Below are positions 1 through 64,000 of a DNA stretch of 64,000 nt, piece by piece; position 1 is the first letter of the stretch, and the number at the start of each line of letters is the position of its first letter. Location of the stretch: the NCBI GenBank assembly GCA_017550025.1, contig JAFYLU010000084.1, positions 27,695-91,694 of the forward strand, written 5' to 3'. The translations under genes were made by a program, and so were the position numbers. The notes below the pieces were generated by a model that saw only the letters and a program-made list of their open reading frames with translations, had not been told where the DNA came from and did not search any database. The stretch is from Bacteroidales bacterium (lineage in GTDB: Bacteria > Bacteroidota > Bacteroidia > Bacteroidales > UBA932).

Positions 1-1
1 C

Positions 2-940
2 ACGGGCGGACTGGGTGTGGACAGCTGGTTCTTTTCCCTCCATGCCTCTGAAGTACTGTACAATGAGATGCAGAGCCCCCTTTGCAAAGCCGCAGCCCAT
101 AACTTCAAAGCACTCAAGGCTGACAACATCAGGATAAGCAACTGCATTGCGGAAAAAGGATGCATCGGAGAAATCCTCGGAGACTTCAGACCTGACATCG
201 TATATATGGACCCTGCAAGAAGAGGAGAAGGTGGCAAGAAAGTCTTCCTTATAGAGGAGTGCACTCCTGATGTGATTACCCTGAAGGAAGAGATATTCCT
301 TCATTCGCGCCATATCCTGCTCAAGCTCTCCCCTATGGCTGACATCACCATGGTCTGCAGCAGGCTGGGAAGCACATGCCGCGAGGTCCATGTCGTTGCG
401 AGCGGAAAGGAGTGCAAGGAACTGCTTATATGGATGGACAGGGAATGGAACGGGGGATATGGCATAACTGCATCGGAACTGAATGAGGAAGGTTCCGACG
501 ACTTCACCTTCTCACCGGAAGAGGAAAAATCAGCCGTACCACAGATATTCACAGAATCATCCGCAGCTGCAGGAAGCTACCTGTTCGAGCCGGGAAAGGC
601 TATGATGAAGGCCGGGGCATTCAATCTGATAAGCAGTATGTTCGGCATAAGCAAACTGGGCAGGTCAACACATTATTATATCACAGACGACAAGGAGAAG
701 GCATCCGGGCTTGAAGGTTTCGGAAAGGTCTATGAGATAGTAAGATGCGAGCCTCTTGACAAAAGGAGCATGAAGGCCGCCGGAAAGGATTTTCCTAAAG
801 CCGAGGTCACTGCCCGCAACATTCCGATGGATACGGATACGTTGAGAAAGAAGATGGGCGTCACCTCTGGAGATGACGCCCACATATTCGGTCTTAAGTC
901 TGACTGTGCCGGTAACCTTCTGTTGGTGACAAGGCGCTGA
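2..940 (+). CDS. THUMP-like class I SAM methyltransferase (PG_1098-like), 5' truncated
   Basis: This is the 3' part of a gene that begins before the window. The open frame reads into base 2 with T-G-G-L-G-V-D, the glycine-rich SAM-binding loop of class I methyltransferases, so the apparent GTG start at 17 is internal. About 312 residues remain. Further on, DIVYMDPARR looks like the D-P-x-R catalytic or adenine-side loop. The C-terminal part resembles the THUMP-like domain of Porphyromonas PG_1098-type proteins. The family is annotated as a predicted RNA methyltransferase. The substrate is unknown and cannot be read from this sequence. Confidence 0.7.
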   Translation, partial: TGGLGVDSWFFSLHASEVLYNEMQSPLCKAAAHNFKALKADNIRISNCIAEKGCIGEILGDFRPDIVYMDPARRGEGGKKVFLIEECTPDVITLKEEIFLHSRHILLKLSPMADITMVCSRLGSTCREVHVVASGKECKELLIWMDREWNGGYGITASELNEEGSDDFTFSPEEEKSAVPQIFTESSAAAGSYLFEPGKAMMKAGAFNLISSMFGISKLGRSTHYYITDDKEKASGLEGFGKVYEIVRCEPLDKRSMKAAGKDFPKAEVTARNIPMDTDTLRKKMGVTSGDDAHIFGLKSDCAGNLLLVTRR

Positions 941-943
941 CAG

Positions 944-964
944 ATCCCCGGTCAAGCCGGGGAT
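944..964. terminator. Bidirectional hairpin between convergent genes
   Basis: A perfect 8-bp stem (ATCCCCGG at 944-951, CCGGGGAT at 957-964) with a 5-nt loop lies in the 34-bp gap between the convergent methyltransferase and DUF4301 genes. There is no strong T-run on either side, so termination is inferred from position. Confidence 0.45.
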
Positions 965-974
965 GACATGACTT

Positions 975-2558
975 TTAGTTCTGATGTGCAGGACGGAGGA
1001 GGTCAAGCACAACCTTCACAGGGTTGAATGTTGCAAGCGGAACCTCAACGAAAAGGGTGTTCCAGTTGCTCATCGCACCGTTCCAGAGGCCTGGAAGCTC
1101 GAGAGCCTTGAGCTCGCGGCCCTGATAGCTCTTTGAACTGATGAATCCTGCATCCTCGTCTACATACTTGAGAAGGTCAAAGCTCTGGCCCTTGTAATCA
1201 TGCAGACAGCATACGATGTCTACAGGATTGAAGTGGGTTGCTGATGCAAGGGCGTTGCGTGCATGCTCATCTGACATGTTGATCTGAACGCTTTCAAGCA
1301 CCTGGAGAGATGTTGAGCCGTCTTTCTCTGCAATTACGAAAGGACCACCGCCAGGCTCACCCTGGTTCTTCACCATTCCGGCAACGCGTACCGGTCTGTC
1401 AAGCTTTGCACGGATAGCCTCTACACGTGCCTTGCATGTCTCCGCCTTCGGAAGTGTAACGCAGAGTACATCTGCAAGATATGCCTCGATGTCATCGCAA
1501 AGAGCCTGAACCTCAGGTCTCTGATACACATCCTCATCTCCAAGTCCTGTATGTGCCGGAATTACAGGAGATGCAAATCCCTGAGCAAGGGTCGCGCCCG
1601 TAACGATATCAAGCTCACGGAGATATCCGTGGAGAGTGTCACGAAGCTCAAGAGCCTTTCCCAGAAGCACCTTCTTCCATGTAGCGGTCTCCGGAAGAAG
1701 TCTTTCGTTTGCAACATTGTCGATGTTCTTGATCGAAACGACCTCATCCTCGATCTTGTTGAGGTTATAGATGAGGGCACCATGACCTGCCGGACGGAAG
1801 AGAAGAGAATCTGTCTCTGTTCTGAAAGGCTTGTTCTCCACATCCACAGCCACTGTGTCTGTCGCCTTGTCCTGGAATGTGAACGAGATGTTGTACTTCA
1901 CTCCATATTTAGCCTCGTAAGCCTCCTTAACCTCCGCATAAGCCTCCTCAAAAAGATGCTGATGCTCTGGAGATATTGTCACCACAAGGTTGGCAGTTCC
2001 GTCCTCGTTTCTCATATAGTCCTGTGCCTCAACGAGATGCTCTGCGAAAGCTGTACGGATCTCGCCATCTGTATATTTATGGAACTTGAGGACACCCTTA
2101 GGCTTTGCACCATAGCCGAGTCCTTCATCTGTAAGGGTCTTTGCGAGGACCGACTGACGATATTCAGGGCACTTGCAAGTCTGCTCACCGAAAAGCTCAG
2201 GAGTATAGAATGCAAACTCACCGATCTTGTCAACAAACTTTGCTGCAGGAGCGTCATCAGCGACTTCCTTGCCTGCCTTGAGGGCATCAAGACCGCTGAA
2301 AAGATCCTTGAACATACGCGAAGCCGCACCCGAAGCCGGAACGAACTTGCACTTGCCATTGATCTTTGCGCCTTCATAATACTTGACTGCCGCCTCTACT
2401 GCCGCCTCATCAAGAACCTGAATACCCTTTTCCGGAGTTGCAGGACCTACGATCTTCATCCAAGGGAATCCCTGCTTGAAGCGTTCCACCTGCTGCTCAA
2501 CTGTCTGCACTGTTGTGCCTCTCTGCTCGATCTGAGCAATGTCTTCTTTTGTAAACAT
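975..2558 (-). CDS. DUF4301 family protein
   Basis: This 527-residue protein matches the length and style of the Bacteroidetes-restricted DUF4301 family. It has no signal peptide or membrane segment, so it should be cytoplasmic. The segment FVPASGAASRMFKDL near residues 72-86 is glycine/alanine/serine-rich and resembles a phosphate- or nucleotide-binding loop of sugar-nucleotidyltransferase-like folds, but that is inference. The gene follows pdxB by 33 bp and may be the last gene of the recF-DUF721-pdxB run. The function is unknown. Confidence 0.8.
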   Translation of the reverse strand: MFTKEDIAQIEQRGTTVQTVEQQVERFKQGFPWMKIVGPATPEKGIQVLDEAAVEAAVKYYEGAKINGKCKFVPASGAASRMFKDLFSGLDALKAGKEVADDAPAAKFVDKIGEFAFYTPELFGEQTCKCPEYRQSVLAKTLTDEGLGYGAKPKGVLKFHKYTDGEIRTAFAEHLVEAQDYMRNEDGTANLVVTISPEHQHLFEEAYAEVKEAYEAKYGVKYNISFTFQDKATDTVAVDVENKPFRTETDSLLFRPAGHGALIYNLNKIEDEVVSIKNIDNVANERLLPETATWKKVLLGKALELRDTLHGYLRELDIVTGATLAQGFASPVIPAHTGLGDEDVYQRPEVQALCDDIEAYLADVLCVTLPKAETCKARVEAIRAKLDRPVRVAGMVKNQGEPGGGPFVIAEKDGSTSLQVLESVQINMSDEHARNALASATHFNPVDIVCCLHDYKGQSFDLLKYVDEDAGFISSKSYQGRELKALELPGLWNGAMSNWNTLFVEVPLATFNPVKVVLDLLRPAHQN

Positions 2559-2591
2559 GTCCTGTTATTGGTTTATTAGTGTTTATGTTAC

Positions 2592-3629
2592 TTATTCAAC
2601 GTAGTAGATTTCTCTGCGGTACTGATATTCCGTACGAAGCTTCTCGAATTTCTCCGGTTCCATGCGGAATCTGAAATCGTCTGTAAAGATAGGATAATTA
2701 TATTGGAAAACAGCAGCAATCTCGCCCTGATTTTTACCTTTAAGGTCGAGAAGTACAGGTCCGTGGTCAGGAAGGTCGTCTACGGCCTGGAAATTTCGCA
2801 GTTCATCAATGCCGAAACGAGCAGCGACCGACTTCACCGTCATTGTCGTACCGTTCTGCTTTCCCTGGAAAGAATAACCCGCGATATGAGGAGTTGCAAT
2901 GTCCACAAGGTCTATCAGTTCCTCATTCACATCCGGCTCGTTGTTCCATGTATCGATGATTATCGCACCGAACTTCGGACTTGTCGTAATCAGAGCCTGT
3001 TCGTCTACCACCTCTCCCCTTGCGGAATTTATGAAAATGGCACCCGGCTGCATCAATGTAAAGAAGTCTTCATTGGCCATGCCTCGGGTAGTCTCGTCAA
3101 GAGGCACATGAAGGGTCACGATCTGGGAATTTTCCAGAAGATGTTCTAACGAGCAGAAGCCCTCCGGTCCTTCCTTCGCTGCACGGGGAGGGTCGCATCG
3201 AAGGACATTGAAGCCAAGATGTTCTGCCATCTTCGCAACCTTTTCACCCACGTTTCCAGCACCGATGACACCGAATGTGCCTCCATCTATCTTGATTCCC
3301 TTTCTTGCCGCAACTCCGTAAAGGGCGGAGAACACATACTGCATCACACCTCCGGCATTGCATCCTGCAGCATTCGTCACCTCTATGCCATGCTCCCTGC
3401 AATAATCCAGGTCTATATGGTCCATTCCTATGGTAGCGGTCGCCACCATGCTCACCTTTGTTCCTTCAAGAAGGGCCGCATCACATCTTGTCCTCGTACG
3501 GACGATGAGAACATCGGCATCAGCCAGATCATCATGTGAAATCTCTGTTCCCTTCTTATAAATCACTTCGGCATATGGCTCGAAGACACCTTCAAGAAAA
3601 GGCACATCAATATCAGCTACTATCTTCAT
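2592..3629 (-). CDS. pdxB: Erythronate-4-phosphate dehydrogenase
   Basis: This is a 345-residue D-2-hydroxyacid dehydrogenase of the PdxB type, which oxidises 4-phosphoerythronate in the DXP-dependent route to pyridoxal 5'-phosphate. The NAD-binding Rossmann loop is VIGAGNVGEKVA near residue 121. The catalytic Arg lies in NSARGEVVDE, the Glu in NNEPD and the His in ATPHIAG. The short C-terminal dimerisation region typical of PdxB is present. The gene begins 2 bp after the DUF721 stop, so the two are almost certainly cotranscribed. PLP is needed by the threonine aldolase and glycine decarboxylase elsewhere in the window. Confidence 0.93.
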   Translation of the reverse strand: MKIVADIDVPFLEGVFEPYAEVIYKKGTEISHDDLADADVLIVRTRTRCDAALLEGTKVSMVATATIGMDHIDLDYCREHGIEVTNAAGCNAGGVMQYVFSALYGVAARKGIKIDGGTFGVIGAGNVGEKVAKMAEHLGFNVLRCDPPRAAKEGPEGFCSLEHLLENSQIVTLHVPLDETTRGMANEDFFTLMQPGAIFINSARGEVVDEQALITTSPKFGAIIIDTWNNEPDVNEELIDLVDIATPHIAGYSFQGKQNGTTMTVKSVAARFGIDELRNFQAVDDLPDHGPVLLDLKGKNQGEIAAVFQYNYPIFTDDFRFRMEPEKFEKLRTEYQYRREIYYVE

Positions 3630-3631
3630 AA

Positions 3632-3976
3632 TTATCTTAAAATCAATGTCTTCACTATTACTTCATCCTTGCCGTCCCTGACAAAGAGATCGTCTGCGGC
3701 AAGACACTCGTTCAGCATGCGGACAAGATGTTCACGCTGGAAATACAACTGGTTACGTACCACGGAAGAACTGACCGTGCAGGTCATGATTCCCTTTTCA
3801 AGATAGACATCAAGGGTATATCTTCCGGCACCGGAAACCTTCTCCCAAGCCTCCGCAGCCCTTCTGCGGTTCAGACCTGAAGCCAGCTTCATATCACGGA
3901 TGAACTGATTCACAAGTTCTTCCATCCCTACGGCCTCATGTCTGCGAAGCCTGTTCCTTCCCGGATCATATCCCAT
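3632..3976 (-). CDS. DUF721 (DciA-like) domain protein
   Basis: A small protein of the DUF721 family, which is related to DciA, a helicase-associated replication factor in many bacteria. The frame can start at 4021, but ATG at 3976 lies one base after the recF stop (TGA-T-ATG) and gives a 114-residue protein beginning MGYDPGRNR. That start fits the family better. Conserved features are the central W-x-K-V segment (AWEKVSG) and the hydrophobic V-S-S-S-V-V-R-N-Q-L strand. The position directly after recF is typical of Bacteroidetes. A replication or nucleic-acid role is inferred from family and neighbourhood. Confidence 0.8.
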   Translation of the reverse strand: MGYDPGRNRLRRHEAVGMEELVNQFIRDMKLASGLNRRRAAEAWEKVSGAGRYTLDVYLEKGIMTCTVSSSVVRNQLYFQREHLVRMLNECLAADDLFVRDGKDEVIVKTLILR

Positions 3977-3977
3977 A

Positions 3978-5075
3978 TCACAATCTTGTAAATGTACCAG
4001 CCGATGTATCGTAGTAGGCACGGTCGCGGGTCAGCTTATCCACAATCGATGCCATCCTGACCTTGTTGCTGTCAGTTATGAATATCTGTCCGAAATCACT
4101 GCTTGCCGTCATCTGGAGAAGATTTGATATACGTCCCATGTCGAGCTTGTCGAACACATCGTCAAGAAGCAGGAGCGGGGCAAATCCATAACATTTCTTC
4201 ATTATATCATATTGGGCGAACTTCAACGACACCAGGAATGACTTCTGCTGTCCCTGCGAGCCGTATCTGCGGATCGGATGACCGTTCATGAGGAAGGCGA
4301 AATCGTCCCTCTGCACACCGCAGCTTGTATATTTCAGAACCCGGTCCTTCTCATAGGATGACATAAGGAGGCTTTCAAGAGAAGCCTTCGAGAGTTCGGA
4401 TTCATATATGACATCGACAGTTTCTGAATCTCCGGAAAGAGCCCGGTAATATTCGGCGACTACGGGGCGAAGCTCATCCACAAACTTCTTACGTGCCTTA
4501 CAGATCGGTTCCGCAAGGGCAGACATCCTCATGTCGATGACCTCAAGCAGTGACCTGTCCGGATCAGACTCCTTGAGCATCTTGTTTCTCTGCATAAGAA
4601 GCCTGTTGTACTGCTGCAGCGCAGACATATATCCGCTGTCCATCTGCGAGAGCACTGAATTGACGAACCTCCTTCTTTCCTCTCCCGACTCGCTCACCAT
4701 CGATATATCTGAAGGAGAGACCATCACCACCGGCAGCACACCGATATGTTCCGAGACCCTGCCGTACTGCTTGTCGTCTCTCTTTACCTTCTTTTCCCCT
4801 TTGGCAGACATCTTCAGTGCGAAACGGCTTGTAAGTCCGTTTTCCATCCTGTATGTGCCGGCTATGGAAAATTCTTCCGTTCCATGACGGAAGTTAAACT
4901 TCTCAGAGGTGGAGAAAGCACTCTTTGTCATTGAAAGATAATGGATTGCATCAAGAAGATTGGTCTTACCCTCACCATTGTTTCCGCTTATGCAGTTGAC
5001 ATTCGGAGAGAAATCAAGTTCCTGAAGCTGTATATTTCTGAAATCAGATATGACTATTTTTTCCAGTACGGGCAT
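3978..5075 (-). CDS. recF: DNA replication and repair protein RecF
   Basis: This 365-residue SMC-like ATPase helps load RecA at single-strand gaps. The Walker A loop is GNNGEGKTN near residues 31-39. The ABC signature region reads RRYGSQGQQKS and the Walker B region reads LLLLDDVFDKLD. The start MPVLEKIVISDFRNI is the usual RecF opening. It is the first gene of a leftward run with DUF721 and pdxB. A TATCTTTG -7 box lies about 20 bp upstream. Confidence 0.96.
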   Translation of the reverse strand: MPVLEKIVISDFRNIQLQELDFSPNVNCISGNNGEGKTNLLDAIHYLSMTKSAFSTSEKFNFRHGTEEFSIAGTYRMENGLTSRFALKMSAKGEKKVKRDDKQYGRVSEHIGVLPVVMVSPSDISMVSESGEERRRFVNSVLSQMDSGYMSALQQYNRLLMQRNKMLKESDPDRSLLEVIDMRMSALAEPICKARKKFVDELRPVVAEYYRALSGDSETVDVIYESELSKASLESLLMSSYEKDRVLKYTSCGVQRDDFAFLMNGHPIRRYGSQGQQKSFLVSLKFAQYDIMKKCYGFAPLLLLDDVFDKLDMGRISNLLQMTASSDFGQIFITDSNKVRMASIVDKLTRDRAYYDTSAGTFTRL

Positions 5076-5094
5076 ATTCCTAATTATATCAAGG

Positions 5095-5102
5095 CAAAGA
5101 TA
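5095..5102 (-). promoter_or_regulatory. -7 promoter box for recF
   Basis: The minus strand reads TATCTTTG, a match to the Bacteroidetes -7 consensus TAnnTTTG, about 20 bp before the recF start. No clear TTTG -33 element was found at the expected distance. Confidence 0.5.
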
Positions 5103-5135
5103 GCATTTTTAATTGGGAGTTTTGACATTTTTTAG

Positions 5136-5143
5136 TAAATTTG
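5136..5143 (+). promoter_or_regulatory. -7 promoter box for the TPR gene leader
   Basis: TAAATTTG matches TAnnTTTG. An ATTG at 5112-5115 sits 20 bp upstream and could serve as the -33 element. Transcription would begin near 5150, leaving a leader of about 89 nt before the TPR gene. Confidence 0.5.
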
Positions 5144-5149
5144 CCGCCT

Positions 5150-5215
5150 GTTTGGAGTAGCTGTACCCTGATATGAAATGTCAAGTCCGGAAGCAGCCCT
5201 CCGTTTCAAATGCGT
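5150..5215 (+). ncRNA. Possible 4.5S/SRP RNA-like element in the TPR gene leader
   Basis: Right after the promoter the sequence contains GTCAAGTCCGGAAGCAGCC. This resembles the SRP RNA domain IV core (GUCAGG, GGAA tetraloop, AGCAGC) but is several bases shorter on the 3' side. The flanks TGAAA (near 5175) and TTTCA (near 5213) can pair around it. It could be a divergent small SRP RNA, a decayed copy, or simply a structured 5' leader. The shortened apical stem weakens the SRP call. Confidence 0.35.
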
Positions 5216-5238
5216 AATAATATAAAAATCAATTAGAT

Positions 5239-5907
5239 ATGGCTAAAGAAATCAGACACGAAAACGCCGAGGCAGTAGTTGAGGCAGTTTCAAAGACAGA
5301 GCAGTTCTTCGAGAAGAACGGCAAGATTATTTCTATCATCTGCGCTGCAGCTGTAGTAGTATGTGCAGCAGTATTCTGCTGGTACAAGTTCGTAAACCAG
5401 CCAAAGGTTGACGAGGCACTTGGCCAGATGGCATATGCTGAAGAGAACTTCCGTGCAGGAAACTATGAGCTTGCACTCAACGGTGACGGCAACACACTTG
5501 GATTCGTTCAGATCCTTGACGAGTACGGCACAAAGGCTGGCAAGGCTGTAAACTTCTATGCAGGTGTATGCGAGCTTCAGCTCGGAAACTGGGAGAGCGC
5601 AATCAGCTACCTTGAGGCATACAAGGGCAATGACGCTATCCTCGCCGCACGTGCGAAGGCATGCATCGGTGACGCTTATGTAGGACTTGAGAACTACAAG
5701 AAGGCACTCGGTTACTATGAGCAGGCAGCTGCCACTATCGACAACATCTTCGCTGCAGGCTACCTCCTCAAGGCTGGTGTTGTTGCAGAGAAGCTCGGCG
5801 AGAACGCAAAGGCTCTCGGTTTCTACGAGACAATCAAGGATCAGTATCCGCAGTCAGTTGAAGGCTACGACATCGACAAGTACATCGGAAGAATCGCCAA
5901 TAAATAA
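5239..5907 (+). CDS. TPR-repeat inner-membrane protein
   Basis: This 222-residue protein has a single N-terminal membrane anchor (about residues 31-50, IISIICAAAVVVCAAVFCWY) followed by tetratricopeptide-like helices facing the periplasm. The architecture resembles YfgM-type proteins of the Sec/Bam periphery, though orthology is not shown. Its regular, narrow codon choice suggests strong expression. In Bacteroidetes a protein of this type often sits next to recF. Here it is divergent from recF and followed by yebC. Confidence 0.75.
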   Translation: MAKEIRHENAEAVVEAVSKTEQFFEKNGKIISIICAAAVVVCAAVFCWYKFVNQPKVDEALGQMAYAEENFRAGNYELALNGDGNTLGFVQILDEYGTKAGKAVNFYAGVCELQLGNWESAISYLEAYKGNDAILAARAKACIGDAYVGLENYKKALGYYEQAAATIDNIFAAGYLLKAGVVAEKLGENAKALGFYETIKDQYPQSVEGYDIDKYIGRIANK

Positions 5908-5920
5908 AAATCATTTATAA

Positions 5921-5961
5921 GGAGGCAGTCCAGCGGCTGGTATAGTCTGAAGGGCTCCTCC
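5921..5961 (+). other. Intergenic hairpin between TPR gene and yebC
   Basis: GGAGG (5921-5925) pairs with CCTCC (5957-5961), with a smaller CCAG/CTGG stem inside. It is followed by a short T-rich stretch. It may be a weak terminator or a leader structure of yebC. Confidence 0.3.
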
Positions 5962-5976
5962 GAAATCATTTTTACT

Positions 5977-6708
5977 ATGGGAAGAGCGTTTGAATTCAGA
6001 AAGGAAAGAAAGTTCAAGAGATGGGGTCACATGGCCCGCGTCTTCACAAAGATAGGCAAGGAAATAACTATCGCCGTAAAGCAGGGCGGTGCTGACGTTA
6101 CAGGTAACCCGCGTCTTCGCGCACTCATTCAGACTGCACGAAGCGAGAACATGCCGAAAGACAACATCGAGCGTGCGATCAAGAGAGCTACAGACAAGGA
6201 TCAGGCTGATTACAAGGAGGTAGTATTCGAAGGATACGGTCCTCACGGCATCGCAGTCCTCGTTGAGGCAGCTACCGACAACAACAACCGTACTGTTGCC
6301 AACGTACGTTCATACTTCACCAAGAGCGGCGGATCACTCGGAACTTCAGGAAGCGTAGACTACATGTTCGACCGCAAGTGCATGTTCCGTATGAAGACTG
6401 CAAACCCTTACGACATCGAGGAGCTTGAGCTCGAGCTTATCGACTACGGTGTTGAGGAGATCTTCGAGGAGGAGAACGAGAACGAGGAGAAGGAAATCGT
6501 ACTTTATGGTGAGTTCACAGCATTCAACGCAATCCAGAAATGGATCGAGGAGAACGGTTATGAGCTCGTAGCTGGAGAATTCACCCGTCTTCCGAACGTT
6601 GATCTCAAGGTTCTTGAGGGTGACGCAAAGGCTGATGTCGAGAAACTCATCGAGCGCATCGAGGAGGACGACGACGTTCAGAATGTGTACACAACAATGC
6701 AGCCGTAA
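5977..6708 (+). CDS. yebC: YebC/PmpR-family regulator or translation factor
   Basis: This 243-residue member of the YebC/PmpR family starts MGRAFEFRKERKFKRWGHMA, the typical Bacteroidetes opening. It continues with the conserved R-A-L-I-Q-T-A-R and NMPKDNIERAIK segments. The acidic C-terminal third is also typical. YebC proteins were described as DNA-binding regulators. More recent work links some of them to translation through stalling motifs, so the exact role in this organism is open. Confidence 0.93.
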   Translation: MGRAFEFRKERKFKRWGHMARVFTKIGKEITIAVKQGGADVTGNPRLRALIQTARSENMPKDNIERAIKRATDKDQADYKEVVFEGYGPHGIAVLVEAATDNNNRTVANVRSYFTKSGGSLGTSGSVDYMFDRKCMFRMKTANPYDIEELELELIDYGVEEIFEEENENEEKEIVLYGEFTAFNAIQKWIEENGYELVAGEFTRLPNVDLKVLEGDAKADVEKLIERIEEDDDVQNVYTTMQP

Positions 6709-6729
6709 TCAATTACGACATAATCATGA

Positions 6730-6762
6730 AACCGGCAATCCTACCAGGACTGTCGGTTTTTG
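6730..6762 (+). terminator. Terminator after yebC
   Basis: AACCGGCA (6730-6737) pairs with TGTCGGTT (6751-6758), with one G-U pair, and is followed by TTTTT. It lies 21 bp after the yebC stop and is a good intrinsic terminator. Confidence 0.7.
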
Positions 6763-6778
6763 CTTATAAGAGACATAC

Positions 6779-7501
6779 ATGACAAACGAAATACTGATAC
6801 TTTTATCATTTTTCTTCATTTACGGAGGAGTAGTCCTGTTCTACCGGCTGTTCGGAAAAGACGGACTTCTTGCATTCAGCGTGATCGCGACATTGCTTGC
6901 AAACATTGAAGTCCTCATATTGGTCCGCGCATTCGGTATCGAGATGACTCTCGGAAACGTACTCTTTGCCAGCACCTTCCTTATAACCGACATCCTCAGT
7001 GAGAATCACGGGAAGAAGGACGCAAACAGAGCCGTACTCATCAGTACCTTATGCTCGGTGGTATTCATCGTATTGTCACAGATATGGATCTTGTATACTC
7101 CAAGCGAAAACGACTGGGCCAGCGGGGCTTTCAAGACGATATTCTCAAGCACACCGCGCATCGTATGTGCCTCACTCATAGTCTATCTCGTATCGCAGCT
7201 GGCTGACGTGTGGCTCTATCACAAATGGTGGGACTGGTGCAGGAAGCATTTCGGCGATGAAAGGAAGGGACTTTGGATCAGAAACAACGGATCTACATTG
7301 ATTTCGCAGCTGCTCAACACATTCCTGTACACGTTCCTTGCATTCTACGGAACATACGAAATCAGCACTCTGATTTCCATTTTCATAAGCAGCTATCTAA
7401 TATTTATCATAACCAGCCTTCTGGACACACCATTCGTATACTGGTGCAGAAAGATCGGCACTGACATGAAGTCAAATGGAACAGCCCCAGAAACAAGGTA
7501 A
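6779..7501 (+). CDS. yhhQ: Queuosine precursor transporter (YhhQ/VUT family)
   Basis: This 240-residue integral membrane protein has about six hydrophobic segments and belongs to the VUT/YhhQ family. Family members import preQ0/preQ1 for queuosine modification of tRNA. Family hallmarks are ASTFLITDILSENHGKKDAN (residues about 62-81) and the polar/aromatic SQLADVWLYHKW segment. No queuosine biosynthesis gene is in the window. Its 3' end overlaps clpS by 26 bp, so it is cotranscribed with the N-degron genes. Confidence 0.88.
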   Translation: MTNEILILLSFFFIYGGVVLFYRLFGKDGLLAFSVIATLLANIEVLILVRAFGIEMTLGNVLFASTFLITDILSENHGKKDANRAVLISTLCSVVFIVLSQIWILYTPSENDWASGAFKTIFSSTPRIVCASLIVYLVSQLADVWLYHKWWDWCRKHFGDERKGLWIRNNGSTLISQLLNTFLYTFLAFYGTYEISTLISIFISSYLIFIITSLLDTPFVYWCRKIGTDMKSNGTAPETR

Positions 7502-7778
7502 GACCAGTCTCAAGACGGAGCCGAGAGAACCGAAAAGATACAAGGTCATTGTGCTTAACGATGACTACACGACATTCGAATTCGTCATTTCGGTAATGAT
7601 GACCGTGTTCCTCAAGACATATGAGGAGGCATGCCATATTGCCGAAACCACTCACATCCATCAGAAAGCCACTGTAGGGACATATACCCTCGACATTGCG
7701 AAGAGCAGGGTCGCCAAGGCCACTGCAATGGCCAGAGCCGAAGGTTATCCGCTCCGCTTTGATGTCCAGGCGGAATAG
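7476..7778 (+). CDS. clpS: ATP-dependent Clp protease adaptor ClpS
   Basis: This 100-residue adaptor delivers N-degron substrates to ClpA. The fold signature is clear: YKVIVLNDDYTTFEFVISV near residues 22-40 and the HxxG-like A-T-V-G-T-Y-T segment, followed by the ClpA-contacting helix. The first 18 or so residues are a flexible basic and polar extension. It overlaps the transporter gene by 26 bp and precedes clpA by 23 bp. The gene order clpS-clpA-aat makes the functional assignment firm. Confidence 0.95.
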   Translation: MEQPQKQGKTSLKTEPREPKRYKVIVLNDDYTTFEFVISVMMTVFLKTYEEACHIAETTHIHQKATVGTYTLDIAKSRVAKATAMARAEGYPLRFDVQAE

Positions 7779-7801
7779 TTTCCCAAATTAAAATATATCA
7801 A

Positions 7802-9979
7802 ATGCCTATCAATCAGACAACTAATGTAACCACAGCCCTCATGGAGGCTTATGGAATCGCTACGGAAAAAAGGAACGAGTTCCTTACGCCGGAGCACCTG
7901 CTGGCCGGTTACCTCAAGGACAAGGACTTCTGGGATGCATTCTGCCGATGCGGAAATGCAGAACTCCTTGAAGGTAAGATATATGAACATCTGAACAGCC
8001 TTGAGGCAGTACCTGAAGACATGGAACTGTCAATCGAGATTTCGGCGCAGCTGCAGGAAGTATTTGAAACTGCTGCAGAAACGGCGGAAAGTGCCGGAGT
8101 CAATACTGTGCAGACTCATCACATGATCTTTGCATTCTTCAGACTTGAAGACTCATATGCAAGGTTTCACCTCGAGAACTGCCTGACATGCAGCATCCCG
8201 GATTTTCTCAACTCGCTGATAGGCATATCATCGGAAGAAACATCTGAGACCGTGGAGAGCAGCGAGAAATGGATCAGGTACTTCAAGCCACTCAAACAGG
8301 TGAACAGACTCATAGGCCGTACCGAAGAGACCGCAAGGATTCTCCGCGTGTTATGCAGGAAGACAAGGAGCAACGTGCTTCTCGCCGGAGGACGCGGATG
8401 CGGCAAGACAGCAGTCGCAGCCGGAGTAGCCGCTCTTCTTGAAAAAGGGAAGGTACCGGAAAGACTGAAGGGATCTGCATTGATGGAGCTGAATGTGAGC
8501 ATGCTGCTCAGCGGCACACAATACAGGGGCGACCTTGAAGGCAGAATACAGACTATCATGGATTCCGTAGCGCAGGAGGGCGGAATCATCGTATATATCG
8601 ACGAGCTCCGTTCGCTTGGCGGACTGAACAGGATGGACGATGGCTCAAAGGATATCCTGAGCCTCCTCATTCCATATTTCAAGTCCGGTTCCGTGAAATT
8701 CATCGTTTCTGCTACTCAGGAAGAAATCAAGAAGCTCGGATCGCATGATTCAGGAGCATTGGGACTCTTCCGCCAGATTGACATAGACGAACCTGGAGAT
8801 GCCGATGCGGAAAAGATACTGAAGGGCATACTCCCCGATCTTGCTGAACATCACAAGGTAAAATATGACAAGGACACGGTGGCACATGCCGTAGCCATGA
8901 GCAGGAGATACATGCTCGACCGCTGCCTGCCAGACAAGGGAATCGATCTTCTGGATGAGGCAGGAGCATATGCAGAGACACATGGGGAGGAAAAGGTCAG
9001 CAGGAAGACAGTGGATCTGGCCCTGGCCGATATCTGCAGGATTGATGTGGAAGCATCTTCAAGCGACACGAAAGAGGATCTGTTCAATATGGAAGAGCGT
9101 CTCGGCAAGAAGATCTTCGGACAGCAGAAAGCCATCAAGGCAGTTACGGAAGCAATACTCATGTCAAAGGCCGGTCTTCTCGACAGCAACAAGACCATCG
9201 GAAACTTCCTTTTCGTAGGTCCTACAGGAGTCGGCAAGACAGAACTCTCCAAAGTCCTCGCGCAGCAGCTTCATGTTCCGCTTCACCGTTTCGACATGAG
9301 CGAATACTCTGAAAAGCATGCAGTTGCAAAGCTCATCGGTTCTCCTGCCGGATATGTCGGATATGACGATGGAGGAATCCTGACAGACACTGTCCGCAAG
9401 AATCCATATTGCGTGCTGCTGCTCGACGAGATAGAAAAGGCTCATGAAGACATATATAATCTGTTGCTTCAGGTGATGGACTACGCCGTCATCACTGACA
9501 ACAAGGGTCGCAAGGTAGATTTCAGGAACGTCATCCTCATCATGACATCGAACGCCGGAGCACGCTATGCACACAAGGCTTCTGTAGGTTTCGAAAGAAA
9601 GGTGAATGCAGGAGAGGCGATGGCAAAGGAGGTCAAGAATGTATTCGCACCTGAATTCATCAACAGGCTCACCTCTGTCGTCGTCTTCAATGACATGGAC
9701 AGAAAGATGGCTGGACTTATCCTCGAGGACAAGATCAGCAAGCTGGAGTCTAGACTGCTGGCCAGAAAGGTAAGACTCCAGATTGAGCCGGAAGCATTCG
9801 ACAAGCTTCTCGACGAAGGCTTTTCACCGGAATACGGAGCAAGGGAGATAGAACGCGTCCTCAACGCAAGACTCACACCGCTCCTTATGAGGGAGATACT
9901 CTTCGGCAAGCACAAAGGAGGCTTCAAGGCGACAGTAAGGACAACAGAAGAAGGATTCATCATACATACAGAGAAATGA
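7802..9979 (+). CDS. clpA: ClpA, Hsp100 unfoldase of ClpAP
   Basis: This is a 725-residue double-ring AAA+ unfoldase. It has a Clp N domain (about residues 1-145), NBD1 with Walker A GGRGCGKT (about 196-203) and Walker B IIVYIDE, and NBD2 with GPTGVGKTE (about 473) and VLLLDEIEKAH. The SVGF segment in NBD2 corresponds to the ClpP-docking IGF/IGL loop. A ClpB-type middle coiled coil is absent, which separates it from ClpB and fits ClpA. It shares a 4-bp ATGA overlap with aat. The ClpP partner is encoded at 18132-18800. Confidence 0.94.
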   Translation: MPINQTTNVTTALMEAYGIATEKRNEFLTPEHLLAGYLKDKDFWDAFCRCGNAELLEGKIYEHLNSLEAVPEDMELSIEISAQLQEVFETAAETAESAGVNTVQTHHMIFAFFRLEDSYARFHLENCLTCSIPDFLNSLIGISSEETSETVESSEKWIRYFKPLKQVNRLIGRTEETARILRVLCRKTRSNVLLAGGRGCGKTAVAAGVAALLEKGKVPERLKGSALMELNVSMLLSGTQYRGDLEGRIQTIMDSVAQEGGIIVYIDELRSLGGLNRMDDGSKDILSLLIPYFKSGSVKFIVSATQEEIKKLGSHDSGALGLFRQIDIDEPGDADAEKILKGILPDLAEHHKVKYDKDTVAHAVAMSRRYMLDRCLPDKGIDLLDEAGAYAETHGEEKVSRKTVDLALADICRIDVEASSSDTKEDLFNMEERLGKKIFGQQKAIKAVTEAILMSKAGLLDSNKTIGNFLFVGPTGVGKTELSKVLAQQLHVPLHRFDMSEYSEKHAVAKLIGSPAGYVGYDDGGILTDTVRKNPYCVLLLDEIEKAHEDIYNLLLQVMDYAVITDNKGRKVDFRNVILIMTSNAGARYAHKASVGFERKVNAGEAMAKEVKNVFAPEFINRLTSVVVFNDMDRKMAGLILEDKISKLESRLLARKVRLQIEPEAFDKLLDEGFSPEYGAREIERVLNARLTPLLMREILFGKHKGGFKATVRTTEEGFIIHTEK

Positions 9980-10620
9980 TATTCCAGCTTGACAATGCTA
10001 CAGAATTTCCGGATCCGAGATACGGAAACAAAGACGGTTTCTATGCAGTAGGAGGAAAGATAAGCCCCGAGAGCCTTGCAAAGGCATATCCCATGGGTAT
10101 ATTCCCCTACTACGCTTTCCGTCGCGAGCCTGTCATATGGTGGGCTCCGCAAGAGAGATTCGTGATATTTCCGAATGAGATCCATGTCTCTCATTCCATG
10201 CGTAACATGATGAACAAGAACCGCTACCGCTGTACAATAAATGAAGCTTTCCCGGAAGTTATCGCTGGGTGTGCCTGCACAGACAAGAGAATAGAAGACG
10301 AAGATGCATGGCTCGGACCGGACCTTGTGGACATCTGGCTGGAACTGAATGAGATGGGACTTGCCAAAAGTGTGGAGGTATGGGAAGATGATGTCCTTGT
10401 CGGCGGGCTCTACGGATTCACATGCGGAAGGGCATTCATAGGGGACAGCATGTTCTCACTGGTTCCCAATGCATCTAAACTGGCAATGATCCACCTTGCG
10501 AGGCACATGGAAGCCATGGGAGGAGGAATCATCGACTGTCAGCTGGAAACACCGCATCTCAAATCGATGGGCGCACGATATATCTCTTATGACGAGTATC
10601 TGAAATTCACCAGATCATAA
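9976..10620 (+). CDS. aat: Leucyl/phenylalanyl-tRNA-protein transferase
   Basis: This 214-residue transferase adds Leu or Phe to proteins with N-terminal Lys or Arg, creating N-degrons read by ClpS. Typical family segments are FPDPRYGNKDGFYAVGG near the N-terminus, YPMGIFPYY, and the WWAPQERFVIFP motif. GGLYGFTCGRAFIGDSMFS is also conserved. It overlaps clpA by 4 bp and converges with the threonine aldolase gene, overlapping it by 6 bp at the 3' ends. Confidence 0.95.
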   Translation: MIFQLDNATEFPDPRYGNKDGFYAVGGKISPESLAKAYPMGIFPYYAFRREPVIWWAPQERFVIFPNEIHVSHSMRNMMNKNRYRCTINEAFPEVIAGCACTDKRIEDEDAWLGPDLVDIWLELNEMGLAKSVEVWEDDVLVGGLYGFTCGRAFIGDSMFSLVPNASKLAMIHLARHMEAMGGGIIDCQLETPHLKSMGARYISYDEYLKFTRS

Positions 10621-11640
10621 CATTGCCTCAAGAGCATCGACAGCTTCTGGCTTTGTTGCCCAGCTGGTGCAGAAACGGACTGCTGTATGCCCGTCATCAA
10701 CTTTCTGCCAGATAGAGAATCTGAACTTCTCCGAAAGTCTGTGAAGTGTCTGATTGTCAAGTATCGGAAACTGCTGATTCGAAGGACTGTCAACAAGGAA
10801 GCTGTATCCCCTTTCCTTGAACACATGTCGTATCCTCATGGCCTGTTCAACAGCATGTCGGGAAAGCTCAAAATACAAGCCGTCTTCAAATAAGGTCAGG
10901 AACTGGATGCCGAGAAGGCGTCCTTTCGCGAGCATGCCTCCGTTCTGCTTGATAAAATATCTGAAATCCTTCTTCAGGGCGTCATTGACGATGACAACAG
11001 CCTCTCCGAACAATGCACCTTGCTTGGTACCTCCGAGATAGAAGACATCTGCATAAGAGACGATATCTTGCAGGGTGACATCACATCCTTCGGAAGCAAG
11101 GCCGTATCCCATCCTCGCGCCATCTATGAAAAGAGGAAGCCCGAATTCGCGGCAGACTTCATTCAGAGCCTGAAGCTGGGATTTTGAATATACTGTTCCC
11201 ACTTCAGAAGAGAAGGAAATGTACACCATACCCGGCTGAACAGTATGTTCAGGGCCGTCTTCCTCATAATGGGCAACGACTGCAGCACGCACAGCTTCTG
11301 CAGAAAGAAGGCCATCTTGAGCTTCAATGGCAAGGACCTTATGTCCGCTATGCTCGATGGCACCTGTCTCATGAACATTGATATGTCCGGTATGGGCGCA
11401 GATGACTCCCTGATACGGCTTGAGGACAGATGAAATCACCGTAGCATTGGCCTGAGTGCCGCCTACAAGGAAATGGACATCGACATCTTCCCTTCCGCAG
11501 GCCTTTCTCACCGCTTCACGGGCTGCTTCACAATATGGATCCTCACCATATCCGACTGTCTGTTCAAGATTGGTCCTGACAAGACGTTCCAGAATCCGCG
11601 GATGCGCTCCTTCGCTATAATCACACTGAAACTGTATCAT
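10615..11640 (-). CDS. ltaE: Low-specificity L-threonine aldolase
   Basis: This 341-residue PLP enzyme of fold type I cleaves threonine or allo-threonine to glycine and acetaldehyde. The PLP-binding lysine lies in YLGGTKQGALFGEA. The LVGGTQANA loop and LFIDGARMGYGL (Asp and Arg contacts) are also present. It could equally be annotated as beta-eliminating lyase family, since substrate preference is not readable from sequence. Glycine produced here can feed the glycine cleavage system at 57.8-63.5 kb. It stands alone on the minus strand and converges with aat. Confidence 0.85.
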   Translation of the reverse strand: MIQFQCDYSEGAHPRILERLVRTNLEQTVGYGEDPYCEAAREAVRKACGREDVDVHFLVGGTQANATVISSVLKPYQGVICAHTGHINVHETGAIEHSGHKVLAIEAQDGLLSAEAVRAAVVAHYEEDGPEHTVQPGMVYISFSSEVGTVYSKSQLQALNEVCREFGLPLFIDGARMGYGLASEGCDVTLQDIVSYADVFYLGGTKQGALFGEAVVIVNDALKKDFRYFIKQNGGMLAKGRLLGIQFLTLFEDGLYFELSRHAVEQAMRIRHVFKERGYSFLVDSPSNQQFPILDNQTLHRLSEKFRFSIWQKVDDGHTAVRFCTSWATKPEAVDALEAML

Positions 11641-11663
11641 ACCGCCATGAATTATGCAGATTA

Positions 11664-12422
11664 TTACTTCTTCTCGACAAGCCTTACCTCATAGAGCTTC
11701 GGCCAGTTCTTTCCTGTCAGGTATATCTTTCCGTCTGCAGGGTTGTATGCGATTCCGTTGAGGACATCTGTTGTAGGAGTCCGTAACTCTTTAGGCAGCA
11801 AGCCTCTGCAGTCTACGATACCCTGTATCCTTCCGTCCTTAGGATTGATGATCACGATTTCATCAGATGTATAGACATTCGCCCATATCTTTCCGTCAAT
11901 GTACTCAAGCTCATTGATAAAACGAATCGGCCTGTCCTCTATGGTAACCCTGACCTTGCGGTCAAGAGCAAAGTTCTCATTCATGAAATAAAGATAGGCG
12001 GAACCGTCTGAAGCTATAAGTTGCTTTCCGTCTGTTGTGATGCCCCAGCCCTCACGAGGATACTTCCAGCTTGACTTGTATTCGAGGGTTTCTGCATCAT
12101 AGACAAAGGCCATCTTCGTCTCCCAGGTGAGGATGTAAAGATTGCCTTTCCACATCACCGAACCTTCAACAAAATACTTGTCATCAAAGTCCAGCCTCTT
12201 CAAAGCCTTGCCTGTCTGCATATCTACCATCCTGAAGGTAGACTTTCCGTGCAGACCGGTACTCTCGTACAACTGGCCTTCATGGAAGAAAAGACCTTGT
12301 GTATAGGATTCTGTATCATGCGGATATTCGGCCACAACTTCCAGACTATATTCCTTCACTTGCGCATCAGCACACGAAAGAATGAGAAGTGACATCAATA
12401 TTATCGTAAAAACGGTTCTCAT
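11664..12422 (-). CDS. Secreted glutaminyl-peptide cyclotransferase
   Basis: This 252-residue beta-propeller-type glutamine cyclotransferase forms N-terminal pyroglutamate on exported proteins. The N-terminus carries an export signal with a possible lipobox (L-I-L-S-C, Cys17), although cleavage after A-D-A to expose Gln is also possible. Family features are YTQGLFF, YESTGLHGKS, WGITTDG and the ELEYIDGKIWANVY segment near the C-terminus. In Bacteroidetes many exported proteins start with Gln after signal cleavage, which fits the role. It ends 24 bp upstream (in genomic order) of the aldolase start and may be cotranscribed with it. Confidence 0.88.
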   Translation of the reverse strand: MRTVFTIILMSLLILSCADAQVKEYSLEVVAEYPHDTESYTQGLFFHEGQLYESTGLHGKSTFRMVDMQTGKALKRLDFDDKYFVEGSVMWKGNLYILTWETKMAFVYDAETLEYKSSWKYPREGWGITTDGKQLIASDGSAYLYFMNENFALDRKVRVTIEDRPIRFINELEYIDGKIWANVYTSDEIVIINPKDGRIQGIVDCRGLLPKELRTPTTDVLNGIAYNPADGKIYLTGKNWPKLYEVRLVEKK

Positions 12423-12488
12423 CAGTGTTTTTATTCATATATCAGAACACAAAATTAGCTAAAAAAAACAATTTGAGAAAATAATCAC

Positions 12489-12496
12489 TAACTTTG
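12489..12496 (+). promoter_or_regulatory. -7 promoter box for the steroid reductase gene
   Basis: TAACTTTG matches TAnnTTTG and is 21 bp before the ATG at 12518. Because the longer open frame would begin inside this box (TTG at 12494), the box also supports the ATG start. Confidence 0.6.
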
Positions 12497-12517
12497 CGAG
12501 GATATACTGACTGCACA

Positions 12518-13297
12518 ATGAGTACATACTATATTATAATGTCATGCATGGCCGTAATGGCTGTAATAGTATTCGTAGCCCTCTTCTATTTCAAGGCAGG
12601 CTACGGATATCTGTCCACTTCCAACTGGGGACCGAAGATAGGCAACAAGACAGCATGGGTACTGATGGAGGCCCCGGCATTCCTGTTTCTTCTCTACTAT
12701 ACAGTCCGTTTTGCCTTGTCCGGAGCAGATACCGGCAACTCAAAGGTCGTGCTCTACATCATGGCCGGACTTTACCTTCTCCATTACTTCCAGAGGTCAT
12801 TCATCTTTCCTCTTCTTATGAGAGGAAAGAGCAAGATGCCGATTGCAATCATGCTCATGGGACTGGTATTCAACACATTGAATGCTTATCTCATCGGAGG
12901 ATGGCTCTATAGTGAAGCTCCTGCAGGCATGTACGGAATCAACTGGCTGTGGAGCCCCCAGTTCATTACAGGTGTCATTGTCTTCTTTGCCGGAATGATC
13001 ATCAACCTTCATTCCGATCATGTGATCCGCAATCTCCGCAAGCCAGGAGACACAAAGCACTACATTCCGCGCAAAGGACTTTACAGATATGTGACTTCGG
13101 CAAACTATTTCGGAGAATTTACCGAATGGACAGGATACGCCATCCTTACATGGTCACCTGCCGGACTGCTTTTCGCGATCTGGACTTTCGCAAACCTCGG
13201 CCCGCGTGCTAAATCCCTTACCGAGAAATACGAGAGTGAATTCGGCGACGAGTACAGAAAACTGAACAAGAAACATCTCATACCATTCATATGGTAA
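12518..13297 (+). CDS. SRD5A-type 3-oxo-5-alpha-steroid 4-dehydrogenase (5-alpha-reductase)
   Basis: This 259-residue polytopic membrane protein strongly resembles animal steroid 5-alpha-reductases, not just the broad DUF1295 group. Residues matching the SRD5A active site are Glu51 in M-E-A-P, Tyr90 in LLHYFQRSF, HSDH at 166-169 followed by NLRKPGDT, and ANYFGE (195-200) with E203-W204. It should reduce the delta-4 bond of 3-oxo steroids or bile acids to the 5-alpha form using NADPH. It precedes an old yellow enzyme gene by 44 bp, a pairing known from bile-acid-modifying Bacteroidetes. The native substrate is inferred. Confidence 0.88.
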   Translation: MSTYYIIMSCMAVMAVIVFVALFYFKAGYGYLSTSNWGPKIGNKTAWVLMEAPAFLFLLYYTVRFALSGADTGNSKVVLYIMAGLYLLHYFQRSFIFPLLMRGKSKMPIAIMLMGLVFNTLNAYLIGGWLYSEAPAGMYGINWLWSPQFITGVIVFFAGMIINLHSDHVIRNLRKPGDTKHYIPRKGLYRYVTSANYFGEFTEWTGYAILTWSPAGLLFAIWTFANLGPRAKSLTEKYESEFGDEYRKLNKKHLIPFIW

Positions 13298-13341
13298 TAA
13301 CATCATCCCTGTCTTAAAAAGGAGATGAACAATAAATAATT

Positions 13342-14598
13342 ATGAGCGAATTATTTACACCATACAAGATCGGCCCGATAGAGTTGAGGAACCGCACCAT
13401 CAGATCTGCGGCATTCGAGGCCATGTGTCCAGGTCAGAGGCCTTCAAAGGAACTCTTCGACTACCACACCGCTGTTGCGCGTGGAGGAATCGGCATGACT
13501 ACCGTCGCTTATGCTGCAGTATGCAGGAGCGGCCTTTCATTTGAAAACCAGCTCTGGATGCGCGAGGAGATTGTTCCGGAGCTTAAGAAGCTTACTGACG
13601 CAATCCATGCTGAAGGGGCAAAGGCATCTATACAGCTCGGGCACTGCGGCAACATGTCGCACAGAAGCATATGCGGATGCATGCCATACGGAGCAAGCCG
13701 AGGCTTCAACCTCTACTCCCCTACCTTCGTACAGAAGATGAACATGGAGCAGATCAATGAGGTCGCTGACGCATACGGAAGAGCAGTAGAACTTGCCATA
13801 GAGGCTGGATTTGATGCAATCGAGATCCATGCAGGTCACGGATACCTCATATCGCAGTTCCTTTCTCCTTATACAAATCACCGTCGTGACGAGTTCGGAG
13901 GAAGTCTCGACAACAGGATGCGCTTCATGAGAATGTGTGTAAGCAAGGCTGTTGCTGCCGGTAAGGGAAAGATAGCTCTCTTTGCAAAGCTCAACACCCG
14001 TGACGGATTCAAGGGAGGCCAGGAGACAGACGAGCTGATCGAGGTTGCAAAGGAGCTCCGCAATCTTGGTGTGGAAGCGATCGTGCTTTCCGGAGGCTTC
14101 GTAAGCCGTCACCCTCAATATGTGATGCGAGGACAGTTCCCGGTAAAGGCCATCGTTCATTATTTCCCATGGAGCAAATGGTGGCTGAAGGCTGGAGTGG
14201 GACTGGCTGGAAAGATAGTAGCTCCGACAGTACCTTTCAAGAAGCTTTTCTTCATGGAGGATGCGCTTAAGTTCCGTGAGGCCATGCCGGATTTCCCATT
14301 CGTATATGTAGGAGGAGTTGTGTCGCGCGAAACTGCAGATGAAGCTATCGGAAAGGGGTTCCCGATGATACAGATGGGACGCGCCGTACTCGAGGACACG
14401 GATTTCGTGAACAAGATGAAGGCAGACGAACATCACTGCAGCGGATGCACCCACAGCAACTTCTGTATCGGAAGAATGTATTCGAAGTCAATGCAGTGCC
14501 ATAAGCATTGCGAGGACATCACACCGGCTTTAAGAAAAGAAGTCGAGCGTCTTGACAGACAGAACGACAAGATGGAGAGGAAGCTCGGATATAAATAG
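13342..14598 (+). CDS. Old yellow enzyme family NADH:flavin oxidoreductase, possible 5-beta-reductase
   Basis: This 418-residue TIM-barrel flavoprotein of the NADH:flavin oxidoreductase family is related to BaiCD/BaiH and 2,4-dienoyl-CoA reductase N-domains. Motifs include FTPYKIGPIELRNR at the start, HAGHGYLISQFLSPYTN with NHRRDEFGG, and a C-terminal Cys cluster (C-x2-C-x6-C, then C-x3-C) suited to a 4Fe-4S centre. The separate FAD/NAD domain of BaiCD is absent, so it is a short form. Cotranscription with the 5-alpha-reductase suggests stereo-complementary steroid ring A reduction or dehydrogenation. A general enoate reductase role cannot be excluded. Confidence 0.85.
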   Translation: MSELFTPYKIGPIELRNRTIRSAAFEAMCPGQRPSKELFDYHTAVARGGIGMTTVAYAAVCRSGLSFENQLWMREEIVPELKKLTDAIHAEGAKASIQLGHCGNMSHRSICGCMPYGASRGFNLYSPTFVQKMNMEQINEVADAYGRAVELAIEAGFDAIEIHAGHGYLISQFLSPYTNHRRDEFGGSLDNRMRFMRMCVSKAVAAGKGKIALFAKLNTRDGFKGGQETDELIEVAKELRNLGVEAIVLSGGFVSRHPQYVMRGQFPVKAIVHYFPWSKWWLKAGVGLAGKIVAPTVPFKKLFFMEDALKFREAMPDFPFVYVGGVVSRETADEAIGKGFPMIQMGRAVLEDTDFVNKMKADEHHCSGCTHSNFCIGRMYSKSMQCHKHCEDITPALRKEVERLDRQNDKMERKLGYK

Positions 14599-14612
14599 TT
14601 CATTGAAATATA

Positions 14613-14944
14613 TAGGTAGAACGCTTCTGTCGCTGATTTTATATCAGAGGAAAGTCCGGACTGGGTAGGGCGACCTGCTGTGGAAAGCACAGATGGGAGT
14701 AATTTTATGAATGCCGTAACAGAAAACAAACCGCCCGCAAGGGTAAGGGTGAAACCGTGAGGTAAGAGCTCACGACGCCATATGGCGACATATGACGGTG
14801 ACGGCACCAGGTCCAGCAAGACCATGTATACTGGCATGATTCACGCTTCGGCATGAATCGAAAGGGCTGCCCGCTCTTTGTCAGGGGGTAGGTTGCGAAG
14901 ATAAATGACAGATTAAAACAGAACCCGGCTTACGGTTCTGCCTA
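14613..14944 (+). ncRNA. rnpB: RNase P RNA, class A
   Basis: The 332-nt sequence has the conserved RNase P RNA landmarks in order: AGAGGAAAGTCCGGACT near 14646, ACAGAAAACAAACCGCCC near 14719, GGGTAAGGGTGAAACCG near 14740, and the 3' GGTTGCGAAGATAAATGACA region near 14890. The ends TAGGTAGAAC and GTTCTGCCTA pair to form P1. It begins only 14 nt after the oxidoreductase stop, with no obvious promoter of its own, and ends at a terminator. Confidence 0.96.
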
Positions 14945-14950
14945 TTGCAC

Positions 14951-14979
14951 AAGGGTTGGCTTCGTCCAGCCCTTTTTTA
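14951..14979 (+). terminator. Terminator of rnpB
   Basis: AAGGGTTGG pairs with CCAGCCCTT (one G-U) around a short loop and is followed by a run of T. It lies immediately after the RNase P RNA. Confidence 0.85.
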
Positions 14980-15010
14980 TTTGTGCATATTGATTCTCAT
15001 TCAAATGATG

Positions 15011-15018
15011 TATCTTTG
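15011..15018 (+). promoter_or_regulatory. -7 promoter box for the radical SAM gene
   Basis: TATCTTTG lies 7 bp before the ATG at 15026, with ATTG 18 bp upstream (14989-14992). This gives an almost leaderless transcript and argues against the earlier in-frame starts. Confidence 0.55.
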
Positions 15019-15025
15019 CAGGCAC

Positions 15026-16687
15026 ATGAAAATCCTCTGGCTAGACATAAACAGTTCATACTCCCATTCATCGGTAGCCCTGCCTGCGATTCATGCACAG
15101 GTTCAGGACAGAAAGGAATGGGAATGGTGCGTGGTGCGCGGCACTATCAATGATAATCCCGGAAGCATAGCTGCTGCAGTTGCAGAGCATCAGCCTGATG
15201 TGATCGCGGCCACATTCTGGCTTTTCACCCATCAGATGCAGATAGAGGTGCTTTCCCGCGCCGTGCAACTGATTGACGGAGCGAAGATTGTGTGCGGCGG
15301 CCCAGAATTCCTTGGTGACAACGAATCTTTTCTCCGCAATCACAGCTTTATTACAGCTGTAATAAGAGGAGAAGGAGAAAGAGCATTACCGGAATTCCTG
15401 ACTGTCATGGAAGACAGCCCGAACTGGGAGAAGGTGGAAGGCCTGTGCTGGATCGGCAGCAAGGACGGCAGTTACCATGACAACGGAACAGCCCGTGTTG
15501 CAGACTTCGCCTCATTGAGATACCCGGAAGAAAGCACGTTCTTCAACTGGGAGAAGCCTTTCGTACAGCTGGAGACCACCAGAGGTTGCTTCAACACATG
15601 CGCATTCTGCGTAAGCGGAGGAGAAAAGCCGGTCAGGTATCAGAGCATCAGCCAGGTAGCAGCGAGACTTGAAAAAATTTGTGCCCATGGAATAAAGGAC
15701 ATCAGGGTTCTGGACAGGACATTCAACTACGACATAGACCGCGCATGCGAGATGCTGGGCCTGTTCGCGCAGTATGAAGGAAAGATGCGGTTCCACCTTG
15801 AGATTCATCCTTCTCTTATCTCCGGAGCACTGAAGGAAAATCTGGAGCGAATGCCTGAAGGCCTTCTTCATCTTGAAGCCGGAATCCAGAGTCTTGACAG
15901 CAAGGTCCTCGAAGAAAGCGGAAGAAGAGGAAGCCTTGACTCATCACTCAAGGGACTGGAATACCTCTGTTCATCGTCCAACCTGCAGACACATGCCGAC
16001 CTGATAGCCGGACTCCCGGAATACACCTTGGATATGCTCCATTCAGACATCGCAAGACTTGTTGCTATGGGAGTTGACGAGCTTCAGATCGAATCACTCA
16101 AGGTCCTGCCAGGAACCCGTATGAGGAGTGAGGCGAGGGAAAAAGGACTGAAGTTCTCCCCTATGCCTCCTTACGAGATACTTCAGACTCCGGTGATGTC
16201 CCCAGGTGAAATCAGAAAGGCAATGCAGATTTCGAGGATGATCGATCTCTATTACAATTCAACCGCATGGCAGAAGGTCACAAGAAAGATGATATGCGAC
16301 CACCCGGGATTTGCAGAAGAATTCACCGGATACCTCCATGAGATGATGGTGCTGAATTCTCCGGTCAGCCTTGAAAGGCGAGGCATCATATTGTATCAGT
16401 ATTGCAAGACCCATCACCCGGAGATGGTTACCGACATCACGGTTGCATGGATTCAGGCCGGATTCTCCCTGATGAAGGAACCTGCCGGCAAGACCGTCAA
16501 AATCAAACACCTCGATGCGTTCCTAAAAGAGAATGACTTATGCATGTCTGCAGAATACGGACAGGCCTCACCTACCCACCGCTATTACCTGCTGACCTCA
16601 TCAGACAGGCTCATCCTTTTCGGCTACGATTCGGAAAATCACCAGCCCGCACCAGTATTCATGGCATCTCTCTCCCCTATTCTATAG
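15026..16687 (+). CDS. B12-binding-domain radical SAM protein, DUF4080 type
   Basis: This 553-residue protein begins MKILWLDINSSYSHSS. A longer frame exists but would start inside the rnpB end and terminator. Residues 1-130 resemble a B12-binding domain. The radical SAM cluster is C-F-N-T-C-A-F-C near residue 192, preceded by L-E-T-T-R-G. The C-terminal third matches DUF4080. Family members are unassigned enzymes. The lack of an obvious D-x-H-x-x-G in the B12 domain suggests that cobalamin may be bound weakly or not at all. No cotranscribed gene hints at a substrate. Confidence 0.85.
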   Translation: MKILWLDINSSYSHSSVALPAIHAQVQDRKEWEWCVVRGTINDNPGSIAAAVAEHQPDVIAATFWLFTHQMQIEVLSRAVQLIDGAKIVCGGPEFLGDNESFLRNHSFITAVIRGEGERALPEFLTVMEDSPNWEKVEGLCWIGSKDGSYHDNGTARVADFASLRYPEESTFFNWEKPFVQLETTRGCFNTCAFCVSGGEKPVRYQSISQVAARLEKICAHGIKDIRVLDRTFNYDIDRACEMLGLFAQYEGKMRFHLEIHPSLISGALKENLERMPEGLLHLEAGIQSLDSKVLEESGRRGSLDSSLKGLEYLCSSSNLQTHADLIAGLPEYTLDMLHSDIARLVAMGVDELQIESLKVLPGTRMRSEAREKGLKFSPMPPYEILQTPVMSPGEIRKAMQISRMIDLYYNSTAWQKVTRKMICDHPGFAEEFTGYLHEMMVLNSPVSLERRGIILYQYCKTHHPEMVTDITVAWIQAGFSLMKEPAGKTVKIKHLDAFLKENDLCMSAEYGQASPTHRYYLLTSSDRLILFGYDSENHQPAPVFMASLSPIL

Positions 16688-16730
16688 TCGACCATCAGCG
16701 TCCAAACCACTGACATACAACATTTTAAGC

Positions 16731-16764
16731 TATCATCGTTGCGCAAATGTGCGCAACGATGATA
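16731..16764. repeat. Perfect 15-bp inverted repeat
   Basis: TATCATCGTTGCGCA (16731-16745) and its exact reverse complement (16750-16764) are separated by 4 nt. They sit in the gap between the radical SAM gene and clpX. No T-run follows on either strand, so it is either a factor-aided terminator of the upstream gene or an operator-like or REP-like palindrome. Confidence 0.7.
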
Positions 16765-16876
16765 AGATAAAGCACAGGAAATCAAGCAGTTAGCTGCTGA
16801 TGTTCATAAATTGCATATGCACTGTCACAGGGTCATCCAAACTTATCCCTGCTGCCGCAACGCTGTACATAGAGAA

Positions 16877-16904
16877 AAAGGGATGACCTTTCAGCCATCC
16901 CTTT
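16877..16904 (-). terminator. Terminator of clpX
   Basis: On the minus strand a 9-bp perfect stem AAAGGGATG/CATCCCTTT ends in T-rich sequence, 12 bp after the clpX stop. The neighbouring plus-strand GGTCATCC at about 16832 could compete for pairing. Confidence 0.75.
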
Positions 16905-16915
16905 CGTCTCTTGTT

Positions 16916-18130
<1,215 letters not shown>

Positions 18131-18131
18131 A

Positions 18132-18800
18132 TTACTTCTTTCTTGTGAGGATCTCGTCAATCATACCGTATTCCAGAGCTTCCTGTGATGTCATCCAGAA
18201 ATCACGGTCACCATCCGCATAGATCTTTTCGAGAGGCTGTCCTGAATGCTCTGATATTATAGTATAGAGTTCCTTTCTTGTCTTCTCGATCTCCTGCGCA
18301 GCGATGAGGATGTCAGATGCCTGTCCCCTTGCACCGCCAAGCGGCTGGTGGATCATCACACGCGAATGCTTCAATGCCGAACGCTTTCCCTGCGCACCTG
18401 CACAGAGAAGGACAGAACCCATGGATGCTGCCATACCTGTACAGATCGTAGCCACATCAGGCTCGATGATCTGCATTGTGTCATATATTCCAAGGCCGGA
18501 AGAAACCTGTCCGCCCGGAGTATTGAGATAAAGGGAAATGTCACTTGTGCTGTCGTTTGACGCAAGGAAGAGAAGCTGTGCCGTAACGATGTTCGCAACG
18601 TCATCATCAATCGGTACTCCAAGGAAAATGATCCTGTCCATCATGAGACGGCTGAACACGTCCATGGAAGCCACATTGAGCTTCCTCTCCTCGATAATAG
18701 TCGGATTGATATAGCTGTCAAGCACCGACTGGTATCTGTGCATGGTCATGGAACTTATTCCATGCTCCAGAACTGCATATTTCTGAAATTCTTTATTCAT
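18132..18800 (-). CDS. clpP: ClpP, ATP-dependent protease proteolytic subunit
   Basis: This 222-residue serine protease subunit has the triad Ser126 (in GMAASMGS), His151 (in VMIHQPLGG) and Asp200 (in DGDRDFWM). It forms tetradecamers that partner with ClpX next door and with ClpA encoded at 7.8-10 kb. The N-terminal extension of roughly 25-30 residues before the mature fold could be a processed propeptide. It is separated from trigger factor by a hairpin terminator. Confidence 0.97.
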
Positions 18801-18806
18801 GGCATC

Positions 18807-18839
18807 AAAAAAAGAGGCCGGCCCTGCGAGCCAGCCTCT
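18807..18839 (-). terminator. Terminator between tig and clpP
   Basis: On the minus strand AGAGGCTGGC pairs with GCCGGCCTCT and is followed by seven T. It sits in the 46-bp gap after tig, so clpP-clpX are expressed by read-through or from a promoter in this gap. Confidence 0.85.
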
Positions 18840-18846
18840 GTCGAAA

Positions 18847-20154
18847 TTAATTCAACTCGCGGAATTTCTCAACTGAAATCTTCTTCTTCTTGAGAGATAC
18901 TACCTCACGGACAGCTGCGAAAGTCTTCTCGTTCTCTACCTGATCGAGGATTCTTCTGCCCTGCTCCTCCTGTGAAAGGATGTTCTTTGCAAATGCCTCA
19001 AGCTGCTCCTCAGGAACATTGTTCATTCCGTACATTGCGAACTGGTATGCTGCAAATCCCTTTGCGCTTGCGAGAAGGTCAGCCTCCTCGATCTTCACAT
19101 TGTACTTCTCCATGAGGTAGCTTCTTACCATCTGCCACTTGTAGTCTACGATGAAGAGATCCCAATCCTTCTCGATGTCCTCCATAGTGAACTTGCCGTC
19201 ATTGATAACGTAGATCCATCTCTTGAGGAACTTCTCGGCAACATTTACGCCAGCCTTCTCAAGAAGGTATGTCTTTGCATCCTTTGAGAAACGGAAGTCA
19301 GCCTCCTGTGCATACTCTGCACGGATTCTCTCCTCGATCTTCTCATCGAATTCAGCCTCTGTCTTGACACCGAAGATCTTCTCGAAAGTCTCTTCTGTAA
19401 GAGGAGCGTTCACGAAAGTCTTCACATTCTTCACTGTCATCTTGAACATTGGGTCGAGAGTTGCGAGCTCCTCCTTGCTTACCTTAAGCATAGAAGCACG
19501 GTCTGTCTCGTTCTCGAATGCCTCGTTTACATTTACATCGAGAACATCACCTGCCTTCACACCTACAAACGATGCTCTTGCAGCTGCAGCCACATTGCGG
19601 AGAGCCACATATGTTCCCTCTACTCTTGTCTCACCCTGCTCGAAATCAACGATGATGAAATCCTCTTCCTTTGCAGCCTCACCTTCCTCGAGTGAACCGT
19701 ACTGACGGAGAAGGTTGTCCTTCATCTCGTTCTTTGCAGCCTCTGTCACAGTGATTGTGTAGTATGTGATCTCGTCATCCTTTGAAAGCTCGAAAGATAT
19801 CTGCGGGTTCTCTGCGATATCAAACTTGAATGTGAATTCACCGTCTGCAGACCAGTCGTTGTGTGGAGTATCCTCGCTTGGAAGCGGCTCACCAAGAACG
19901 CGGAGATTGTTCTCATTGATAAAGTTGTTGATACCTTCAGCGATAACATCGTTTACTGCATCAACACGTGCCTGCTGGCCATAAAGCTTCTCAACAAGAC
20001 CCATAGGAACCATTCCCTTACGGAAGCCCTTGATGTCAGCCTTCTTTCTGTAGTCGTTGAGTTTCTTCTTTCTGCTGTCTGCATAGTCCTCTGCTGCTAC
20101 AGCAAGAGTAAGCTCGAGATTGAGATCATCGATTCTGTTCTGTTCAAGTTTCAT
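18847..20154 (-). CDS. tig: Trigger factor, ribosome-associated chaperone
   Basis: This 435-residue protein begins MKLEQNRIDDLNLELTLAV. The ribosome-binding loop corresponds to DIKGFRKGMVPM (G-F-R-x-G-x-x-P) near residues 39-50. A peptidyl-prolyl isomerase-like middle domain (about 150-240) is strongly diverged, as is usual in Bacteroidetes. A long helical C-terminal arm region follows. It has its own promoter and heads the tig-clpP-clpX cluster. Confidence 0.93.
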   Translation of the reverse strand: MKLEQNRIDDLNLELTLAVAAEDYADSRKKKLNDYRKKADIKGFRKGMVPMGLVEKLYGQQARVDAVNDVIAEGINNFINENNLRVLGEPLPSEDTPHNDWSADGEFTFKFDIAENPQISFELSKDDEITYYTITVTEAAKNEMKDNLLRQYGSLEEGEAAKEEDFIIVDFEQGETRVEGTYVALRNVAAAARASFVGVKAGDVLDVNVNEAFENETDRASMLKVSKEELATLDPMFKMTVKNVKTFVNAPLTEETFEKIFGVKTEAEFDEKIEERIRAEYAQEADFRFSKDAKTYLLEKAGVNVAEKFLKRWIYVINDGKFTMEDIEKDWDLFIVDYKWQMVRSYLMEKYNVKIEEADLLASAKGFAAYQFAMYGMNNVPEEQLEAFAKNILSQEEQGRRILDQVENEKTFAAVREVVSLKKKKISVEKFRELN

Positions 20155-20218
20155 TTCTATAATTTTATTTGATTAATTCTTAACCTTCAATGCGCTATGG
20201 CGCAAAAATTCAATCCTG

Positions 20219-20249
20219 CAAAAATACTAATAACTTATGACATTTCAAA
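20219..20249 (-). promoter_or_regulatory. Promoter of trigger factor
   Basis: The minus strand has TTTG (20246-20249), a 19-bp spacer and TATTTTTG (20219-20226), a full match to the Bacteroidetes -33/-7 promoter. Transcription should begin near 20212, giving a leader of about 57 nt with a small GCGC-CATA-GCGC hairpin. Confidence 0.75.
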
Positions 20250-20252
20250 ATA

Positions 20253-22304
20253 TCATTTCTCCGCCTTTACCTTACGCTTCGGATAAGAGACTCTCGAATG
20301 ATACATCTGCTGGAGATACGACTTGATCTCCTCCTTGAGGATATTGAGTTCATGAAGTGAGATATTTGACTCATCGAACTGATTTTCAGAGGCTTTCACT
20401 TCAACAATCTTATCCACCAGGGCAGATATGCTGTCCGGAGAATAGTTCTTCAGGCTTCTCGAAGCCGCTTCCACCGAATCACAGATCATAAGCACAACCT
20501 GTTCCTTTGTAACCGGACGTTTTCCGTTATAGAAGAATTCTGAAACCTCATCAGGATTTCCACCGTCATTCAGATATTTAGTATAGAAATATCCTGTACA
20601 TGAGGTTCCATGATGAGAGGATATGAAATCCTGAATCACATGCGGAAGTCCGTTTTTCTCGGCAATTGCAAGTCCTTCGGAGACATGCCTTATGATTTCC
20701 TGTGCGCTTTCCTTTAGAGAAAGACCTTCATGATAATTCATGCCAGGGTTGGCATTCTCCGTAAAACATTGAGGATTGGCAAGTTTACCTATATCATGAT
20801 ACAATGCCCCCGCACGTACAAGAAGGACATTGGCACCGATGGAACGGGCTGCAGCATCTGCCAGGTTCATGACCTGAAGAGAATGCTGGAATGTTCCGGG
20901 AGCCTTGTCGGCAAGCTGACGCAGGAGCTTGTTGTTGGTATCGCTCAATTCTGCAAGCTTGGAGTTCGAGACAAGCTTGAAGATCTTCTCAAAAAGGAAT
21001 ATCAGAGGATAGCCGGCAACTGAAAGAAGGGCTCCCAGACCCATGTCAAGGACGGTATGATAGTCATGAAGCCCAGCCGCACCGTCGACAAGCCTGAACG
21101 CTCCCCAGACCACAGTCATGACACCGAAGACGATGAATGCTGTGACGAACTGCAGCCATCCCCTGTTGAAGAATCCGAACACAAGCATGGCGACGCTTCC
21201 GGCCACAAGATATATCATGAAAAGTTCCACTCCGTCAGGTGCAAAGACAAGCATCGGAAGGAGCGATATGAAATACACGGAGAAGACCATCCTCTTCGTG
21301 AAGAAGGCCAGCAGATACAGCGATATCAGCGTGAACGGCATGAGATAGAAAAGATCGGAATCCACACGCGCCACTATTGAGGAAGCGACAGCCGCAAGGG
21401 CAAAAATCAGAAGAAGATACAGATACTTGTTATACTCTTCGAATATCCTGTAGTTGCAGTAACATATGGCAAGGAAAAGCACGAAGACCATACAGAACGC
21501 CACAAGGACGTTACCTGTCCACTGCAACATTTCAGGACCGTCATACCCCACGCTCAAGTCATACTCCGCCTTATACGAATCCAGAAGCTGCTCGATTTCT
21601 GCAGTGATCATCTCCCCTTCGGAAACAAGCACCTGACCGGAACGGACCACTCCCAATGTATTCGAAACATACTTCACTGCCTCCTCATTGACAAGATCCG
21701 TCGTCTGCTGGTCATATATAAGGCTCGGCTCCACCAGTCCCGAAAGTCCGGCAGTAATGATGAGAGAATCCACATCAAACTGCGGACATGCAGCAATCAG
21801 CGCATCGCGAAGATACAGGGTTGCTCCGGACACTGTAAAGACTTCAGAGAAAGGCACTTTCATCGCCCTCCTGTCCTTCTGTACATAAATGATACTCTCC
21901 GGATTCTGCTGAAGTTCCTCAATATTCTGATTGACGGACGGCGAGACCACACCTTTTGAATATATCGCAGACACTGCCTCCGCTATGGCAGGAACAGCAG
22001 AAGAGCATTCCCCAAGATCGAGGGCGGAAACAGAATAGCTGACCTTGACCGGAATCTTGGCATCCATCCTGTAATAAGGGATTACAGCCGACCCGGCCTT
22101 CTCCCTTTCCTCCTGGATCTGCTCATCGGTCTTCAGAACCGGAAAGTCAAACTGGGATATCAATGTCTCATACATCCAAGGCGAACCCTTCCTGTAGTCA
22201 TAATTGAACTTCGAGCTTTTCGGCATGGTGAACACGACAAGCAGGAAAAGCGCAATCAGCGGAAGATATACCTTGAAATTCTTCGGAAAACTTATCTTCT
22301 CCAT
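20253..22304 (-). CDS. 7TM-HD (PgpH-like) HDIG phosphodiesterase
   Basis: This 683-residue membrane protein has an N-terminal anchor, an extracytoplasmic 7TMR-HD sensor domain (about residues 40-260), a seven-helix membrane block (about 265-455), and a cytoplasmic HD domain. The HD motif is YHDIGK, with ISSHHGTSCTGYF downstream. The architecture is that of PgpH, a c-di-AMP phosphodiesterase in Gram-positives and Bacteroidetes. The c-di-AMP assignment is by family. It is followed by the trigger factor promoter. Confidence 0.88.
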   Translation of the reverse strand: MEKISFPKNFKVYLPLIALFLLVVFTMPKSSKFNYDYRKGSPWMYETLISQFDFPVLKTDEQIQEEREKAGSAVIPYYRMDAKIPVKVSYSVSALDLGECSSAVPAIAEAVSAIYSKGVVSPSVNQNIEELQQNPESIIYVQKDRRAMKVPFSEVFTVSGATLYLRDALIAACPQFDVDSLIITAGLSGLVEPSLIYDQQTTDLVNEEAVKYVSNTLGVVRSGQVLVSEGEMITAEIEQLLDSYKAEYDLSVGYDGPEMLQWTGNVLVAFCMVFVLFLAICYCNYRIFEEYNKYLYLLLIFALAAVASSIVARVDSDLFYLMPFTLISLYLLAFFTKRMVFSVYFISLLPMLVFAPDGVELFMIYLVAGSVAMLVFGFFNRGWLQFVTAFIVFGVMTVVWGAFRLVDGAAGLHDYHTVLDMGLGALLSVAGYPLIFLFEKIFKLVSNSKLAELSDTNNKLLRQLADKAPGTFQHSLQVMNLADAAARSIGANVLLVRAGALYHDIGKLANPQCFTENANPGMNYHEGLSLKESAQEIIRHVSEGLAIAEKNGLPHVIQDFISSHHGTSCTGYFYTKYLNDGGNPDEVSEFFYNGKRPVTKEQVVLMICDSVEAASRSLKNYSPDSISALVDKIVEVKASENQFDESNISLHELNILKEEIKSYLQQMYHSRVSYPKRKVKAEK

Positions 22305-22329
22305 AATGAACAGATGCTATATTATTAAA

Positions 22330-22391
22330 TTTCAGCAATCATAATGCACAGGCAGTGCCGCCCGGGCCCGCATGACATCTGATTGCTGAAA
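22330..22391 (-). repeat. Long inverted repeat between gyrB and the HD gene
   Basis: TTTCAGCAATCA (22330-22341) and TGATTGCTGAAA (22380-22391) are perfect 12-bp arms around a GC-rich loop containing GCCCGGGC. On the minus strand the hairpin is followed by T-rich sequence, so it may terminate gyrB. The nested architecture resembles the element near 40.1 kb but the sequence differs. Confidence 0.6.
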
Positions 22392-22445
22392 GATTTCTTT
22401 CAACCCTGAAGGTTGTCTTATTTATATTGCTTAAGTCGGACTGCC

Positions 22446-24443
<1,998 letters not shown>

Positions 24444-24507
24444 CTATCTATATCTATTCTTTTTTTCACTTAAATCCCGGCCCGGCAAAGCAGGCCGAAC
24501 AAACGGA

Positions 24508-24515
24508 CAAATATA
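24508..24515 (-). promoter_or_regulatory. -7 promoter box for gyrB
   Basis: The minus strand reads TATATTTG. The nearest TTTG upstream is 24 bp away (24540-24543), slightly long for the -33 element. Confidence 0.45.
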
Positions 24516-24569
24516 GCAAATTTTTCCTTAAGATTAAAGCAAATCACGCATAAATTTGCGGATGAATTC

Positions 24570-26321
24570 CTACAGATTCAGGCAGACTCCGGCAGTGAAA
24601 TACACCCCGTCCTCGGCATAAAGAAGATTACGCTGGATGGTCATATCGAGAAGATTGCCGCCACGAAGCCATACGGAAAGACTGCTGCTTGTCCTGTATT
24701 CAAGATTCAGTCCGAGATCAGCATATCCGGGGACCTTCGCTGCCTGAACGAATCCGTCAGAATACAATACACTTCCCTTTCTGAAAGTCGAGAACTGACA
24801 GTCCACCCCTGCATAAAGCCTTTTGTTCCAATTGTATGAAAAGGCAACATCTCCGGCAAGGACAGCAGGAGCAAACATTCCGGGAGCGTCAAGGCCTGTC
24901 CATGGACTGCAAAGAAGACTACCGTCAAAACTGAAAGACTCGTCTGTCCAGTTCCAGTCAAGTGCGGCAAAAAGTTTCTGACATGGAGCGTATCCGATTC
25001 CCGGAACATATCGGAGTTCGCCTCCGTTTCTGTCACCAGCGACCGCGATCGACTCAAAGGCTTCATTTGCATACAGAGAATAACCCATGCGGAAATCATA
25101 TCCCAGACGGGCTCCGACCCTTCCTTTCAGACCGACTGCAGCAGAGACTCTTTCGACCGTATTGTCAAGAAGCCCCCAGTGTCCACGACCGTAATTCACA
25201 TCAAAATGATGATTCCTGGCAAGAAGGGATGCATAGGAATCAAGCCCTGCCCCGCCACCGACTTTGAAATAAGCCTTCATCATATCCTGAATCACTTCAT
25301 AGCTCACATTGATGTCAGGATATACGACCTGGCCAGGTGTCGTCCTGTACATCAGTGAATCAGGCGAACCTGTTCTGGTAACGGCAGCCACACGGACACC
25401 AAGGTCGAAATTCCATGGTCCGCTGCCAAAGACATAATGCGGAACTATCGTAAATTTCGCAACTCCGGCATTGAAGCATCCCGAATAGGAGTTCACATCC
25501 ACACCAAAGTCAAAAAGCATTCTGCTTTCATCATACAGTCCCATTGCCAGCTGCGCCGCCACCCCGACGACATTTTCCTGCAGTCTGTCGTCCGTATTGC
25601 GCACCTTGTCAAGTCCAAGACGATAATCCGCCTTGATGTCGTAAGTCAGAAAACTGTCCGGATCCTTGGATCTGAAACGAAGACCGGCATCCAATCCGTC
25701 ATAAGATCTCTTATGGAGTGCATCCTTCTGCTGGAGTCCGTAGTAGGCGAAATCAAAATATCCTACACATGTCTCCCAGTCATATCTTCCGTCAACACCG
25801 GCAACAGACATCACATCGTAATTATCGCCATAGGAAGACCTCTTATCCTTTCTATCTATCACGACAAGACCCTCCGACTGTTCTGGAAGAGGATCAGCCA
25901 TTATGCGGTAAGCTCCAATGTACGACCTGTTTGAAGCATGAACATTCAGCTTGAAAGGCCCGTCAGTCAAAGGAGACCAGACGAGATCCAATGTAGGATG
26001 AAGCCTGTATCCTGCACCGGCCTTGAGATAGAACTTCGCATCATCTTCCACCCTTCCCACAGGCTGAAGTTCCATGGCATACGGCTTGAATTCGTAGGCT
26101 CCCTTATATGGATTATCAAAGACCGAATATTCAAAATCAAGGTCAAAACGCATGACCGAATCAGGCACAGCCATCTCCAATGCCGGCTTATGCACCTCCA
26201 TGAGCTTGCCTTCATATGCACGGTTGACCTCGACCGTAGGATCCAGATTCTGTCCGTAGGCAGAAAGAGAGAACACCACAGTCACCAGAAAGTATATCAA
26301 TATGCGTAATTTCATATTCAT
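24570..26321 (-). CDS. Outer-membrane beta-barrel protein (TonB-receptor-like, no plug)
   Basis: This 583-residue protein has a signal peptide (MNMKLRILIYFLVTVVFSLS, cleavage near A-Y-G-Q) followed by alternating beta-strand sequence that ends in a polar/aromatic strand (VYFTAGVCLNL), as in outer-membrane barrels. There is no recognisable plug domain or TonB box. The gene follows a 1003-residue TPR gene by 14 bp, and such TPR-barrel pairs recur in Bacteroidales. An ATG at 26315 is an equally possible start. The function is unknown. A role as export or assembly partner of the TPR protein is inference. Confidence 0.6.
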   Translation of the reverse strand: MNMKLRILIYFLVTVVFSLSAYGQNLDPTVEVNRAYEGKLMEVHKPALEMAVPDSVMRFDLDFEYSVFDNPYKGAYEFKPYAMELQPVGRVEDDAKFYLKAGAGYRLHPTLDLVWSPLTDGPFKLNVHASNRSYIGAYRIMADPLPEQSEGLVVIDRKDKRSSYGDNYDVMSVAGVDGRYDWETCVGYFDFAYYGLQQKDALHKRSYDGLDAGLRFRSKDPDSFLTYDIKADYRLGLDKVRNTDDRLQENVVGVAAQLAMGLYDESRMLFDFGVDVNSYSGCFNAGVAKFTIVPHYVFGSGPWNFDLGVRVAAVTRTGSPDSLMYRTTPGQVVYPDINVSYEVIQDMMKAYFKVGGGAGLDSYASLLARNHHFDVNYGRGHWGLLDNTVERVSAAVGLKGRVGARLGYDFRMGYSLYANEAFESIAVAGDRNGGELRYVPGIGYAPCQKLFAALDWNWTDESFSFDGSLLCSPWTGLDAPGMFAPAVLAGDVAFSYNWNKRLYAGVDCQFSTFRKGSVLYSDGFVQAAKVPGYADLGLNLEYRTSSSLSVWLRGGNLLDMTIQRNLLYAEDGVYFTAGVCLNL

Positions 26322-26335
26322 AATGCGTAAAATGC

Positions 26336-29300
26336 TTATTTTGACATGATTTCAGATAGTTTTTCCAGACGAAGGGCCACTCCGGCCTGCACATCGTCGT
26401 CAGCGCTCTGCGGCTCATAGCCGTCACGCACGCTCTCGAATGTCGCCTTCGCCTGTTCAAGGTCTCCCCTCTCTACAAAGGAGTCACCCAAAGTCACGAA
26501 GCTCTTCGCCAGCCAGTAGATCTGACTTGTGCCGGCATCCGAGAATGCATACACCTTATTCTCCACTTCCTCAAAATCACCCTTGTCGTAGCTGTCCTGG
26601 ATCAGCATATACGCAGCCTCCGCCCCGTAAGGATTGGAAAGGTCTTCCGCCAGTTTGGATAGTATGGCCAGGGCATCATCCCTACGGCTCATCGCAAGAT
26701 AAGACTTCGCCTTTACATATTGTGCCTCTGACTTCACACCGGCATCAGAACGACTGTCGAAAATCACCTTTTCCGCACTCTTCACAGCCTCATCCCAATT
26801 GTGCCACCTGTAAGCCGAACGCATCATTCCCAGAAGCGCCGTATACTTGTTGTTCTCGATAAGTGCGGCAGAATACAAAGACGAATAGCCTCCGTAAGCA
26901 TCCTCCCACTTCTCCAGCTTGTACGAAAGTTCAGAGAAATTGAGCATCGAAAGTTCCACGAACGACCCCTCACCATGTTCGATCACGCTTCTGTACGAAT
27001 CGCAGGCCTGATCATATTTGCCTGTATGTCTGTATGATTCTGCAATATAGAAGTCCGCCTTGTACGCATTCCTGCCTTCAGGATATTTTTCAAGGTACGA
27101 CTGAAGCGAAACCAAAGCCTTCTGATAGTTCTCCGAAAGGAAGATCTGTTCAGCCGAATTGAAGATCATGTCCTCCTTCTCCGAATCGGTCTTGCTGCCT
27201 CCCTTTCCTATGCTCTCGATATACGCGATATACTCTTCCGGCTCGTTCTTTATCTGATAGATAGCCTCGATGGCTGCCAATGCATCTTCAGAATATCCGG
27301 ACAACGGCATTTCCTCTACCACAGTCCTGTAATATGCCAACGCATCCTTGTACTGTGACTGATTTCTTGAGAGAGAACCCATCTCTATATATGCCCTTGC
27401 AACAAAAGTGCTGTCCTTCACAGTATCGGCAAGAGTCCTGAAACACTCGAACGCCTTGTCATCTTCATACTTTGAGACATATGCACGACCGAGTTCGAAA
27501 AGAGCCTCCGGATAGAACTTCGCCGTTGCGGAAGCCGTCCTGACATTCGAAAGCAGCTCGATCTTCTTGTCCATATTCTTGTCGAGGCCGTACGACAGAG
27601 CCGCCTGATAATACGGATAAATGTCATCGGCATTGAAGTAATCCGCAAGCACGACATCATAAGCCTGACATGCCGCCTTGTAGTCCTTAAGCATGAAATG
27701 ACAGTCCGCCGTCCTCAAGAGGGCATCCTTGCGATATGTCACCTGGCTCTCCGAAAGATATCCGGCAAACCATTTCATAGCCGCCTCATAATCATCTTTC
27801 TTGAAATGGCAGTATGCTATGTTGTACGGTATCAGGTAAGATTCCGCCTGACCGAACAATGCCGACGTGTTGTAAAGGTCCGTGTAGACATTGAGGGCTT
27901 CCTGATACTGGTCATTCCTGTAATAGGACTCTGCAAGCCAGAAACGGGTGAGCTGATTGAAACGGCTTCCCCTTTCCGAATAATATGCCGCAGCCTTGAG
28001 GCAAGGGATGGCAAGTCTATATGAACCGTTCCTGACAAGCTGATCCGCACGCAGATAATTGGCTTTCATATAGTTGGCGACCATATCATCATCAAGTTCG
28101 TCAATCTTGTCATATGCATTCACCGCACCCTCATAATCGCGGTCATGGAGAGCCGCCACAGCTATATAGCTGTTGATCTTATCCTCCTGTTCCTTTGCCG
28201 GATATCGTCTGATGTATTCATTGAATACAGATGTATCCGTATTGATGTCGAAGGCAAGCTTCGCCCAGTTGAAATATGCATCTTCCGTGATGACCTTGTC
28301 GAAGCCGGCCGCAGCAGCTTCCTTGAACGCCTCAAGAGCTGCAACCTTGTTATGAGTCTGGATATAGCAGAAACCAAGATGATAATTCGCGATCTGTCCG
28401 AGAGAGTCGGTGCGGTCCGTCATATTCGAATAGCTCTCTATGGCTCCCGCATAATCGTCTACGGCATACAGGATCGAACCGCTGAAGAACCAGTCTGACC
28501 TTGTCTTCCTGTCCTTGCCGGCACCCGAACCGAGGTCATGATATTTCAAAGCCTTGTCAACATCTCCGAGAACAAGATGAGACTCCGCTATGATTCTCGC
28601 AAGGTGCTCCTTACGGTCAGAAGGGACACTTTCATACATAGCGTCACCTTTCTCAACGACATACCCGTGGTCCTTCTGCATGAAGCGGCATTCAAGGATA
28701 TAATACTCCGCCACATCCCTGAACCTTCCGTCAAGGGAAGCGAGCTCCAGCCACTCCTGCGCCTTCTTGAAATCACCCTGTCCGTAACGGATATAGCCCA
28801 GCGCATATCTTGCAGGTGCAGTATAATCCGAAAGCGGCCGTCTGGCACACTCGGTAAAAAGGGCTTCCGCCTTTTTGAGGTCACCGGTCTCAAGCGAGCA
28901 GTATGCTCTTTTGAAGACATACTCGTCACGCTGCCTCTTCATCAGTTCATCTGCATCGATCACATCGAAATATGTCAACGCCTTGCCATAAATGCCATGA
29001 TCGAAAAGATTCAGTGCATGGTGATATTCGAGCTGAAGGGCCAAAGGGGAATGCGACTCCTCAGCAATGAACGCATGCATCCTGGCCTCATAGCCGGGAA
29101 CGTCCATTACAATGTCGTTCAGAACTGACAGTCCTTCAGCCTCTCCCCCTCCGGAAAGAAGGGACAATTCATCCAGAACTGCAGACGAGCGTGCAGTCAT
29201 ACCCATGTCTTTAAGACGGAGGGCTTCCCTCAATTCTGTCCTGTCATATCGTGCGAGCCTTCTTGAAGTCCCGTCATCACCGGCATAAAGAGCTGCTGAT

Positions 29301-29347
29301 GACAAGATGCCGGCCGCAACGGCAATCAATATAGTTTTCTTATTCAT
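26336..29347 (-). CDS. Large periplasmic TPR-repeat protein
   Basis: This 1003-residue protein has a signal peptide (residues 1-22, ending A-L-Y-A-G-D) and tetratricopeptide-like repeats over nearly its full length. Repeats with the pattern A-x-x-x-F/Y and G-x-Y occur, for example YQEALNVYTDLY and YKDALAYYRTVVE. No catalytic domain was seen, so it looks like a scaffold. It is cotranscribed with the downstream barrel protein (14-bp gap) and divergent from ftsE. Confidence 0.75.
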   Translation of the reverse strand: MNKKTILIAVAAGILSSAALYAGDDGTSRRLARYDRTELREALRLKDMGMTARSSAVLDELSLLSGGGEAEGLSVLNDIVMDVPGYEARMHAFIAEESHSPLALQLEYHHALNLFDHGIYGKALTYFDVIDADELMKRQRDEYVFKRAYCSLETGDLKKAEALFTECARRPLSDYTAPARYALGYIRYGQGDFKKAQEWLELASLDGRFRDVAEYYILECRFMQKDHGYVVEKGDAMYESVPSDRKEHLARIIAESHLVLGDVDKALKYHDLGSGAGKDRKTRSDWFFSGSILYAVDDYAGAIESYSNMTDRTDSLGQIANYHLGFCYIQTHNKVAALEAFKEAAAAGFDKVITEDAYFNWAKLAFDINTDTSVFNEYIRRYPAKEQEDKINSYIAVAALHDRDYEGAVNAYDKIDELDDDMVANYMKANYLRADQLVRNGSYRLAIPCLKAAAYYSERGSRFNQLTRFWLAESYYRNDQYQEALNVYTDLYNTSALFGQAESYLIPYNIAYCHFKKDDYEAAMKWFAGYLSESQVTYRKDALLRTADCHFMLKDYKAACQAYDVVLADYFNADDIYPYYQAALSYGLDKNMDKKIELLSNVRTASATAKFYPEALFELGRAYVSKYEDDKAFECFRTLADTVKDSTFVARAYIEMGSLSRNQSQYKDALAYYRTVVEEMPLSGYSEDALAAIEAIYQIKNEPEEYIAYIESIGKGGSKTDSEKEDMIFNSAEQIFLSENYQKALVSLQSYLEKYPEGRNAYKADFYIAESYRHTGKYDQACDSYRSVIEHGEGSFVELSMLNFSELSYKLEKWEDAYGGYSSLYSAALIENNKYTALLGMMRSAYRWHNWDEAVKSAEKVIFDSRSDAGVKSEAQYVKAKSYLAMSRRDDALAILSKLAEDLSNPYGAEAAYMLIQDSYDKGDFEEVENKVYAFSDAGTSQIYWLAKSFVTLGDSFVERGDLEQAKATFESVRDGYEPQSADDDVQAGVALRLEKLSEIMSK

Positions 29348-29365
29348 GATCTGACTAAAATTTCA

Positions 29366-29373
29366 CAAATTTA
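29366..29373 (-). promoter_or_regulatory. -7 promoter box for the TPR-barrel operon
   Basis: The minus strand reads TAAATTTG, 19 bp before the TPR gene start. No clear -33 element is seen. Confidence 0.45.
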
Positions 29374-29386
29374 ATGAATTTTCCAC

Positions 29387-29394
29387 TATATTTG
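29387..29394 (+). promoter_or_regulatory. -7 promoter box for ftsE
   Basis: TATATTTG lies 24 bp before the ftsE ATG, back to back with the promoter of the divergent TPR gene. Confidence 0.5.
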
Positions 29395-29418
29395 TGTGAT
29401 ATATAACATTTTTTGAGC

Positions 29419-30132
29419 ATGGAATCCAACAAAGCACTGATATCATTCAAGGGCGCAGACATCCTCAACGGAGAGGCCACAGTCATCTACGGACTTGATA
29501 TGGAAATATATCCCGGAGACTTCGTATATATCGTAGGAAAGGTCGGCACGGGAAAGACTTCGATAATCAGGACAATCATAGCGGAAAACGCACTCGAGAA
29601 GGGTACAGGCGAGGTCTGCGGCTACAGTCTCAACGGCATCAGGGAAAAGGACATCCCATATCTGCGAAGAAAAATGGGCGTGGTGTTCCAGGATTTCCAG
29701 CTGCTCATGGACAGAAGTGTCGAGGACAATCTGGACTTTGTTCTGAAGGCCACCGGATGGAAGAACGAGAAGGAGGCTTCGGACAGGATACAGCAGGTGC
29801 TTGAGGCCGTAGGAATGGAAAGGAAGGCTCACAAGATGCCTCATCAGCTTTCGGGCGGAGAGCAGCAGCGCATTGCGATAGCTCGTGCACTTCTGAACGA
29901 CCCGCAGGTCATAATTGCGGACGAGCCTACAGGCAACCTCGACGAGGAGACTGCAGACGGCATCATGAAGCTGCTCACCGGAATCAACAGAGAGAAAGGA
30001 ACCGCCATCGTGATGGTCACCCACAACAGACAGATCTTCGAGAGATATCCCGGCAGGGTAATGTTGTGTCAGGACGAGACCTGCACCGAACAGGGAAACG
30101 ACGAGGCAATTGACATCGAACTGACTTTCTGA
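29419..30132 (+). CDS. ftsE: FtsE-like ABC ATPase
   Basis: This 237-residue ABC ATPase starts [10 protein letters not shown]. The upstream TTG at 29413 is a weaker choice. It has Walker [10 protein letters not shown], the Q-loop F-Q-D-F-Q-L-L, the signature LSGGEQQR and Walker [14 protein letters not shown]. Overall it is closest to FtsE, the cytoplasmic ATPase of the FtsEX complex that controls septal peptidoglycan hydrolysis. No FtsX permease gene is adjacent, so a lipoprotein-export (LolD-like) ATPase is the main alternative. nth begins 1 bp after its stop. Confidence 0.8.
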
Positions 30133-30133
30133 C

Positions 30134-30778
30134 ATGGAGACTAAAGACAGATTCGCAAAGATAACAGACTGGTTTTCAAGGAATATGGAAATTGCGGAAA
30201 CAGAGTTGCACTACGACTCCCCCTTCCATCTCCTGATTGCAGTGATACTGTCCGCACAATGCACGGACAAGCGCGTCAACATGCATACGCCGCAGATATT
30301 CACACGGTTTCCCGACCCGGAGAGCCTGGCAGCGGCATCATTTGAGGAAGTATACGGGCTCATCAGCTCCATATCATTCCCGAACAACAAGGCAAGGCAT
30401 CTGATAGGAATGGCACAGAAGCTTGTGTCGGATTTCGGCAGCACGGTCCCTTCCGAAACAGAAGATCTCGAGAGCCTTCCCGGAGTAGGCAGGAAAACAG
30501 CCAATGTCATAGCTTCCGTGATTTACGACAAGCCCGTCATAGCAGTAGACACACATGTGTTCAGGGTATCGCGCAGGCTTGGCCTCTCCGATGGCACCAC
30601 CGTAGAGGCCGTAGAGAAAGATCTGACCGAAGGATTTGCAGAAGAATTGAGGGCGAAGGCACATCACTGGCTCATCCTCCACGGCAGATATGTATGCACT
30701 GCCCGAAAGCCAAGATGCCAGACATGCGGGCTGCAGGACTATTGCAGGGAATATGTTTCCGAAAACCTCAGCCTATGA
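30134..30778 (+). CDS. nth: Endonuclease III
   Basis: This 214-residue base-excision repair glycosylase and AP lyase acts on oxidised pyrimidines. The helix-hairpin-helix LPGVGRKTA carries the catalytic Lys121, and Asp139 lies in AVDTHVFRV. The 4Fe-4S ligands are C188-x6-C195-x2-C198-x5-C204. It is tightly packed between ftsE and the pseudouridine synthase gene, overlapping the latter by 4 bp. Confidence 0.96.
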   Translation: METKDRFAKITDWFSRNMEIAETELHYDSPFHLLIAVILSAQCTDKRVNMHTPQIFTRFPDPESLAAASFEEVYGLISSISFPNNKARHLIGMAQKLVSDFGSTVPSETEDLESLPGVGRKTANVIASVIYDKPVIAVDTHVFRVSRRLGLSDGTTVEAVEKDLTEGFAEELRAKAHHWLILHGRYVCTARKPRCQTCGLQDYCREYVSENLSL

Positions 30779-32388
30779 TGCACATTCTCCCGGTTGAAAA
30801 CGGAGCGGACCTGCCCGAAACCTTCACAGACCCTTTCCGATATGCACCCCACCCTCTTGTGAGGAAGGCAGCAGACGAGCTGATCGGCAGGATTGAATCC
30901 TCATCCGAACTGTCATCCGCTTTTTCCGAAGGAAAGATGGTCGGAGTACTTATTGTCTCCGACAAGGGAGGCAACATAGGCTATCTTGCTGCATTTTCGG
31001 GTAATGCAGGGGGGCGAAGCAATCTGGAAGGATTCGTACCTCCGATATACGACCTGCTTTCACCGGACGGATATTTCAAGAGAGAAGAAGCGAGAATCAC
31101 GCATCTGAACCATCAGATAGCCGTTCTTGAAGGCTCCGAAGGACTGGCCAGGGCCAAAGAAGAATTAGAGGCATGCCTGCTGGCGCGAGATGAGGAAACA
31201 GGGCTTATGAAAGCCTGTATGGCTGTTTCGAAACGGGAGAGGGACTATCAGAGAAGCCAGACCGACAACCCGTCCGAACTTTCTGCCCTGATACGGGAAA
31301 GCCAGCATGAAAAGGCGGAATTCAGAAGGTTAAGGCTCGGATGGGAAGAAAGAATATCCCTGGTCAGGGAAGAACTCAAGAGCATGGAGGAAGAGATACG
31401 GTGGCTTAAGGAGAAAAGGGCCGCCATGTCGGACGAACTCCAGAAATGGATATTCAGCAGATATATCGTCCACAATGCCTGCGGAGAAGAGAAATCCATC
31501 GGAGATATATTTGCAGATGCGGGGCTTGTTCCTCCGGGAGGTACCGGGGAATGCGCTGCTCCCAAACTGCTTGAACATGCATACAGGAACGGATTCAGGC
31601 CTTTGGCAATGGGAGAGTTCTGGTATGGCACCTCCCCATCTGCAGCTGTACGTACTCACGGGCATTTCTACCCTTCGTGCACAAGCAAGTGCGGTCCCCT
31701 TCTTGGCTTCATGATGAAAGGTCTTGCCTTTGAAAAGGCCACACAATGCCACGAAATCCCTGAAGTCATTTTTGAAGACGAACTCATAACAGCAGTCTCA
31801 AAACCCTCCGGAATGCCTTCGGTCCCAGGTCTTGACGGCAGGAAATCAGCATTTGAAATCATCATGGAAAGTCATGGAGAGCTTCACTCCGTACACAGAC
31901 TGGACATGGATACCTCCGGCATCATCCTGTTTGCAAAGACAGCTGAAGCCGCAGCAGACCTTCAGCGTCAGTTTGAAGAGCACAGCATCAGAAAGACGTA
32001 TATGGCAAGGTTATCTCATGCCACTGAAGGAAAGCCTCTCAAGACCGGCGACAAAGGCCGGATCAGTCTCCCGTTGAGTCCGGATTACGACGAAAGGCCA
32101 AGGCAGAAAGTGGACCAGGCCCAGGGAAAGCCATCCGACACGATTTACGAGGTTGTTTCCGAAAACAGAGACGGAAGCATTGACGTAATTTTCCATCCTC
32201 TTACCGGCCGCACCCATCAGCTCCGCGTTCACTCCTCCCACATCCTCGGGCTTGGCCATCCGATAGTCGGAGACCTTCTGTACGGAGGCTCTCCTGCCTC
32301 GCGCCTGCACCTGCATGCTGCAGAAATCACTTTCCGCAATCCAGCCACAGGCACGCTCCTTTCGCTTACCGCTCCCTGCACATTCTGA
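30775..32388 (+). CDS. RluA-family pseudouridine synthase with long N-terminal extension
   Basis: This 537-residue protein has the RluA catalytic domain in its C-terminal 200 residues. The active-site Asp lies in VHRLDMDTSG near residue 374, and the RTHQLRVH motif is present. The first 330 or so residues are an extension. It contains a likely coiled coil (about 105-225, rich in E, K, R and L), then a Cys/His-bearing segment (YPSCTSKCGPLLGF) near residue 305. The start was set at 30775, overlapping nth by ATGA, since the earlier in-frame ATG at 30694 lies within nth. RNA target (23S rRNA or tRNA) is not deducible. Confidence 0.85.
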   Translation: MMHILPVENGADLPETFTDPFRYAPHPLVRKAADELIGRIESSSELSSAFSEGKMVGVLIVSDKGGNIGYLAAFSGNAGGRSNLEGFVPPIYDLLSPDGYFKREEARITHLNHQIAVLEGSEGLARAKEELEACLLARDEETGLMKACMAVSKRERDYQRSQTDNPSELSALIRESQHEKAEFRRLRLGWEERISLVREELKSMEEEIRWLKEKRAAMSDELQKWIFSRYIVHNACGEEKSIGDIFADAGLVPPGGTGECAAPKLLEHAYRNGFRPLAMGEFWYGTSPSAAVRTHGHFYPSCTSKCGPLLGFMMKGLAFEKATQCHEIPEVIFEDELITAVSKPSGMPSVPGLDGRKSAFEIIMESHGELHSVHRLDMDTSGIILFAKTAEAAADLQRQFEEHSIRKTYMARLSHATEGKPLKTGDKGRISLPLSPDYDERPRQKVDQAQGKPSDTIYEVVSENRDGSIDVIFHPLTGRTHQLRVHSSHILGLGHPIVGDLLYGGSPASRLHLHAAEITFRNPATGTLLSLTAPCTF

Positions 32389-32434
32389 CAGGCCGGCAAA
32401 CAAAACCACGCCCGGACCAAGACGGCAAAAAGGT

Positions 32435-32469
32435 AAAAAAAATCGGCCCACAGTATCCTGTGAGCCGAT
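32435..32469 (-). terminator. Terminator of rpmE2
   Basis: On the minus strand ATCGGCTCACAG pairs with CTGTGGGCCGAT (one mismatch) and is followed by eight T, 22 bp after the L31 stop. It also faces the end of the pseudouridine synthase gene. Confidence 0.85.
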
Positions 32470-32490
32470 GTCCCATATGTCTTGGAAGAA

Positions 32491-32739
32491 TTACTTCTTC
32501 TTTGCGTATCTCTGATAGAATTTGTCAACGCGACCTGCAGTGTCGACGAGCTTCATCTTACCAGTGTAGAATGGGTGAGATGTGTTAGAGATTTCAAGTT
32601 TTACAACTGGGTACTCAACGCCCTCGATCTCGATGGTCTCCTTTGTGTTCGCGCATGAGCGTGTGATGAACACAATGTCATTTGACATATCCTTGAAAGC
32701 TACAAGACGGTAGGTTTCGGGATGTATACCTTTCTTCAT
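32491..32739 (-). CDS. rpmE2: 50S ribosomal protein L31 type B
   Basis: This 82-residue L31 begins MKKGIHPETYRLVAFKDMS. It lacks the CxxC zinc ligands of the zinc-binding L31 paralog and carries the longer B-type insertion (SNTSHPFYTG). It is the zinc-independent form normally used by Bacteroidetes. It has its own promoter and terminator and forms a single-gene unit. Confidence 0.95.
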   Translation of the reverse strand: MKKGIHPETYRLVAFKDMSNDIVFITRSCANTKETIEIEGVEYPVVKLEISNTSHPFYTGKMKLVDTAGRVDKFYQRYAKKK

Positions 32740-32775
32740 AATGCTATATAAATTTAGTTAACTAATTTTGCGGCG

Positions 32776-32806
32776 CAAATATAGGATTAATTTTCCAATC
32801 AGACAA
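32776..32806 (-). promoter_or_regulatory. Promoter of rpmE2
   Basis: The minus strand has TATATTTG (32776-32783) with a TTG at 32804-32806, 20 bp upstream. Transcription would begin near 32769. Confidence 0.6.
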
Positions 32807-32821
32807 CATCTTTTCAAAAAA

Positions 32822-33889
32822 TTATTTGATTCTATAAGGCTGGTCATCATAGAGCATGAATTTCTTCGCCTTCCTGATCCATTTCTGTTCCTCGACCTTG
32901 ATATGTTCGCGCGCATCTTCCCATGAAACCTCTCCATTCACATAGCCCAGGAGCACGGGATCGGAAAGTTTTGCCTCAAACCCGTCTTCAAGTCTGAATT
33001 CCTCATAATTATCCTTGAAGAAACGTATCAGCTGAAGGGTGTGCATCAGGGAATGGTACTCTACTCCAGGCTCTCTCATAAGCTGATAACCAAAGCATTT
33101 CTGCCCCTGATACCTGCCGCATGAAGGTGTGAACGAGCAAGGACGAAGCATGATGCCCTCCGCCACAGGCAGGACATCTCTGGAAGCCGTCTTCACATAA
33201 GGAGCACCGAAATACTCGTAAGGGCGGGCCGTACCGATTCCCGGAGTTATGTTGGTATTGTTCCAGAGTCCGCCTCCGCTGTAGACATCACAGGTGAAAA
33301 ATCCTGGGACATCCGAAGCCGGGGCAATGGTCCATGGCATCAGCTGGTGATTCGAATCTGTTGCAAGAGCCGAAACGACATGAAGGGCAAACTTGCCGCC
33401 GATCTCATGATAATAGAGGTTTGCAAGCTCTCCGAGCGTAAGTCCGTGCCTGTGCGCCACCTTTGGAACAAAAGCCTCCTGTTCGGCTGACGGCATGGTA
33501 CCTTCCACGATTCTGCCTGCAGGATTGTTATGATCCACTATATATAAGGAAGGAGCATCATCCTTCATCGCCTTCAAGGCATCCATAAGCTTGAAGACAT
33601 CTTTGGTATAGTTGAAGTATCTGGCGCCGACATCCTGTATCTCGACCACAACGGCATTCAGGCCATTGAGGTCATCGGCTGAAAACTTAATATGGTTGGT
33701 TAGCGGAGTCAGCTCTGTATCACGCGGATTGAATATCACCGCAAGGTTACCTCTCTCACGGAATATGTCATACATATAACGGCCTCGCTCGGTATCCCAG
33801 CAGTTCTGGGTGCAGAAGCAACCTACACGACCTTCATGCAGGGCCTTGTCAAGCTGGTCTTCCAATGATGTGGTTCTGAATGAAAACAT
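32822..33889 (-). CDS. DUF1343 / NamZ-like exo-muramidase
   Basis: This 355-residue DUF1343 protein belongs to the family now including NamZ, an exo-beta-N-acetylmuramidase of peptidoglycan recycling. Conserved features are VVEIQDVGARYFNYT near residue 81, a Y-I-V-D-H-N-N-P-A-G segment, and the GIGTARPYEYFGAP segment near residue 218. Unlike many homologs it has no export signal, so it would act in the cytoplasm if the start is right. It lies 20 bp after glmM and is probably cotranscribed with it. The exact activity is not proven by sequence. Confidence 0.8.
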   Translation of the reverse strand: MFSFRTTSLEDQLDKALHEGRVGCFCTQNCWDTERGRYMYDIFRERGNLAVIFNPRDTELTPLTNHIKFSADDLNGLNAVVVEIQDVGARYFNYTKDVFKLMDALKAMKDDAPSLYIVDHNNPAGRIVEGTMPSAEQEAFVPKVAHRHGLTLGELANLYYHEIGGKFALHVVSALATDSNHQLMPWTIAPASDVPGFFTCDVYSGGGLWNNTNITPGIGTARPYEYFGAPYVKTASRDVLPVAEGIMLRPCSFTPSCGRYQGQKCFGYQLMREPGVEYHSLMHTLQLIRFFKDNYEEFRLEDGFEAKLSDPVLLGYVNGEVSWEDAREHIKVEEQKWIRKAKKFMLYDDQPYRIK

Positions 33890-33909
33890 AGAGATCTTTA
33901 TGGTATTGT

Positions 33910-35361
33910 CTATGAAAGAATAGAGTCAGCAATGGCGATCACCTGCTGTGCAAGTGCGTCTGCAGCCTCTTTTGAAGCCGCTTCTGCATATATACGTATG
34001 ATCGGCTCGGTATTGGACCTGCGCAGATGAATCCATTCCTTTCTCGATTCGAATGAAATCTTAACTCCGTCGATGAGGTTTATATCTTCAGACGCATAGA
34101 CTTCCTTGACCTTGTCAAGAATCCTGTCGATCAATGCGCTGTCCGAAAGCTCGATCTTGTTCTTTGCTATCACATATCGCGGATATGTTGAAAGAAGTTC
34201 CGAAACCTTCATCTTCCTGTATGCAAGGTTTGTAAGGAAAAGCGCCACACCCACCATCGCGTCACGTCCGTAATGCAGGGCCGGATATATCACGCCTCCG
34301 TTTCCTTCTCCGCCGATCAGTGCGCCGCATTCCTTCATTCTCGTGGTGACATTCACCTCACCGACCGCAGCCGCAGAATACGAACCGCCATATTGCTCCG
34401 TCACATCACGAAGTGCTCTTGAAGATGAAAGATTCGAAGAAGAAGTCAACGAATATGGGGCAGCCGCCTCTTCTGCAGTAATACCCTTCTCCCGAGCCTG
34501 ACAGCAGACTCTTGAAAAAAGATAATCAGCCACGCTGACAAGAGTATATTCCTCTCCGAAAGGCTGTCCGTCTTCACATATCAAGGCCAGACGATCCACA
34601 TCCGGATCAACGGAAATTCCGAGGTCAGCGCCATTATCCACAACAGCCTCGCAAAGTTCCGTAAGGTTAGACGGCAGAGGTTCCGGATTATGGGCAAACT
34701 CGCCTGTAGGCTCGCAATTGACACATACGCATTCGACTCCGAGTCTCTCGAGAAGTCGCGGCATTATGATTCCTCCTACCGAATTGACTGCATCAAGAGC
34801 GACCTTGAATCCTGCAGCTCGCACGGCCTCGGCATCAACTGCAGGCAGAGCCAGCACGGCGTCAAGATGTGCATCGGTAAAATCCTTGTCCTCCATATAT
34901 CCCAGGGAGTCCACATCTGCAAAACAGAAATCCTCCTGCGCAGCGCATTCGAGGATAGCCTTTCCTTCTTCCGCATTGAGGAATTCCCCCTTCTCGTTAA
35001 GAAGCTTCAGGGCATTCCACTGCTTCGGATTATGAGATGCAGTCAGGATGATACCGCCGTCAGCCTCCTCGAAGACGACAGCCATCTCTGTTGTCGGAGT
35101 GGAAGCAAAGCCGGCCTTTACCACATCCACACCACACGAAACGAGGGTTCCGCAGACAAGCTGCTCAACCATATCTCCGGAAAGCCTTGCATCCTTTCCT
35201 ACAACGACCTTATATCTTTCGCCTGAAGGTTTAGGAAGGCGTTCCTTCATCTTCACGCTATATGCATATGTAAACTTCACGATATCTATCGGGGTCAGGG
35301 CCTCGCCGGGAGCACCTCCGATGGTACCGCGGATTCCTGATATGGATTTTATCAATGTCAT
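33910..35361 (-). CDS. glmM: Phosphoglucosamine mutase-type phosphohexomutase
   Basis: This 483-residue alpha-D-phosphohexomutase has the phosphoserine in LTASHNPKQWNALK (Ser109), the metal loop DPDVDRLAL, and the phosphate-binding RRSNTEPIIRIY near the C-terminus. GlmM converts glucosamine-6-phosphate to glucosamine-1-phosphate for UDP-GlcNAc synthesis. The sugar specificity (GlcN versus Man or Glc) is not certain from motifs alone. It precedes the NamZ-like gene, which fits amino-sugar metabolism. Confidence 0.85.
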   Translation of the reverse strand: MTLIKSISGIRGTIGGAPGEALTPIDIVKFTYAYSVKMKERLPKPSGERYKVVVGKDARLSGDMVEQLVCGTLVSCGVDVVKAGFASTPTTEMAVVFEEADGGIILTASHNPKQWNALKLLNEKGEFLNAEEGKAILECAAQEDFCFADVDSLGYMEDKDFTDAHLDAVLALPAVDAEAVRAAGFKVALDAVNSVGGIIMPRLLERLGVECVCVNCEPTGEFAHNPEPLPSNLTELCEAVVDNGADLGISVDPDVDRLALICEDGQPFGEEYTLVSVADYLFSRVCCQAREKGITAEEAAAPYSLTSSSNLSSSRALRDVTEQYGGSYSAAAVGEVNVTTRMKECGALIGGEGNGGVIYPALHYGRDAMVGVALFLTNLAYRKMKVSELLSTYPRYVIAKNKIELSDSALIDRILDKVKEVYASEDINLIDGVKISFESRKEWIHLRRSNTEPIIRIYAEAASKEAADALAQQVIAIADSILS

Positions 35362-35427
35362 AACTCTGTCCTTTTTTAGAAAGTCCGCAAAATTAAAATT
35401 TTATGGCAGCAATTACAAATTAAATAT

Positions 35428-35435
35428 TACTTTTG
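35428..35435 (+). promoter_or_regulatory. -7 promoter box for the DUF486 gene
   Basis: TACTTTTG matches TAnnTTTG and is 14 bp before the ATG at 35450. Confidence 0.5.
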
Positions 35436-35449
35436 CAGCCGCAAAGAAA

Positions 35450-35824
35450 ATGACAATGAAAGCAATCTGGACTATACTTCTGCTCATCGCATCGAATGTG
35501 TTCATGACATTCGCATGGTACGGACACCTGAAACTTCAGGAAATGAAGATATCTTCAAACTGGCCGCTTATCGCCATCATCCTTTTCTCATGGGGAGTCG
35601 CATTCTTCGAATACTGTGCCCAGGTTCCGGCGAACAGGATCGGATTTACAGAAAACGGAGGTCCGTTCAACCTCATGCAGCTGAAAATAATCCAGGAAGT
35701 GATATCCCTTACAGTCTTCACTATCCTCGCGACTGTGATGTTCAAGGGCCAGCCATTGCAATGGAACCATTTTGCAGCTTTCCTATGCCTCATTTTGGCC
35801 GTATTTTTCGTATTTTTGAAATAA
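35450..35824 (+). CDS. DUF486 (DMT superfamily) small membrane protein
   Basis: This 124-residue protein has four predicted membrane helices and matches DUF486, a small branch of the drug/metabolite transporter superfamily. Typical segments are FMTFAWYGHLK and EYCAQVPANRIG, with a final hydrophobic helix. The open frame extends far upstream through antisense glmM sequence, but the ATG at 35450 just after a -7 box (or ATG at 35456) is the real start. Substrate is unknown. Confidence 0.85.
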   Translation: MTMKAIWTILLLIASNVFMTFAWYGHLKLQEMKISSNWPLIAIILFSWGVAFFEYCAQVPANRIGFTENGGPFNLMQLKIIQEVISLTVFTILATVMFKGQPLQWNHFAAFLCLILAVFFVFLK

Positions 35825-35857
35825 AACTGCACTTTTTCGCAAAAAGTCGAGAAAAAA

Positions 35858-35888
35858 TTTGGAAGTATAAAAAATATGCGTACCTTTG
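35858..35888 (+). promoter_or_regulatory. Promoter of tRNA-Glu
   Basis: TTTG (35858-35861), a 19-bp spacer and TACCTTTG (35881-35888) match the Bacteroidetes promoter well. Transcription would begin near 35895, 13 nt before the tRNA. Confidence 0.75.
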
Positions 35889-35907
35889 CAATCGCAAAAC
35901 GAAAAAC

Positions 35908-35982
35908 GGTCGGTTCGTATAACGGTTAGTACTCAAGATTCTCAATCTTGCAATAGGGGTTCGATTCCCCTACCGACTACCA
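35908..35982 (+). tRNA. tRNA-Glu (anticodon CTC)
   Basis: A 75-nt cloverleaf with acceptor stem GGTCGGT/ACCGACT, anticodon stem CAAGA/TCTTG around loop TTCTCAA (anticodon CTC, reads GAG), T-loop TTCGATT and an encoded CCA. The first acceptor pair is G-U. It is a single tRNA with its own promoter and terminator. Confidence 0.96.
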
Positions 35983-35986
35983 AAAG

Positions 35987-36009
35987 AGGTCAGCTTCGGC
36001 TGGCCTTTA
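35987..36009 (+). terminator. Terminator after tRNA-Glu
   Basis: AGGTCAGC pairs with GCTGGCCT (one G-U) around a 3-nt loop, followed by TTATT, 5 nt after the tRNA. Confidence 0.75.
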
Positions 36010-36039
36010 TTCATTTACGGCATCCATGAAAACAAATCC

Positions 36040-37194
36040 ATGTTCAGAAAGATCGTCATAGCTTCAGACTCCTTCAAAGGATCGTTGAGTTCCGCCCAGG
36101 TCGCTGATGCTGCAGCCCTCGGCATCATGGAGTCGATTCCCGGATGCATAGTGGACAAGATATGCATAGCAGATGGCGGAGAAGGCACTGCAGCTGTCCT
36201 GACAGAAGCCCTGAACGGGCAGTCTCGTCAGATCGAAGTGCACGATCCTCTCGGAAGACCTGTCAAGGCCGTCTATGGAATAATCAATGATAGCAGAAAT
36301 CCCGTTACTGCCGTGATGGACATGGCACAGGCAAGCGGACTGACGCATCTGGACCCGTCAGAAAGAAATCCCATGCTCACTTCCACCTACGGAACAGGCG
36401 AAATGATAGCAGATGCATTGAAAAGAGGATGCAGAAGATTCCTCATGGGAATCGGAGGCAGTGCCACCAACGACGGAGGTACCGGCATGCTCGAGGCCCT
36501 CGGCTACAGATTTCTTGACACCGAAGGAAATATGATCAGGAATTGCTGCGGCGGAATCCTCGGAAAGATCGCAGACATTGACGACAGATACGCTCTTCCG
36601 GAACTGAAAGATGCCGAATTCATCATAGCCTGCGATGTGGACAGCGTATTCTATGGTCCGGAAGGGGCGGCACGCATATTTGCCCCGCAGAAAGGTGCGG
36701 ATCAGCACATGGTAGGAATGCTCGAAGAGGGAATGAAATCATTTGCAGGAGTCGTAAAGGAAAAATACGGCACAGACCTGTCATCTTTCAAAGGTTCCGG
36801 AGCTGCAGGAGGGCTTGGAGGGGCATTCCTTGCATTCTTGAATGCCTCACTCAAGAAGGGTATCGACATGGTCCTTGACAACGTAAGATTCGACCAGAGG
36901 ATCCTTGGCGCAGACATGGTAATCACTGGTGAAGGCAGGATAGACAGCCAGACTTCAAAAGGAAAGGCCGTCTCCGGAGTGCTGGCAAGAGCTTCCCGCG
37001 CAGGAATCCCCGTAGTCGCCATATGCGGAATCTGCGACCTTCAGGACAAGAGCATCGATGGATTCAAGGCAATACTCCCCATATCGCCACGTCCTTCTGA
37101 CGATATCGGATTGTCCGCAGCAATGGACAGTTCAACAGCCTTTGAAAATGTCAGAAAGACTGTATCCACAATGCTGTTTACAAGGGATTTTTAG
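36040..37194 (+). CDS. Glycerate kinase (type I, GarK/GlxK family)
   Basis: This 384-residue enzyme phosphorylates D-glycerate, producing 2- or 3-phosphoglycerate. Family features are IASDSFKGSLSS at the N-terminus, ADGGEGTAAVL, the GIGGSATNDGG loop near residue 140, and GEGRIDSQTSKGK. It belongs to the type I family, most members of which form 2-phosphoglycerate. The next gene (yicC) starts 34 bp later under its own -7 box, so this may be a single-gene unit. Confidence 0.93.
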   Translation: MFRKIVIASDSFKGSLSSAQVADAAALGIMESIPGCIVDKICIADGGEGTAAVLTEALNGQSRQIEVHDPLGRPVKAVYGIINDSRNPVTAVMDMAQASGLTHLDPSERNPMLTSTYGTGEMIADALKRGCRRFLMGIGGSATNDGGTGMLEALGYRFLDTEGNMIRNCCGGILGKIADIDDRYALPELKDAEFIIACDVDSVFYGPEGAARIFAPQKGADQHMVGMLEEGMKSFAGVVKEKYGTDLSSFKGSGAAGGLGGAFLAFLNASLKKGIDMVLDNVRFDQRILGADMVITGEGRIDSQTSKGKAVSGVLARASRAGIPVVAICGICDLQDKSIDGFKAILPISPRPSDDIGLSAAMDSSTAFENVRKTVSTMLFTRDF

Positions 37195-37202
37195 TATTTT
37201 TG
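37195..37202 (+). promoter_or_regulatory. -7 promoter box for yicC
   Basis: TATTTTTG starts right after the glycerate kinase stop codon and is 26 bp before the yicC ATG. No matching -33 element was found. Confidence 0.45.
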
Positions 37203-37228
37203 CAAACGTTAATCAGAAATCAGACAAT

Positions 37229-38116
37229 ATGATCAAGTCAATGACAGGCTACGGCAAGGCCGAAGCCATACTCGCGACGGGCAAGATTACCGTAGAAGTC
37301 AGATCGCTCAACGGCAAGACAGCGGACATCAGCATCAAGACATCGATGCTGCCGAAAGACAAGGAAATCACCGTACGACATAAGATAGCAAACGAACTCA
37401 CCAGAGGAAACATCGATTTCTTCGTGACTTTCGAGCCTAATGCAGCCGACAGCGCCAAAAAGATCAACATGGACCTGGCGATGGAATATTATCAGCAGAT
37501 AGACCAGCTTGCAGGAAAGATCGGGGCACAGAACCTCCAGCTTCAGAATCCTAACGACCTTCTCGCCATGATCCTCCGTATGCCTGAAGTCATGGACGCG
37601 AAGAAGCAGGATGTCATCACAGACGAAAACTGGCCTGTTGTAGAGGCATGCATCGACGAAGCACTGAAGAACATAAACGAATTCCGTTCACAGGAAGGAG
37701 TGATATTATATAACGACGTAACCGAGAAAGTCAACAATATCCTCGAGTTCTCAAGGCAGGTCGAGCAGTTCGAAAACGAACGCATCGAAACGATCAGAGA
37801 AAAAATTTTGAACCGTTTTGCGGAACTTAAGGCAGAGCCGGACCAGAGCCGCCTCGAACAGGAGATGATCTTCTACATCGAGAAGCTCGACATAAACGAA
37901 GAAAAGGTCCGTCTGCGCCAGCATTGCAACTATTTCCTCGACACTATCGCAAATGAAGTGAATCCTGGCAAGAAGCTCGGCTTCATCGCCCAGGAGATGG
38001 GACGCGAGATCAATACGACCGGTTCAAAGGCAAACCACACTGAAATCCAGAAGATTGTCGTAAAAATGAAGGACGAGCTGGAGAAGATCAAGGAGCAGAG
38101 CCTTAACATATTATAA
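37229..38116 (+). CDS. yicC: YicC-family endoribonuclease
   Basis: This 295-residue protein starts MIKSMTGYGKAEA, the invariant YicC opening. The frame upstream of 37229 lies in the glycerate kinase gene and is rejected. The C-terminal DUF1732 part has the conserved DINEEKVRLRQH and FIAQEMGREINTTGSKA segments. YicC and its relatives are endoribonucleases implicated in RNA turnover. It is followed by the SUMF1-sialidase gene after 9 bp. Confidence 0.93.
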   Translation: MIKSMTGYGKAEAILATGKITVEVRSLNGKTADISIKTSMLPKDKEITVRHKIANELTRGNIDFFVTFEPNAADSAKKINMDLAMEYYQQIDQLAGKIGAQNLQLQNPNDLLAMILRMPEVMDAKKQDVITDENWPVVEACIDEALKNINEFRSQEGVILYNDVTEKVNNILEFSRQVEQFENERIETIREKILNRFAELKAEPDQSRLEQEMIFYIEKLDINEEKVRLRQHCNYFLDTIANEVNPGKKLGFIAQEMGREINTTGSKANHTEIQKIVVKMKDELEKIKEQSLNIL

Positions 38117-38125
38117 TTCAACCAT

Positions 38126-40090
38126 ATGAGACCTATCATATTTTCAGCGGCAATACTTTTGTCGGCAGGTCTCCATGCACAGGACATCAAAGATACCGGC
38201 AGTTTTCCTACAATGAAGGAGATTCCTGCCGGTTATTTTTGGATGGGGTCTGAAGGCTGGGGACATAATTACGATGAATCTCCTGTCCATAAGGTGACAT
38301 TCACCGAAGGGTTCCAGATGAGCATATCGGAAATCACCAATGCCCAGTACGAGGCCTTCAGGCCGGAGCACAAGGAAATGAGGGGCAAAGGAGGTTTCTC
38401 TTCAGGAGATGACGAGGCCGTTGTGCAGGTCTCATATGAAGATGCGGCAGCCTACTGCAGATGGCTTTCCGAGAAGACCGGCAAGGCATACAGGCTCCCT
38501 ACAGAAGCGGAATGGGAATATGCCTGCAGGGCGGGAACATATACGAGATACTATTCCGGAGACTGGGTGACCGGAGCCATGGAGAAGCATCAGCAGACAG
38601 AGAGGGACCTCGTACCCGTTTGTCTCAAGGTGATGCAGTCGGAACCGAACGCTTTCGGCCTTTATGACATGCATGGAAACGTGGAGGAATGGTGCATGGA
38701 CTGGTACGGCCCATACGTAGCCGCTGACCAGACAGACCCAGCAGGCCCTTGCGAAGGCATTTTCAGAGTCACAAGAGGAGGCAGCCACAACACTCCTCAC
38801 GACTTCCTCCGCAGCGCGAACAGATCCGCTGCAATACCCTCCGACAGACACAGCCAGATCGGATTCAGAGTCGTAATCTCCGACGCGGAGCTGCAGAACG
38901 AAGACACCGTACATAAAGAAAACAGGAACATTAGGCAGAGGGCGGCGAAGTGGCAGACAAAGGAAAAGGAAGCCTTCTGGAATGTTCCCGCACCTTACAT
39001 CATCAGGCCGCAGGACAGCACCCCTTTCTACAGGCACAATCACCAGCCAGCCGTGACATGGTGTCCTAACGGGGACCTTCTCGCCATATGGTTCTCCTGC
39101 GATGCAGAAAACGGAAGAGAAATGGCGGTGTTAAACTCAAGATTGAGAAAAGGATGCAAAGAATGGGACGAAGCAGAGCTTTTCTTCATCGTACCTGACA
39201 GAAACCTCACCGGCTCTTCCCTCCTCACCCTTGAAGACGGAAGCATAATGCACATAAACGGAGTTTCCAATGCCGGAGACTGGCAGAATCTCGCCATGGC
39301 AGCAAGGATAAGCCACGACAACGGAAAGACATGGTCCGCACCAGAACTCATCGCCCCGGAACACACGAAAAGGCATCAGGTCATAGCCGGTCCGATAATC
39401 ACTTCAGACGGACGCATCATCCAATGCTGCGACGCCGGAGCCGGAAGCCATGACGGAACTGCCATCCACATCAGCAGCAACGGCGGAAAGACATGGTCCG
39501 ACCCATGGGACGGCTCTCCCCTCCCCGAATTCACAGACGGTGGAACAGGAAGCACAATAGCTGGAATTCACGCCGGACTTGTGGAGCTTAAGGACGGTTC
39601 CCTTATGGCTCTCGGCAGAGGCAACAGCATAATCGGCAAGGACGGAAGAAAGCATATGCCTATGAGCATTTCCTCTGACGGCGGAAAGACATGGACATAC
39701 CACGCTTCCGAGCTCCCTCCTGTCGACGGAGGACAGAGACTCGTGCTGAAAAGGCTTGCCGAAGGCCCTCTGATGCTTGTTTCGTTCACCGACCACCCGC
39801 AGAGAACGCCGGAAGACGAGCGCGGAATCATGTTCGGTGACAAGAAGGGATACGGAATGTATGTGGCCCTTTCATTTGACGAAGGAAAGACATGGCCTGT
39901 AAAGAAGCTCATGACAGACGGTGTGGAGAGAATGCTGGACGGAGGCGCATGGACAAGCCAGTTCATCATGGATGAGACTCATGCCGAGCCAAGAGGCTAC
40001 CTTGCCTGCACCCAGTCTCCTGACGGAACCATCCACATACTTTCAAGCAGGCTCCACTACTCATTCAACTATCTTTGGATAATGGAATAA
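38126..40090 (+). CDS. Secreted SUMF1-domain/sialidase fusion protein
   Basis: This 654-residue exported protein (signal peptide 1-18, cleavage near L-H-A-Q) carries two domains. Residues about 30-255 are a formylglycine-generating-enzyme-like (SUMF1/C-type lectin-fold) domain, with the PTEAEWEYACR, LYDMHGNVEEWC and RGGS motifs. The two catalytic Cys of true FGEs are absent from the final motif (RGGSHNTPH and following), so formylglycine chemistry is unlikely. Residues about 290-654 are a sialidase-like beta-propeller with four Asp boxes (S-x-D-x-G-K-T-W type) near 395, 449, 515 and 582. It is likely an exo-glycosidase of the BNR/sialidase group, with the SUMF1 part as a binding or structural module. 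The sugar specificity is unknown. Confidence 0.8.
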   Translation: MRPIIFSAAILLSAGLHAQDIKDTGSFPTMKEIPAGYFWMGSEGWGHNYDESPVHKVTFTEGFQMSISEITNAQYEAFRPEHKEMRGKGGFSSGDDEAVVQVSYEDAAAYCRWLSEKTGKAYRLPTEAEWEYACRAGTYTRYYSGDWVTGAMEKHQQTERDLVPVCLKVMQSEPNAFGLYDMHGNVEEWCMDWYGPYVAADQTDPAGPCEGIFRVTRGGSHNTPHDFLRSANRSAAIPSDRHSQIGFRVVISDAELQNEDTVHKENRNIRQRAAKWQTKEKEAFWNVPAPYIIRPQDSTPFYRHNHQPAVTWCPNGDLLAIWFSCDAENGREMAVLNSRLRKGCKEWDEAELFFIVPDRNLTGSSLLTLEDGSIMHINGVSNAGDWQNLAMAARISHDNGKTWSAPELIAPEHTKRHQVIAGPIITSDGRIIQCCDAGAGSHDGTAIHISSNGGKTWSDPWDGSPLPEFTDGGTGSTIAGIHAGLVELKDGSLMALGRGNSIIGKDGRKHMPMSISSDGGKTWTYHASELPPVDGGQRLVLKRLAEGPLMLVSFTDHPQRTPEDERGIMFGDKKGYGMYVALSFDEGKTWPVKKLMTDGVERMLDGGAWTSQFIMDETHAEPRGYLACTQSPDGTIHILSSRLHYSFNYLWIME

Positions 40091-40103
40091 CCGGCAGCCT
40101 CAT

Positions 40104-40182
40104 CCGGATGGCCAGAAGGACGTCTCGCGGAATACAACCCGCTGCAGCGGGTCAACGCTCGGCGTCTCTTCTGGCCATCCGG
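40104..40182. repeat. Structured palindromic element, copy 1
   Basis: A 15-bp perfect stem (CCGGATGGCCAGAAG at 40104-40118, its complement at 40168-40182) encloses a 37-nt core (40124-40160). The core has its own hairpin ACCCGC-TGCA-GCGGGT (40137-40152). A reverse-oriented near-identical core recurs at 44691-44726. The element follows the sialidase gene and may also act as a terminator. Confidence 0.85.
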
Positions 40183-40248
40183 GATTTCGTCAACACATGA
40201 TATATTTTCTTCATAACGGACAATACACGTATTTATAGAAGTATTTTG

Positions 40249-40256
40249 TAAGTTTG
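40249..40256 (+). promoter_or_regulatory. -7 promoter box for the FISUMP lipoprotein pair
   Basis: TAAGTTTG lies 35 bp before the first lipoprotein gene. A good -33 element was not found. Confidence 0.45.
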
Positions 40257-40291
40257 CAAGGAAATATCTCTACAGCAAATACCTTAAACAT

Positions 40292-42445
40292 ATGAAACAC
40301 ATTATAAGTATAATTGCATCTGTTCTTTGTGTGTGTTCATGCTCACTGTTTGACGACCTCGGCGGGCTGGACATTGACGAAATTCTCAAGCCTTCGGATT
40401 ATGGAGAGTTTGTTCTGCAGGAAAATGTGATTTTCCTTTCGGAATCATTCGAGAATCATCTTGATGTCATCGACAGTCTGACCATCAAGATCAAGAATTC
40501 AATACCGGAGGAATACATTCCGCAAAACGGTGACATCATCTACTGCATGAAGACTGCCAACAGTCCATATGGCTTCATCGGACGTGTGATTGGCATCAAC
40601 CCTGGTTTGAACTCCGCCACATACAGAACCGAAAGTGTCGACCTGACTGATATTTTCAAGGAACTTCATATCAACTCAAGCATTCCTATACCAGAAGACA
40701 TGAAATACCTCATTGATTCTGACGGCAACCACATTGACGTCACACACGAGTCAAGTGAGGTATGGGATCGCATCACCGCCTCTCCGCAAGACACGTCAGA
40801 CGTGGCGAATGCTGAAACCAAGGTTCAGGCATCCAACACTGTTGCACACACATTAGGAATCGGTATCGAGAACGACTACTTTGATGGAAAGTTATATGTC
40901 GGCTTATCTGCAACCGTAAACATCGACATATCTGATGGAAAGCTGAATGATTTAAGTTATGAGATCTCAAGGAGAAGCGGTATTGAAGGTAATCTGAAAG
41001 TGTCACGTGAAAGCAAGAAGAGTGACAAGATCAAGATTCTCGAGAAAACGGTCATGCTCCCTGGAGCTATAGCGGTCGGCCCTCTTCTTCTGACAACAGA
41101 TCTGCATTCTGAAGCCGGCTTTATAGTAAACGGAGAGGTCACTTTGCAAGGAGGAATGAGCTATGAATTTGAAAGCTGCACATACAGATACTCCTATAAT
41201 GATGGAAAACCAATAGCAGAGAACCTGACATACAACTCGGAGAACAACAGATATTTTATGTTGTCTAAATTTGAGGCGACAGCAGGAGTAGGCATGTATG
41301 AGGAGATAGCCCTTGAAATGGCTTTATACCACAGGAACCTGTTAGCTTTAGGTGCAAGTGCAGATGCCTCCTTCGTCACATCCATTAACGCAGAGATCTC
41401 ATTTGATTCTGAAGAACTTCTGAATCTGAATCCATCGATAAAGGTCACTCCGGAACTGACAACTGGATTATACTGCCATAGCAAGCTTTTCAAGAAAATC
41501 AGCGGAGACGATGAAAGATTCGGAATGTTCATAAGACATCAATTAGGAGAGTTTGAGGTCAAGCTGTTCCCGGAATTCATCAACACCCAGACAGAAAAGA
41601 TAAACGGGAAAATCAGATCAACAACTCAACTTGTAAAGAACAATCTGGTCAGGACCAAAGAGGAAGGATTTGCTCTTTTCAAGAAAAACGACGACACCAC
41701 CCCACTGGAACATAAAAAACTCGAAATTACTTCGACTAAAGCAGGCGGGTCAGAAGGCAGTTCAACATTTGACATCGACAATCCTGATGAATACATCACC
41801 AAGCCATATGTAATCGCAGACGGTAAATATTTTTACCTGAGCGACAACCGCTGGGTCGACCTCGGTCTCCCTTCCGGCATCCTTTGGGCCGCTTACAATG
41901 TCGGAGCCACCTCTCCAGAAGAATATGGTGGGTATTATGCTTGGGGAGAGACGGAGGAGAAAGATGTTTATACATATGAAAATTATTCTTATTGCTACTG
42001 GCACACGAATGGCTTTTGGGTGTGCTCTACTCTTTTAGATGACATAAGTGGTACTGAATATGATGTAGCACACATTAAATGGGGGGATGGAGCAAGGATT
42101 CCGACAAGTGACGATATGTATGAATTTATAAATTTATGTACTTATAAAGAAGGCATGCATAATGGAGTTACCGGGGCATATTGCACAGGTCCTAATGGTA
42201 ATTACATCTTCATCCCGTTTGGAGGAGTGTACAGTCCGGATAAATTACACGAAGGCAAAATTGGCTTTTTATGGACAAGTACCGATCATACAGAATACTT
42301 AAGAAGAGGGGCGATAGTTATTGGGGACCCTGATGACCCGTGGGATGATTCTGGTAAACTTTTTGACACAGCTTATCACCTTGTAGGACAAAGTGGCATG
42401 TCTGTCCGTCCTGTCAAAGACAAAGAACAAGAGGACAAAAACTAA
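40292..42445 (+). CDS. FISUMP-domain surface lipoprotein, paralog 1
   Basis: This 717-residue predicted lipoprotein has a lipobox (V-C-S-C, Cys17; Cys15 is possible) followed by S-L-F-D-D, an acidic tail like the Bacteroidetes lipoprotein export signal. The middle is a long beta-rich region of unknown type (about residues 25-500). The C-terminal 200 residues are a Fibrobacter succinogenes major paralogous (FISUMP) type domain starting RWVDLGLPSGILWAAYNVG near residue 520. It forms a two-gene unit with the paralog 30 bp downstream. A surface-adhesion or binding role is inference. No enzyme motif was seen. Confidence 0.7.
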   Translation: MKHIISIIASVLCVCSCSLFDDLGGLDIDEILKPSDYGEFVLQENVIFLSESFENHLDVIDSLTIKIKNSIPEEYIPQNGDIIYCMKTANSPYGFIGRVIGINPGLNSATYRTESVDLTDIFKELHINSSIPIPEDMKYLIDSDGNHIDVTHESSEVWDRITASPQDTSDVANAETKVQASNTVAHTLGIGIENDYFDGKLYVGLSATVNIDISDGKLNDLSYEISRRSGIEGNLKVSRESKKSDKIKILEKTVMLPGAIAVGPLLLTTDLHSEAGFIVNGEVTLQGGMSYEFESCTYRYSYNDGKPIAENLTYNSENNRYFMLSKFEATAGVGMYEEIALEMALYHRNLLALGASADASFVTSINAEISFDSEELLNLNPSIKVTPELTTGLYCHSKLFKKISGDDERFGMFIRHQLGEFEVKLFPEFINTQTEKINGKIRSTTQLVKNNLVRTKEEGFALFKKNDDTTPLEHKKLEITSTKAGGSEGSSTFDIDNPDEYITKPYVIADGKYFYLSDNRWVDLGLPSGILWAAYNVGATSPEEYGGYYAWGETEEKDVYTYENYSYCYWHTNGFWVCSTLLDDISGTEYDVAHIKWGDGARIPTSDDMYEFINLCTYKEGMHNGVTGAYCTGPNGNYIFIPFGGVYSPDKLHEGKIGFLWTSTDHTEYLRRGAIVIGDPDDPWDDSGKLFDTAYHLVGQSGMSVRPVKDKEQEDKN

Positions 42446-42475
42446 AGAGCTAAAAATTTATTCTGCACATTACTT

Positions 42476-44638
42476 ATGAACAGACTATTTGCTTTTGCTT
42501 TACTTTTTGCGATTCTTATGTTATCCGTATCCTGCAACTGCAAGGATAATGGATATGATTTGGATGATCTTCCGGAAATTGAAGGATTTGACCATCCTAT
42601 AACTGAAACAGAAGACGAATACAGCGTTACGTTTCAATACAAAGAAGGAGTAACCGTTCTGGACGAAAGCAGATTGGAATATCTCGTTAAAGTCGAGGCT
42701 GACACCATCCTATATTTTTCATCCGGAATCCCAACCGAGATATACCCCAAAGAAGGAGATGTCGTTACTGCACGAGTATCCGACAAAACACCATATGGAT
42801 TAGGAAACAAGGTGGTGAGCGTTGTGGATATTGATGGAATGACTAAAGTAATTACTACCCATGCCGACTTGGACGAAATCTTTGAAGAGTTGACATGGGA
42901 GTATAATGGCACGCTGACGGATTCTTTGCTGGAAGGTTATACTGATGAGGACGGCAACTTTATCAAACCGTCGTATGTCTGGTATAACGAAGATACCGGT
43001 GAGTATCATTCAGAAGCAACAAGGGGTACTATTGGAGGTAGAAAACTAGTGTCGTGGCCATTTAAGTTCAACGAAGACAAACCATTCAAGATTCCAAAGA
43101 TTGAAGGTTCTGTATATGTAGGTGCATTTGTTCATTGCAGCGGAGATGTCAAGAACAATGATTTCGAGTTTTATGTCGAACCGATCATTGGAGCAGATAC
43201 TGAACTCGAGGCTGGTCTGATATACGAACCGAACATCTGGCAGGACATGTTTGAATGGAGGCTGTTTAAATTGAAGGACAAGGCCAAAGGATACATTCAG
43301 CTGGGCCCATTGACATTGCGTCCTTATGTTGACATTGAAGCCTACTTCAGTGCAGCGGCATCAGGAACAGTCGGTCTTGAAGTGGGAAAGACTTTTTCAG
43401 CAAGAATAGGATACAGCCAGACACGCGGATGCTATATACAGAACACAACTGCAAGTGGAAAAGAGAACAAGTTCTTAAAGTCCGTCAAAATGATTGACGG
43501 CAACTTGGGACTTAAGTATAAATGTAAGTTTGATGTGGGATGTGGCTTGTACACCAAGAATGTTGCTATTGAGATCAACCCATGGTTCGAGTATTCTCTT
43601 GGCACTGAGATGCGTCTAACATTTGAGAAGGAGGAGGAGGAGAAGCCGTTACAGAAAGATATAAAGGTGTTCTTTGACATCAATGTAGGTGCTGATGGAA
43701 GAATGGTAGTTGATTGGTTCGGCAACCTAAAACTATCTCCGAAGTTAGAGTTCATCAACACCAATATCGCACATTTTGAGGACCCGCTGATCCCGACAGT
43801 CGCAAAGGGCACATTCAGCTCCAAACAAAATGGTTCTTCTGTTGAATCAAGTTTCAGCGTGACCGGAGGATTGCTTTCTTGCATAATGGATATTTATCCA
43901 GGAATAGCTGTTTACGAGAAAGACAAAACAATCAAGACTCAATTATACGACACAAAAACTCAATGGAGAGATACGATCCCGGCATCATACGCCATCTATG
44001 GATTGGATGATAAGGTTTCGTACTCTGTACGTCCTATTGCGAGAATCTTCGGACACGATGTAGAGCTAGACAAAAATGAAGACCGCTGGGTCGACCTCGG
44101 GCTCCCTTCCGGCATCCTCTGGGCAGCATACAATGTCGGCGCCACCTCTCCGGAGGAGTATGGCGGATATTATGCTTGGGGAGAGACGGAGGAGAAGAGC
44201 TACTACAATGATGTGTATAATGAGCACTATAATCCATCAAAGGACAACTATACTTTCATAGGAGATGACATCAGCGGAACGCAGTACGATGTTGCACACG
44301 TGAAATGGGGTAATGGAGCGAGGATGCCAAGACTTTCTGAGATAGAAGAACTCCTCAATAACTGTTCGTGGTCTATCAATACATTCAACGGAGTATCTGG
44401 CATGACAATTTCTGGTCCAAACGGCAAGAATATATTCCTACCATTTGCCGGACATCGCTATAACGACTATATCAACAATGACGGAGTTTGTGGATATTAT
44501 TGGTCAGGTAAACTCGGATATGACAATAATGACAATGACGATGCTTTGTGTATATATTTCAGTATCGACGGCCATAAATATGTAAGAGAAGACGAGCGTG
44601 CATGTGGCTTCCCAATTCGTGCTGTCAAAGACAAATAG
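42476..44638 (+). CDS. FISUMP-domain surface lipoprotein, paralog 2
   Basis: This 720-residue paralog of the preceding gene has lipobox S-V-S-C (Cys20) followed by N-C-K-D. Its middle region is only distantly like that of paralog 1. The FISUMP domain (from about residue 536) opens with the same W-V-D-L-G-L-P-S-G-I-L-W block and nearly the same DNA. Such sharp local identity suggests recent exchange of the domain end or strong constraint on it. It is followed by the second structured palindromic element. Confidence 0.7.
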   Translation: MNRLFAFALLFAILMLSVSCNCKDNGYDLDDLPEIEGFDHPITETEDEYSVTFQYKEGVTVLDESRLEYLVKVEADTILYFSSGIPTEIYPKEGDVVTARVSDKTPYGLGNKVVSVVDIDGMTKVITTHADLDEIFEELTWEYNGTLTDSLLEGYTDEDGNFIKPSYVWYNEDTGEYHSEATRGTIGGRKLVSWPFKFNEDKPFKIPKIEGSVYVGAFVHCSGDVKNNDFEFYVEPIIGADTELEAGLIYEPNIWQDMFEWRLFKLKDKAKGYIQLGPLTLRPYVDIEAYFSAAASGTVGLEVGKTFSARIGYSQTRGCYIQNTTASGKENKFLKSVKMIDGNLGLKYKCKFDVGCGLYTKNVAIEINPWFEYSLGTEMRLTFEKEEEEKPLQKDIKVFFDINVGADGRMVVDWFGNLKLSPKLEFINTNIAHFEDPLIPTVAKGTFSSKQNGSSVESSFSVTGGLLSCIMDIYPGIAVYEKDKTIKTQLYDTKTQWRDTIPASYAIYGLDDKVSYSVRPIARIFGHDVELDKNEDRWVDLGLPSGILWAAYNVGATSPEEYGGYYAWGETEEKSYYNDVYNEHYNPSKDNYTFIGDDISGTQYDVAHVKWGNGARMPRLSEIEELLNNCSWSINTFNGVSGMTISGPNGKNIFLPFAGHRYNDYINNDGVCGYYWSGKLGYDNNDNDDALCIYFSIDGHKYVREDERACGFPIRAVKDK

Positions 44639-44663
44639 AAACACCGCTGCGAAACACCGGCGG

Positions 44664-44752
44664 TTCCCTCCGATGGGCAGAAGGTGAGTTGAGCGTTGAC
44701 CCGCGGCAGCGGGTTGTATTCCGCGAAACGACCTTCTGCCCATCGGTGGGAA
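44664..44752. repeat. Structured palindromic element, copy 2 (inverted)
   Basis: A 15-bp perfect stem (CCGATGGGCAGAAGG at 44670-44684, complement at 44732-44746) is extended by TTCCC/GGGAA after one mismatch. The core at 44691-44726 is the reverse complement of copy 1's core with one difference in 36 nt. The C-G to G-C change in the stem relative to copy 1 occurs in both arms, so pairing is preserved. Confidence 0.85.
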
Positions 44753-44790
44753 TGAATGCACCATCAATCTATCGTCAGGACCGTTGTCAT

Positions 44791-44900
44791 ACACCTTGAC
44801 GAAAAATAGGAGGATTCTTTGTCAAGGTGTGCCGTTTATCGTTCAAAATTCCGTTTTCAGGGCATACCTTGACAAGAAAACAGCTATTTCTTCGTCAAAG
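44791..44900. repeat. Twin stem-loops sharing an ACCTTGAC motif
   Basis: ACACCTTGAC (44791-44800) pairs with GTCAAGGTGT (44821-44830). About 35 bp further on, CTTGACAAGAAA (44868-44879) pairs imperfectly with TTTCTTCGTCAAAG (44887-44900). The left arms are similar to each other. They could be operators, RNA hairpins or remnants of a small repeat. Confidence 0.55.
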
Positions 44901-45027
44901 TAGTGTGTAGCTACCCCGATGACATAAGTACTGATAGATTTTCTGTTAACCGGATAAGGCTGTTGGAATGTCTCTAACCTAGGCAGACAGTGATTACTAC
45001 CAGAATTATGATCGAACTGAAAAAAGA

Positions 45028-45076
45028 AAAGAGGCTGACCTGAAAGTCAATTTCGGACTTTATGGTCAACCTCTTT
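45028..45076 (-). terminator. Terminator of the cytochrome c peroxidase operon
   Basis: On the minus strand AAAGAGGTTGACC pairs with GGTCAGCCTCTTT and an inner AAAGTC/GACTTT stem also forms. A T-rich tail follows, 8 bp after the peroxidase stop. Confidence 0.85.
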
Positions 45077-45083
45077 TTGGCTT

Positions 45084-46502
45084 TTAATGCTCGTGGTCGT
45101 GATCATGTATCACATCCCTCGGTGTATCGTTTGTCAGGAGCTTGCCCTGATATTCTCCGGTAAGGGTCTTCAGGAACGAAGTGATCTGTGCGACCTCTGT
45201 GTCAGTAAGGTCGACTCCGCTCTGGTAGGTACCCATGTCGCGAACAGCATCCTCGAGAGTCTCGCGTGTTCCGTCATGATAATAAGGCCATGTATGCTCA
45301 ACATTCCTCAAGCCAGGAACCTTGAAGCGATGTCTGTCCCTCTCCAGCTGTGTCTCCTTGAAGCGGCCGTTATCCTCATGAGTAAGTTCAAGTCCGCGGT
45401 CTGCAAAATAATGTCTGCGGAGTCCCATGAGCTCATACGACTGACCTCCGAGATTAGGTCCCACATGACATGTCGCGCAGTCATACTTCTTGAAAAGCTC
45501 GTATCCTGCAAGTTCCTCTGCAGTGATGGCAGAATCATCTCCGCGAAGCCACTTGTCAAAGCGTGAATCAGGAGTGATGAGTGTTCTTTCAAACTCCTCA
45601 ATGGCATTTGTAATGTTTGCCTCTGTGATTCCGTCTGGATACACTGCAAGGAATTCCTTTCTGAACTTCTTGTCCGCATCAAGCTTCGCGATGATGTCAT
45701 CAAATGAAGGAGAAGCCATCTCAACCGGATTGAGAGGCGGGCCTGCAGCCTGATCTGCGAGAGTCTTCGCACGGCCGTCCCAGAACTGCACGAAATTGTA
45801 TACTGCATTATAAACAGTAGGTGCATTCACACCGCCAAGCTGATCGTTCACACCATGTGAATACTGATGATTGTCCACACCTGCAGTCTCAAGAGCATGA
45901 CATGTAGCACATGAAACCGTATTATCCACTGAAAGTCTCGGATCATGGAAAAGCGCAAAACCGAGTGCAGCCTTTGCCTCATCTACAGTAACCTCACGGC
46001 CTATAGGACGTACAGGTTCTGCGGCGCGTGCTTCAGGAAGCTCCTCATCATACATTGAAATACGCTCATTGCGTACCCAGTCAAGGACAATGGCCTTCTT
46101 CTCCTTTGTAATAGAGCTGCCCCAATGCACGAGATAATATTTCGGCATCGGCATTCTGTCATCAAGTACGACCTTCTCCACCTTCGCAAGGTCGACAGGA
46201 TTGACCTGCACACCAGACTTCAGAGCATCCATGAAAGGACGGATGTCATATGCACGGTAGCCGGAATCAATATCCTTCATGACCACCTTTCCAGCCACAG
46301 GCATCTTGGCATAGAATGGAAGTTCAGGATCAGCAGAATGACAGCTGATACATCCGCCATCCTCAAAGATCTCATACACCTGCATATTCAGCGGAAGATC
46401 TGCAGAAGGAACCTTGTTGACCATCCTGTAGACGATCACCATTGCAGCTGCCGCCACCAGCAGCAGGACTGCACACACTCTTATCAGTTTCTTCATATTC
46501 AT
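45084..46502 (-). CDS. Tri-heme cytochrome c peroxidase (MauG/CcpA family)
   Basis: This 472-residue periplasmic enzyme has an N-terminal membrane anchor (about residues 5-27). It has three heme c sites: CISCH at 51-55, CATCH near 198 and CATCH near 341. Classical bacterial peroxidases are di-heme. The extra N-terminal heme domain (residues about 38-130) would be the electron entry domain seen in tri-heme peroxidases. The enzyme reduces hydrogen peroxide with electrons from the quinol or cytochrome pool. It lies directly downstream of the ccsA and resB genes, which supply its heme ligation. Confidence 0.9.
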   Translation of the reverse strand: MNMKKLIRVCAVLLLVAAAAMVIVYRMVNKVPSADLPLNMQVYEIFEDGGCISCHSADPELPFYAKMPVAGKVVMKDIDSGYRAYDIRPFMDALKSGVQVNPVDLAKVEKVVLDDRMPMPKYYLVHWGSSITKEKKAIVLDWVRNERISMYDEELPEARAAEPVRPIGREVTVDEAKAALGFALFHDPRLSVDNTVSCATCHALETAGVDNHQYSHGVNDQLGGVNAPTVYNAVYNFVQFWDGRAKTLADQAAGPPLNPVEMASPSFDDIIAKLDADKKFRKEFLAVYPDGITEANITNAIEEFERTLITPDSRFDKWLRGDDSAITAEELAGYELFKKYDCATCHVGPNLGGQSYELMGLRRHYFADRGLELTHEDNGRFKETQLERDRHRFKVPGLRNVEHTWPYYHDGTRETLEDAVRDMGTYQSGVDLTDTEVAQITSFLKTLTGEYQGKLLTNDTPRDVIHDHDHEH

Positions 46503-46519
46503 AGGGGTTTGTTTTTAAC

Positions 46520-47341
46520 TCATCTGTTATATACATGTATGCTGTCTTGTGCGGCAGGAAGATAATTCACACCCCACCAGCACATCTGGAGGCAGAGGAA
46601 GCTGAAGATCAGCAGCAGGCACAGCGAACGACGCGACCCTGTTCCGGTAAGCCTCTTATGGATGTAAAGCATATAGGAGAGCCATGTAGCCAGTGCCCAT
46701 GTCTCCTTCGGATCCCAGTTCCAGTAGTGCCCCCATGCCTCCTTGGCCCATAATGATCCGGAAAGCATGCCGAAGGTAAGGAAGGCCATACCTATATATA
46801 TAAGCGTGTCTGCCGCCTGCATGACCTTGGCCTTATGGGAGAAGAGTCCGTACACAGCCAGAAGGAATGCGCATCCCATAAAGGAATAGGAAAACATATA
46901 GACCATCACATGAGGTATGAACCACGGACTCTGAAGAGCCGGCATAAGTGTCTGGTCATGAATTTCCGGCCGGAGTATATTGATCATTATGAAGACAGAG
47001 GCAAGGACGGTCGAAAACGAAAGTATCCATCTGTATCTCCATCTGACATACGTGAAAAGTCCGGCAAGCAGAGCAAATAGAGAGTACCACAACCTTGTCT
47101 CGCCCATGGTCCTCAACGGAGGACGTCCGAGACTGATCCACAGAAGCACAGCAAATGCAATCATGATCAGCAAGGCCGCCGAAGCAAGTCCTATCGCAGC
47201 CGTACGGAGACGGCGATAACGCAGCGAAGACAAAGACCAATGGTCATTTGCCAGAAGCGATACGCCTGCGCCACCCGCTGACAGAAGCATAGCAGAAATT
47301 CCAAACCATATGAAAATATCCCATACCGCCATATCAGTCAT
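46520..47341 (-). CDS. ccsA: Cytochrome c biogenesis protein CcsA
   Basis: This 273-residue integral membrane protein is the heme-handling half of the System II cytochrome c synthase. The tryptophan-rich heme motif WGHYWNWDPKETW is near residue 200, with about eight membrane helices. The start was placed at 47341 (MTDMAVWD), overlapping the resB stop by 8 bp. ATG at 47332 is nearly as good, and the longer frame to 47395 is unlikely. It lies between resB and the peroxidase gene in one operon. Confidence 0.9.
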   Translation of the reverse strand: MTDMAVWDIFIWFGISAMLLSAGGAGVSLLANDHWSLSSLRYRRLRTAAIGLASAALLIMIAFAVLLWISLGRPPLRTMGETRLWYSLFALLAGLFTYVRWRYRWILSFSTVLASVFIMINILRPEIHDQTLMPALQSPWFIPHVMVYMFSYSFMGCAFLLAVYGLFSHKAKVMQAADTLIYIGMAFLTFGMLSGSLWAKEAWGHYWNWDPKETWALATWLSYMLYIHKRLTGTGSRRSLCLLLIFSFLCLQMCWWGVNYLPAAQDSIHVYNR

Positions 47342-48170
47342 CCTCCCCATAACGCCTGCGCGGCCCGCCGGCAAAAAGCAGGAACGCCCCTGCAAGCATA
47401 AACACTATTCCAGCCACTACCCCATATTTCCACGGGTCCCTGACTATCTGTATCACACATGATTTTCCGTCTTTACCGGCCGAAACAAGATAGACATCCT
47501 CTGCCATGTTCATATGGTAAGGGTGATTGACCCGAAGGCTGACCGCTTCACCATCGCTCCTTACCGATGCCTCATACATCGAAGGCACGCCATTCTCATA
47601 AGTTTCAGTCCTGAAATCATCAAGAATCACATCATATGAGAGGTGTTCTCTGGAACCATCAGTAAGATATGCCTCGTTCACAGGTACGCCGGAGATGGCC
47701 TGAAGACGCAAGGTCTGCATGTCCGGAGCTCCCCAGAATGAAGAGAACAAGGTCATGAAAAGACCAGCATGAAGCAAGAGGAAACGCCAGCGTACAGCAC
47801 CGAGCCTTGCTCCTGTGGCGGTAGGCGCCCTCCACCCCCTGAGTATGACGAAAAAGATGACAGTCTGAAGATAAAGCATCAGGGCGACATAGACCCACGA
47901 AGATGTGAAATCACTCTTTCCGGTGAATCCGATGACGAGGGTAAAAAGAAGGAAGAGTGTAATCGAGCTTATCGTAGCAGCTCTTGAGAGCATGAATTCG
48001 ACAAACATCGACTTACGGAATCCCTTCCATAAACCTGAAAGCACCACAAGCCATAGTGCGGCAAGCATCAGATTGAGCGGGAAAGCCATGATATATACAG
48101 GGAAGTTTCCCATCAGAATCTGAAGGGCAACAGCTATGACCAGATAGATTGTCAGTACGATGTAGGGCAT
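47334..48170 (-). CDS. resB: Cytochrome c biogenesis protein ResB/Ccs1
   Basis: This 278-residue protein begins MPYIVLTIYLVIAVALQ. The frame upstream to 48200 contains the -7 promoter box and is rejected. It has about four membrane helices with a periplasmic region before the last one, as in short Bacteroidetes ResB proteins. Together with CcsA it forms the System II cytochrome c synthase. The downstream order resB-ccsA-peroxidase suggests one dedicated operon. Confidence 0.85.
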   Translation of the reverse strand: MPYIVLTIYLVIAVALQILMGNFPVYIMAFPLNLMLAALWLVVLSGLWKGFRKSMFVEFMLSRAATISSITLFLLFTLVIGFTGKSDFTSSWVYVALMLYLQTVIFFVILRGWRAPTATGARLGAVRWRFLLLHAGLFMTLFSSFWGAPDMQTLRLQAISGVPVNEAYLTDGSREHLSYDVILDDFRTETYENGVPSMYEASVRSDGEAVSLRVNHPYHMNMAEDVYLVSAGKDGKSCVIQIVRDPWKYGVVAGIVFMLAGAFLLFAGGPRRRYGEDD

Positions 48171-48188
48171 ACAAGTCCGGTTTGTCCA

Positions 48189-48220
48189 CAAATTTAGCAT
48201 AAAAATACTGTATCTCGCAA
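48189..48220 (-). promoter_or_regulatory. Promoter of the resB-ccsA-peroxidase operon
   Basis: The minus strand has TAAATTTG (48189-48196) with TTG at 48218-48220, 21 bp upstream. The leader before ATG at 48170 would be about 12 nt. Confidence 0.6.
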
Positions 48221-48269
48221 CATTTTATAGGGTTTTACCACATATTTAATAAGCAATTAAATAAGATAT

Positions 48270-48299
48270 TTTGCCAAATGGATAAAATTACTAACTTTG
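48270..48299 (+). promoter_or_regulatory. Promoter of the BASS transporter gene
   Basis: TTTG (48270-48273), an 18-bp spacer and TAACTTTG (48292-48299) lie 27 bp before the ATG at 48327. Confidence 0.65.
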
Positions 48300-48326
48300 C
48301 AATGATTAACTACAAAACCTAACCAA

Positions 48327-49298
48327 ATGAATCAGGAAATCATAACAAGACTTGATGCTCTGGAAGTAACAATGAACGGAGGCTCAACTCTTTTGAATGC
48401 AGTTCTCGCATTGGTGATGTTCGGTGTAGCACTCGGAATCAAGCCTGCTACATTTTTAGACATAATAAAGAACCCGAAATCGATAATCACCGGCATTGTC
48501 TGCCAGCTTGTTTTCCTTCCGGCCCTGACACTCGTACTGATCATGGCGTTGGGAAACTGGATTTCACCGATGATCGCACTTGGAATGATTCTCGTGGCAG
48601 CCTGCCCTGGAGGAAATATCTCGAACTTCATCACTTCTCTTTCAAGAGGAAACTCGGAACTCTCGGTATCACTCACTGCATTTAATACAGCTGTCTGCAT
48701 ATTCACCACCCCTCTCAACTTCGCATTCTGGGGAAAGATGTATCTCAATTTCGCAGGCAACCACTATATCGGAGAACTCCCGGAGCTTCAGATTCCGCTT
48801 GGAGACATCTTCCAGAGCATCTTCATCATCATGGGTATTCCGCTCGTGCTCGGCATACTCTGCGGACATTATCTGCCGAAAGTGGCCAGATTCCTGAAAA
48901 AGCCTCTGCAGTACCTGTCTATTGTGGTATTCATCGCGATGGTGATCATCATCTTCACAGGAAACCTGGATGTATTCATGGTCTGCATCAAGTACATCTT
49001 CCTCGTTGTACTCCTCCATAACCTCCTTGCGCTCGGAATCGGATTCGGAACAAGTACACTTCTCAAGCTCCCATATAAGGACAGAAGGACCATCACCATC
49101 GAGACCGGAATCCAGAATTCAGGACTGGGACTTGTTCTTCTTCTTAACCCTAACATCTTCCCTGAAGTCGGTGCATGGGCAAACAACGGAGGAATGCTTG
49201 TAATTACAGCATGGTGGGGAGTATGGCATATCATTTCCGGCCTCACACTTGCATTTGCATGGAGAGTCAGAGGAAGGAAAGAAGCTGACGAACAATAA
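48327..49298 (+). CDS. Bile acid:sodium symporter (BASS) family transporter
   Basis: This 323-residue protein with about nine or ten membrane helices belongs to the SBF/BASS family. It has the crossover-region signatures VAACPGGNISNFITSLSRGN (about 91-110) and TIETGIQNSGLGLVLL near the C-terminus, which form the sodium and substrate sites. Bacterial BASS members carry bile acids, pantoate, pyruvate or other organic anions, so the substrate is open. The PlsC gene starts 2 bp after its stop. An interplay with the steroid reductases at 12.5 kb is only a possibility. Confidence 0.88.
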   Translation: MNQEIITRLDALEVTMNGGSTLLNAVLALVMFGVALGIKPATFLDIIKNPKSIITGIVCQLVFLPALTLVLIMALGNWISPMIALGMILVAACPGGNISNFITSLSRGNSELSVSLTAFNTAVCIFTTPLNFAFWGKMYLNFAGNHYIGELPELQIPLGDIFQSIFIIMGIPLVLGILCGHYLPKVARFLKKPLQYLSIVVFIAMVIIIFTGNLDVFMVCIKYIFLVVLLHNLLALGIGFGTSTLLKLPYKDRRTITIETGIQNSGLGLVLLLNPNIFPEVGAWANNGGMLVITAWWGVWHIISGLTLAFAWRVRGRKEADEQ

Positions 49299-49300
49299 TC

Positions 49301-50614
49301 ATGAGCAGAAAAATTTACGAAGACAATCTTGGATATTCCATCCTCAGGCCTATTGTAGACTGGAACATCAAGCACAGCTACAGAAAGGTCGAAGTCTGCG
49401 GCAAGGAGAATATCCCTACAGACGGCGCAGTCATCTTGGCGCCGAATCATTGCAACACACTCATGGATGCCCTTGTGATCCTTCGCGCATTCAAGGATCA
49501 GACTGTGTTCGGAGCCAGGGCAGACATGTTCAAGAATCCGTTCATAGCCAAGATCATGTTCTTCCTGAGGATCCTTCCTATGGTCCGCCAGAGAGACGGC
49601 TTGAGGAACGTACTCAAGAACCTTGAGACACAGGACACCATCCTGGAAACTCTCGAGAACCGCGTACGCTTCTGCATATATCCGGAAGGAAGACACAGAC
49701 CTGCCCATTCGCTTCAGGTTCTCGGAAAGGGCGTATTCAGGGCAGCTCTCGCAGCCAATTCGAAATTCGGAGACAAGATGCCTGTATACATTGTTCCTGC
49801 CGGCATCGAATACGGAGATTATTTCCGATACAGAAGCACTGCTCTTGTAACATTCGGAGAACCGATAAATGTAACGGAATTTGTCAAGGGACTGGATGTG
49901 GAGAACGAAGTCCAGATGATCGAGCCATTGAGAAAGGAGCTTACAGTCAGGATGTCCGGACTCATTTCATACGTCAAGGATGATGACAAGCTTTATGACA
50001 AGTGGGCTCTCGTGAAGATGCTCGCCGCTTCCAGAGGAATAAGACCAGGCAATTTCGGCCAGAGTCTCCGCAGCGGAATGCTTGCCGACAGGGCTATTAT
50101 AGCCGAAGTGGAGAAGGCATGCGAAGAGAGACCGGAAGAAATGGAAAGACTTCTCGAAGATGTGCGTAAGTTCGAAAAGAAGAGACGCGAGAAGAAGATA
50201 TCCATCTATTCATTCGGAAAAAAGAAAAAAGGACAGCTTGTTCTTAAAGGACTTGCCGCACTTCTTGGCCTCCCATACTGGATATTCAGCACTGTCGTAA
50301 GTTCGCCTATGTGGCTGACATACATGCTGCTCAAGAGCAGGACAAGAGACAGGGCATTCCACAATACAGTAGGATTCGGAATCAGGCTGGCATTAGGAAC
50401 AATATTGTTCATCATCTATACGGCTCTTGCATTCTGCATGCTGGAATGGCCTTACGCCCTCGCCTTGGTTCTCATGGCCATACCGTCATACAGTTTCTTC
50501 TTTGATTACTGTGAAGGAATGAGAAGATTCATATCGGACATCAGACTTTCCGGAAAGAAGAAGCTCCGCAAGAAATTCAAGGAACTGACAGAAAAATTCG
50601 AGGCTTTCAGGTAA
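49301..50614 (+). CDS. PlsC-type lysophospholipid acyltransferase
   Basis: This 437-residue membrane acyltransferase has the PlsC motifs N-H-C-N-T-L-M-D (His50 and Asp56, a variant H-x5-D) and FCIYPEGRHR (P-E-G motif, about 125). The C-terminal half, with a basic coiled segment (about 285-310) and two or three membrane helices, is longer than in simple PlsC. It probably acylates 1-acyl-glycerol-3-phosphate or a related lipid. It is cotranscribed with the transporter gene. Confidence 0.85.
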   Translation: MSRKIYEDNLGYSILRPIVDWNIKHSYRKVEVCGKENIPTDGAVILAPNHCNTLMDALVILRAFKDQTVFGARADMFKNPFIAKIMFFLRILPMVRQRDGLRNVLKNLETQDTILETLENRVRFCIYPEGRHRPAHSLQVLGKGVFRAALAANSKFGDKMPVYIVPAGIEYGDYFRYRSTALVTFGEPINVTEFVKGLDVENEVQMIEPLRKELTVRMSGLISYVKDDDKLYDKWALVKMLAASRGIRPGNFGQSLRSGMLADRAIIAEVEKACEERPEEMERLLEDVRKFEKKRREKKISIYSFGKKKKGQLVLKGLAALLGLPYWIFSTVVSSPMWLTYMLLKSRTRDRAFHNTVGFGIRLALGTILFIIYTALAFCMLEWPYALALVLMAIPSYSFFFDYCEGMRRFISDIRLSGKKKLRKKFKELTEKFEAFR

Positions 50615-50668
50615 TGACCTCTTACCGGAAAGCTGTCATCAGTGTAATAACCCGCTAAACTAACAAGT

Positions 50669-52114
50669 ATGAAGGCTATATTCATCACTGCGATCGCGGC
50701 AATGATGCTCTGCATCCCGTCATTTGCAGAAGAGACCCCGATGGTTTCAGACGAAGCCGTGGCATCTGAAGAAGCAGAACCAAAGGCAAAGAAAAATGTC
50801 ACATATAACGAAAATGGAGAAATCATCAAGACCGGACTGAATTTCGGTCCTCTTCCGGTAGTAGCATTCGATGCCGACAGAGGCTTCCAGTACGGAGCAC
50901 TCCTGAACATCTATAATTTCGGTGACGGAAGTACATATCCTAATCCGAAGTCATGGTGGTACATTGAGGCTTCCGCCTATACCGGAGGCACATGGAATCT
51001 GTATCTCAACTATGACAACATGGAAATCTGGGATAACACCCGTCTTTCAATATGCACCAATTACAGCAATGAGTCTGCCCTTGATTTCTACGGATTCAAC
51101 GGCTACCAGAGCATCTATGCATATTCTGATGACAATTTCTTCCAGAACAACCCAGACATGTTCACTTTCGATGACTCAAAGAAGGGTCTGAAAGCTGAAA
51201 ACAAGTTCGATGGCGGCAAGGGAAAAGCTCCTAACGGATTCTACCGATACAGCAGACAGTCCTTCCGTGCAAAGGCTGACCTTACAGGAAAGATTGCAAA
51301 GAACCTATTCTGGGAGGCAGGATACACATTCTACTGGATCAACCATAAGGAATTCACTCCTAAAGGATATACAGTAAAGGACGGCTCGCTTTACAGTCTT
51401 TACAGAGACTGGGGCATTCTCAACGACACCGGTGAGAACCAGTTCGTATCAGCGCTGAAGGCAGGCATCATGTACGATTCAAGAAATGTCCAGAACAACC
51501 CTACCAAGGGTATCTGGGCAGAGGCTCACGCAATCGTGGCACCGAAATGGCTCGGTTCATCAATGGACTCATACAAGATTTCCGCCACCTTCAGACATTA
51601 TGTGCCAATCGTGCAGGACAAGCTGACATTCGCATACAGGCTTGCATATCAGGGCTTCCTCGGAAACAACACACCATGGTACCTCATGCCATTCTATTCG
51701 AACATGGGTTATACAAGAGATTATGATGCGATCGGAGGATACCGTACAACACGTGGACTTATGCTTGACAGGGTTCAGGGTCTGCATACCGGATTCTATA
51801 ATATAGAGCTCCGCTACAAGTTCATCGATTTCCAGTTATTGAACCAGAACATAGCATTTGCGGTCAACGCATTCACTGACGGAGCACATGTCTTCAAGGG
51901 ATATGACCTTACTAACAAGACAGGTGTAAAGCAGGATCTGTACAACAAGTATGTCGACATCAATCGCAAGAAGGATGGTCTCCATGCTTCTGCCGGTGCA
52001 GGCCTCCGCTTCATCATGAACCAGAACTTCATCGTGGCGTTTGAATATGCACGCTGCTTCAACAAGCAGGATGGAAAAGGAGCGTTCTATATAAACACAG
52101 GTTTCCTGTTCTAA
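50669..52114 (+). CDS. Omp85/BamA-like outer-membrane barrel protein, POTRA-less
   Basis: This 481-residue protein has a signal peptide (MKAIFITAIAAMMLCIPSFA), a short acidic linker (about 21-50), and then a barrel. The barrel resembles the 16-strand surface-antigen (Omp85/BamA) fold: the conserved GGYRTTRGL segment, near residue 355, matches the VRGF/Y-type loop 6 motif. No POTRA domain is seen. It ends in FYINTGFLF, with the terminal Phe of barrel proteins. Such POTRA-less proteins are common in Bacteroidetes with unknown roles. Confidence 0.75.
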   Translation: MKAIFITAIAAMMLCIPSFAEETPMVSDEAVASEEAEPKAKKNVTYNENGEIIKTGLNFGPLPVVAFDADRGFQYGALLNIYNFGDGSTYPNPKSWWYIEASAYTGGTWNLYLNYDNMEIWDNTRLSICTNYSNESALDFYGFNGYQSIYAYSDDNFFQNNPDMFTFDDSKKGLKAENKFDGGKGKAPNGFYRYSRQSFRAKADLTGKIAKNLFWEAGYTFYWINHKEFTPKGYTVKDGSLYSLYRDWGILNDTGENQFVSALKAGIMYDSRNVQNNPTKGIWAEAHAIVAPKWLGSSMDSYKISATFRHYVPIVQDKLTFAYRLAYQGFLGNNTPWYLMPFYSNMGYTRDYDAIGGYRTTRGLMLDRVQGLHTGFYNIELRYKFIDFQLLNQNIAFAVNAFTDGAHVFKGYDLTNKTGVKQDLYNKYVDINRKKDGLHASAGAGLRFIMNQNFIVAFEYARCFNKQDGKGAFYINTGFLF

Positions 52115-52146
52115 TCTTGGAAATCTTACATATTTTTTGCAAATTT

Positions 52147-52180
52147 GTGCTTTCGTGCCTTTTTCACGAAGGCACTTTTT
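52147..52180 (+). terminator. Terminator after the Omp85-like gene
   Basis: GTGCTTTCGTG pairs with CACGAAGGCAC (one G-U) and is followed by TTTTT, 33 bp after the stop. A T-rich TATTTTTTG just before it could also be part of the gdhA promoter, placing the hairpin in the gdhA leader. Confidence 0.75.
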
Positions 52181-52211
52181 CATTTATAACCCTTCAACCA
52201 GTTAGTAGATT

Positions 52212-53567
52212 ATGGATCAGTTTACACAGAAGTACGTCGATGGCTTCATGGCAGACCTTATTGCCAGGAATCCAGGCGAGAAGGAATTCCACCAGGCAGT
52301 CAGGGAGGTGCTTGAAAGCGTTGCTCCCTACATTGTAGAACACCCTTACCTTATGGATCAGAAGATTCTTGAAAGAATCGCTGAACCGGAAAGGATCATA
52401 ATATTCCGCGTTCCTTGGCTTGATGACGAGGGAGAAGTAAGAATCAACAGAGGATACCGAGTGCAGTGCAGCAGCGCCATAGGACCATACAAGGGAGGAA
52501 TCCGCTTCCATCCGAGCGTGAACCTCAGCATCATGAAGTTCCTCGCATTCGAACAGACATTCAAGAACAGCCTCACCACCCTGCCGATGGGAGCAGGAAA
52601 GGGAGGTTCCGATTTCGACCCGAAGGGCAAGTCGGACAACGAAGTCATGAGATTCTGCCAGAGCTTCATGACCGAGCTTCAGAAGCATATCGGTGCCGAT
52701 ACGGATGTTCCGGCCGGGGACATCGGAGTAGGTGGACGCGAGATAGGATACATGTTCGGACAGTACAAAAGGCTCAGGGACGAATTTACCGGAGTGCTGA
52801 CAGGAAAAGGCCAGGCATGGGGAGGAAGCCCGCTCAGGCCAGAGGCAACAGGTTACGGTACATGTTATTTTGCCAGTGCCATGCTCGCGACCAAGGGTGA
52901 CAGCTATGAAGGAAAGACAGTAGCGATTTCAGGTTCAGGTAATGTGGCCCAGTTTGCCGCACAGAAAGCCCTGCAGCTTGGAGCAAAGGTACTCACTATG
53001 TCAGACTCTAACGGATACATTTATGATCCGTACGGAATCGACGCCGAGAAGCTCGCATATATCATGGAGCTCAAGAATGTCTTCAGAGGCCGTATCAGGG
53101 AATATGTGGAGAAATATCCTTCTGCAGAATATCATGCAGGAGAACGTCCATGGAGCGTGAAATGCGACATTGCAATGCCATGCGCGACACAGAACGAGCT
53201 CAACGAGGAGCAGGCAAAGACTCTTATTGCCAACGGCTGCATATGCGTGGCGGAAGGAGCAAACATGCCATGTACACCTGAAGCTATCGAAGTATTCCAG
53301 AGCGCAAGGATCCTTTACTCTCCTGGAAAGGCATCAAATGCGGGAGGAGTTGCCACATCTGGTCTTGAAATGACACAGAACTCTATGAGACTCAAATGGA
53401 CACGCGAGGAAGTTGACGAGCACCTCAAGAGAATCATGACGGATATCCACGAGGCATGCGTCAGATACGGCACAGAAGAAGACGGTTATGTCAACTATGT
53501 GAAAGGTGCAAACATCGCAGGCTTCATCAAGGTTGCAGAGGCCATGATGTCTCATGGTATTGTTTAG
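52212..53567 (+). CDS. gdhA: NADP-type glutamate dehydrogenase
   Basis: This 451-residue hexameric-type glutamate dehydrogenase interconverts 2-oxoglutarate plus ammonia and glutamate. The substrate lysines are in GPYKGGIRFHP and PMGAGKGG (about 128-135). The GGSDFDPKGKSDNEVMRFCQ region and the nucleotide-binding GSGNVAQFAA loop are typical of the 450-residue NADP form. It is the main ammonia-assimilating enzyme in many Bacteroidetes. It stands alone between two terminators. Confidence 0.95.
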   Translation: MDQFTQKYVDGFMADLIARNPGEKEFHQAVREVLESVAPYIVEHPYLMDQKILERIAEPERIIIFRVPWLDDEGEVRINRGYRVQCSSAIGPYKGGIRFHPSVNLSIMKFLAFEQTFKNSLTTLPMGAGKGGSDFDPKGKSDNEVMRFCQSFMTELQKHIGADTDVPAGDIGVGGREIGYMFGQYKRLRDEFTGVLTGKGQAWGGSPLRPEATGYGTCYFASAMLATKGDSYEGKTVAISGSGNVAQFAAQKALQLGAKVLTMSDSNGYIYDPYGIDAEKLAYIMELKNVFRGRIREYVEKYPSAEYHAGERPWSVKCDIAMPCATQNELNEEQAKTLIANGCICVAEGANMPCTPEAIEVFQSARILYSPGKASNAGGVATSGLEMTQNSMRLKWTREEVDEHLKRIMTDIHEACVRYGTEEDGYVNYVKGANIAGFIKVAEAMMSHGIV

Positions 53568-53590
53568 CAGCTAAAAAAATCGTAAATTAG

Positions 53591-53635
53591 CAGGCTGTTG
53601 CGGCATATTCAGAGGGCCCGACAGCCTGTTTTATT
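53591..53635 (+). terminator. Terminator of gdhA
   Basis: CAGGCTGT (53591-53598) pairs with ACAGCCTG (53621-53628), followed by TTTTATT. Confidence 0.75.
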
Positions 53636-53655
53636 AATTATCAGACCATTACACC

Positions 53656-54267
53656 ATGCATATAGGAATCGCAGGAAATATAGGATGCGGAAAGACAACG
53701 CTGACAAGAATGCTTTCAGAACATTATGGCTGGACTCCCAAATACGAGTCCGTAACATATAATCCGTATCTTGAGGACTACTACAAGGACATTCAGAGAT
53801 GGTCATATAATCTTGAGACATATTTCCTCGCTCAACGCTTTCAGGATCTTCTTGAAATAGCGAACTCCGATGATGTGATAATCCAGGACAGGACTATCCT
53901 TGAAGGAGTCCATATATTCGTAGCGAACAACAAGGCTATGGGCAACCTCTCCGAGAGAGACTTCGACACATATATGCAGCTGTTCAACCTCATGATGTCC
54001 ATGGTCAAGGAACCTGACCTTCTCATATACCTCAAGTCGTCTGTTCCTACACTCGTTTCACAGATACAGAAAAGAGGCAGGGAATACGAAAAGGGTATCA
54101 GCATCGAATACCTGAGCAATCTGAACGACAGATATGAAGAATGGATTGCAGCATATAAGGGCAAGGTCCTCGTCATCGAGGCAGACGACCTTGATTTCGA
54201 GCACATACCGGAGGATTTCGCATCAATCACAGACAAGATCGACGCACAGCTATACGGACTCTTTTAA
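53656..54267 (+). CDS. Deoxynucleoside kinase
   Basis: This 203-residue P-loop kinase of the dNK/dGK type salvages deoxynucleosides. It has Walker A GNIGCGKTT (about 7-15), the DRTILEGVHIF motif (equivalent to the D-R-S active-site segment, near residue 78), and the RGREYEKGI lid region with paired arginines. Which nucleoside it prefers cannot be told from sequence. Its 3' end overlaps the converging LytTR gene by 4 bp. Confidence 0.88.
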   Translation: MHIGIAGNIGCGKTTLTRMLSEHYGWTPKYESVTYNPYLEDYYKDIQRWSYNLETYFLAQRFQDLLEIANSDDVIIQDRTILEGVHIFVANNKAMGNLSERDFDTYMQLFNLMMSMVKEPDLLIYLKSSVPTLVSQIQKRGREYEKGISIEYLSNLNDRYEEWIAAYKGKVLVIEADDLDFEHIPEDFASITDKIDAQLYGLF

Positions 54268-55061
54268 AGAATTTCTGAAAGACGGTCGTAATATCTCTTT
54301 GTGACAGGTATATGCATGAGGTCATTGGCATCAAGCTCTGCATATACAACACCTTCCTTGTCCTTGCGAAGGACCTTCACATGAGCCGGATTCACATAAT
54401 AAGAGCGATGGCACCGGATAAGTCCGTGATCCTGACAAAGTTCGTCCAATGCCTTCATTGAGCTTCTCAAAACATAATTCCGGACTCTTGAATTTTCCAG
54501 ATAGAAGATATTCACATAGTTTTCCTCTGCGCTGATGTAGAGGACGGCATCTGCTGTGAGCACAATCTTTAGATTATGCTTCTCGTCATAAAACCTCATC
54601 CGGGAGGCAGACATATCTGACACATCCTCACTTTTCGAATGATATTCATAGATTCTCATGGAAAGGCCCAGGATGGAATAAGGGAATACCATTATCATGA
54701 ACAGATAATTGAACGAGACGGCGAAGACATCGAAATAAGCCGAATCCCTATGGAGGGCAAGCCAGAGATAAAGTGCCACGAAAAAGGAGGCGAATATCAT
54801 TTCAGATACACACCATAAGACGTATAAGGTGTAGTTTATCTTCAACGGCAGGAAGTAGTACAGCAGGCGTGCAATGATCACACAGACAAGCACAATACAT
54901 GAAAGTATTGTAAGGTGCACTCCGAACCATTCACCTCCAAGATAGGATACAGTCGTGAAAGGACGATAGATGATCATGAAGGCGAAGAAGAAGATCGGCA
55001 GCACGATCATATGCAGAAGCTGCGGCACAAAACGACGGAATATCTTGGCTATCTGGCTCAT
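54264..55061 (-). CDS. Membrane-anchored LytTR transcriptional regulator
   Basis: This 265-residue protein has four or five membrane helices in its first 140 residues and a C-terminal LytTR DNA-binding domain (about 165-265). The domain includes VLYISAEENYVNIFY, the FIRC/HRSYYVN-type segment LIRCHRSYYVNPAHV, and a final VTKRYYDRL. There is no receiver domain, so the membrane part probably senses the signal directly. Directly upstream is a promoter overlapping a 20-bp-phased repeat array, which suggests autoregulation. Targets beyond itself and the divergent transcript are unknown. Confidence 0.88.
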   Translation of the reverse strand: MSQIAKIFRRFVPQLLHMIVLPIFFFAFMIIYRPFTTVSYLGGEWFGVHLTILSCIVLVCVIIARLLYYFLPLKINYTLYVLWCVSEMIFASFFVALYLWLALHRDSAYFDVFAVSFNYLFMIMVFPYSILGLSMRIYEYHSKSEDVSDMSASRMRFYDEKHNLKIVLTADAVLYISAEENYVNIFYLENSRVRNYVLRSSMKALDELCQDHGLIRCHRSYYVNPAHVKVLRKDKEGVVYAELDANDLMHIPVTKRYYDRLSEIL

Positions 55062-55084
55062 TTTTAATCACAATTCAGGTGGGA

Positions 55085-55116
55085 CAAAATTAATAAATTT
55101 AATTTTTAATCCCAAA
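55085..55116 (-). promoter_or_regulatory. Promoter of the LytTR gene
   Basis: The minus strand has TTTG (55113-55116), a 20-bp spacer and TAATTTTG (55085-55092). The -33 element lies inside the first repeat box of the array, so a bound regulator would touch it. Confidence 0.65.
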
Positions 55117-55178
55117 TAATCGGTTTTAATCCCAAAACACCCCTGAAAATCACAATTTCGCCCCACTAATCACACAAA
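55104..55178. repeat. Phased direct-repeat array, putative LytTR operator
   Basis: Four boxes of the pattern AATC[C/A]C-A occur at an exact 20-bp period, with their AAT ending at 55110, 55130, 55150 and 55170. Boxes 1 and 2 are TTTTAATCCCAAA; boxes 3 and 4 are looser (AAATCACAA, TAATCACAC). A fifth, TTTTAATCACAA, lies at 55062-55073 across the LytTR start. LytTR proteins bind direct repeats about two helical turns apart, which fits. Confidence 0.65.
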
Positions 55179-55210
55179 TTTCGAAATACCCGCAGATGCT
55201 TGTACTTTTG
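55179..55210 (+). promoter_or_regulatory. Promoter of the divergent short transcript
   Basis: TACTTTTG (55203-55210) is a -7 box, and TTTC at 55179-55182, 20 bp upstream, is a weak -33 element directly abutting the last repeat box. A weak -33 next to an activator array is what a regulated promoter would look like. Confidence 0.55.
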
Positions 55211-55215
55211 CAGAA

Positions 55216-55286
55216 AACAGGAAAGACTAAAACCTGAATCCAAATTAAAGTACACACGAAAAGGCTGTCGCGAGATAGCCTTTTTT
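55216..55286 (+). ncRNA. Candidate small RNA under LytTR control
   Basis: Promoter and terminator define a transcript of about 71 nt. It contains no ATG and no plausible reading frame, so it would be non-coding. It ends in a strong hairpin with a GNRA (GCGA) tetraloop. Existence is inferred from signals only. Confidence 0.5.
55261..55286. terminator. Bidirectional terminator
   Basis: AAGGCTGTC (55261-55269) and GATAGCCTT (55274-55282) form a 9-bp stem with one G-U pair and a GCGA loop. Six T follow on the plus strand, and a shorter T-run follows on the minus strand just after the YfcC-type gene. Confidence 0.85.
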
Positions 55287-55291
55287 CATTT

Positions 55292-56791
55292 TCAGAATCC
55301 CGGAAGTTCAAGGAACAGGGTAGGAAGAAGCAGGAGGAATCCCATCACTACCATCGTGAGTATAAACTTCCAGATGAAACGGAACCATTTTTCATAAGGA
55401 ATCTTTGCCACAGACAGAACAGCCATAAGCACTCCGGAACATGGAGTGATCATATTGGTGAATCCGTCACCGAACTGGAATGCAAGGACGGTAGCCTGAC
55501 GGGAAACACCAATCAGATCCGAGAACGGAGCCATGATAGGCATGGTGACGGCAGCCTTTGCTGAAGCGGAAGGTATGAAGACATTGATGAAGGTCTGTAT
55601 GCCGTACATGGTTCCCAAGGCTCCCACTCTTCCTGAACCGTCAAGAGCTGCAGCCATCGAGCCCAGCAATGTATCGATTACCTTGCCATCTTTCAGAATG
55701 ACGATGATTCCTGCCGCAAATCCTATTATAAGGGCGGCAGAGAAGATATCCTTCGCTCCGGCCACGAACTCTTTTGCAATCTTGTCTGAAGAATAATCCG
55801 CCGCAAGGCCTGAAGCAAGCGCAAGTCCGAGGAAAAGTGCACATATTTCAGGAAGATACCATCCGTAGCCCATAACGCCGACTACCATGAAAATGATAGT
55901 GAACATGAGCAGGTTGAGGATGAACATCCTTGATGACTTTTTCAATGCAAACAGAGAAATTACGGCAAACAAGGCTGTAAGCACCCACATAAGCCATGGC
56001 GTTTCAAGAGAGAGGCTTCCGAGGCTGATTGTGCAGTCAGCTGCATAGAACACAGAGAAAAGCACAAGGATGACAGTAACAGCCGCAAAGCATATCCATG
56101 CCTTCAGGCCGGCCCTGTTCTCGGTGACTGAAGACTCCCCTTCTTGCGATGCGGTCACCTCCTGAACAGATGTCTTTTTCACACGCGAAGCGTACCAGAG
56201 GACAAATGCGATTGCAATCGTCATAAGGACAAGCCAGCAGAATATCCTGTATTCTATTCCGGAAAACAGGGCAAGGCCGGACAAGTCCTGCGCGATGCCT
56301 ATTGTGAAAGGATTGAGCATTGCACCGGCAAATCCCACATGAGCTGCAACATACACCATGCATACTCCAGTGAAATCATCATAGCCGAGCGACCTTGCAA
56401 GAGGTATTACCACTGCCACAAATGCTATCGTCTCCTCGCTCATGCCGAAAACAGCTCCGAAAAGACCGAACAGAAGCATTATGAGCGTGATCACGATGTT
56501 TCCTACACCGAGCTTTCGTACAAGGCTGTACATTTCAAGCTTACGCACCATCGCTATGAACCTCATGATTCCGTCATCAACAGCCTTCGTCGAGTTAACG
56601 ACCCAGAAAGCTCCACCGATGACAAGCACGAATGCGATTATACCGGCCTGCTGGCTGAATCCTTCATACAAGGCAGAAAAGACCTGCCAGGTCTGTGGAT
56701 TTCCTCCAGGAACAAACCATGTCGAAACCGCACATACCAACAGTACGGCAAATATGATCACATAAGTATCAGGTACCCTCAATTTTCTCAT
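55292..56791 (-). CDS. YfcC-type (DcuC superfamily) transporter
   Basis: This 499-residue protein with about 12 membrane helices belongs to the YfcC/C4-dicarboxylate anaerobic carrier group. Matching segments are TWFVPGG near the start, the GLFGAVFGMSEET loop, and the paired FIPSASAKAAVTMPIM and MITPCSGV segments, which resemble the two hairpin regions of ion transporters. The start MRKLRVPDTYVII at 56791 is preferred, since the frame to 56833 spans a -7-like box. The substrate is unknown; amino acids, short peptides or dicarboxylates are possible. It follows the FISUMP lipoprotein gene. Confidence 0.8.
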   Translation of the reverse strand: MRKLRVPDTYVIIFAVLLVCAVSTWFVPGGNPQTWQVFSALYEGFSQQAGIIAFVLVIGGAFWVVNSTKAVDDGIMRFIAMVRKLEMYSLVRKLGVGNIVITLIMLLFGLFGAVFGMSEETIAFVAVVIPLARSLGYDDFTGVCMVYVAAHVGFAGAMLNPFTIGIAQDLSGLALFSGIEYRIFCWLVLMTIAIAFVLWYASRVKKTSVQEVTASQEGESSVTENRAGLKAWICFAAVTVILVLFSVFYAADCTISLGSLSLETPWLMWVLTALFAVISLFALKKSSRMFILNLLMFTIIFMVVGVMGYGWYLPEICALFLGLALASGLAADYSSDKIAKEFVAGAKDIFSAALIIGFAAGIIVILKDGKVIDTLLGSMAAALDGSGRVGALGTMYGIQTFINVFIPSASAKAAVTMPIMAPFSDLIGVSRQATVLAFQFGDGFTNMITPCSGVLMAVLSVAKIPYEKWFRFIWKFILTMVVMGFLLLLPTLFLELPGF

Positions 56792-56810
56792 TGCATCTTC
56801 ATTTAAGCCG

Positions 56811-56818
56811 CGAAGATA
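56811..56818 (-). promoter_or_regulatory. Weak -7-like box for the YfcC-type gene
   Basis: The minus strand reads TATCTTCG, one base off TAnnTTTG, about 20 bp before the ATG at 56791. It is weak evidence but supports the shorter start. Confidence 0.3.
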
Positions 56819-56839
56819 CAATTTTATTTTCAAACGGGA

Positions 56840-57724
56840 TTATTCCTGTACACAACGTACGGAATAGCCGTTGGAGCGCATACTGGTGGTAAGTGCCGGA
56901 CAATAGCCGACCATCTGCGAGTCAGAACAACGGAAATATATCAGACTTGCACTGTTATAACCATCATAATATGGTTTTGACGACCAATAGTATCCATAAT
57001 ATCCCCTAGATTCTGTGTAACCGCTGAATATACGGCATCCGGCCGCAGGCAGGAATATCTCAGCCGGATCATCCGCTTCAGAAGCCTTGCTGATAAGCCG
57101 GCAACCGTTCTGAGACGTATTGCTCTTCGACCATGAAGTGTTCATAAGCAGCCTGTACATTTCATCTGAAGTCGGTATACGCCAGCCTTCCGGACACGGA
57201 TCACAGCCTGTTCTGACCGGGGTATTCTCGGAACCAGAATTCCAGAGCTTGTCATTGCGCGTATCAATCCAGTCACCCGCAGATACCTGGGTACCTTTGA
57301 AGAACACATCCTCATTGGACTTACTGTTTCCTGCAGACTCCGAAACCCCTCCTTCAACTACAACCGGAAGCAAGGCATCAGAGACATCTCCGATCTTGGT
57401 ATTCCAGTCATCACAAAGATCTCCCGAATAGCCTTGACCGTATCTGCGTCCCCACTGATACAGCTTTCCGTAGACAAAATCCGTCTCATGGTATCCGCAG
57501 TTGACAGGAGCCCAGACTACGCCGTCGATTTCGACTCCGACGCCGTGATTGACCCCATATTCATCCAGATAATCCCTGAACTCCCTGGGGCCTTCTTCCT
57601 TCGGAGCTTCCTCCTGTCCCGGAGTCACCAATTCCCCAGGCCATTCTTCCTGATCCTGTTCAGGAAAGCATGCTGCAGACAGAAAGGCTGCAGCCATAAA
57701 CATGAATATGTTTCGGTATCTCAT
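56840..57724 (-). CDS. FISUMP-domain lipoprotein, short
   Basis: This 294-residue lipoprotein has lipobox S-A-A-C (Cys19) followed by F-P-E-Q-D-Q-E-E, an acidic outer-surface export signal, and a proline/glutamate-rich linker (about 25-48). The rest is a FISUMP-type domain: VDGVVWAPVNCGY-like opening (EIDGVVWAPVNCG), C-D-P-C-P-E-G-W-R-I-P-T, and a terminal YSVRCVQE strand. The paired Cys in CDPCPEG and NCG may form disulfides. It lies 28 bp after lpd with no sign of its own promoter, so it may be carried on the glycine cleavage transcript. Confidence 0.75.
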   Translation of the reverse strand: MRYRNIFMFMAAAFLSAACFPEQDQEEWPGELVTPGQEEAPKEEGPREFRDYLDEYGVNHGVGVEIDGVVWAPVNCGYHETDFVYGKLYQWGRRYGQGYSGDLCDDWNTKIGDVSDALLPVVVEGGVSESAGNSKSNEDVFFKGTQVSAGDWIDTRNDKLWNSGSENTPVRTGCDPCPEGWRIPTSDEMYRLLMNTSWSKSNTSQNGCRLISKASEADDPAEIFLPAAGCRIFSGYTESRGYYGYYWSSKPYYDGYNSASLIYFRCSDSQMVGYCPALTTSMRSNGYSVRCVQE

Positions 57725-57752
57725 AAAAGCAATTTGTCCAATAGTTCACAGA

Positions 57753-59141
57753 TCAGCTATGCAATGCCGACTGAAGGACTTCAGTCAAGGTAGGGTGAGT
57801 ATGAATCACATCCTGGAACTCGTCCAATGTTGCCCTGCGGGTAATCATGGCACATGCTTCCTGGACAATGTCAGATGCATGAGGGCCATAGAGATGGCAA
57901 CCGAGGACTCTTCCTTCTTCATATACAGGCTCGCAGCCGTCTTTAGGTGCGGCAGCTACGACGACCTTGCAGAAGCCGTCTGTCTCCCCCATCGTCACAG
58001 CCTTTCCGTTGGCGCGGAAGAACGACTTCAGGCATTTCACAGGTATGCCGGCATCCTTGCATTCATCTTCTGTCATGCCTACACTGGCAGCTTCCGGAGA
58101 AGTGAAGACAGCAGCAGGCATTACTGAAAGATCTATATGATTCTCCACTCCCATGATATGGTCAAGGGCCACGATTCCCTGGAATGTCGCCGCATGGGCA
58201 AGCATCATCTTTCCGTTTACATCACCGACAGCATATATATGAGGGACATTCGTCTGCATGACATCATTCACGACTATACCGCGAGGAGTGGCCTCGATGC
58301 CCGCATCGGAGAGATTGAGGGAAGTCACATTTGCACGGCGCCCAACAGCCATCAGCACCTTGTCGGCAGCAACAGTTTCTTCCTTGCCTTTTCTCGAATA
58401 TGTCACGGTATATTCACCGTCATTTTCAGAAATCGAGAGTACCTGCGCCTGGGTAGTGATCTCGATCCCACGCTTTCCGAGACTCTGCTTGAGTCTTTTC
58501 GCAAGATCGGAATCAAAGCGCGGAAGAATGTCCTTGCAATATTCAACGACAGTGACTTCACTGCCAAAACTGCGGAAGATAGATGCGAACTCAAGTCCGA
58601 TGACACCGCCTCCGATGACACAAAGCCTCCGCGGAACCTCCTCGATGTCAAGTATCTCTCTTGAGGTAAGAATACCCGGAAGATCTGCGCCCGGCACAGG
58701 AAGAGATGCCGATACAGATCCGGTAGCTATGATGATATAATCTGCGGTATATTCCTGCACAGGTTCATCGGCATCTCCGGATACAACCACGGTGTGTGCA
58801 TCCTTGAACTGCGCCTTTCCTCTGGCAAGAGTGATGTTCTTATGAGCAAGAAGTCCCTCGACTCCGCTGCGAAGCTGTTCTACAACTCCGTTTTTACGGG
58901 CAATCACCGCCTTGAAATCAAAGTCATAAGACAAGCCTCCGATTCCGAATGCTTCAGCCTCCTTAAGGCCGTCCAGCACTTCGGCATTCTTGCAGAAAGC
59001 CTTTGTCGGGATACATCCCTCATTAAGACAGGTACCTCCTACCGGACCAGCCTCGACAAGAACCACTTCCACACCTCTTTTCGCAGCAAGAAGGGCTGTC
59101 TCATATCCTCCCGGTCCTGCACCTATTATTATAATCTTCAT
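57753..59141 (-). CDS. lpd: Dihydrolipoyl dehydrogenase
   Basis: This 462-residue flavoprotein is the L protein of the glycine cleavage system. It has the FAD loop IGAGPGGYETA, the redox disulfide G-G-T-C38-L-N-E-G-C43, the NAD loop GGGVIGLEFA, and the C-terminal His-Glu pair in HTHPTLTE. It reoxidises dihydrolipoyl-GcvH. It follows gcvPB by 67 bp, with a hairpin in the gap, so expression may differ from the upstream genes. Confidence 0.95.
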   Translation of the reverse strand: MKIIIIGAGPGGYETALLAAKRGVEVVLVEAGPVGGTCLNEGCIPTKAFCKNAEVLDGLKEAEAFGIGGLSYDFDFKAVIARKNGVVEQLRSGVEGLLAHKNITLARGKAQFKDAHTVVVSGDADEPVQEYTADYIIIATGSVSASLPVPGADLPGILTSREILDIEEVPRRLCVIGGGVIGLEFASIFRSFGSEVTVVEYCKDILPRFDSDLAKRLKQSLGKRGIEITTQAQVLSISENDGEYTVTYSRKGKEETVAADKVLMAVGRRANVTSLNLSDAGIEATPRGIVVNDVMQTNVPHIYAVGDVNGKMMLAHAATFQGIVALDHIMGVENHIDLSVMPAAVFTSPEAASVGMTEDECKDAGIPVKCLKSFFRANGKAVTMGETDGFCKVVVAAAPKDGCEPVYEEGRVLGCHLYGPHASDIVQEACAMITRRATLDEFQDVIHTHPTLTEVLQSALHS

Positions 59142-59160
59142 AGCGTTGATAAATTTGAAA

Positions 59161-59202
59161 ATGAGCAGACATCGATATGATACCGCATCAATGCCTGCTC
59201 AT
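59161..59202 (-). terminator. Hairpin between gcvPB and lpd
   Basis: On the minus strand ATGAGCAG and CTGCTCAT form an 8-bp stem followed by TTTTC, inside the gcvPB-lpd gap. It may be a weak terminator that lowers lpd expression. Confidence 0.5.
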
Positions 59203-59208
59203 CAGTTT

Positions 59209-60666
59209 TTATAACATGTCTTTGTATCTCAATACCGGCTGACGGGCCGCAGTAGTCTCATCGAGACGGCGCACAGGAGTTGTATGCGGCGCAGTCTTCA
59301 ATGATTCCGGATCCGATATGGCCTCGGCAGCGATATGCTTCATGATCTCGATGAAACCGTCCAATGTCTCCTTCGACTCTGTCTCCGTAGGCTCGATCAT
59401 GATCGACTGATGGAAAAGCAGAGGGAAATAGATTGTAGGAGCATGGAAGCCGTAGTCGAGCAATCTCTTTGCGATATCGAGAGTAGTCACTCCTGTCGAC
59501 TGGTCAAGGAGTCCGTCGAATACGAACTCATGCTTGCACACCGTAGGGATAGGAAGCTTGTAGCAATCCTTAAGCGACTCCTTTATATAATTTGCTCCAA
59601 GTACAGCCAGAGGACCTACATTCCTGACATTCTGCTTACCGAGCATCAGGATATATGTGTATGCCCTGAGCAGCACTCCGAAATTACCCATGAAACCGGA
59701 AATTCGGCCGCAAGACTGACCGTCCGCACCGACAAGATGCAAGAGTCCGTCATCGCCTTTGACAACCTTTGGTACAGGAAGATAAGGGACAAGATGTCCG
59801 GCTACACCCACCGGGCCCGCACCAGGACCTCCGCCACCGTGAGGTGTAGAGAATGTCTTGTGCAGATTCAGGTGAAGAACATCGAAGCCCATGTCGCCAG
59901 GACGAACCATACCCACAAGAGGGTTCATGTTCGCACCGTCATAATAGAGCAGACCGCCACACTCATGCACAAGAGCTGCAATCTCCTTGATATCCTTCTC
60001 GAACAATCCGAGGGTATTCGGATTTGTCATCATGATGCCGGCGATTGTATCATCAAGCAGAGGCTTGAGGTCCTCTACATCCACCAGTCCTGCAGCATTG
60101 GACTTAACCTGTACGATTTCAAGACCGCAGACTGCCGCAGAAGCCGGATTTGTTCCGTGAGCGCTGTCTGGAACAATGATTCTTGTACGTTTCTCATCGC
60201 CACGGGACATATGATACTGACGGATAATCATCAGACCTGTAAGCTCGCCATGAGCTCCTGCAAACGGATTGAGGGTAAACTCCGCCATGCCTGTGATTGC
60301 CGAAAGCGACTTGGCAAGCTTGTCATATACCATTAGCGCACCCTGAACGGTCGACTCCGGCTGAAGAGGATGAAGACCTGCAAAAGCCGGCATAGCCGCG
60401 ATCTCCTCGTTGATCTTCGGATTATATTTCATGGTGCAGCTTCCAAGAGGATAGAAACCGGAATCCACACCGAAGTTCATCTGCGAAAGATTAGTATAGT
60501 GGCGCACGACATCCAGTTCGCTAACCTGTGGCAATGCTGGCGCAGAAGCGCGCTTAAGCCCTGCTGGAATTTCAGAGACAGATGCTGTCCACTTGTTTGC
60601 CGGCAACGAATATCCTTGTCTTCCTGCCTTGGAAAGATCAAAGATCAGTTTGTCATAGTACTTCAT
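59209..60666 (-). CDS. gcvPB: Glycine decarboxylase subunit 2 (P protein, PLP subunit)
   Basis: This 485-residue PLP subunit of the split glycine decarboxylase carries the PLP lysine in [16 protein letters not shown] and the [10 protein letters not shown] loop. With GcvPA it decarboxylates glycine and passes the aminomethyl group to lipoyl-GcvH. It overlaps gcvPA by 4 bp (ATGA), which indicates translational coupling and 1:1 subunit supply. Confidence 0.95.
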
Positions 60667-61991
60667 GCCTCAAGTCCTTTAAGATATCCAACAACAGCAT
60701 CAAGATTTTCTTTTGACACCTTTTCAGTGACACAGAAGTTCACAAGTCCATCTTCCACCTCAACAGCGCCGAATACTCCGATCACCTGAAGTGCATCCTG
60801 CAGCTTGGCCACAGGCATGAGAGACTTGAGAGTGAATTCCTTGAGGAAAGGCTTGTCAAAGACCTTCTCGAAGAGTCCTGTCGCAAGAAGTTCATCATGG
60901 AGATAATGCGCTCCTCCATAGCAGAGATCATTAACCTCACGAAGGCCCTCCGGACCCATAAGTGACATATATACAGTCACATACAAGGCCATAAGAGACT
61001 GGTTCGAACAGATGTTGCTGGTAGCCTTCTCACGACGGATATGCTGCTCACGTGCCTGAAGGGTAAGAACATATGCGCGCTTTCCATCCACATCCTTTGT
61101 CGCTCCGACAACGCGGCCAGGAAGCTTGCGTACATGTTCCTTCGAGCATGCAAGGAAGCCTACATACGGACCACCGTAGCAAAGAGGAATTCCGAGAGTC
61201 TGGGAATCACCGCAGACAATGTCAGCCCCCCACTCGCCAGGAGTCTTTATCACTGCAAGCGATGAAGGATCGGAATATACCATGAAGAGACCCTTCTGCG
61301 CATGTACCGCATCAGCAAATCCTGTGAAATCCTCAATGACTCCGTACTTATTGATACCTGGCACAAGCACACCTGCCACATCTCCTGCAGCAAGTTCGGT
61401 GAGCAATGCGCCATATGAAGTCTGGCCATCATGACAAGGTACGAAACCGAGCTCGATGCCTTTGAATTTCGCATAAGTCTTCACAACCTCTGTCACATGA
61501 GGAAGAAGTCCCTCTGACAGAAGCACACGTGTCTTCTTTTTGGTAGATGCCATCGCCATCATCATCGCCTCGGCAGCTGCGGTAGCACCATCGTACATAG
61601 ACGCGTTCGTGCAATCCATTCCTGTCAGTTCAGTGATCATAGACTGATACTCGAAGATATAGCGGAGAGTACCCTGGGACACTTCCGGCTGATATGGAGT
61701 GTAAGCCGTAAGGAATTCAGAACGCGAAATGATATGAGGAATGACTGCAGGCGAATAATGGTCGTATGCTCCCAAGCCGCAGAGACAGAAGAGATTTGTA
61801 TTCTGCTCTGCCAGCTCCTCGAAGAACTGACGGACCTCATGCTCGGACATAGCGTCCGGCAGGTCATATTCCTTGTCGTATATGACATCAGCAGGAACAT
61901 CGGAGTAGAGATCCCTCAAGGACCCTGCTCCGATTCTTTCAAGCATCTGCTTTATATCATCTTCCGTATGCGGAAAATATGCAAAAGCCAT
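60663..61991 (-). CDS. gcvPA: Glycine decarboxylase subunit 1 (P protein)
   Basis: This 442-residue subunit is homologous to the N-terminal half of full-length P proteins but lacks the PLP lysine. It has the family start [17 protein letters not shown], the [11 protein letters not shown] segment, and GGPYVGFLA in the centre. It is found as a separate gene in Bacteroidetes, Firmicutes and archaea. It lies 11 bp after gcvH. Confidence 0.95.
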
Positions 61992-62002
61992 AAGCGTATG
62001 TA

Positions 62003-62386
62003 TTACTCGTTAGCGCACATTGCCTCGTATGCGGCTGCATCCATGAGAGCCTCGAGCTCTGAAGCATCCTTCATCTCGACCTTCATGATCCAGTTTGCGA
62101 ACGCATCCTGATTGAGAAGTTCCGGTGCATCTTCCAGCTCCTCATTGATTTCTACGACTGTTCCTGAAACAGGGCTGTAAAGGTCACTAGCTGCCTTCAC
62201 GCTCTCAACTGCTCCGAACTCTTCGCCAGCCTCAAGTTCGTCATCCACTTCAGGCATGTCTACATATGAGAGATCGCCCATAGCGTGCTGCGCGAAATCA
62301 GTGATACCTACGATTGCTACATTGCCTTCAACCTTTACCCATTCGTGTGACTCGCTGTAATAGAGTCCTTCAACTGTCTTTGCCAT
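62003..62386 (-). CDS. gcvH: Glycine cleavage system H protein
   Basis: This 127-residue lipoyl carrier has the lipoylated lysine at position 64 (ESVKAASDLYSP). It shuttles the aminomethyl group between P, T and L proteins. The lipoate ligase gene at the window edge is the likely supplier of its cofactor. It follows gcvT by 36 bp. Confidence 0.97.
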   Translation of the reverse strand: MAKTVEGLYYSESHEWVKVEGNVAIVGITDFAQHAMGDLSYVDMPEVDDELEAGEEFGAVESVKAASDLYSPVSGTVVEINEELEDAPELLNQDAFANWIMKVEMKDASELEALMDAAAYEAMCANE

Positions 62387-62422
62387 AATTTAAATCAATG
62401 TTTAGTGTTATCTTATAAATAA

Positions 62423-63526
62423 TTATTTCTTATAGTTGGTTTCATAGAAACGCTTCTTGGTCACGATACCAGGGAAGACCTTCTTGCGGATGCGGATCTG
62501 CACTTCGGTACCGAGTTCGGTGTAGTCCTTTTCGACCATTGCCACGCATACGCTGCGGTCAGTCGAGATGCTGCGGTAACCTGTAGTCACCTCACCCACC
62601 TGCACACCATTCACCTCCACCGGATAACCGGCACGCGGAATAGCCTTGTCCTGAAGCTCGATACCCACGATCTTGCGTGTAAGTCCTGCTTCCTTCTGTG
62701 CTGCTATAGCCTCACGTCCGATGAATTCCTCCTTGTCCTTCACCTTGACGAACATGCCGAGTCCGGCTTCAAGCGGAGTGATCTGGTCGCTCAACTCATG
62801 TCCGTAAAGCGGAAGTCCTGCCTCAAAGCGAAGAGTGTCACGACATCCAAGACCGCATGGAACAACGCCCGCAGCGAGAAGGATATCCCAGATCTCAGCC
62901 ACAGCCTCATGTGTACCATAGATCTCGAATCCGTCCTCTCCAGTGTAGCCTGTACGGCTCACCACCAATCTCTCACCCTTCCATTCAGCTTCATAATATG
63001 TATAGAATCCCAATTCAGCCGCAGGAGCCAGACCAAGGGTCTCGACAGCAAACTTCTCCGCATCAGGTCCCTGAAGAGCAATCTCACCCCATGAATCAGA
63101 AGCGTTTACGACTTCAACGTCATAACCTTCCATCTGTCCGCAGATCCATTCGTAATCCTTGGCGATGTTTGATGCATTGACTACGAGGAGATACTTGTTC
63201 GGCTGATATTCCTTATAAACAAGGAGGTCATCCACAACTGTTCCCTCCGGATACAACATCATTCCATAGAGGATCTTTCCGTCAGGAATACCGGCCACAT
63301 TGTTGGAGAATATGTGATTCACAAACTTTTCTGCATCCGGACCACTGACAAAGATCTCGCCCATATGAGACACGTCGAACATTCCGGCATGATGGCGCAC
63401 TGCATTGTGCTCATCAGTTATGTTGGTATACTGGATAGGCATAATGAAACCGCCGAACGGGCTCATAAGCGCTCCAAGGGCTACATGCTTGTCATAAAGA
63501 CAGGTCTTCAAAAGATTTTCTTCCAT
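62423..63526 (-). CDS. gcvT: Aminomethyltransferase (glycine cleavage T protein)
   Basis: This 367-residue folate-dependent enzyme transfers the methylene group from aminomethyl-lipoyl-GcvH to tetrahydrofolate. Conserved parts are FDVSHMGEIFVSGPDAE, RTGYTGEDGFEIY, and the C-terminal GEVTTGYRSI segment. It starts 8 bp after the lipoate ligase gene and begins the gcvT-gcvH-gcvPA-gcvPB order. Confidence 0.97.
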   Translation of the reverse strand: MEENLLKTCLYDKHVALGALMSPFGGFIMPIQYTNITDEHNAVRHHAGMFDVSHMGEIFVSGPDAEKFVNHIFSNNVAGIPDGKILYGMMLYPEGTVVDDLLVYKEYQPNKYLLVVNASNIAKDYEWICGQMEGYDVEVVNASDSWGEIALQGPDAEKFAVETLGLAPAAELGFYTYYEAEWKGERLVVSRTGYTGEDGFEIYGTHEAVAEIWDILLAAGVVPCGLGCRDTLRFEAGLPLYGHELSDQITPLEAGLGMFVKVKDKEEFIGREAIAAQKEAGLTRKIVGIELQDKAIPRAGYPVEVNGVQVGEVTTGYRSISTDRSVCVAMVEKDYTELGTEVQIRIRKKVFPGIVTKKRFYETNYKK

Positions 63527-63534
63527 AATATGTT

Positions 63535-64000
63535 TTAGTGTTTGATTATTTCATATTCAGATGCCATGGCCTCAATCTTCGCAACATCCTCTTCCGTCAG
63601 GGTCACTTCCCCATCGCAGAAATATTCAACAAGATGCCTTTCCAATGCCTCTACCGAAAGCGGCTCGAGATATTCCTTAAGATTGCGCACCCTCTGACGG
63701 ACTGACGCCACCCCATGTCTTTCAAGCTTTTCCACCGGAGGTCTTATGGCCTCTTCCAGAGCATCCAGATCAGTATCATACAGAAGCGTTCCGTGCACTA
63801 TGCTTCTGTCCGGCAGCTGATGGAATGCATTTCCGCTGACCTTCCTGCCGTCCACAAGAATATCATTCCTTCCTGACTTCTCAGCATTCAGTCCGAGAGA
63901 GCACAGACAAGCGGTCAATGCAGACAAATATCTGTCAAAGACCGCCGACACTTCTCCCCTGCGTGAGACAAACGAGACCATGATGTTTCCCTTGTCCGAA
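63535..64000 (-). CDS. lplA: Lipoate-protein ligase A family, N-terminus cut by window
   Basis: Only the C-terminal 154 residues lie within the window. The frame continues past the edge as S-D-K-G-N-I before the first internal Met, matching the L-G-N-I strand of lipoate ligases. The retained part has DILVDGRKVSGNAFHQ (the catalytic lysine loop, K-x-S/G) and HGTLLYDTDL. The C-terminal accessory region is short. It probably lipoylates GcvH, encoded two genes downstream. Confidence 0.9.
   Translation of the reverse strand, partial: SDKGNIMVSFVSRRGEVSAVFDRYLSALTACLCSLGLNAEKSGRNDILVDGRKVSGNAFHQLPDRSIVHGTLLYDTDLDALEEAIRPPVEKLERHGVASVRQRVRNLKEYLEPLSVEALERHLVEYFCDGEVTLTEEDVAKIEAMASEYEIIKH

Follow-up and report, generated by a model that had tools for sequence, protein, structure and literature searches.

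Known 5-alpha-reductase gene clusters and the analyzed locus

At micromolar levels, isoalloLCA and other flat (allo) bile acids are inhibitory to Gram-positive pathogens, as stated in PMC10382948; they also promote regulatory T cells, according to a review. Clusters of Bacteroidetes that carry a 5-beta-reductase (5BR), a 5-alpha-reductase (5AR), and a 3-beta-hydroxysteroid dehydrogenase (3-beta-HSDH) are described in PMC12697870, and the isoallo-bile acid cluster of P. merdae and B. dorei is credited to Sato 2021 both there and in PMC10382948. In the account of PMC10382948, the 5AR gene of P. merdae shares its cluster with a predicted 3-beta-HSDH and with an NADH:flavin oxidoreductase hypothesized to be a 5-beta-reductase, and upon disruption of this 5AR no alloLCA derivatives were formed. 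The same proposed reaction, 5-alpha reduction of bile acids, is assigned in Firmicutes to BaiP and BaiJ, FAD-dependent oxidoreductases that PMC9645264 sets apart from the membrane-associated 5AR of Bacteroidetes.

We analyzed a window of 64,000 nucleotides from an organism that is near Candidatus Cryptobacteroides, a name absent from the papers listed by a literature search on bile acids, 5-alpha-reductase, and allo-bile. The 5AR gene (12518..13297, + strand; ATG at 12518, stop at 13297) encodes a 259-residue membrane SRD5A-type steroid 5-alpha-reductase, as judged from PF02544, the PDB matches, the Phocaeicola identity, and the tree. It is followed on the same strand by the gene of OYE (13342..14598, +), a single-domain FMN-family old yellow enzyme of 418 residues recognized by PF00724, by BaiCD as best NCBIfam model, and by the Phocaeicola identity. 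The exact ORF coordinates bear out the sequence-only reading that 5AR lies 44 bp ahead of OYE, with the spacer at 13298..13341; in many close relatives the two ORFs share one base or sit a few bases apart.

The named cluster of Phocaeicola massiliensis, 5AR-OYE-SDR, has orthologs of both proteins in the same order, with 52% (5AR) and 62% (OYE) identity. Together with the tree, these orthologs support the kinship with the Bacteroidota 5AR-OYE kit that had been proposed for the pair, and on such sequence grounds we assign it to the published 5AR/5BR/HSDH kit. Because no HSDH candidate is clustered with the window pair, this pair is a variant of the kit. The kind of system is thus already known, and it is the arrangement that is new: outside the near set of loci, the pair is accompanied by one or two SDRs, with four genes as the fullest kit; in the lineage of the window, unlike the published kit, the pair has no adjacent SDR, SDR1 survives unlinked, and SDR2 was not found; and a choloylglycine-hydrolase-family gene co-occurs with 5AR.

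The 5AR protein

5AR scores 137.7 bits against PF02544 (cut-off 22.6), within the SRD5A superfamily, and matches PbSRD5A (PDB 7c83) and human SRD5A2 (PDB 7bw1) over the full length at 174.9 and 133.4 bits, respectively, with 39.5% identity to the bacterial protein and 35.9% to the human SRD5A2 stretch. A phylogenetic position outside the SRD5A clade had been set beforehand as the result that could overturn the assignment, and it did not arise: in the tree, 58 SRD5A rows, 5AR among them, split from six DUF1295-like rows with a support of 100/100. The close resemblance to animal SRD5A claimed from the sequence thus stands as to the family and not as to its degree, the identity to the human enzyme being modest. 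The active-site Glu and Tyr named in the same claim are present as E51 and Y90, and so are its two blocks, N-L-R-K-P-G-D-T at residues 172–179 and A-N-Y-F-G-E at 195–200.

In the alignment, M50-E51 (12665..12670, + strand) is equivalent to Q56-E57 of human SRD5A2, the catalytic Glu being kept and the Gln replaced by Met, and Y90 (12785..12787, +) is equivalent to the catalytic Y91. Both E51 and Y90 are kept in 118/118 aligned 5AR rows, and the same 118 rows all have Met instead of the Gln of the Q-E-Y triad. Met is also found in 48/48 rows of the residue-mapping alignment, a set made up of 40 rows from the order and eight repeats of the 118-row set, and in all seven full-length rows of a phylum search, two of which repeat order rows. 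Because M50 replaces Gln, we file the window 5AR in the SRD5A superfamily but outside its Q-E-Y subgroup. Plant DET2 likewise has Met at this position. Met at the Q56 position counts against the proposed steroid reduction, the Q56 mutants of human SRD5A2 to Ala and Leu being inactive (PMC7815742). The NADPH contacts listed for PbSRD5A in PMC7815742 are mostly shared, with N163, D167, R174, N196, Y197, E200, T223, N226, and R230 of 5AR matching, whereas H181 replaces a tyrosine and L234 a histidine, changes that also count against the proposed function.

An odd or dead enzyme was rejected as the meaning of M50, the change being common to every Bacteroidota row examined. The genetics of P. merdae, whose gene is a presumed ortholog, suggests that members of the clade are active despite M-E-Y; if they are, the Q-E-Y rule drawn from the animal enzymes and PbSRD5A is perhaps not general in bacteria. 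5AR is predicted to be an NADPH-dependent 5-alpha reductase of delta-4-3-ketosteroids.

Conservation of the gene pair

Among the best 80 loci from a scan of the genome collection, 5AR and OYE are same-strand neighbors in 77, a frequency that makes their adjacency no chance event; the sequence of one of the 80 loci (L094) stops short of OYE, and L129 and L138 have the rearranged order OYE-SDR1-SDR2-5AR. A strong 5AR match (E<1e-20) was found in 60 of the 149 family genomes, the presence thresholds for 5AR, choloylglycine hydrolase (1e-40), and SDR1 (1e-25) having been chosen after viewing the lists. OYE is also matched in 54 of these 60 genomes and lacks a match in six, two of which (G106 and G117) have an SDR2-type gene directly 3' of 5AR. 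Conversely, four genomes match OYE and not 5AR, two of them strongly (G001 and G044). In the 5AR tree, the OYE-linked clade contains three OYE-less rows out of 32 (L188, L189, and L205). An identity-based placement of L188 and L189 in group B was rejected, as the tree puts both inside this clade.

Proposed reaction and substrate

We consider it probable that the pair forms one transcription unit that reshapes 3-oxo steroids at the A/B ring junction, with bile acids of the hindgut as the most likely substrates, a reading in which we infer the co-transcription, the substrate, and the direction of OYE. An SDR would oxidize the 3-hydroxyl of the steroid, and OYE, with its FMN, would convert the 3-oxo-5-beta steroid to the delta-4-3-oxo form or back. 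With E51 and Y90 polarizing the C3 carbonyl, the membrane 5AR would then deliver an NADPH hydride to the alpha face of C5, and an SDR would reduce the 3-oxo group of the resulting flat 3-oxo-5-alpha product. The sequence-level support comprises the two families, the catalytic residues, the adjacency, the kit orthology, and the unlinked SDR1 copy. Should the pair work as proposed, an uncultured animal-gut lineage would join the makers of flat bile acids, one that annotation by linked HSDH would miss because the partner gene has moved.

A choloylglycine-hydrolase-family gene is present in 34/60 5AR genomes versus 3/89 other family genomes, and a count of 34 is attained in 0.2% of 5000 within-genus shuffles; when every PF02275 match is counted by eye, the figures are 43/60 and 9/89. 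The family member of the window's own genome may be either a BSH or a penicillin V acylase, its score being 204.8 bits against a cut-off of 350. On the window's contig it is found some 17 kb to the left of the pair, a linkage rejected as evidence; in relatives the gene is mostly on other contigs, and therefore co-occurrence alone was used. The 26/60 5AR genomes with no strong choloylglycine-hydrolase match count against bile acids as substrates and fit a rather unlikely alternative in which the same chemistry acts on neutral delta-4-3-ketosteroids or sterols (progestagens, corticoids, cholestenone, plant-sterol enones). In line with it, PbSRD5A, when given three steroids, is selective for progesterone (PMC7815742), and the SRD5A pocket, less conserved than the NADP site, is interpreted in PMC7591894 as reflecting differences among steroid or lipid substrates. 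Bile acids are favored over neutral steroids by the P. merdae genetic test, which according to PMC10382948 used a bile acid, and by the choloylglycine hydrolase co-occurrence, which persists within genera. As to the gut site, all 21 near loci with ruminant site titles come from cecum, colon, or rectum, a count without genus-level control, and the one other ruminant-site title, that of L129 (omasum), lies outside the lineage; the source survey took 148 samples from the stomach and 111 each from the small and the large intestine, as given in PMC8199421.

The OYE protein

OYE scores 178.8 bits against PF00724 (cut-off 27). Its best NCBIfam model is BaiCD (NF041087), at 194.3 bits, far under the cut-off of 825, and the best alignment covers only positions 3–255 of this 642-position model, which is much longer than the 418 residues of OYE. 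The active-site block H163-A-G-H166-G-Y168 (13828..13845, + strand) has H163, H166, and Y168 invariant in 53/53 OYE rows. The C-terminal Cys cluster of the sequence-only reading does contain five cysteines, C366-x2-C369-x5-C375-x10-C386-x3-C390 (14437..14511, +), only three of which, 369, 375, and 386, are invariant in 53/53 rows, with C366 kept in 18/53 and C390 in 22/53. Fe-S OYEs carry a four-Cys motif; OYE, with three conserved, differs in this from ci2350 and BaiCD, and a fourth Fe-S ligand may be non-Cys or other. It shares with both the OYE family and the catalytic Tyr, Y168 being taken as Y167 of ci2350. Around this Tyr, PMC12238238 gives N and S for the Firmicutes steroid 5-beta-reductases and T/S and E for the bile-acid reductases; G167 (51/53) and Q172 (53/53) of OYE match neither signature, the positions being assigned by their distance from the catalytic Tyr rather than through an aligned ci2350 sequence.

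These mismatches, the low and partial BaiCD match, the invariant A-A-F-E and G-H-C-G-N-M blocks, and the six 5AR genomes that manage without OYE would fit an OYE that acts on another double bond (delta-6, delta-1) or enone, leaving 5AR alone to set the ring geometry. We regard this as unlikely, given that OYE is orthologous to that of the named P. massiliensis kit, that BaiCD is nevertheless its best NCBIfam model, and that the hypothesis published for the kit OYE in PMC10382948 is a 5-beta-reductase. The window OYE is thus kept as a candidate 5-beta-reductase/delta-4-dehydrogenase. It is very improbable that neither enzyme acts on host steroids and that their substrate is instead an endogenous or microbial lipid (polyprenol, enoyl chain), as the polyprenol substrate of SRD5A3 (PMC7815742), the more distant Bacteroidales SRD5A rows with OYE nearby in 0/20, and the kit of a Paludibacteraceae MAG (L141) with no gut mention in its record title might suggest, since a core lipid fits poorly with the patchy distribution of 5AR (at E<1e-20, 60/149 genomes of the family), the kits hold one or two SDRs, and PMC10382948 reports bile-acid genetics for a related kit.

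SDR partners

In 51/55 loci outside the near set the pair comes with one or two SDRs, up to the four-gene order 5AR-OYE-SDR1-SDR2, whereas no SDR was found beside it in the 44 near loci that contain OYE; in 38 of these 44, the sequence extends at least 1.5 kb past OYE. These counts were made from all ORFs of at least 120 aa, greedy gene calling having hidden real genes. Each type was assigned by the better of two query matches, which could lie at any point of the fetched stretch as long as the strand was the same, and SDR1 and SDR2 are therefore types of unproven orthology.

The kit HSDH had been said to be missing from the window, and indeed neither the SDR1 nor the SDR2 type has a match at E<=1 among its ORFs of at least 80 aa. 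The two explanations offered for this, a reduced set or a partner elsewhere, both turn out to apply: a genome search located an unlinked SDR1 in the same genome (G000:C24:11120-11911, E 4.3e-38) and found no SDR2 in the lineage. This SDR1 is 33–34% identical to the kit SDR1 P0003, which counts against it as the kit partner. In the SDR tree, 16 unlinked rows, a chosen subset of all unlinked matches, form one clade (100/98) within a group that includes kit SDR1s (99/98). The separation of the "other" SDR rows is partly built in because these were picked as weaker matches; the nesting of the unlinked SDRs inside the kit rows is not built in by row choice. The unlinked SDR1 is kept in 7/7 two-gene genomes of the genus versus 1/3 pairless genomes. 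Simple loss of the HSDH was rejected, as the unlinked SDR1 exists and groups among the kit SDR1s, and SDR1 presumably still serves the 5AR-OYE pair.

Tentatively, and with more doubt than confidence, the ancestral Bacteroidales kit may be seen as a 5AR-OYE-SDR1-SDR2 cassette whose SDRs are opposite 3-HSDHs, which would open and close the flattening cycle, the subset kept setting the end product. The Phocaeicola kit keeps SDR2 alone and, if like B. dorei, has an isoallo (3-beta) end, so that SDR2 would be the 3-beta enzyme; in the animal-hindgut Cryptobacteroides, with SDR2 lost and SDR1 relocated outside the cassette, the end product would be a 3-oxo-allo or an allo (3-alpha) acid. If this holds, gene content predicts which stereoisomers of flat bile acids a community makes, and the SDR1/SDR2 split makes the 3-alpha versus 3-beta outcome testable from gene content.

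Upstream region

The box TAACTTTG (12489..12496, + strand), 29 bp 5' of the 5AR start codon, fits TAnnTTTG, which we take to be the Bacteroidota -7-type promoter consensus. TAnnTTTG stands 5' of 5AR as one aligned block in 20/20 upstream regions, those of the window and of 19 hand-picked loci out of the 45 near ones, which speaks for the proposed reading of the pair. A back-to-back box, TAATTTTG (12450..12457, - strand), was read from the sequence, its CAAA being kept in 20/20 rows; it possibly serves the gene divergent from 5AR (11664-12422), a glutamine cyclotransferase according to the gene identity search.

The gene pair and its surroundings

Two open reading frames, placed exactly by the sequence-only reading, lie on a common strand with a 44-bp gap: 5AR, an SRD5A-type steroid 5-alpha-reductase gene (12518–13297, plus strand; 259 residues; PF02544, 137.7 bits against a cut-off of 22.6), and OYE, an old yellow enzyme gene and candidate 5-beta-reductase (13342–14598, plus strand; 418 residues; PF00724, 178.8 bits). 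The pair is a member of a published kind whose arrangement has been altered across its lineage. A review places the P. merdae 5AR gene in a cluster with a predicted 3-beta-HSDH gene and one for a BaiCD/BaiH-like flavin oxidoreductase, hypothesised to be a 5-beta-reductase, and states that alloLCA derivatives are no longer formed once 5AR is disrupted (PMC10382948); Bacteroidetes 5BR–5AR–3-beta-HSDH clusters are named in another paper (PMC12697870). The only named kit found, on a P. massiliensis record, encodes a 5AR and an OYE that are 52% and 62% identical to those of the window, together with a short-chain dehydrogenase (SDR). When all ORFs of at least 120 residues are considered at each locus, the kits hold two SDR types, named SDR1 and SDR2. 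The families, adjacency and orthology of the pair and the relocation of SDR1 are supported by sequence comparison; its substrate, the direction in which OYE would act on the delta-4 bond, forming or reducing it, and the end product we infer.

A TAnnTTTG box is present 5' of 5AR in 20/20 sequences compared (12489–12496 in the window), and a back-to-back box faces a divergent glutamine cyclotransferase gene. A class A RNase P RNA (RF00010, 182.5 bits; 14613–14948, plus strand) begins 14 bp past the OYE stop codon, so the transcript of the pair may extend into this RNA. The gene for a radical SAM protein that also has B12-binding and DUF4080 domains (14945–16687, plus strand), if taken from its longest-ORF start, overlaps the RNA end. 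At 7476–10620 (plus strand), clpS (100 residues), clpA (725 residues) and aat (214 residues), identified by eye, are tightly spaced and appear to make up a full bacterial N-degron operon, here within a genome of the Bacteroidales.

The window corresponds to positions 27695–91694 of contig C91 of its genome (G000; 83.5% complete, 6.4% contamination). Among the best 80 relatives in a species-level genome collection, the closest are MAGs of Bacteroidales, most of them sampled from the hindgut of ruminants, with at most 90% identity, followed by Candidatus Cryptobacteroides relatives (faecigallinarum, intestinavium and caccocaballi; 70–76%), from which we infer that the source organism is Cryptobacteroides or a near relative.

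5AR belongs to the SRD5A clade

The closest solved structures are PbSRD5A (7c83, 174.9 bits) and human SRD5A2 (7bw1, 133.4 bits), with 39.5% and 35.9% identity over the matched stretches, respectively. The catalytic Glu57 and Tyr91 of SRD5A2 correspond to Glu51 and Tyr90, conserved in 118/118 aligned rows. The PbSRD5A paper calls Q-E-Y a signature and reports loss of activity for Q56A/L (PMC7815742), whereas 5AR carries a Met in place of this Gln. Met50 occupies the site in all 118 rows, in 40/40 order-level rows (aligned together with 8 rows already used before) and in 7/7 full-length rows from a phylum search (2 of which duplicate order rows); Met is thus the normal residue in these bacteria rather than a defect of the window's copy. 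Most NADPH contacts are preserved; in each of the 28 rows initially assigned to clade A, the NADPH-site tyrosine is replaced by His181 and His230 by Leu or Ile.

The assignment to SRD5A made from the sequence alone held in a 64-row tree, where 58 SRD5A-like rows, including that of the window, split from six DUF1295-like rows at 100/100. The window 5AR, the P. massiliensis protein and the OYE-linked loci share a 32-row clade (100/100), outside which lie PbSRD5A, human SRD5A2 (on a long branch) and 18 further Bacteroidales rows. Two 5AR paralogues of a single genome (G149; loci L188 and L189) sit in the OYE-linked clade on long branches, with no OYE nearby at either.

Conserved and divergent features of OYE

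Residues 1–255 of OYE resemble YqjM-type old yellow enzymes; a second match of the family profile, to the barrel end, is not significant alone (the two alignments given have i-Evalues of 13 and 25). Across 53 rows picked for diversity from the fetched loci, His163, His166 and Tyr168 are invariant (53/53); the blocks A23-A-F-E26 and G100-H-C-G-N-M105 and three cysteines near the C terminus do not vary either. In the C-terminal Cys cluster remarked on earlier, only these three residues are invariant; a four-cysteine cluster is not conserved, and an Fe-S centre is therefore uncertain. In the published description of the Clostridium innocuum 5-beta-reductase, Asn166 and Ser171 flank the catalytic Tyr167, and the bile-acid clade has Thr or Ser, and Glu, at those two sites (PMC12238238; for Thr the paper writes tyrosine, although its mutant is named N166T). 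Counted from the Tyr, the window OYE has Gly167 and Gln172, which match neither set. Its top NCBIfam model is BaiCD, at 194.3 bits against a cut-off of 825, and the protein, with 418 residues, is too short for the second half of this 642-position model.

Pairing is usual, not obligatory

5AR and OYE are adjacent on one strand in 77 of the best 80 relative loci; one of the remaining three ends at a contig edge, and the other two, L129 (a goat omasum MAG) and L138 (the Tb.RUG.96 MAG), read OYE-SDR1-SDR2-5AR, i.e. the four kit genes in permuted order. Among 149 family genomes, 62 match 5AR and 58 match OYE at E ≤ 0.001, and an OYE match occurs in 54/60 genomes with 5AR at E < 1e-20. The other six (G048, G077, G089, G100, G106 and G117) have no OYE match, and four genomes match OYE without a 5AR match (G001 and G044 strongly, G043 and G101 weakly); pairing is thus usual but not obligatory. 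The six genomes slightly lower our confidence in the main explanation, which we nevertheless consider probable: that the pair is one transcription unit remodelling the A/B ring junction of 3-oxo steroids, most likely bile acids. In G106 (C67) and G117 (C50), both of the window's family, an SDR2-type gene directly follows 5AR and an OYE match is absent genome-wide, an arrangement that amounts to a 5AR-SDR2 form of the kit. At the order level, OYE lies nearby in 19/20 Bacteroidales loci fetched for high identity (about 2.2 kb off in L200) and in 0/20 fetched for low identity.

SDR1 has probably left the cassette

In 44 of the 45 nearest loci the kit is limited to 5AR and OYE, with 38 of the 44 extending at least 1.5 kb past OYE; the remaining locus ends early. 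The 35 more distant loci comprise 27 with SDR1, six with both types and two with neither: L127, which ends 83 bp past OYE, and L107, which the 5AR tree places in the window's clade. The 20 high-identity order loci hold SDR1 (5), both (8), SDR2 (5), OYE only (1) or 5AR only (1). Outside the nearest set, an SDR is present in 51/55 loci and both types in 14/55. In six of the 35 distant loci (L111, L114, L119, L122, L131 and L136), the SDR is followed by a gene of about 611 residues, by eye an AMP-binding acyl-CoA ligase and possibly a bile-acid-activating enzyme.

The earlier suggestion of a reduced set or a partner elsewhere proved apt on both counts, SDR1 lying elsewhere and SDR2 having no match at E ≤ 1e-20. 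The SDR1 query P0003 matches G000 at C24:11120–11911 (34% identity, E 4.3e-38), on a contig other than that of the pair. An unlinked SDR1 is found in 7/7 two-gene genomes of the genus, including G000 (all at E 4.3e-38 or better), against one of three pairless genomes (G041, 4.4e-38; G084 and G096 reach only 1e-11 and 1e-12). For SDR2, no match at E ≤ 1e-20 came up in G000, which is incomplete, nor in the six further two-gene genomes of the genus, which are 98–100% complete. In a 63-row tree, the 16 fetched unlinked SDRs form one clade (100/98) nested in a 31-row group (99/98) with 15 kit SDR1s, and the 47 kit and unlinked rows split from 16 other SDRs at 99/98. On the simplest reading, SDR1 exited the cassette once in part of the family and was then retained. 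SDR1 (E < 1e-25, linked or not) occurs in 49/60 5AR genomes versus 10/89 other family genomes. 5AR also occurs in an eighth genome of the genus, G129, which carries all four kit genes in one stretch (C15:50185–54660); the G129 5AR is only 54% identical to that of the window, which suggests replacement by transfer.

Co-occurrence with choloylglycine hydrolases

Strong choloylglycine-hydrolase matches occur in 34/60 5AR genomes versus 3/89 others among the 149 family genomes, and when matches are shuffled within genera, an overlap as large as this arises in 0.2% of 5000 shuffles, whose mean is 30.0. This co-occurrence, which holds also within genera, supports bile exposure without proving that bile acids are the substrate. 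The window's own contig carries a gene of this family 4.7 kb left of the window (C91:22033–22968, minus strand), which scores below the curated BSH cut-off (204.8 versus 350). Among solved structures it is closest to the choloylglycine hydrolase 2bjf (151.7 bits), nearly equalled by the penicillin V acylase 2oqc (145.3 bits), so that its product may be either a bile salt hydrolase or an acylase; by eye it has a signal-peptide-like start.
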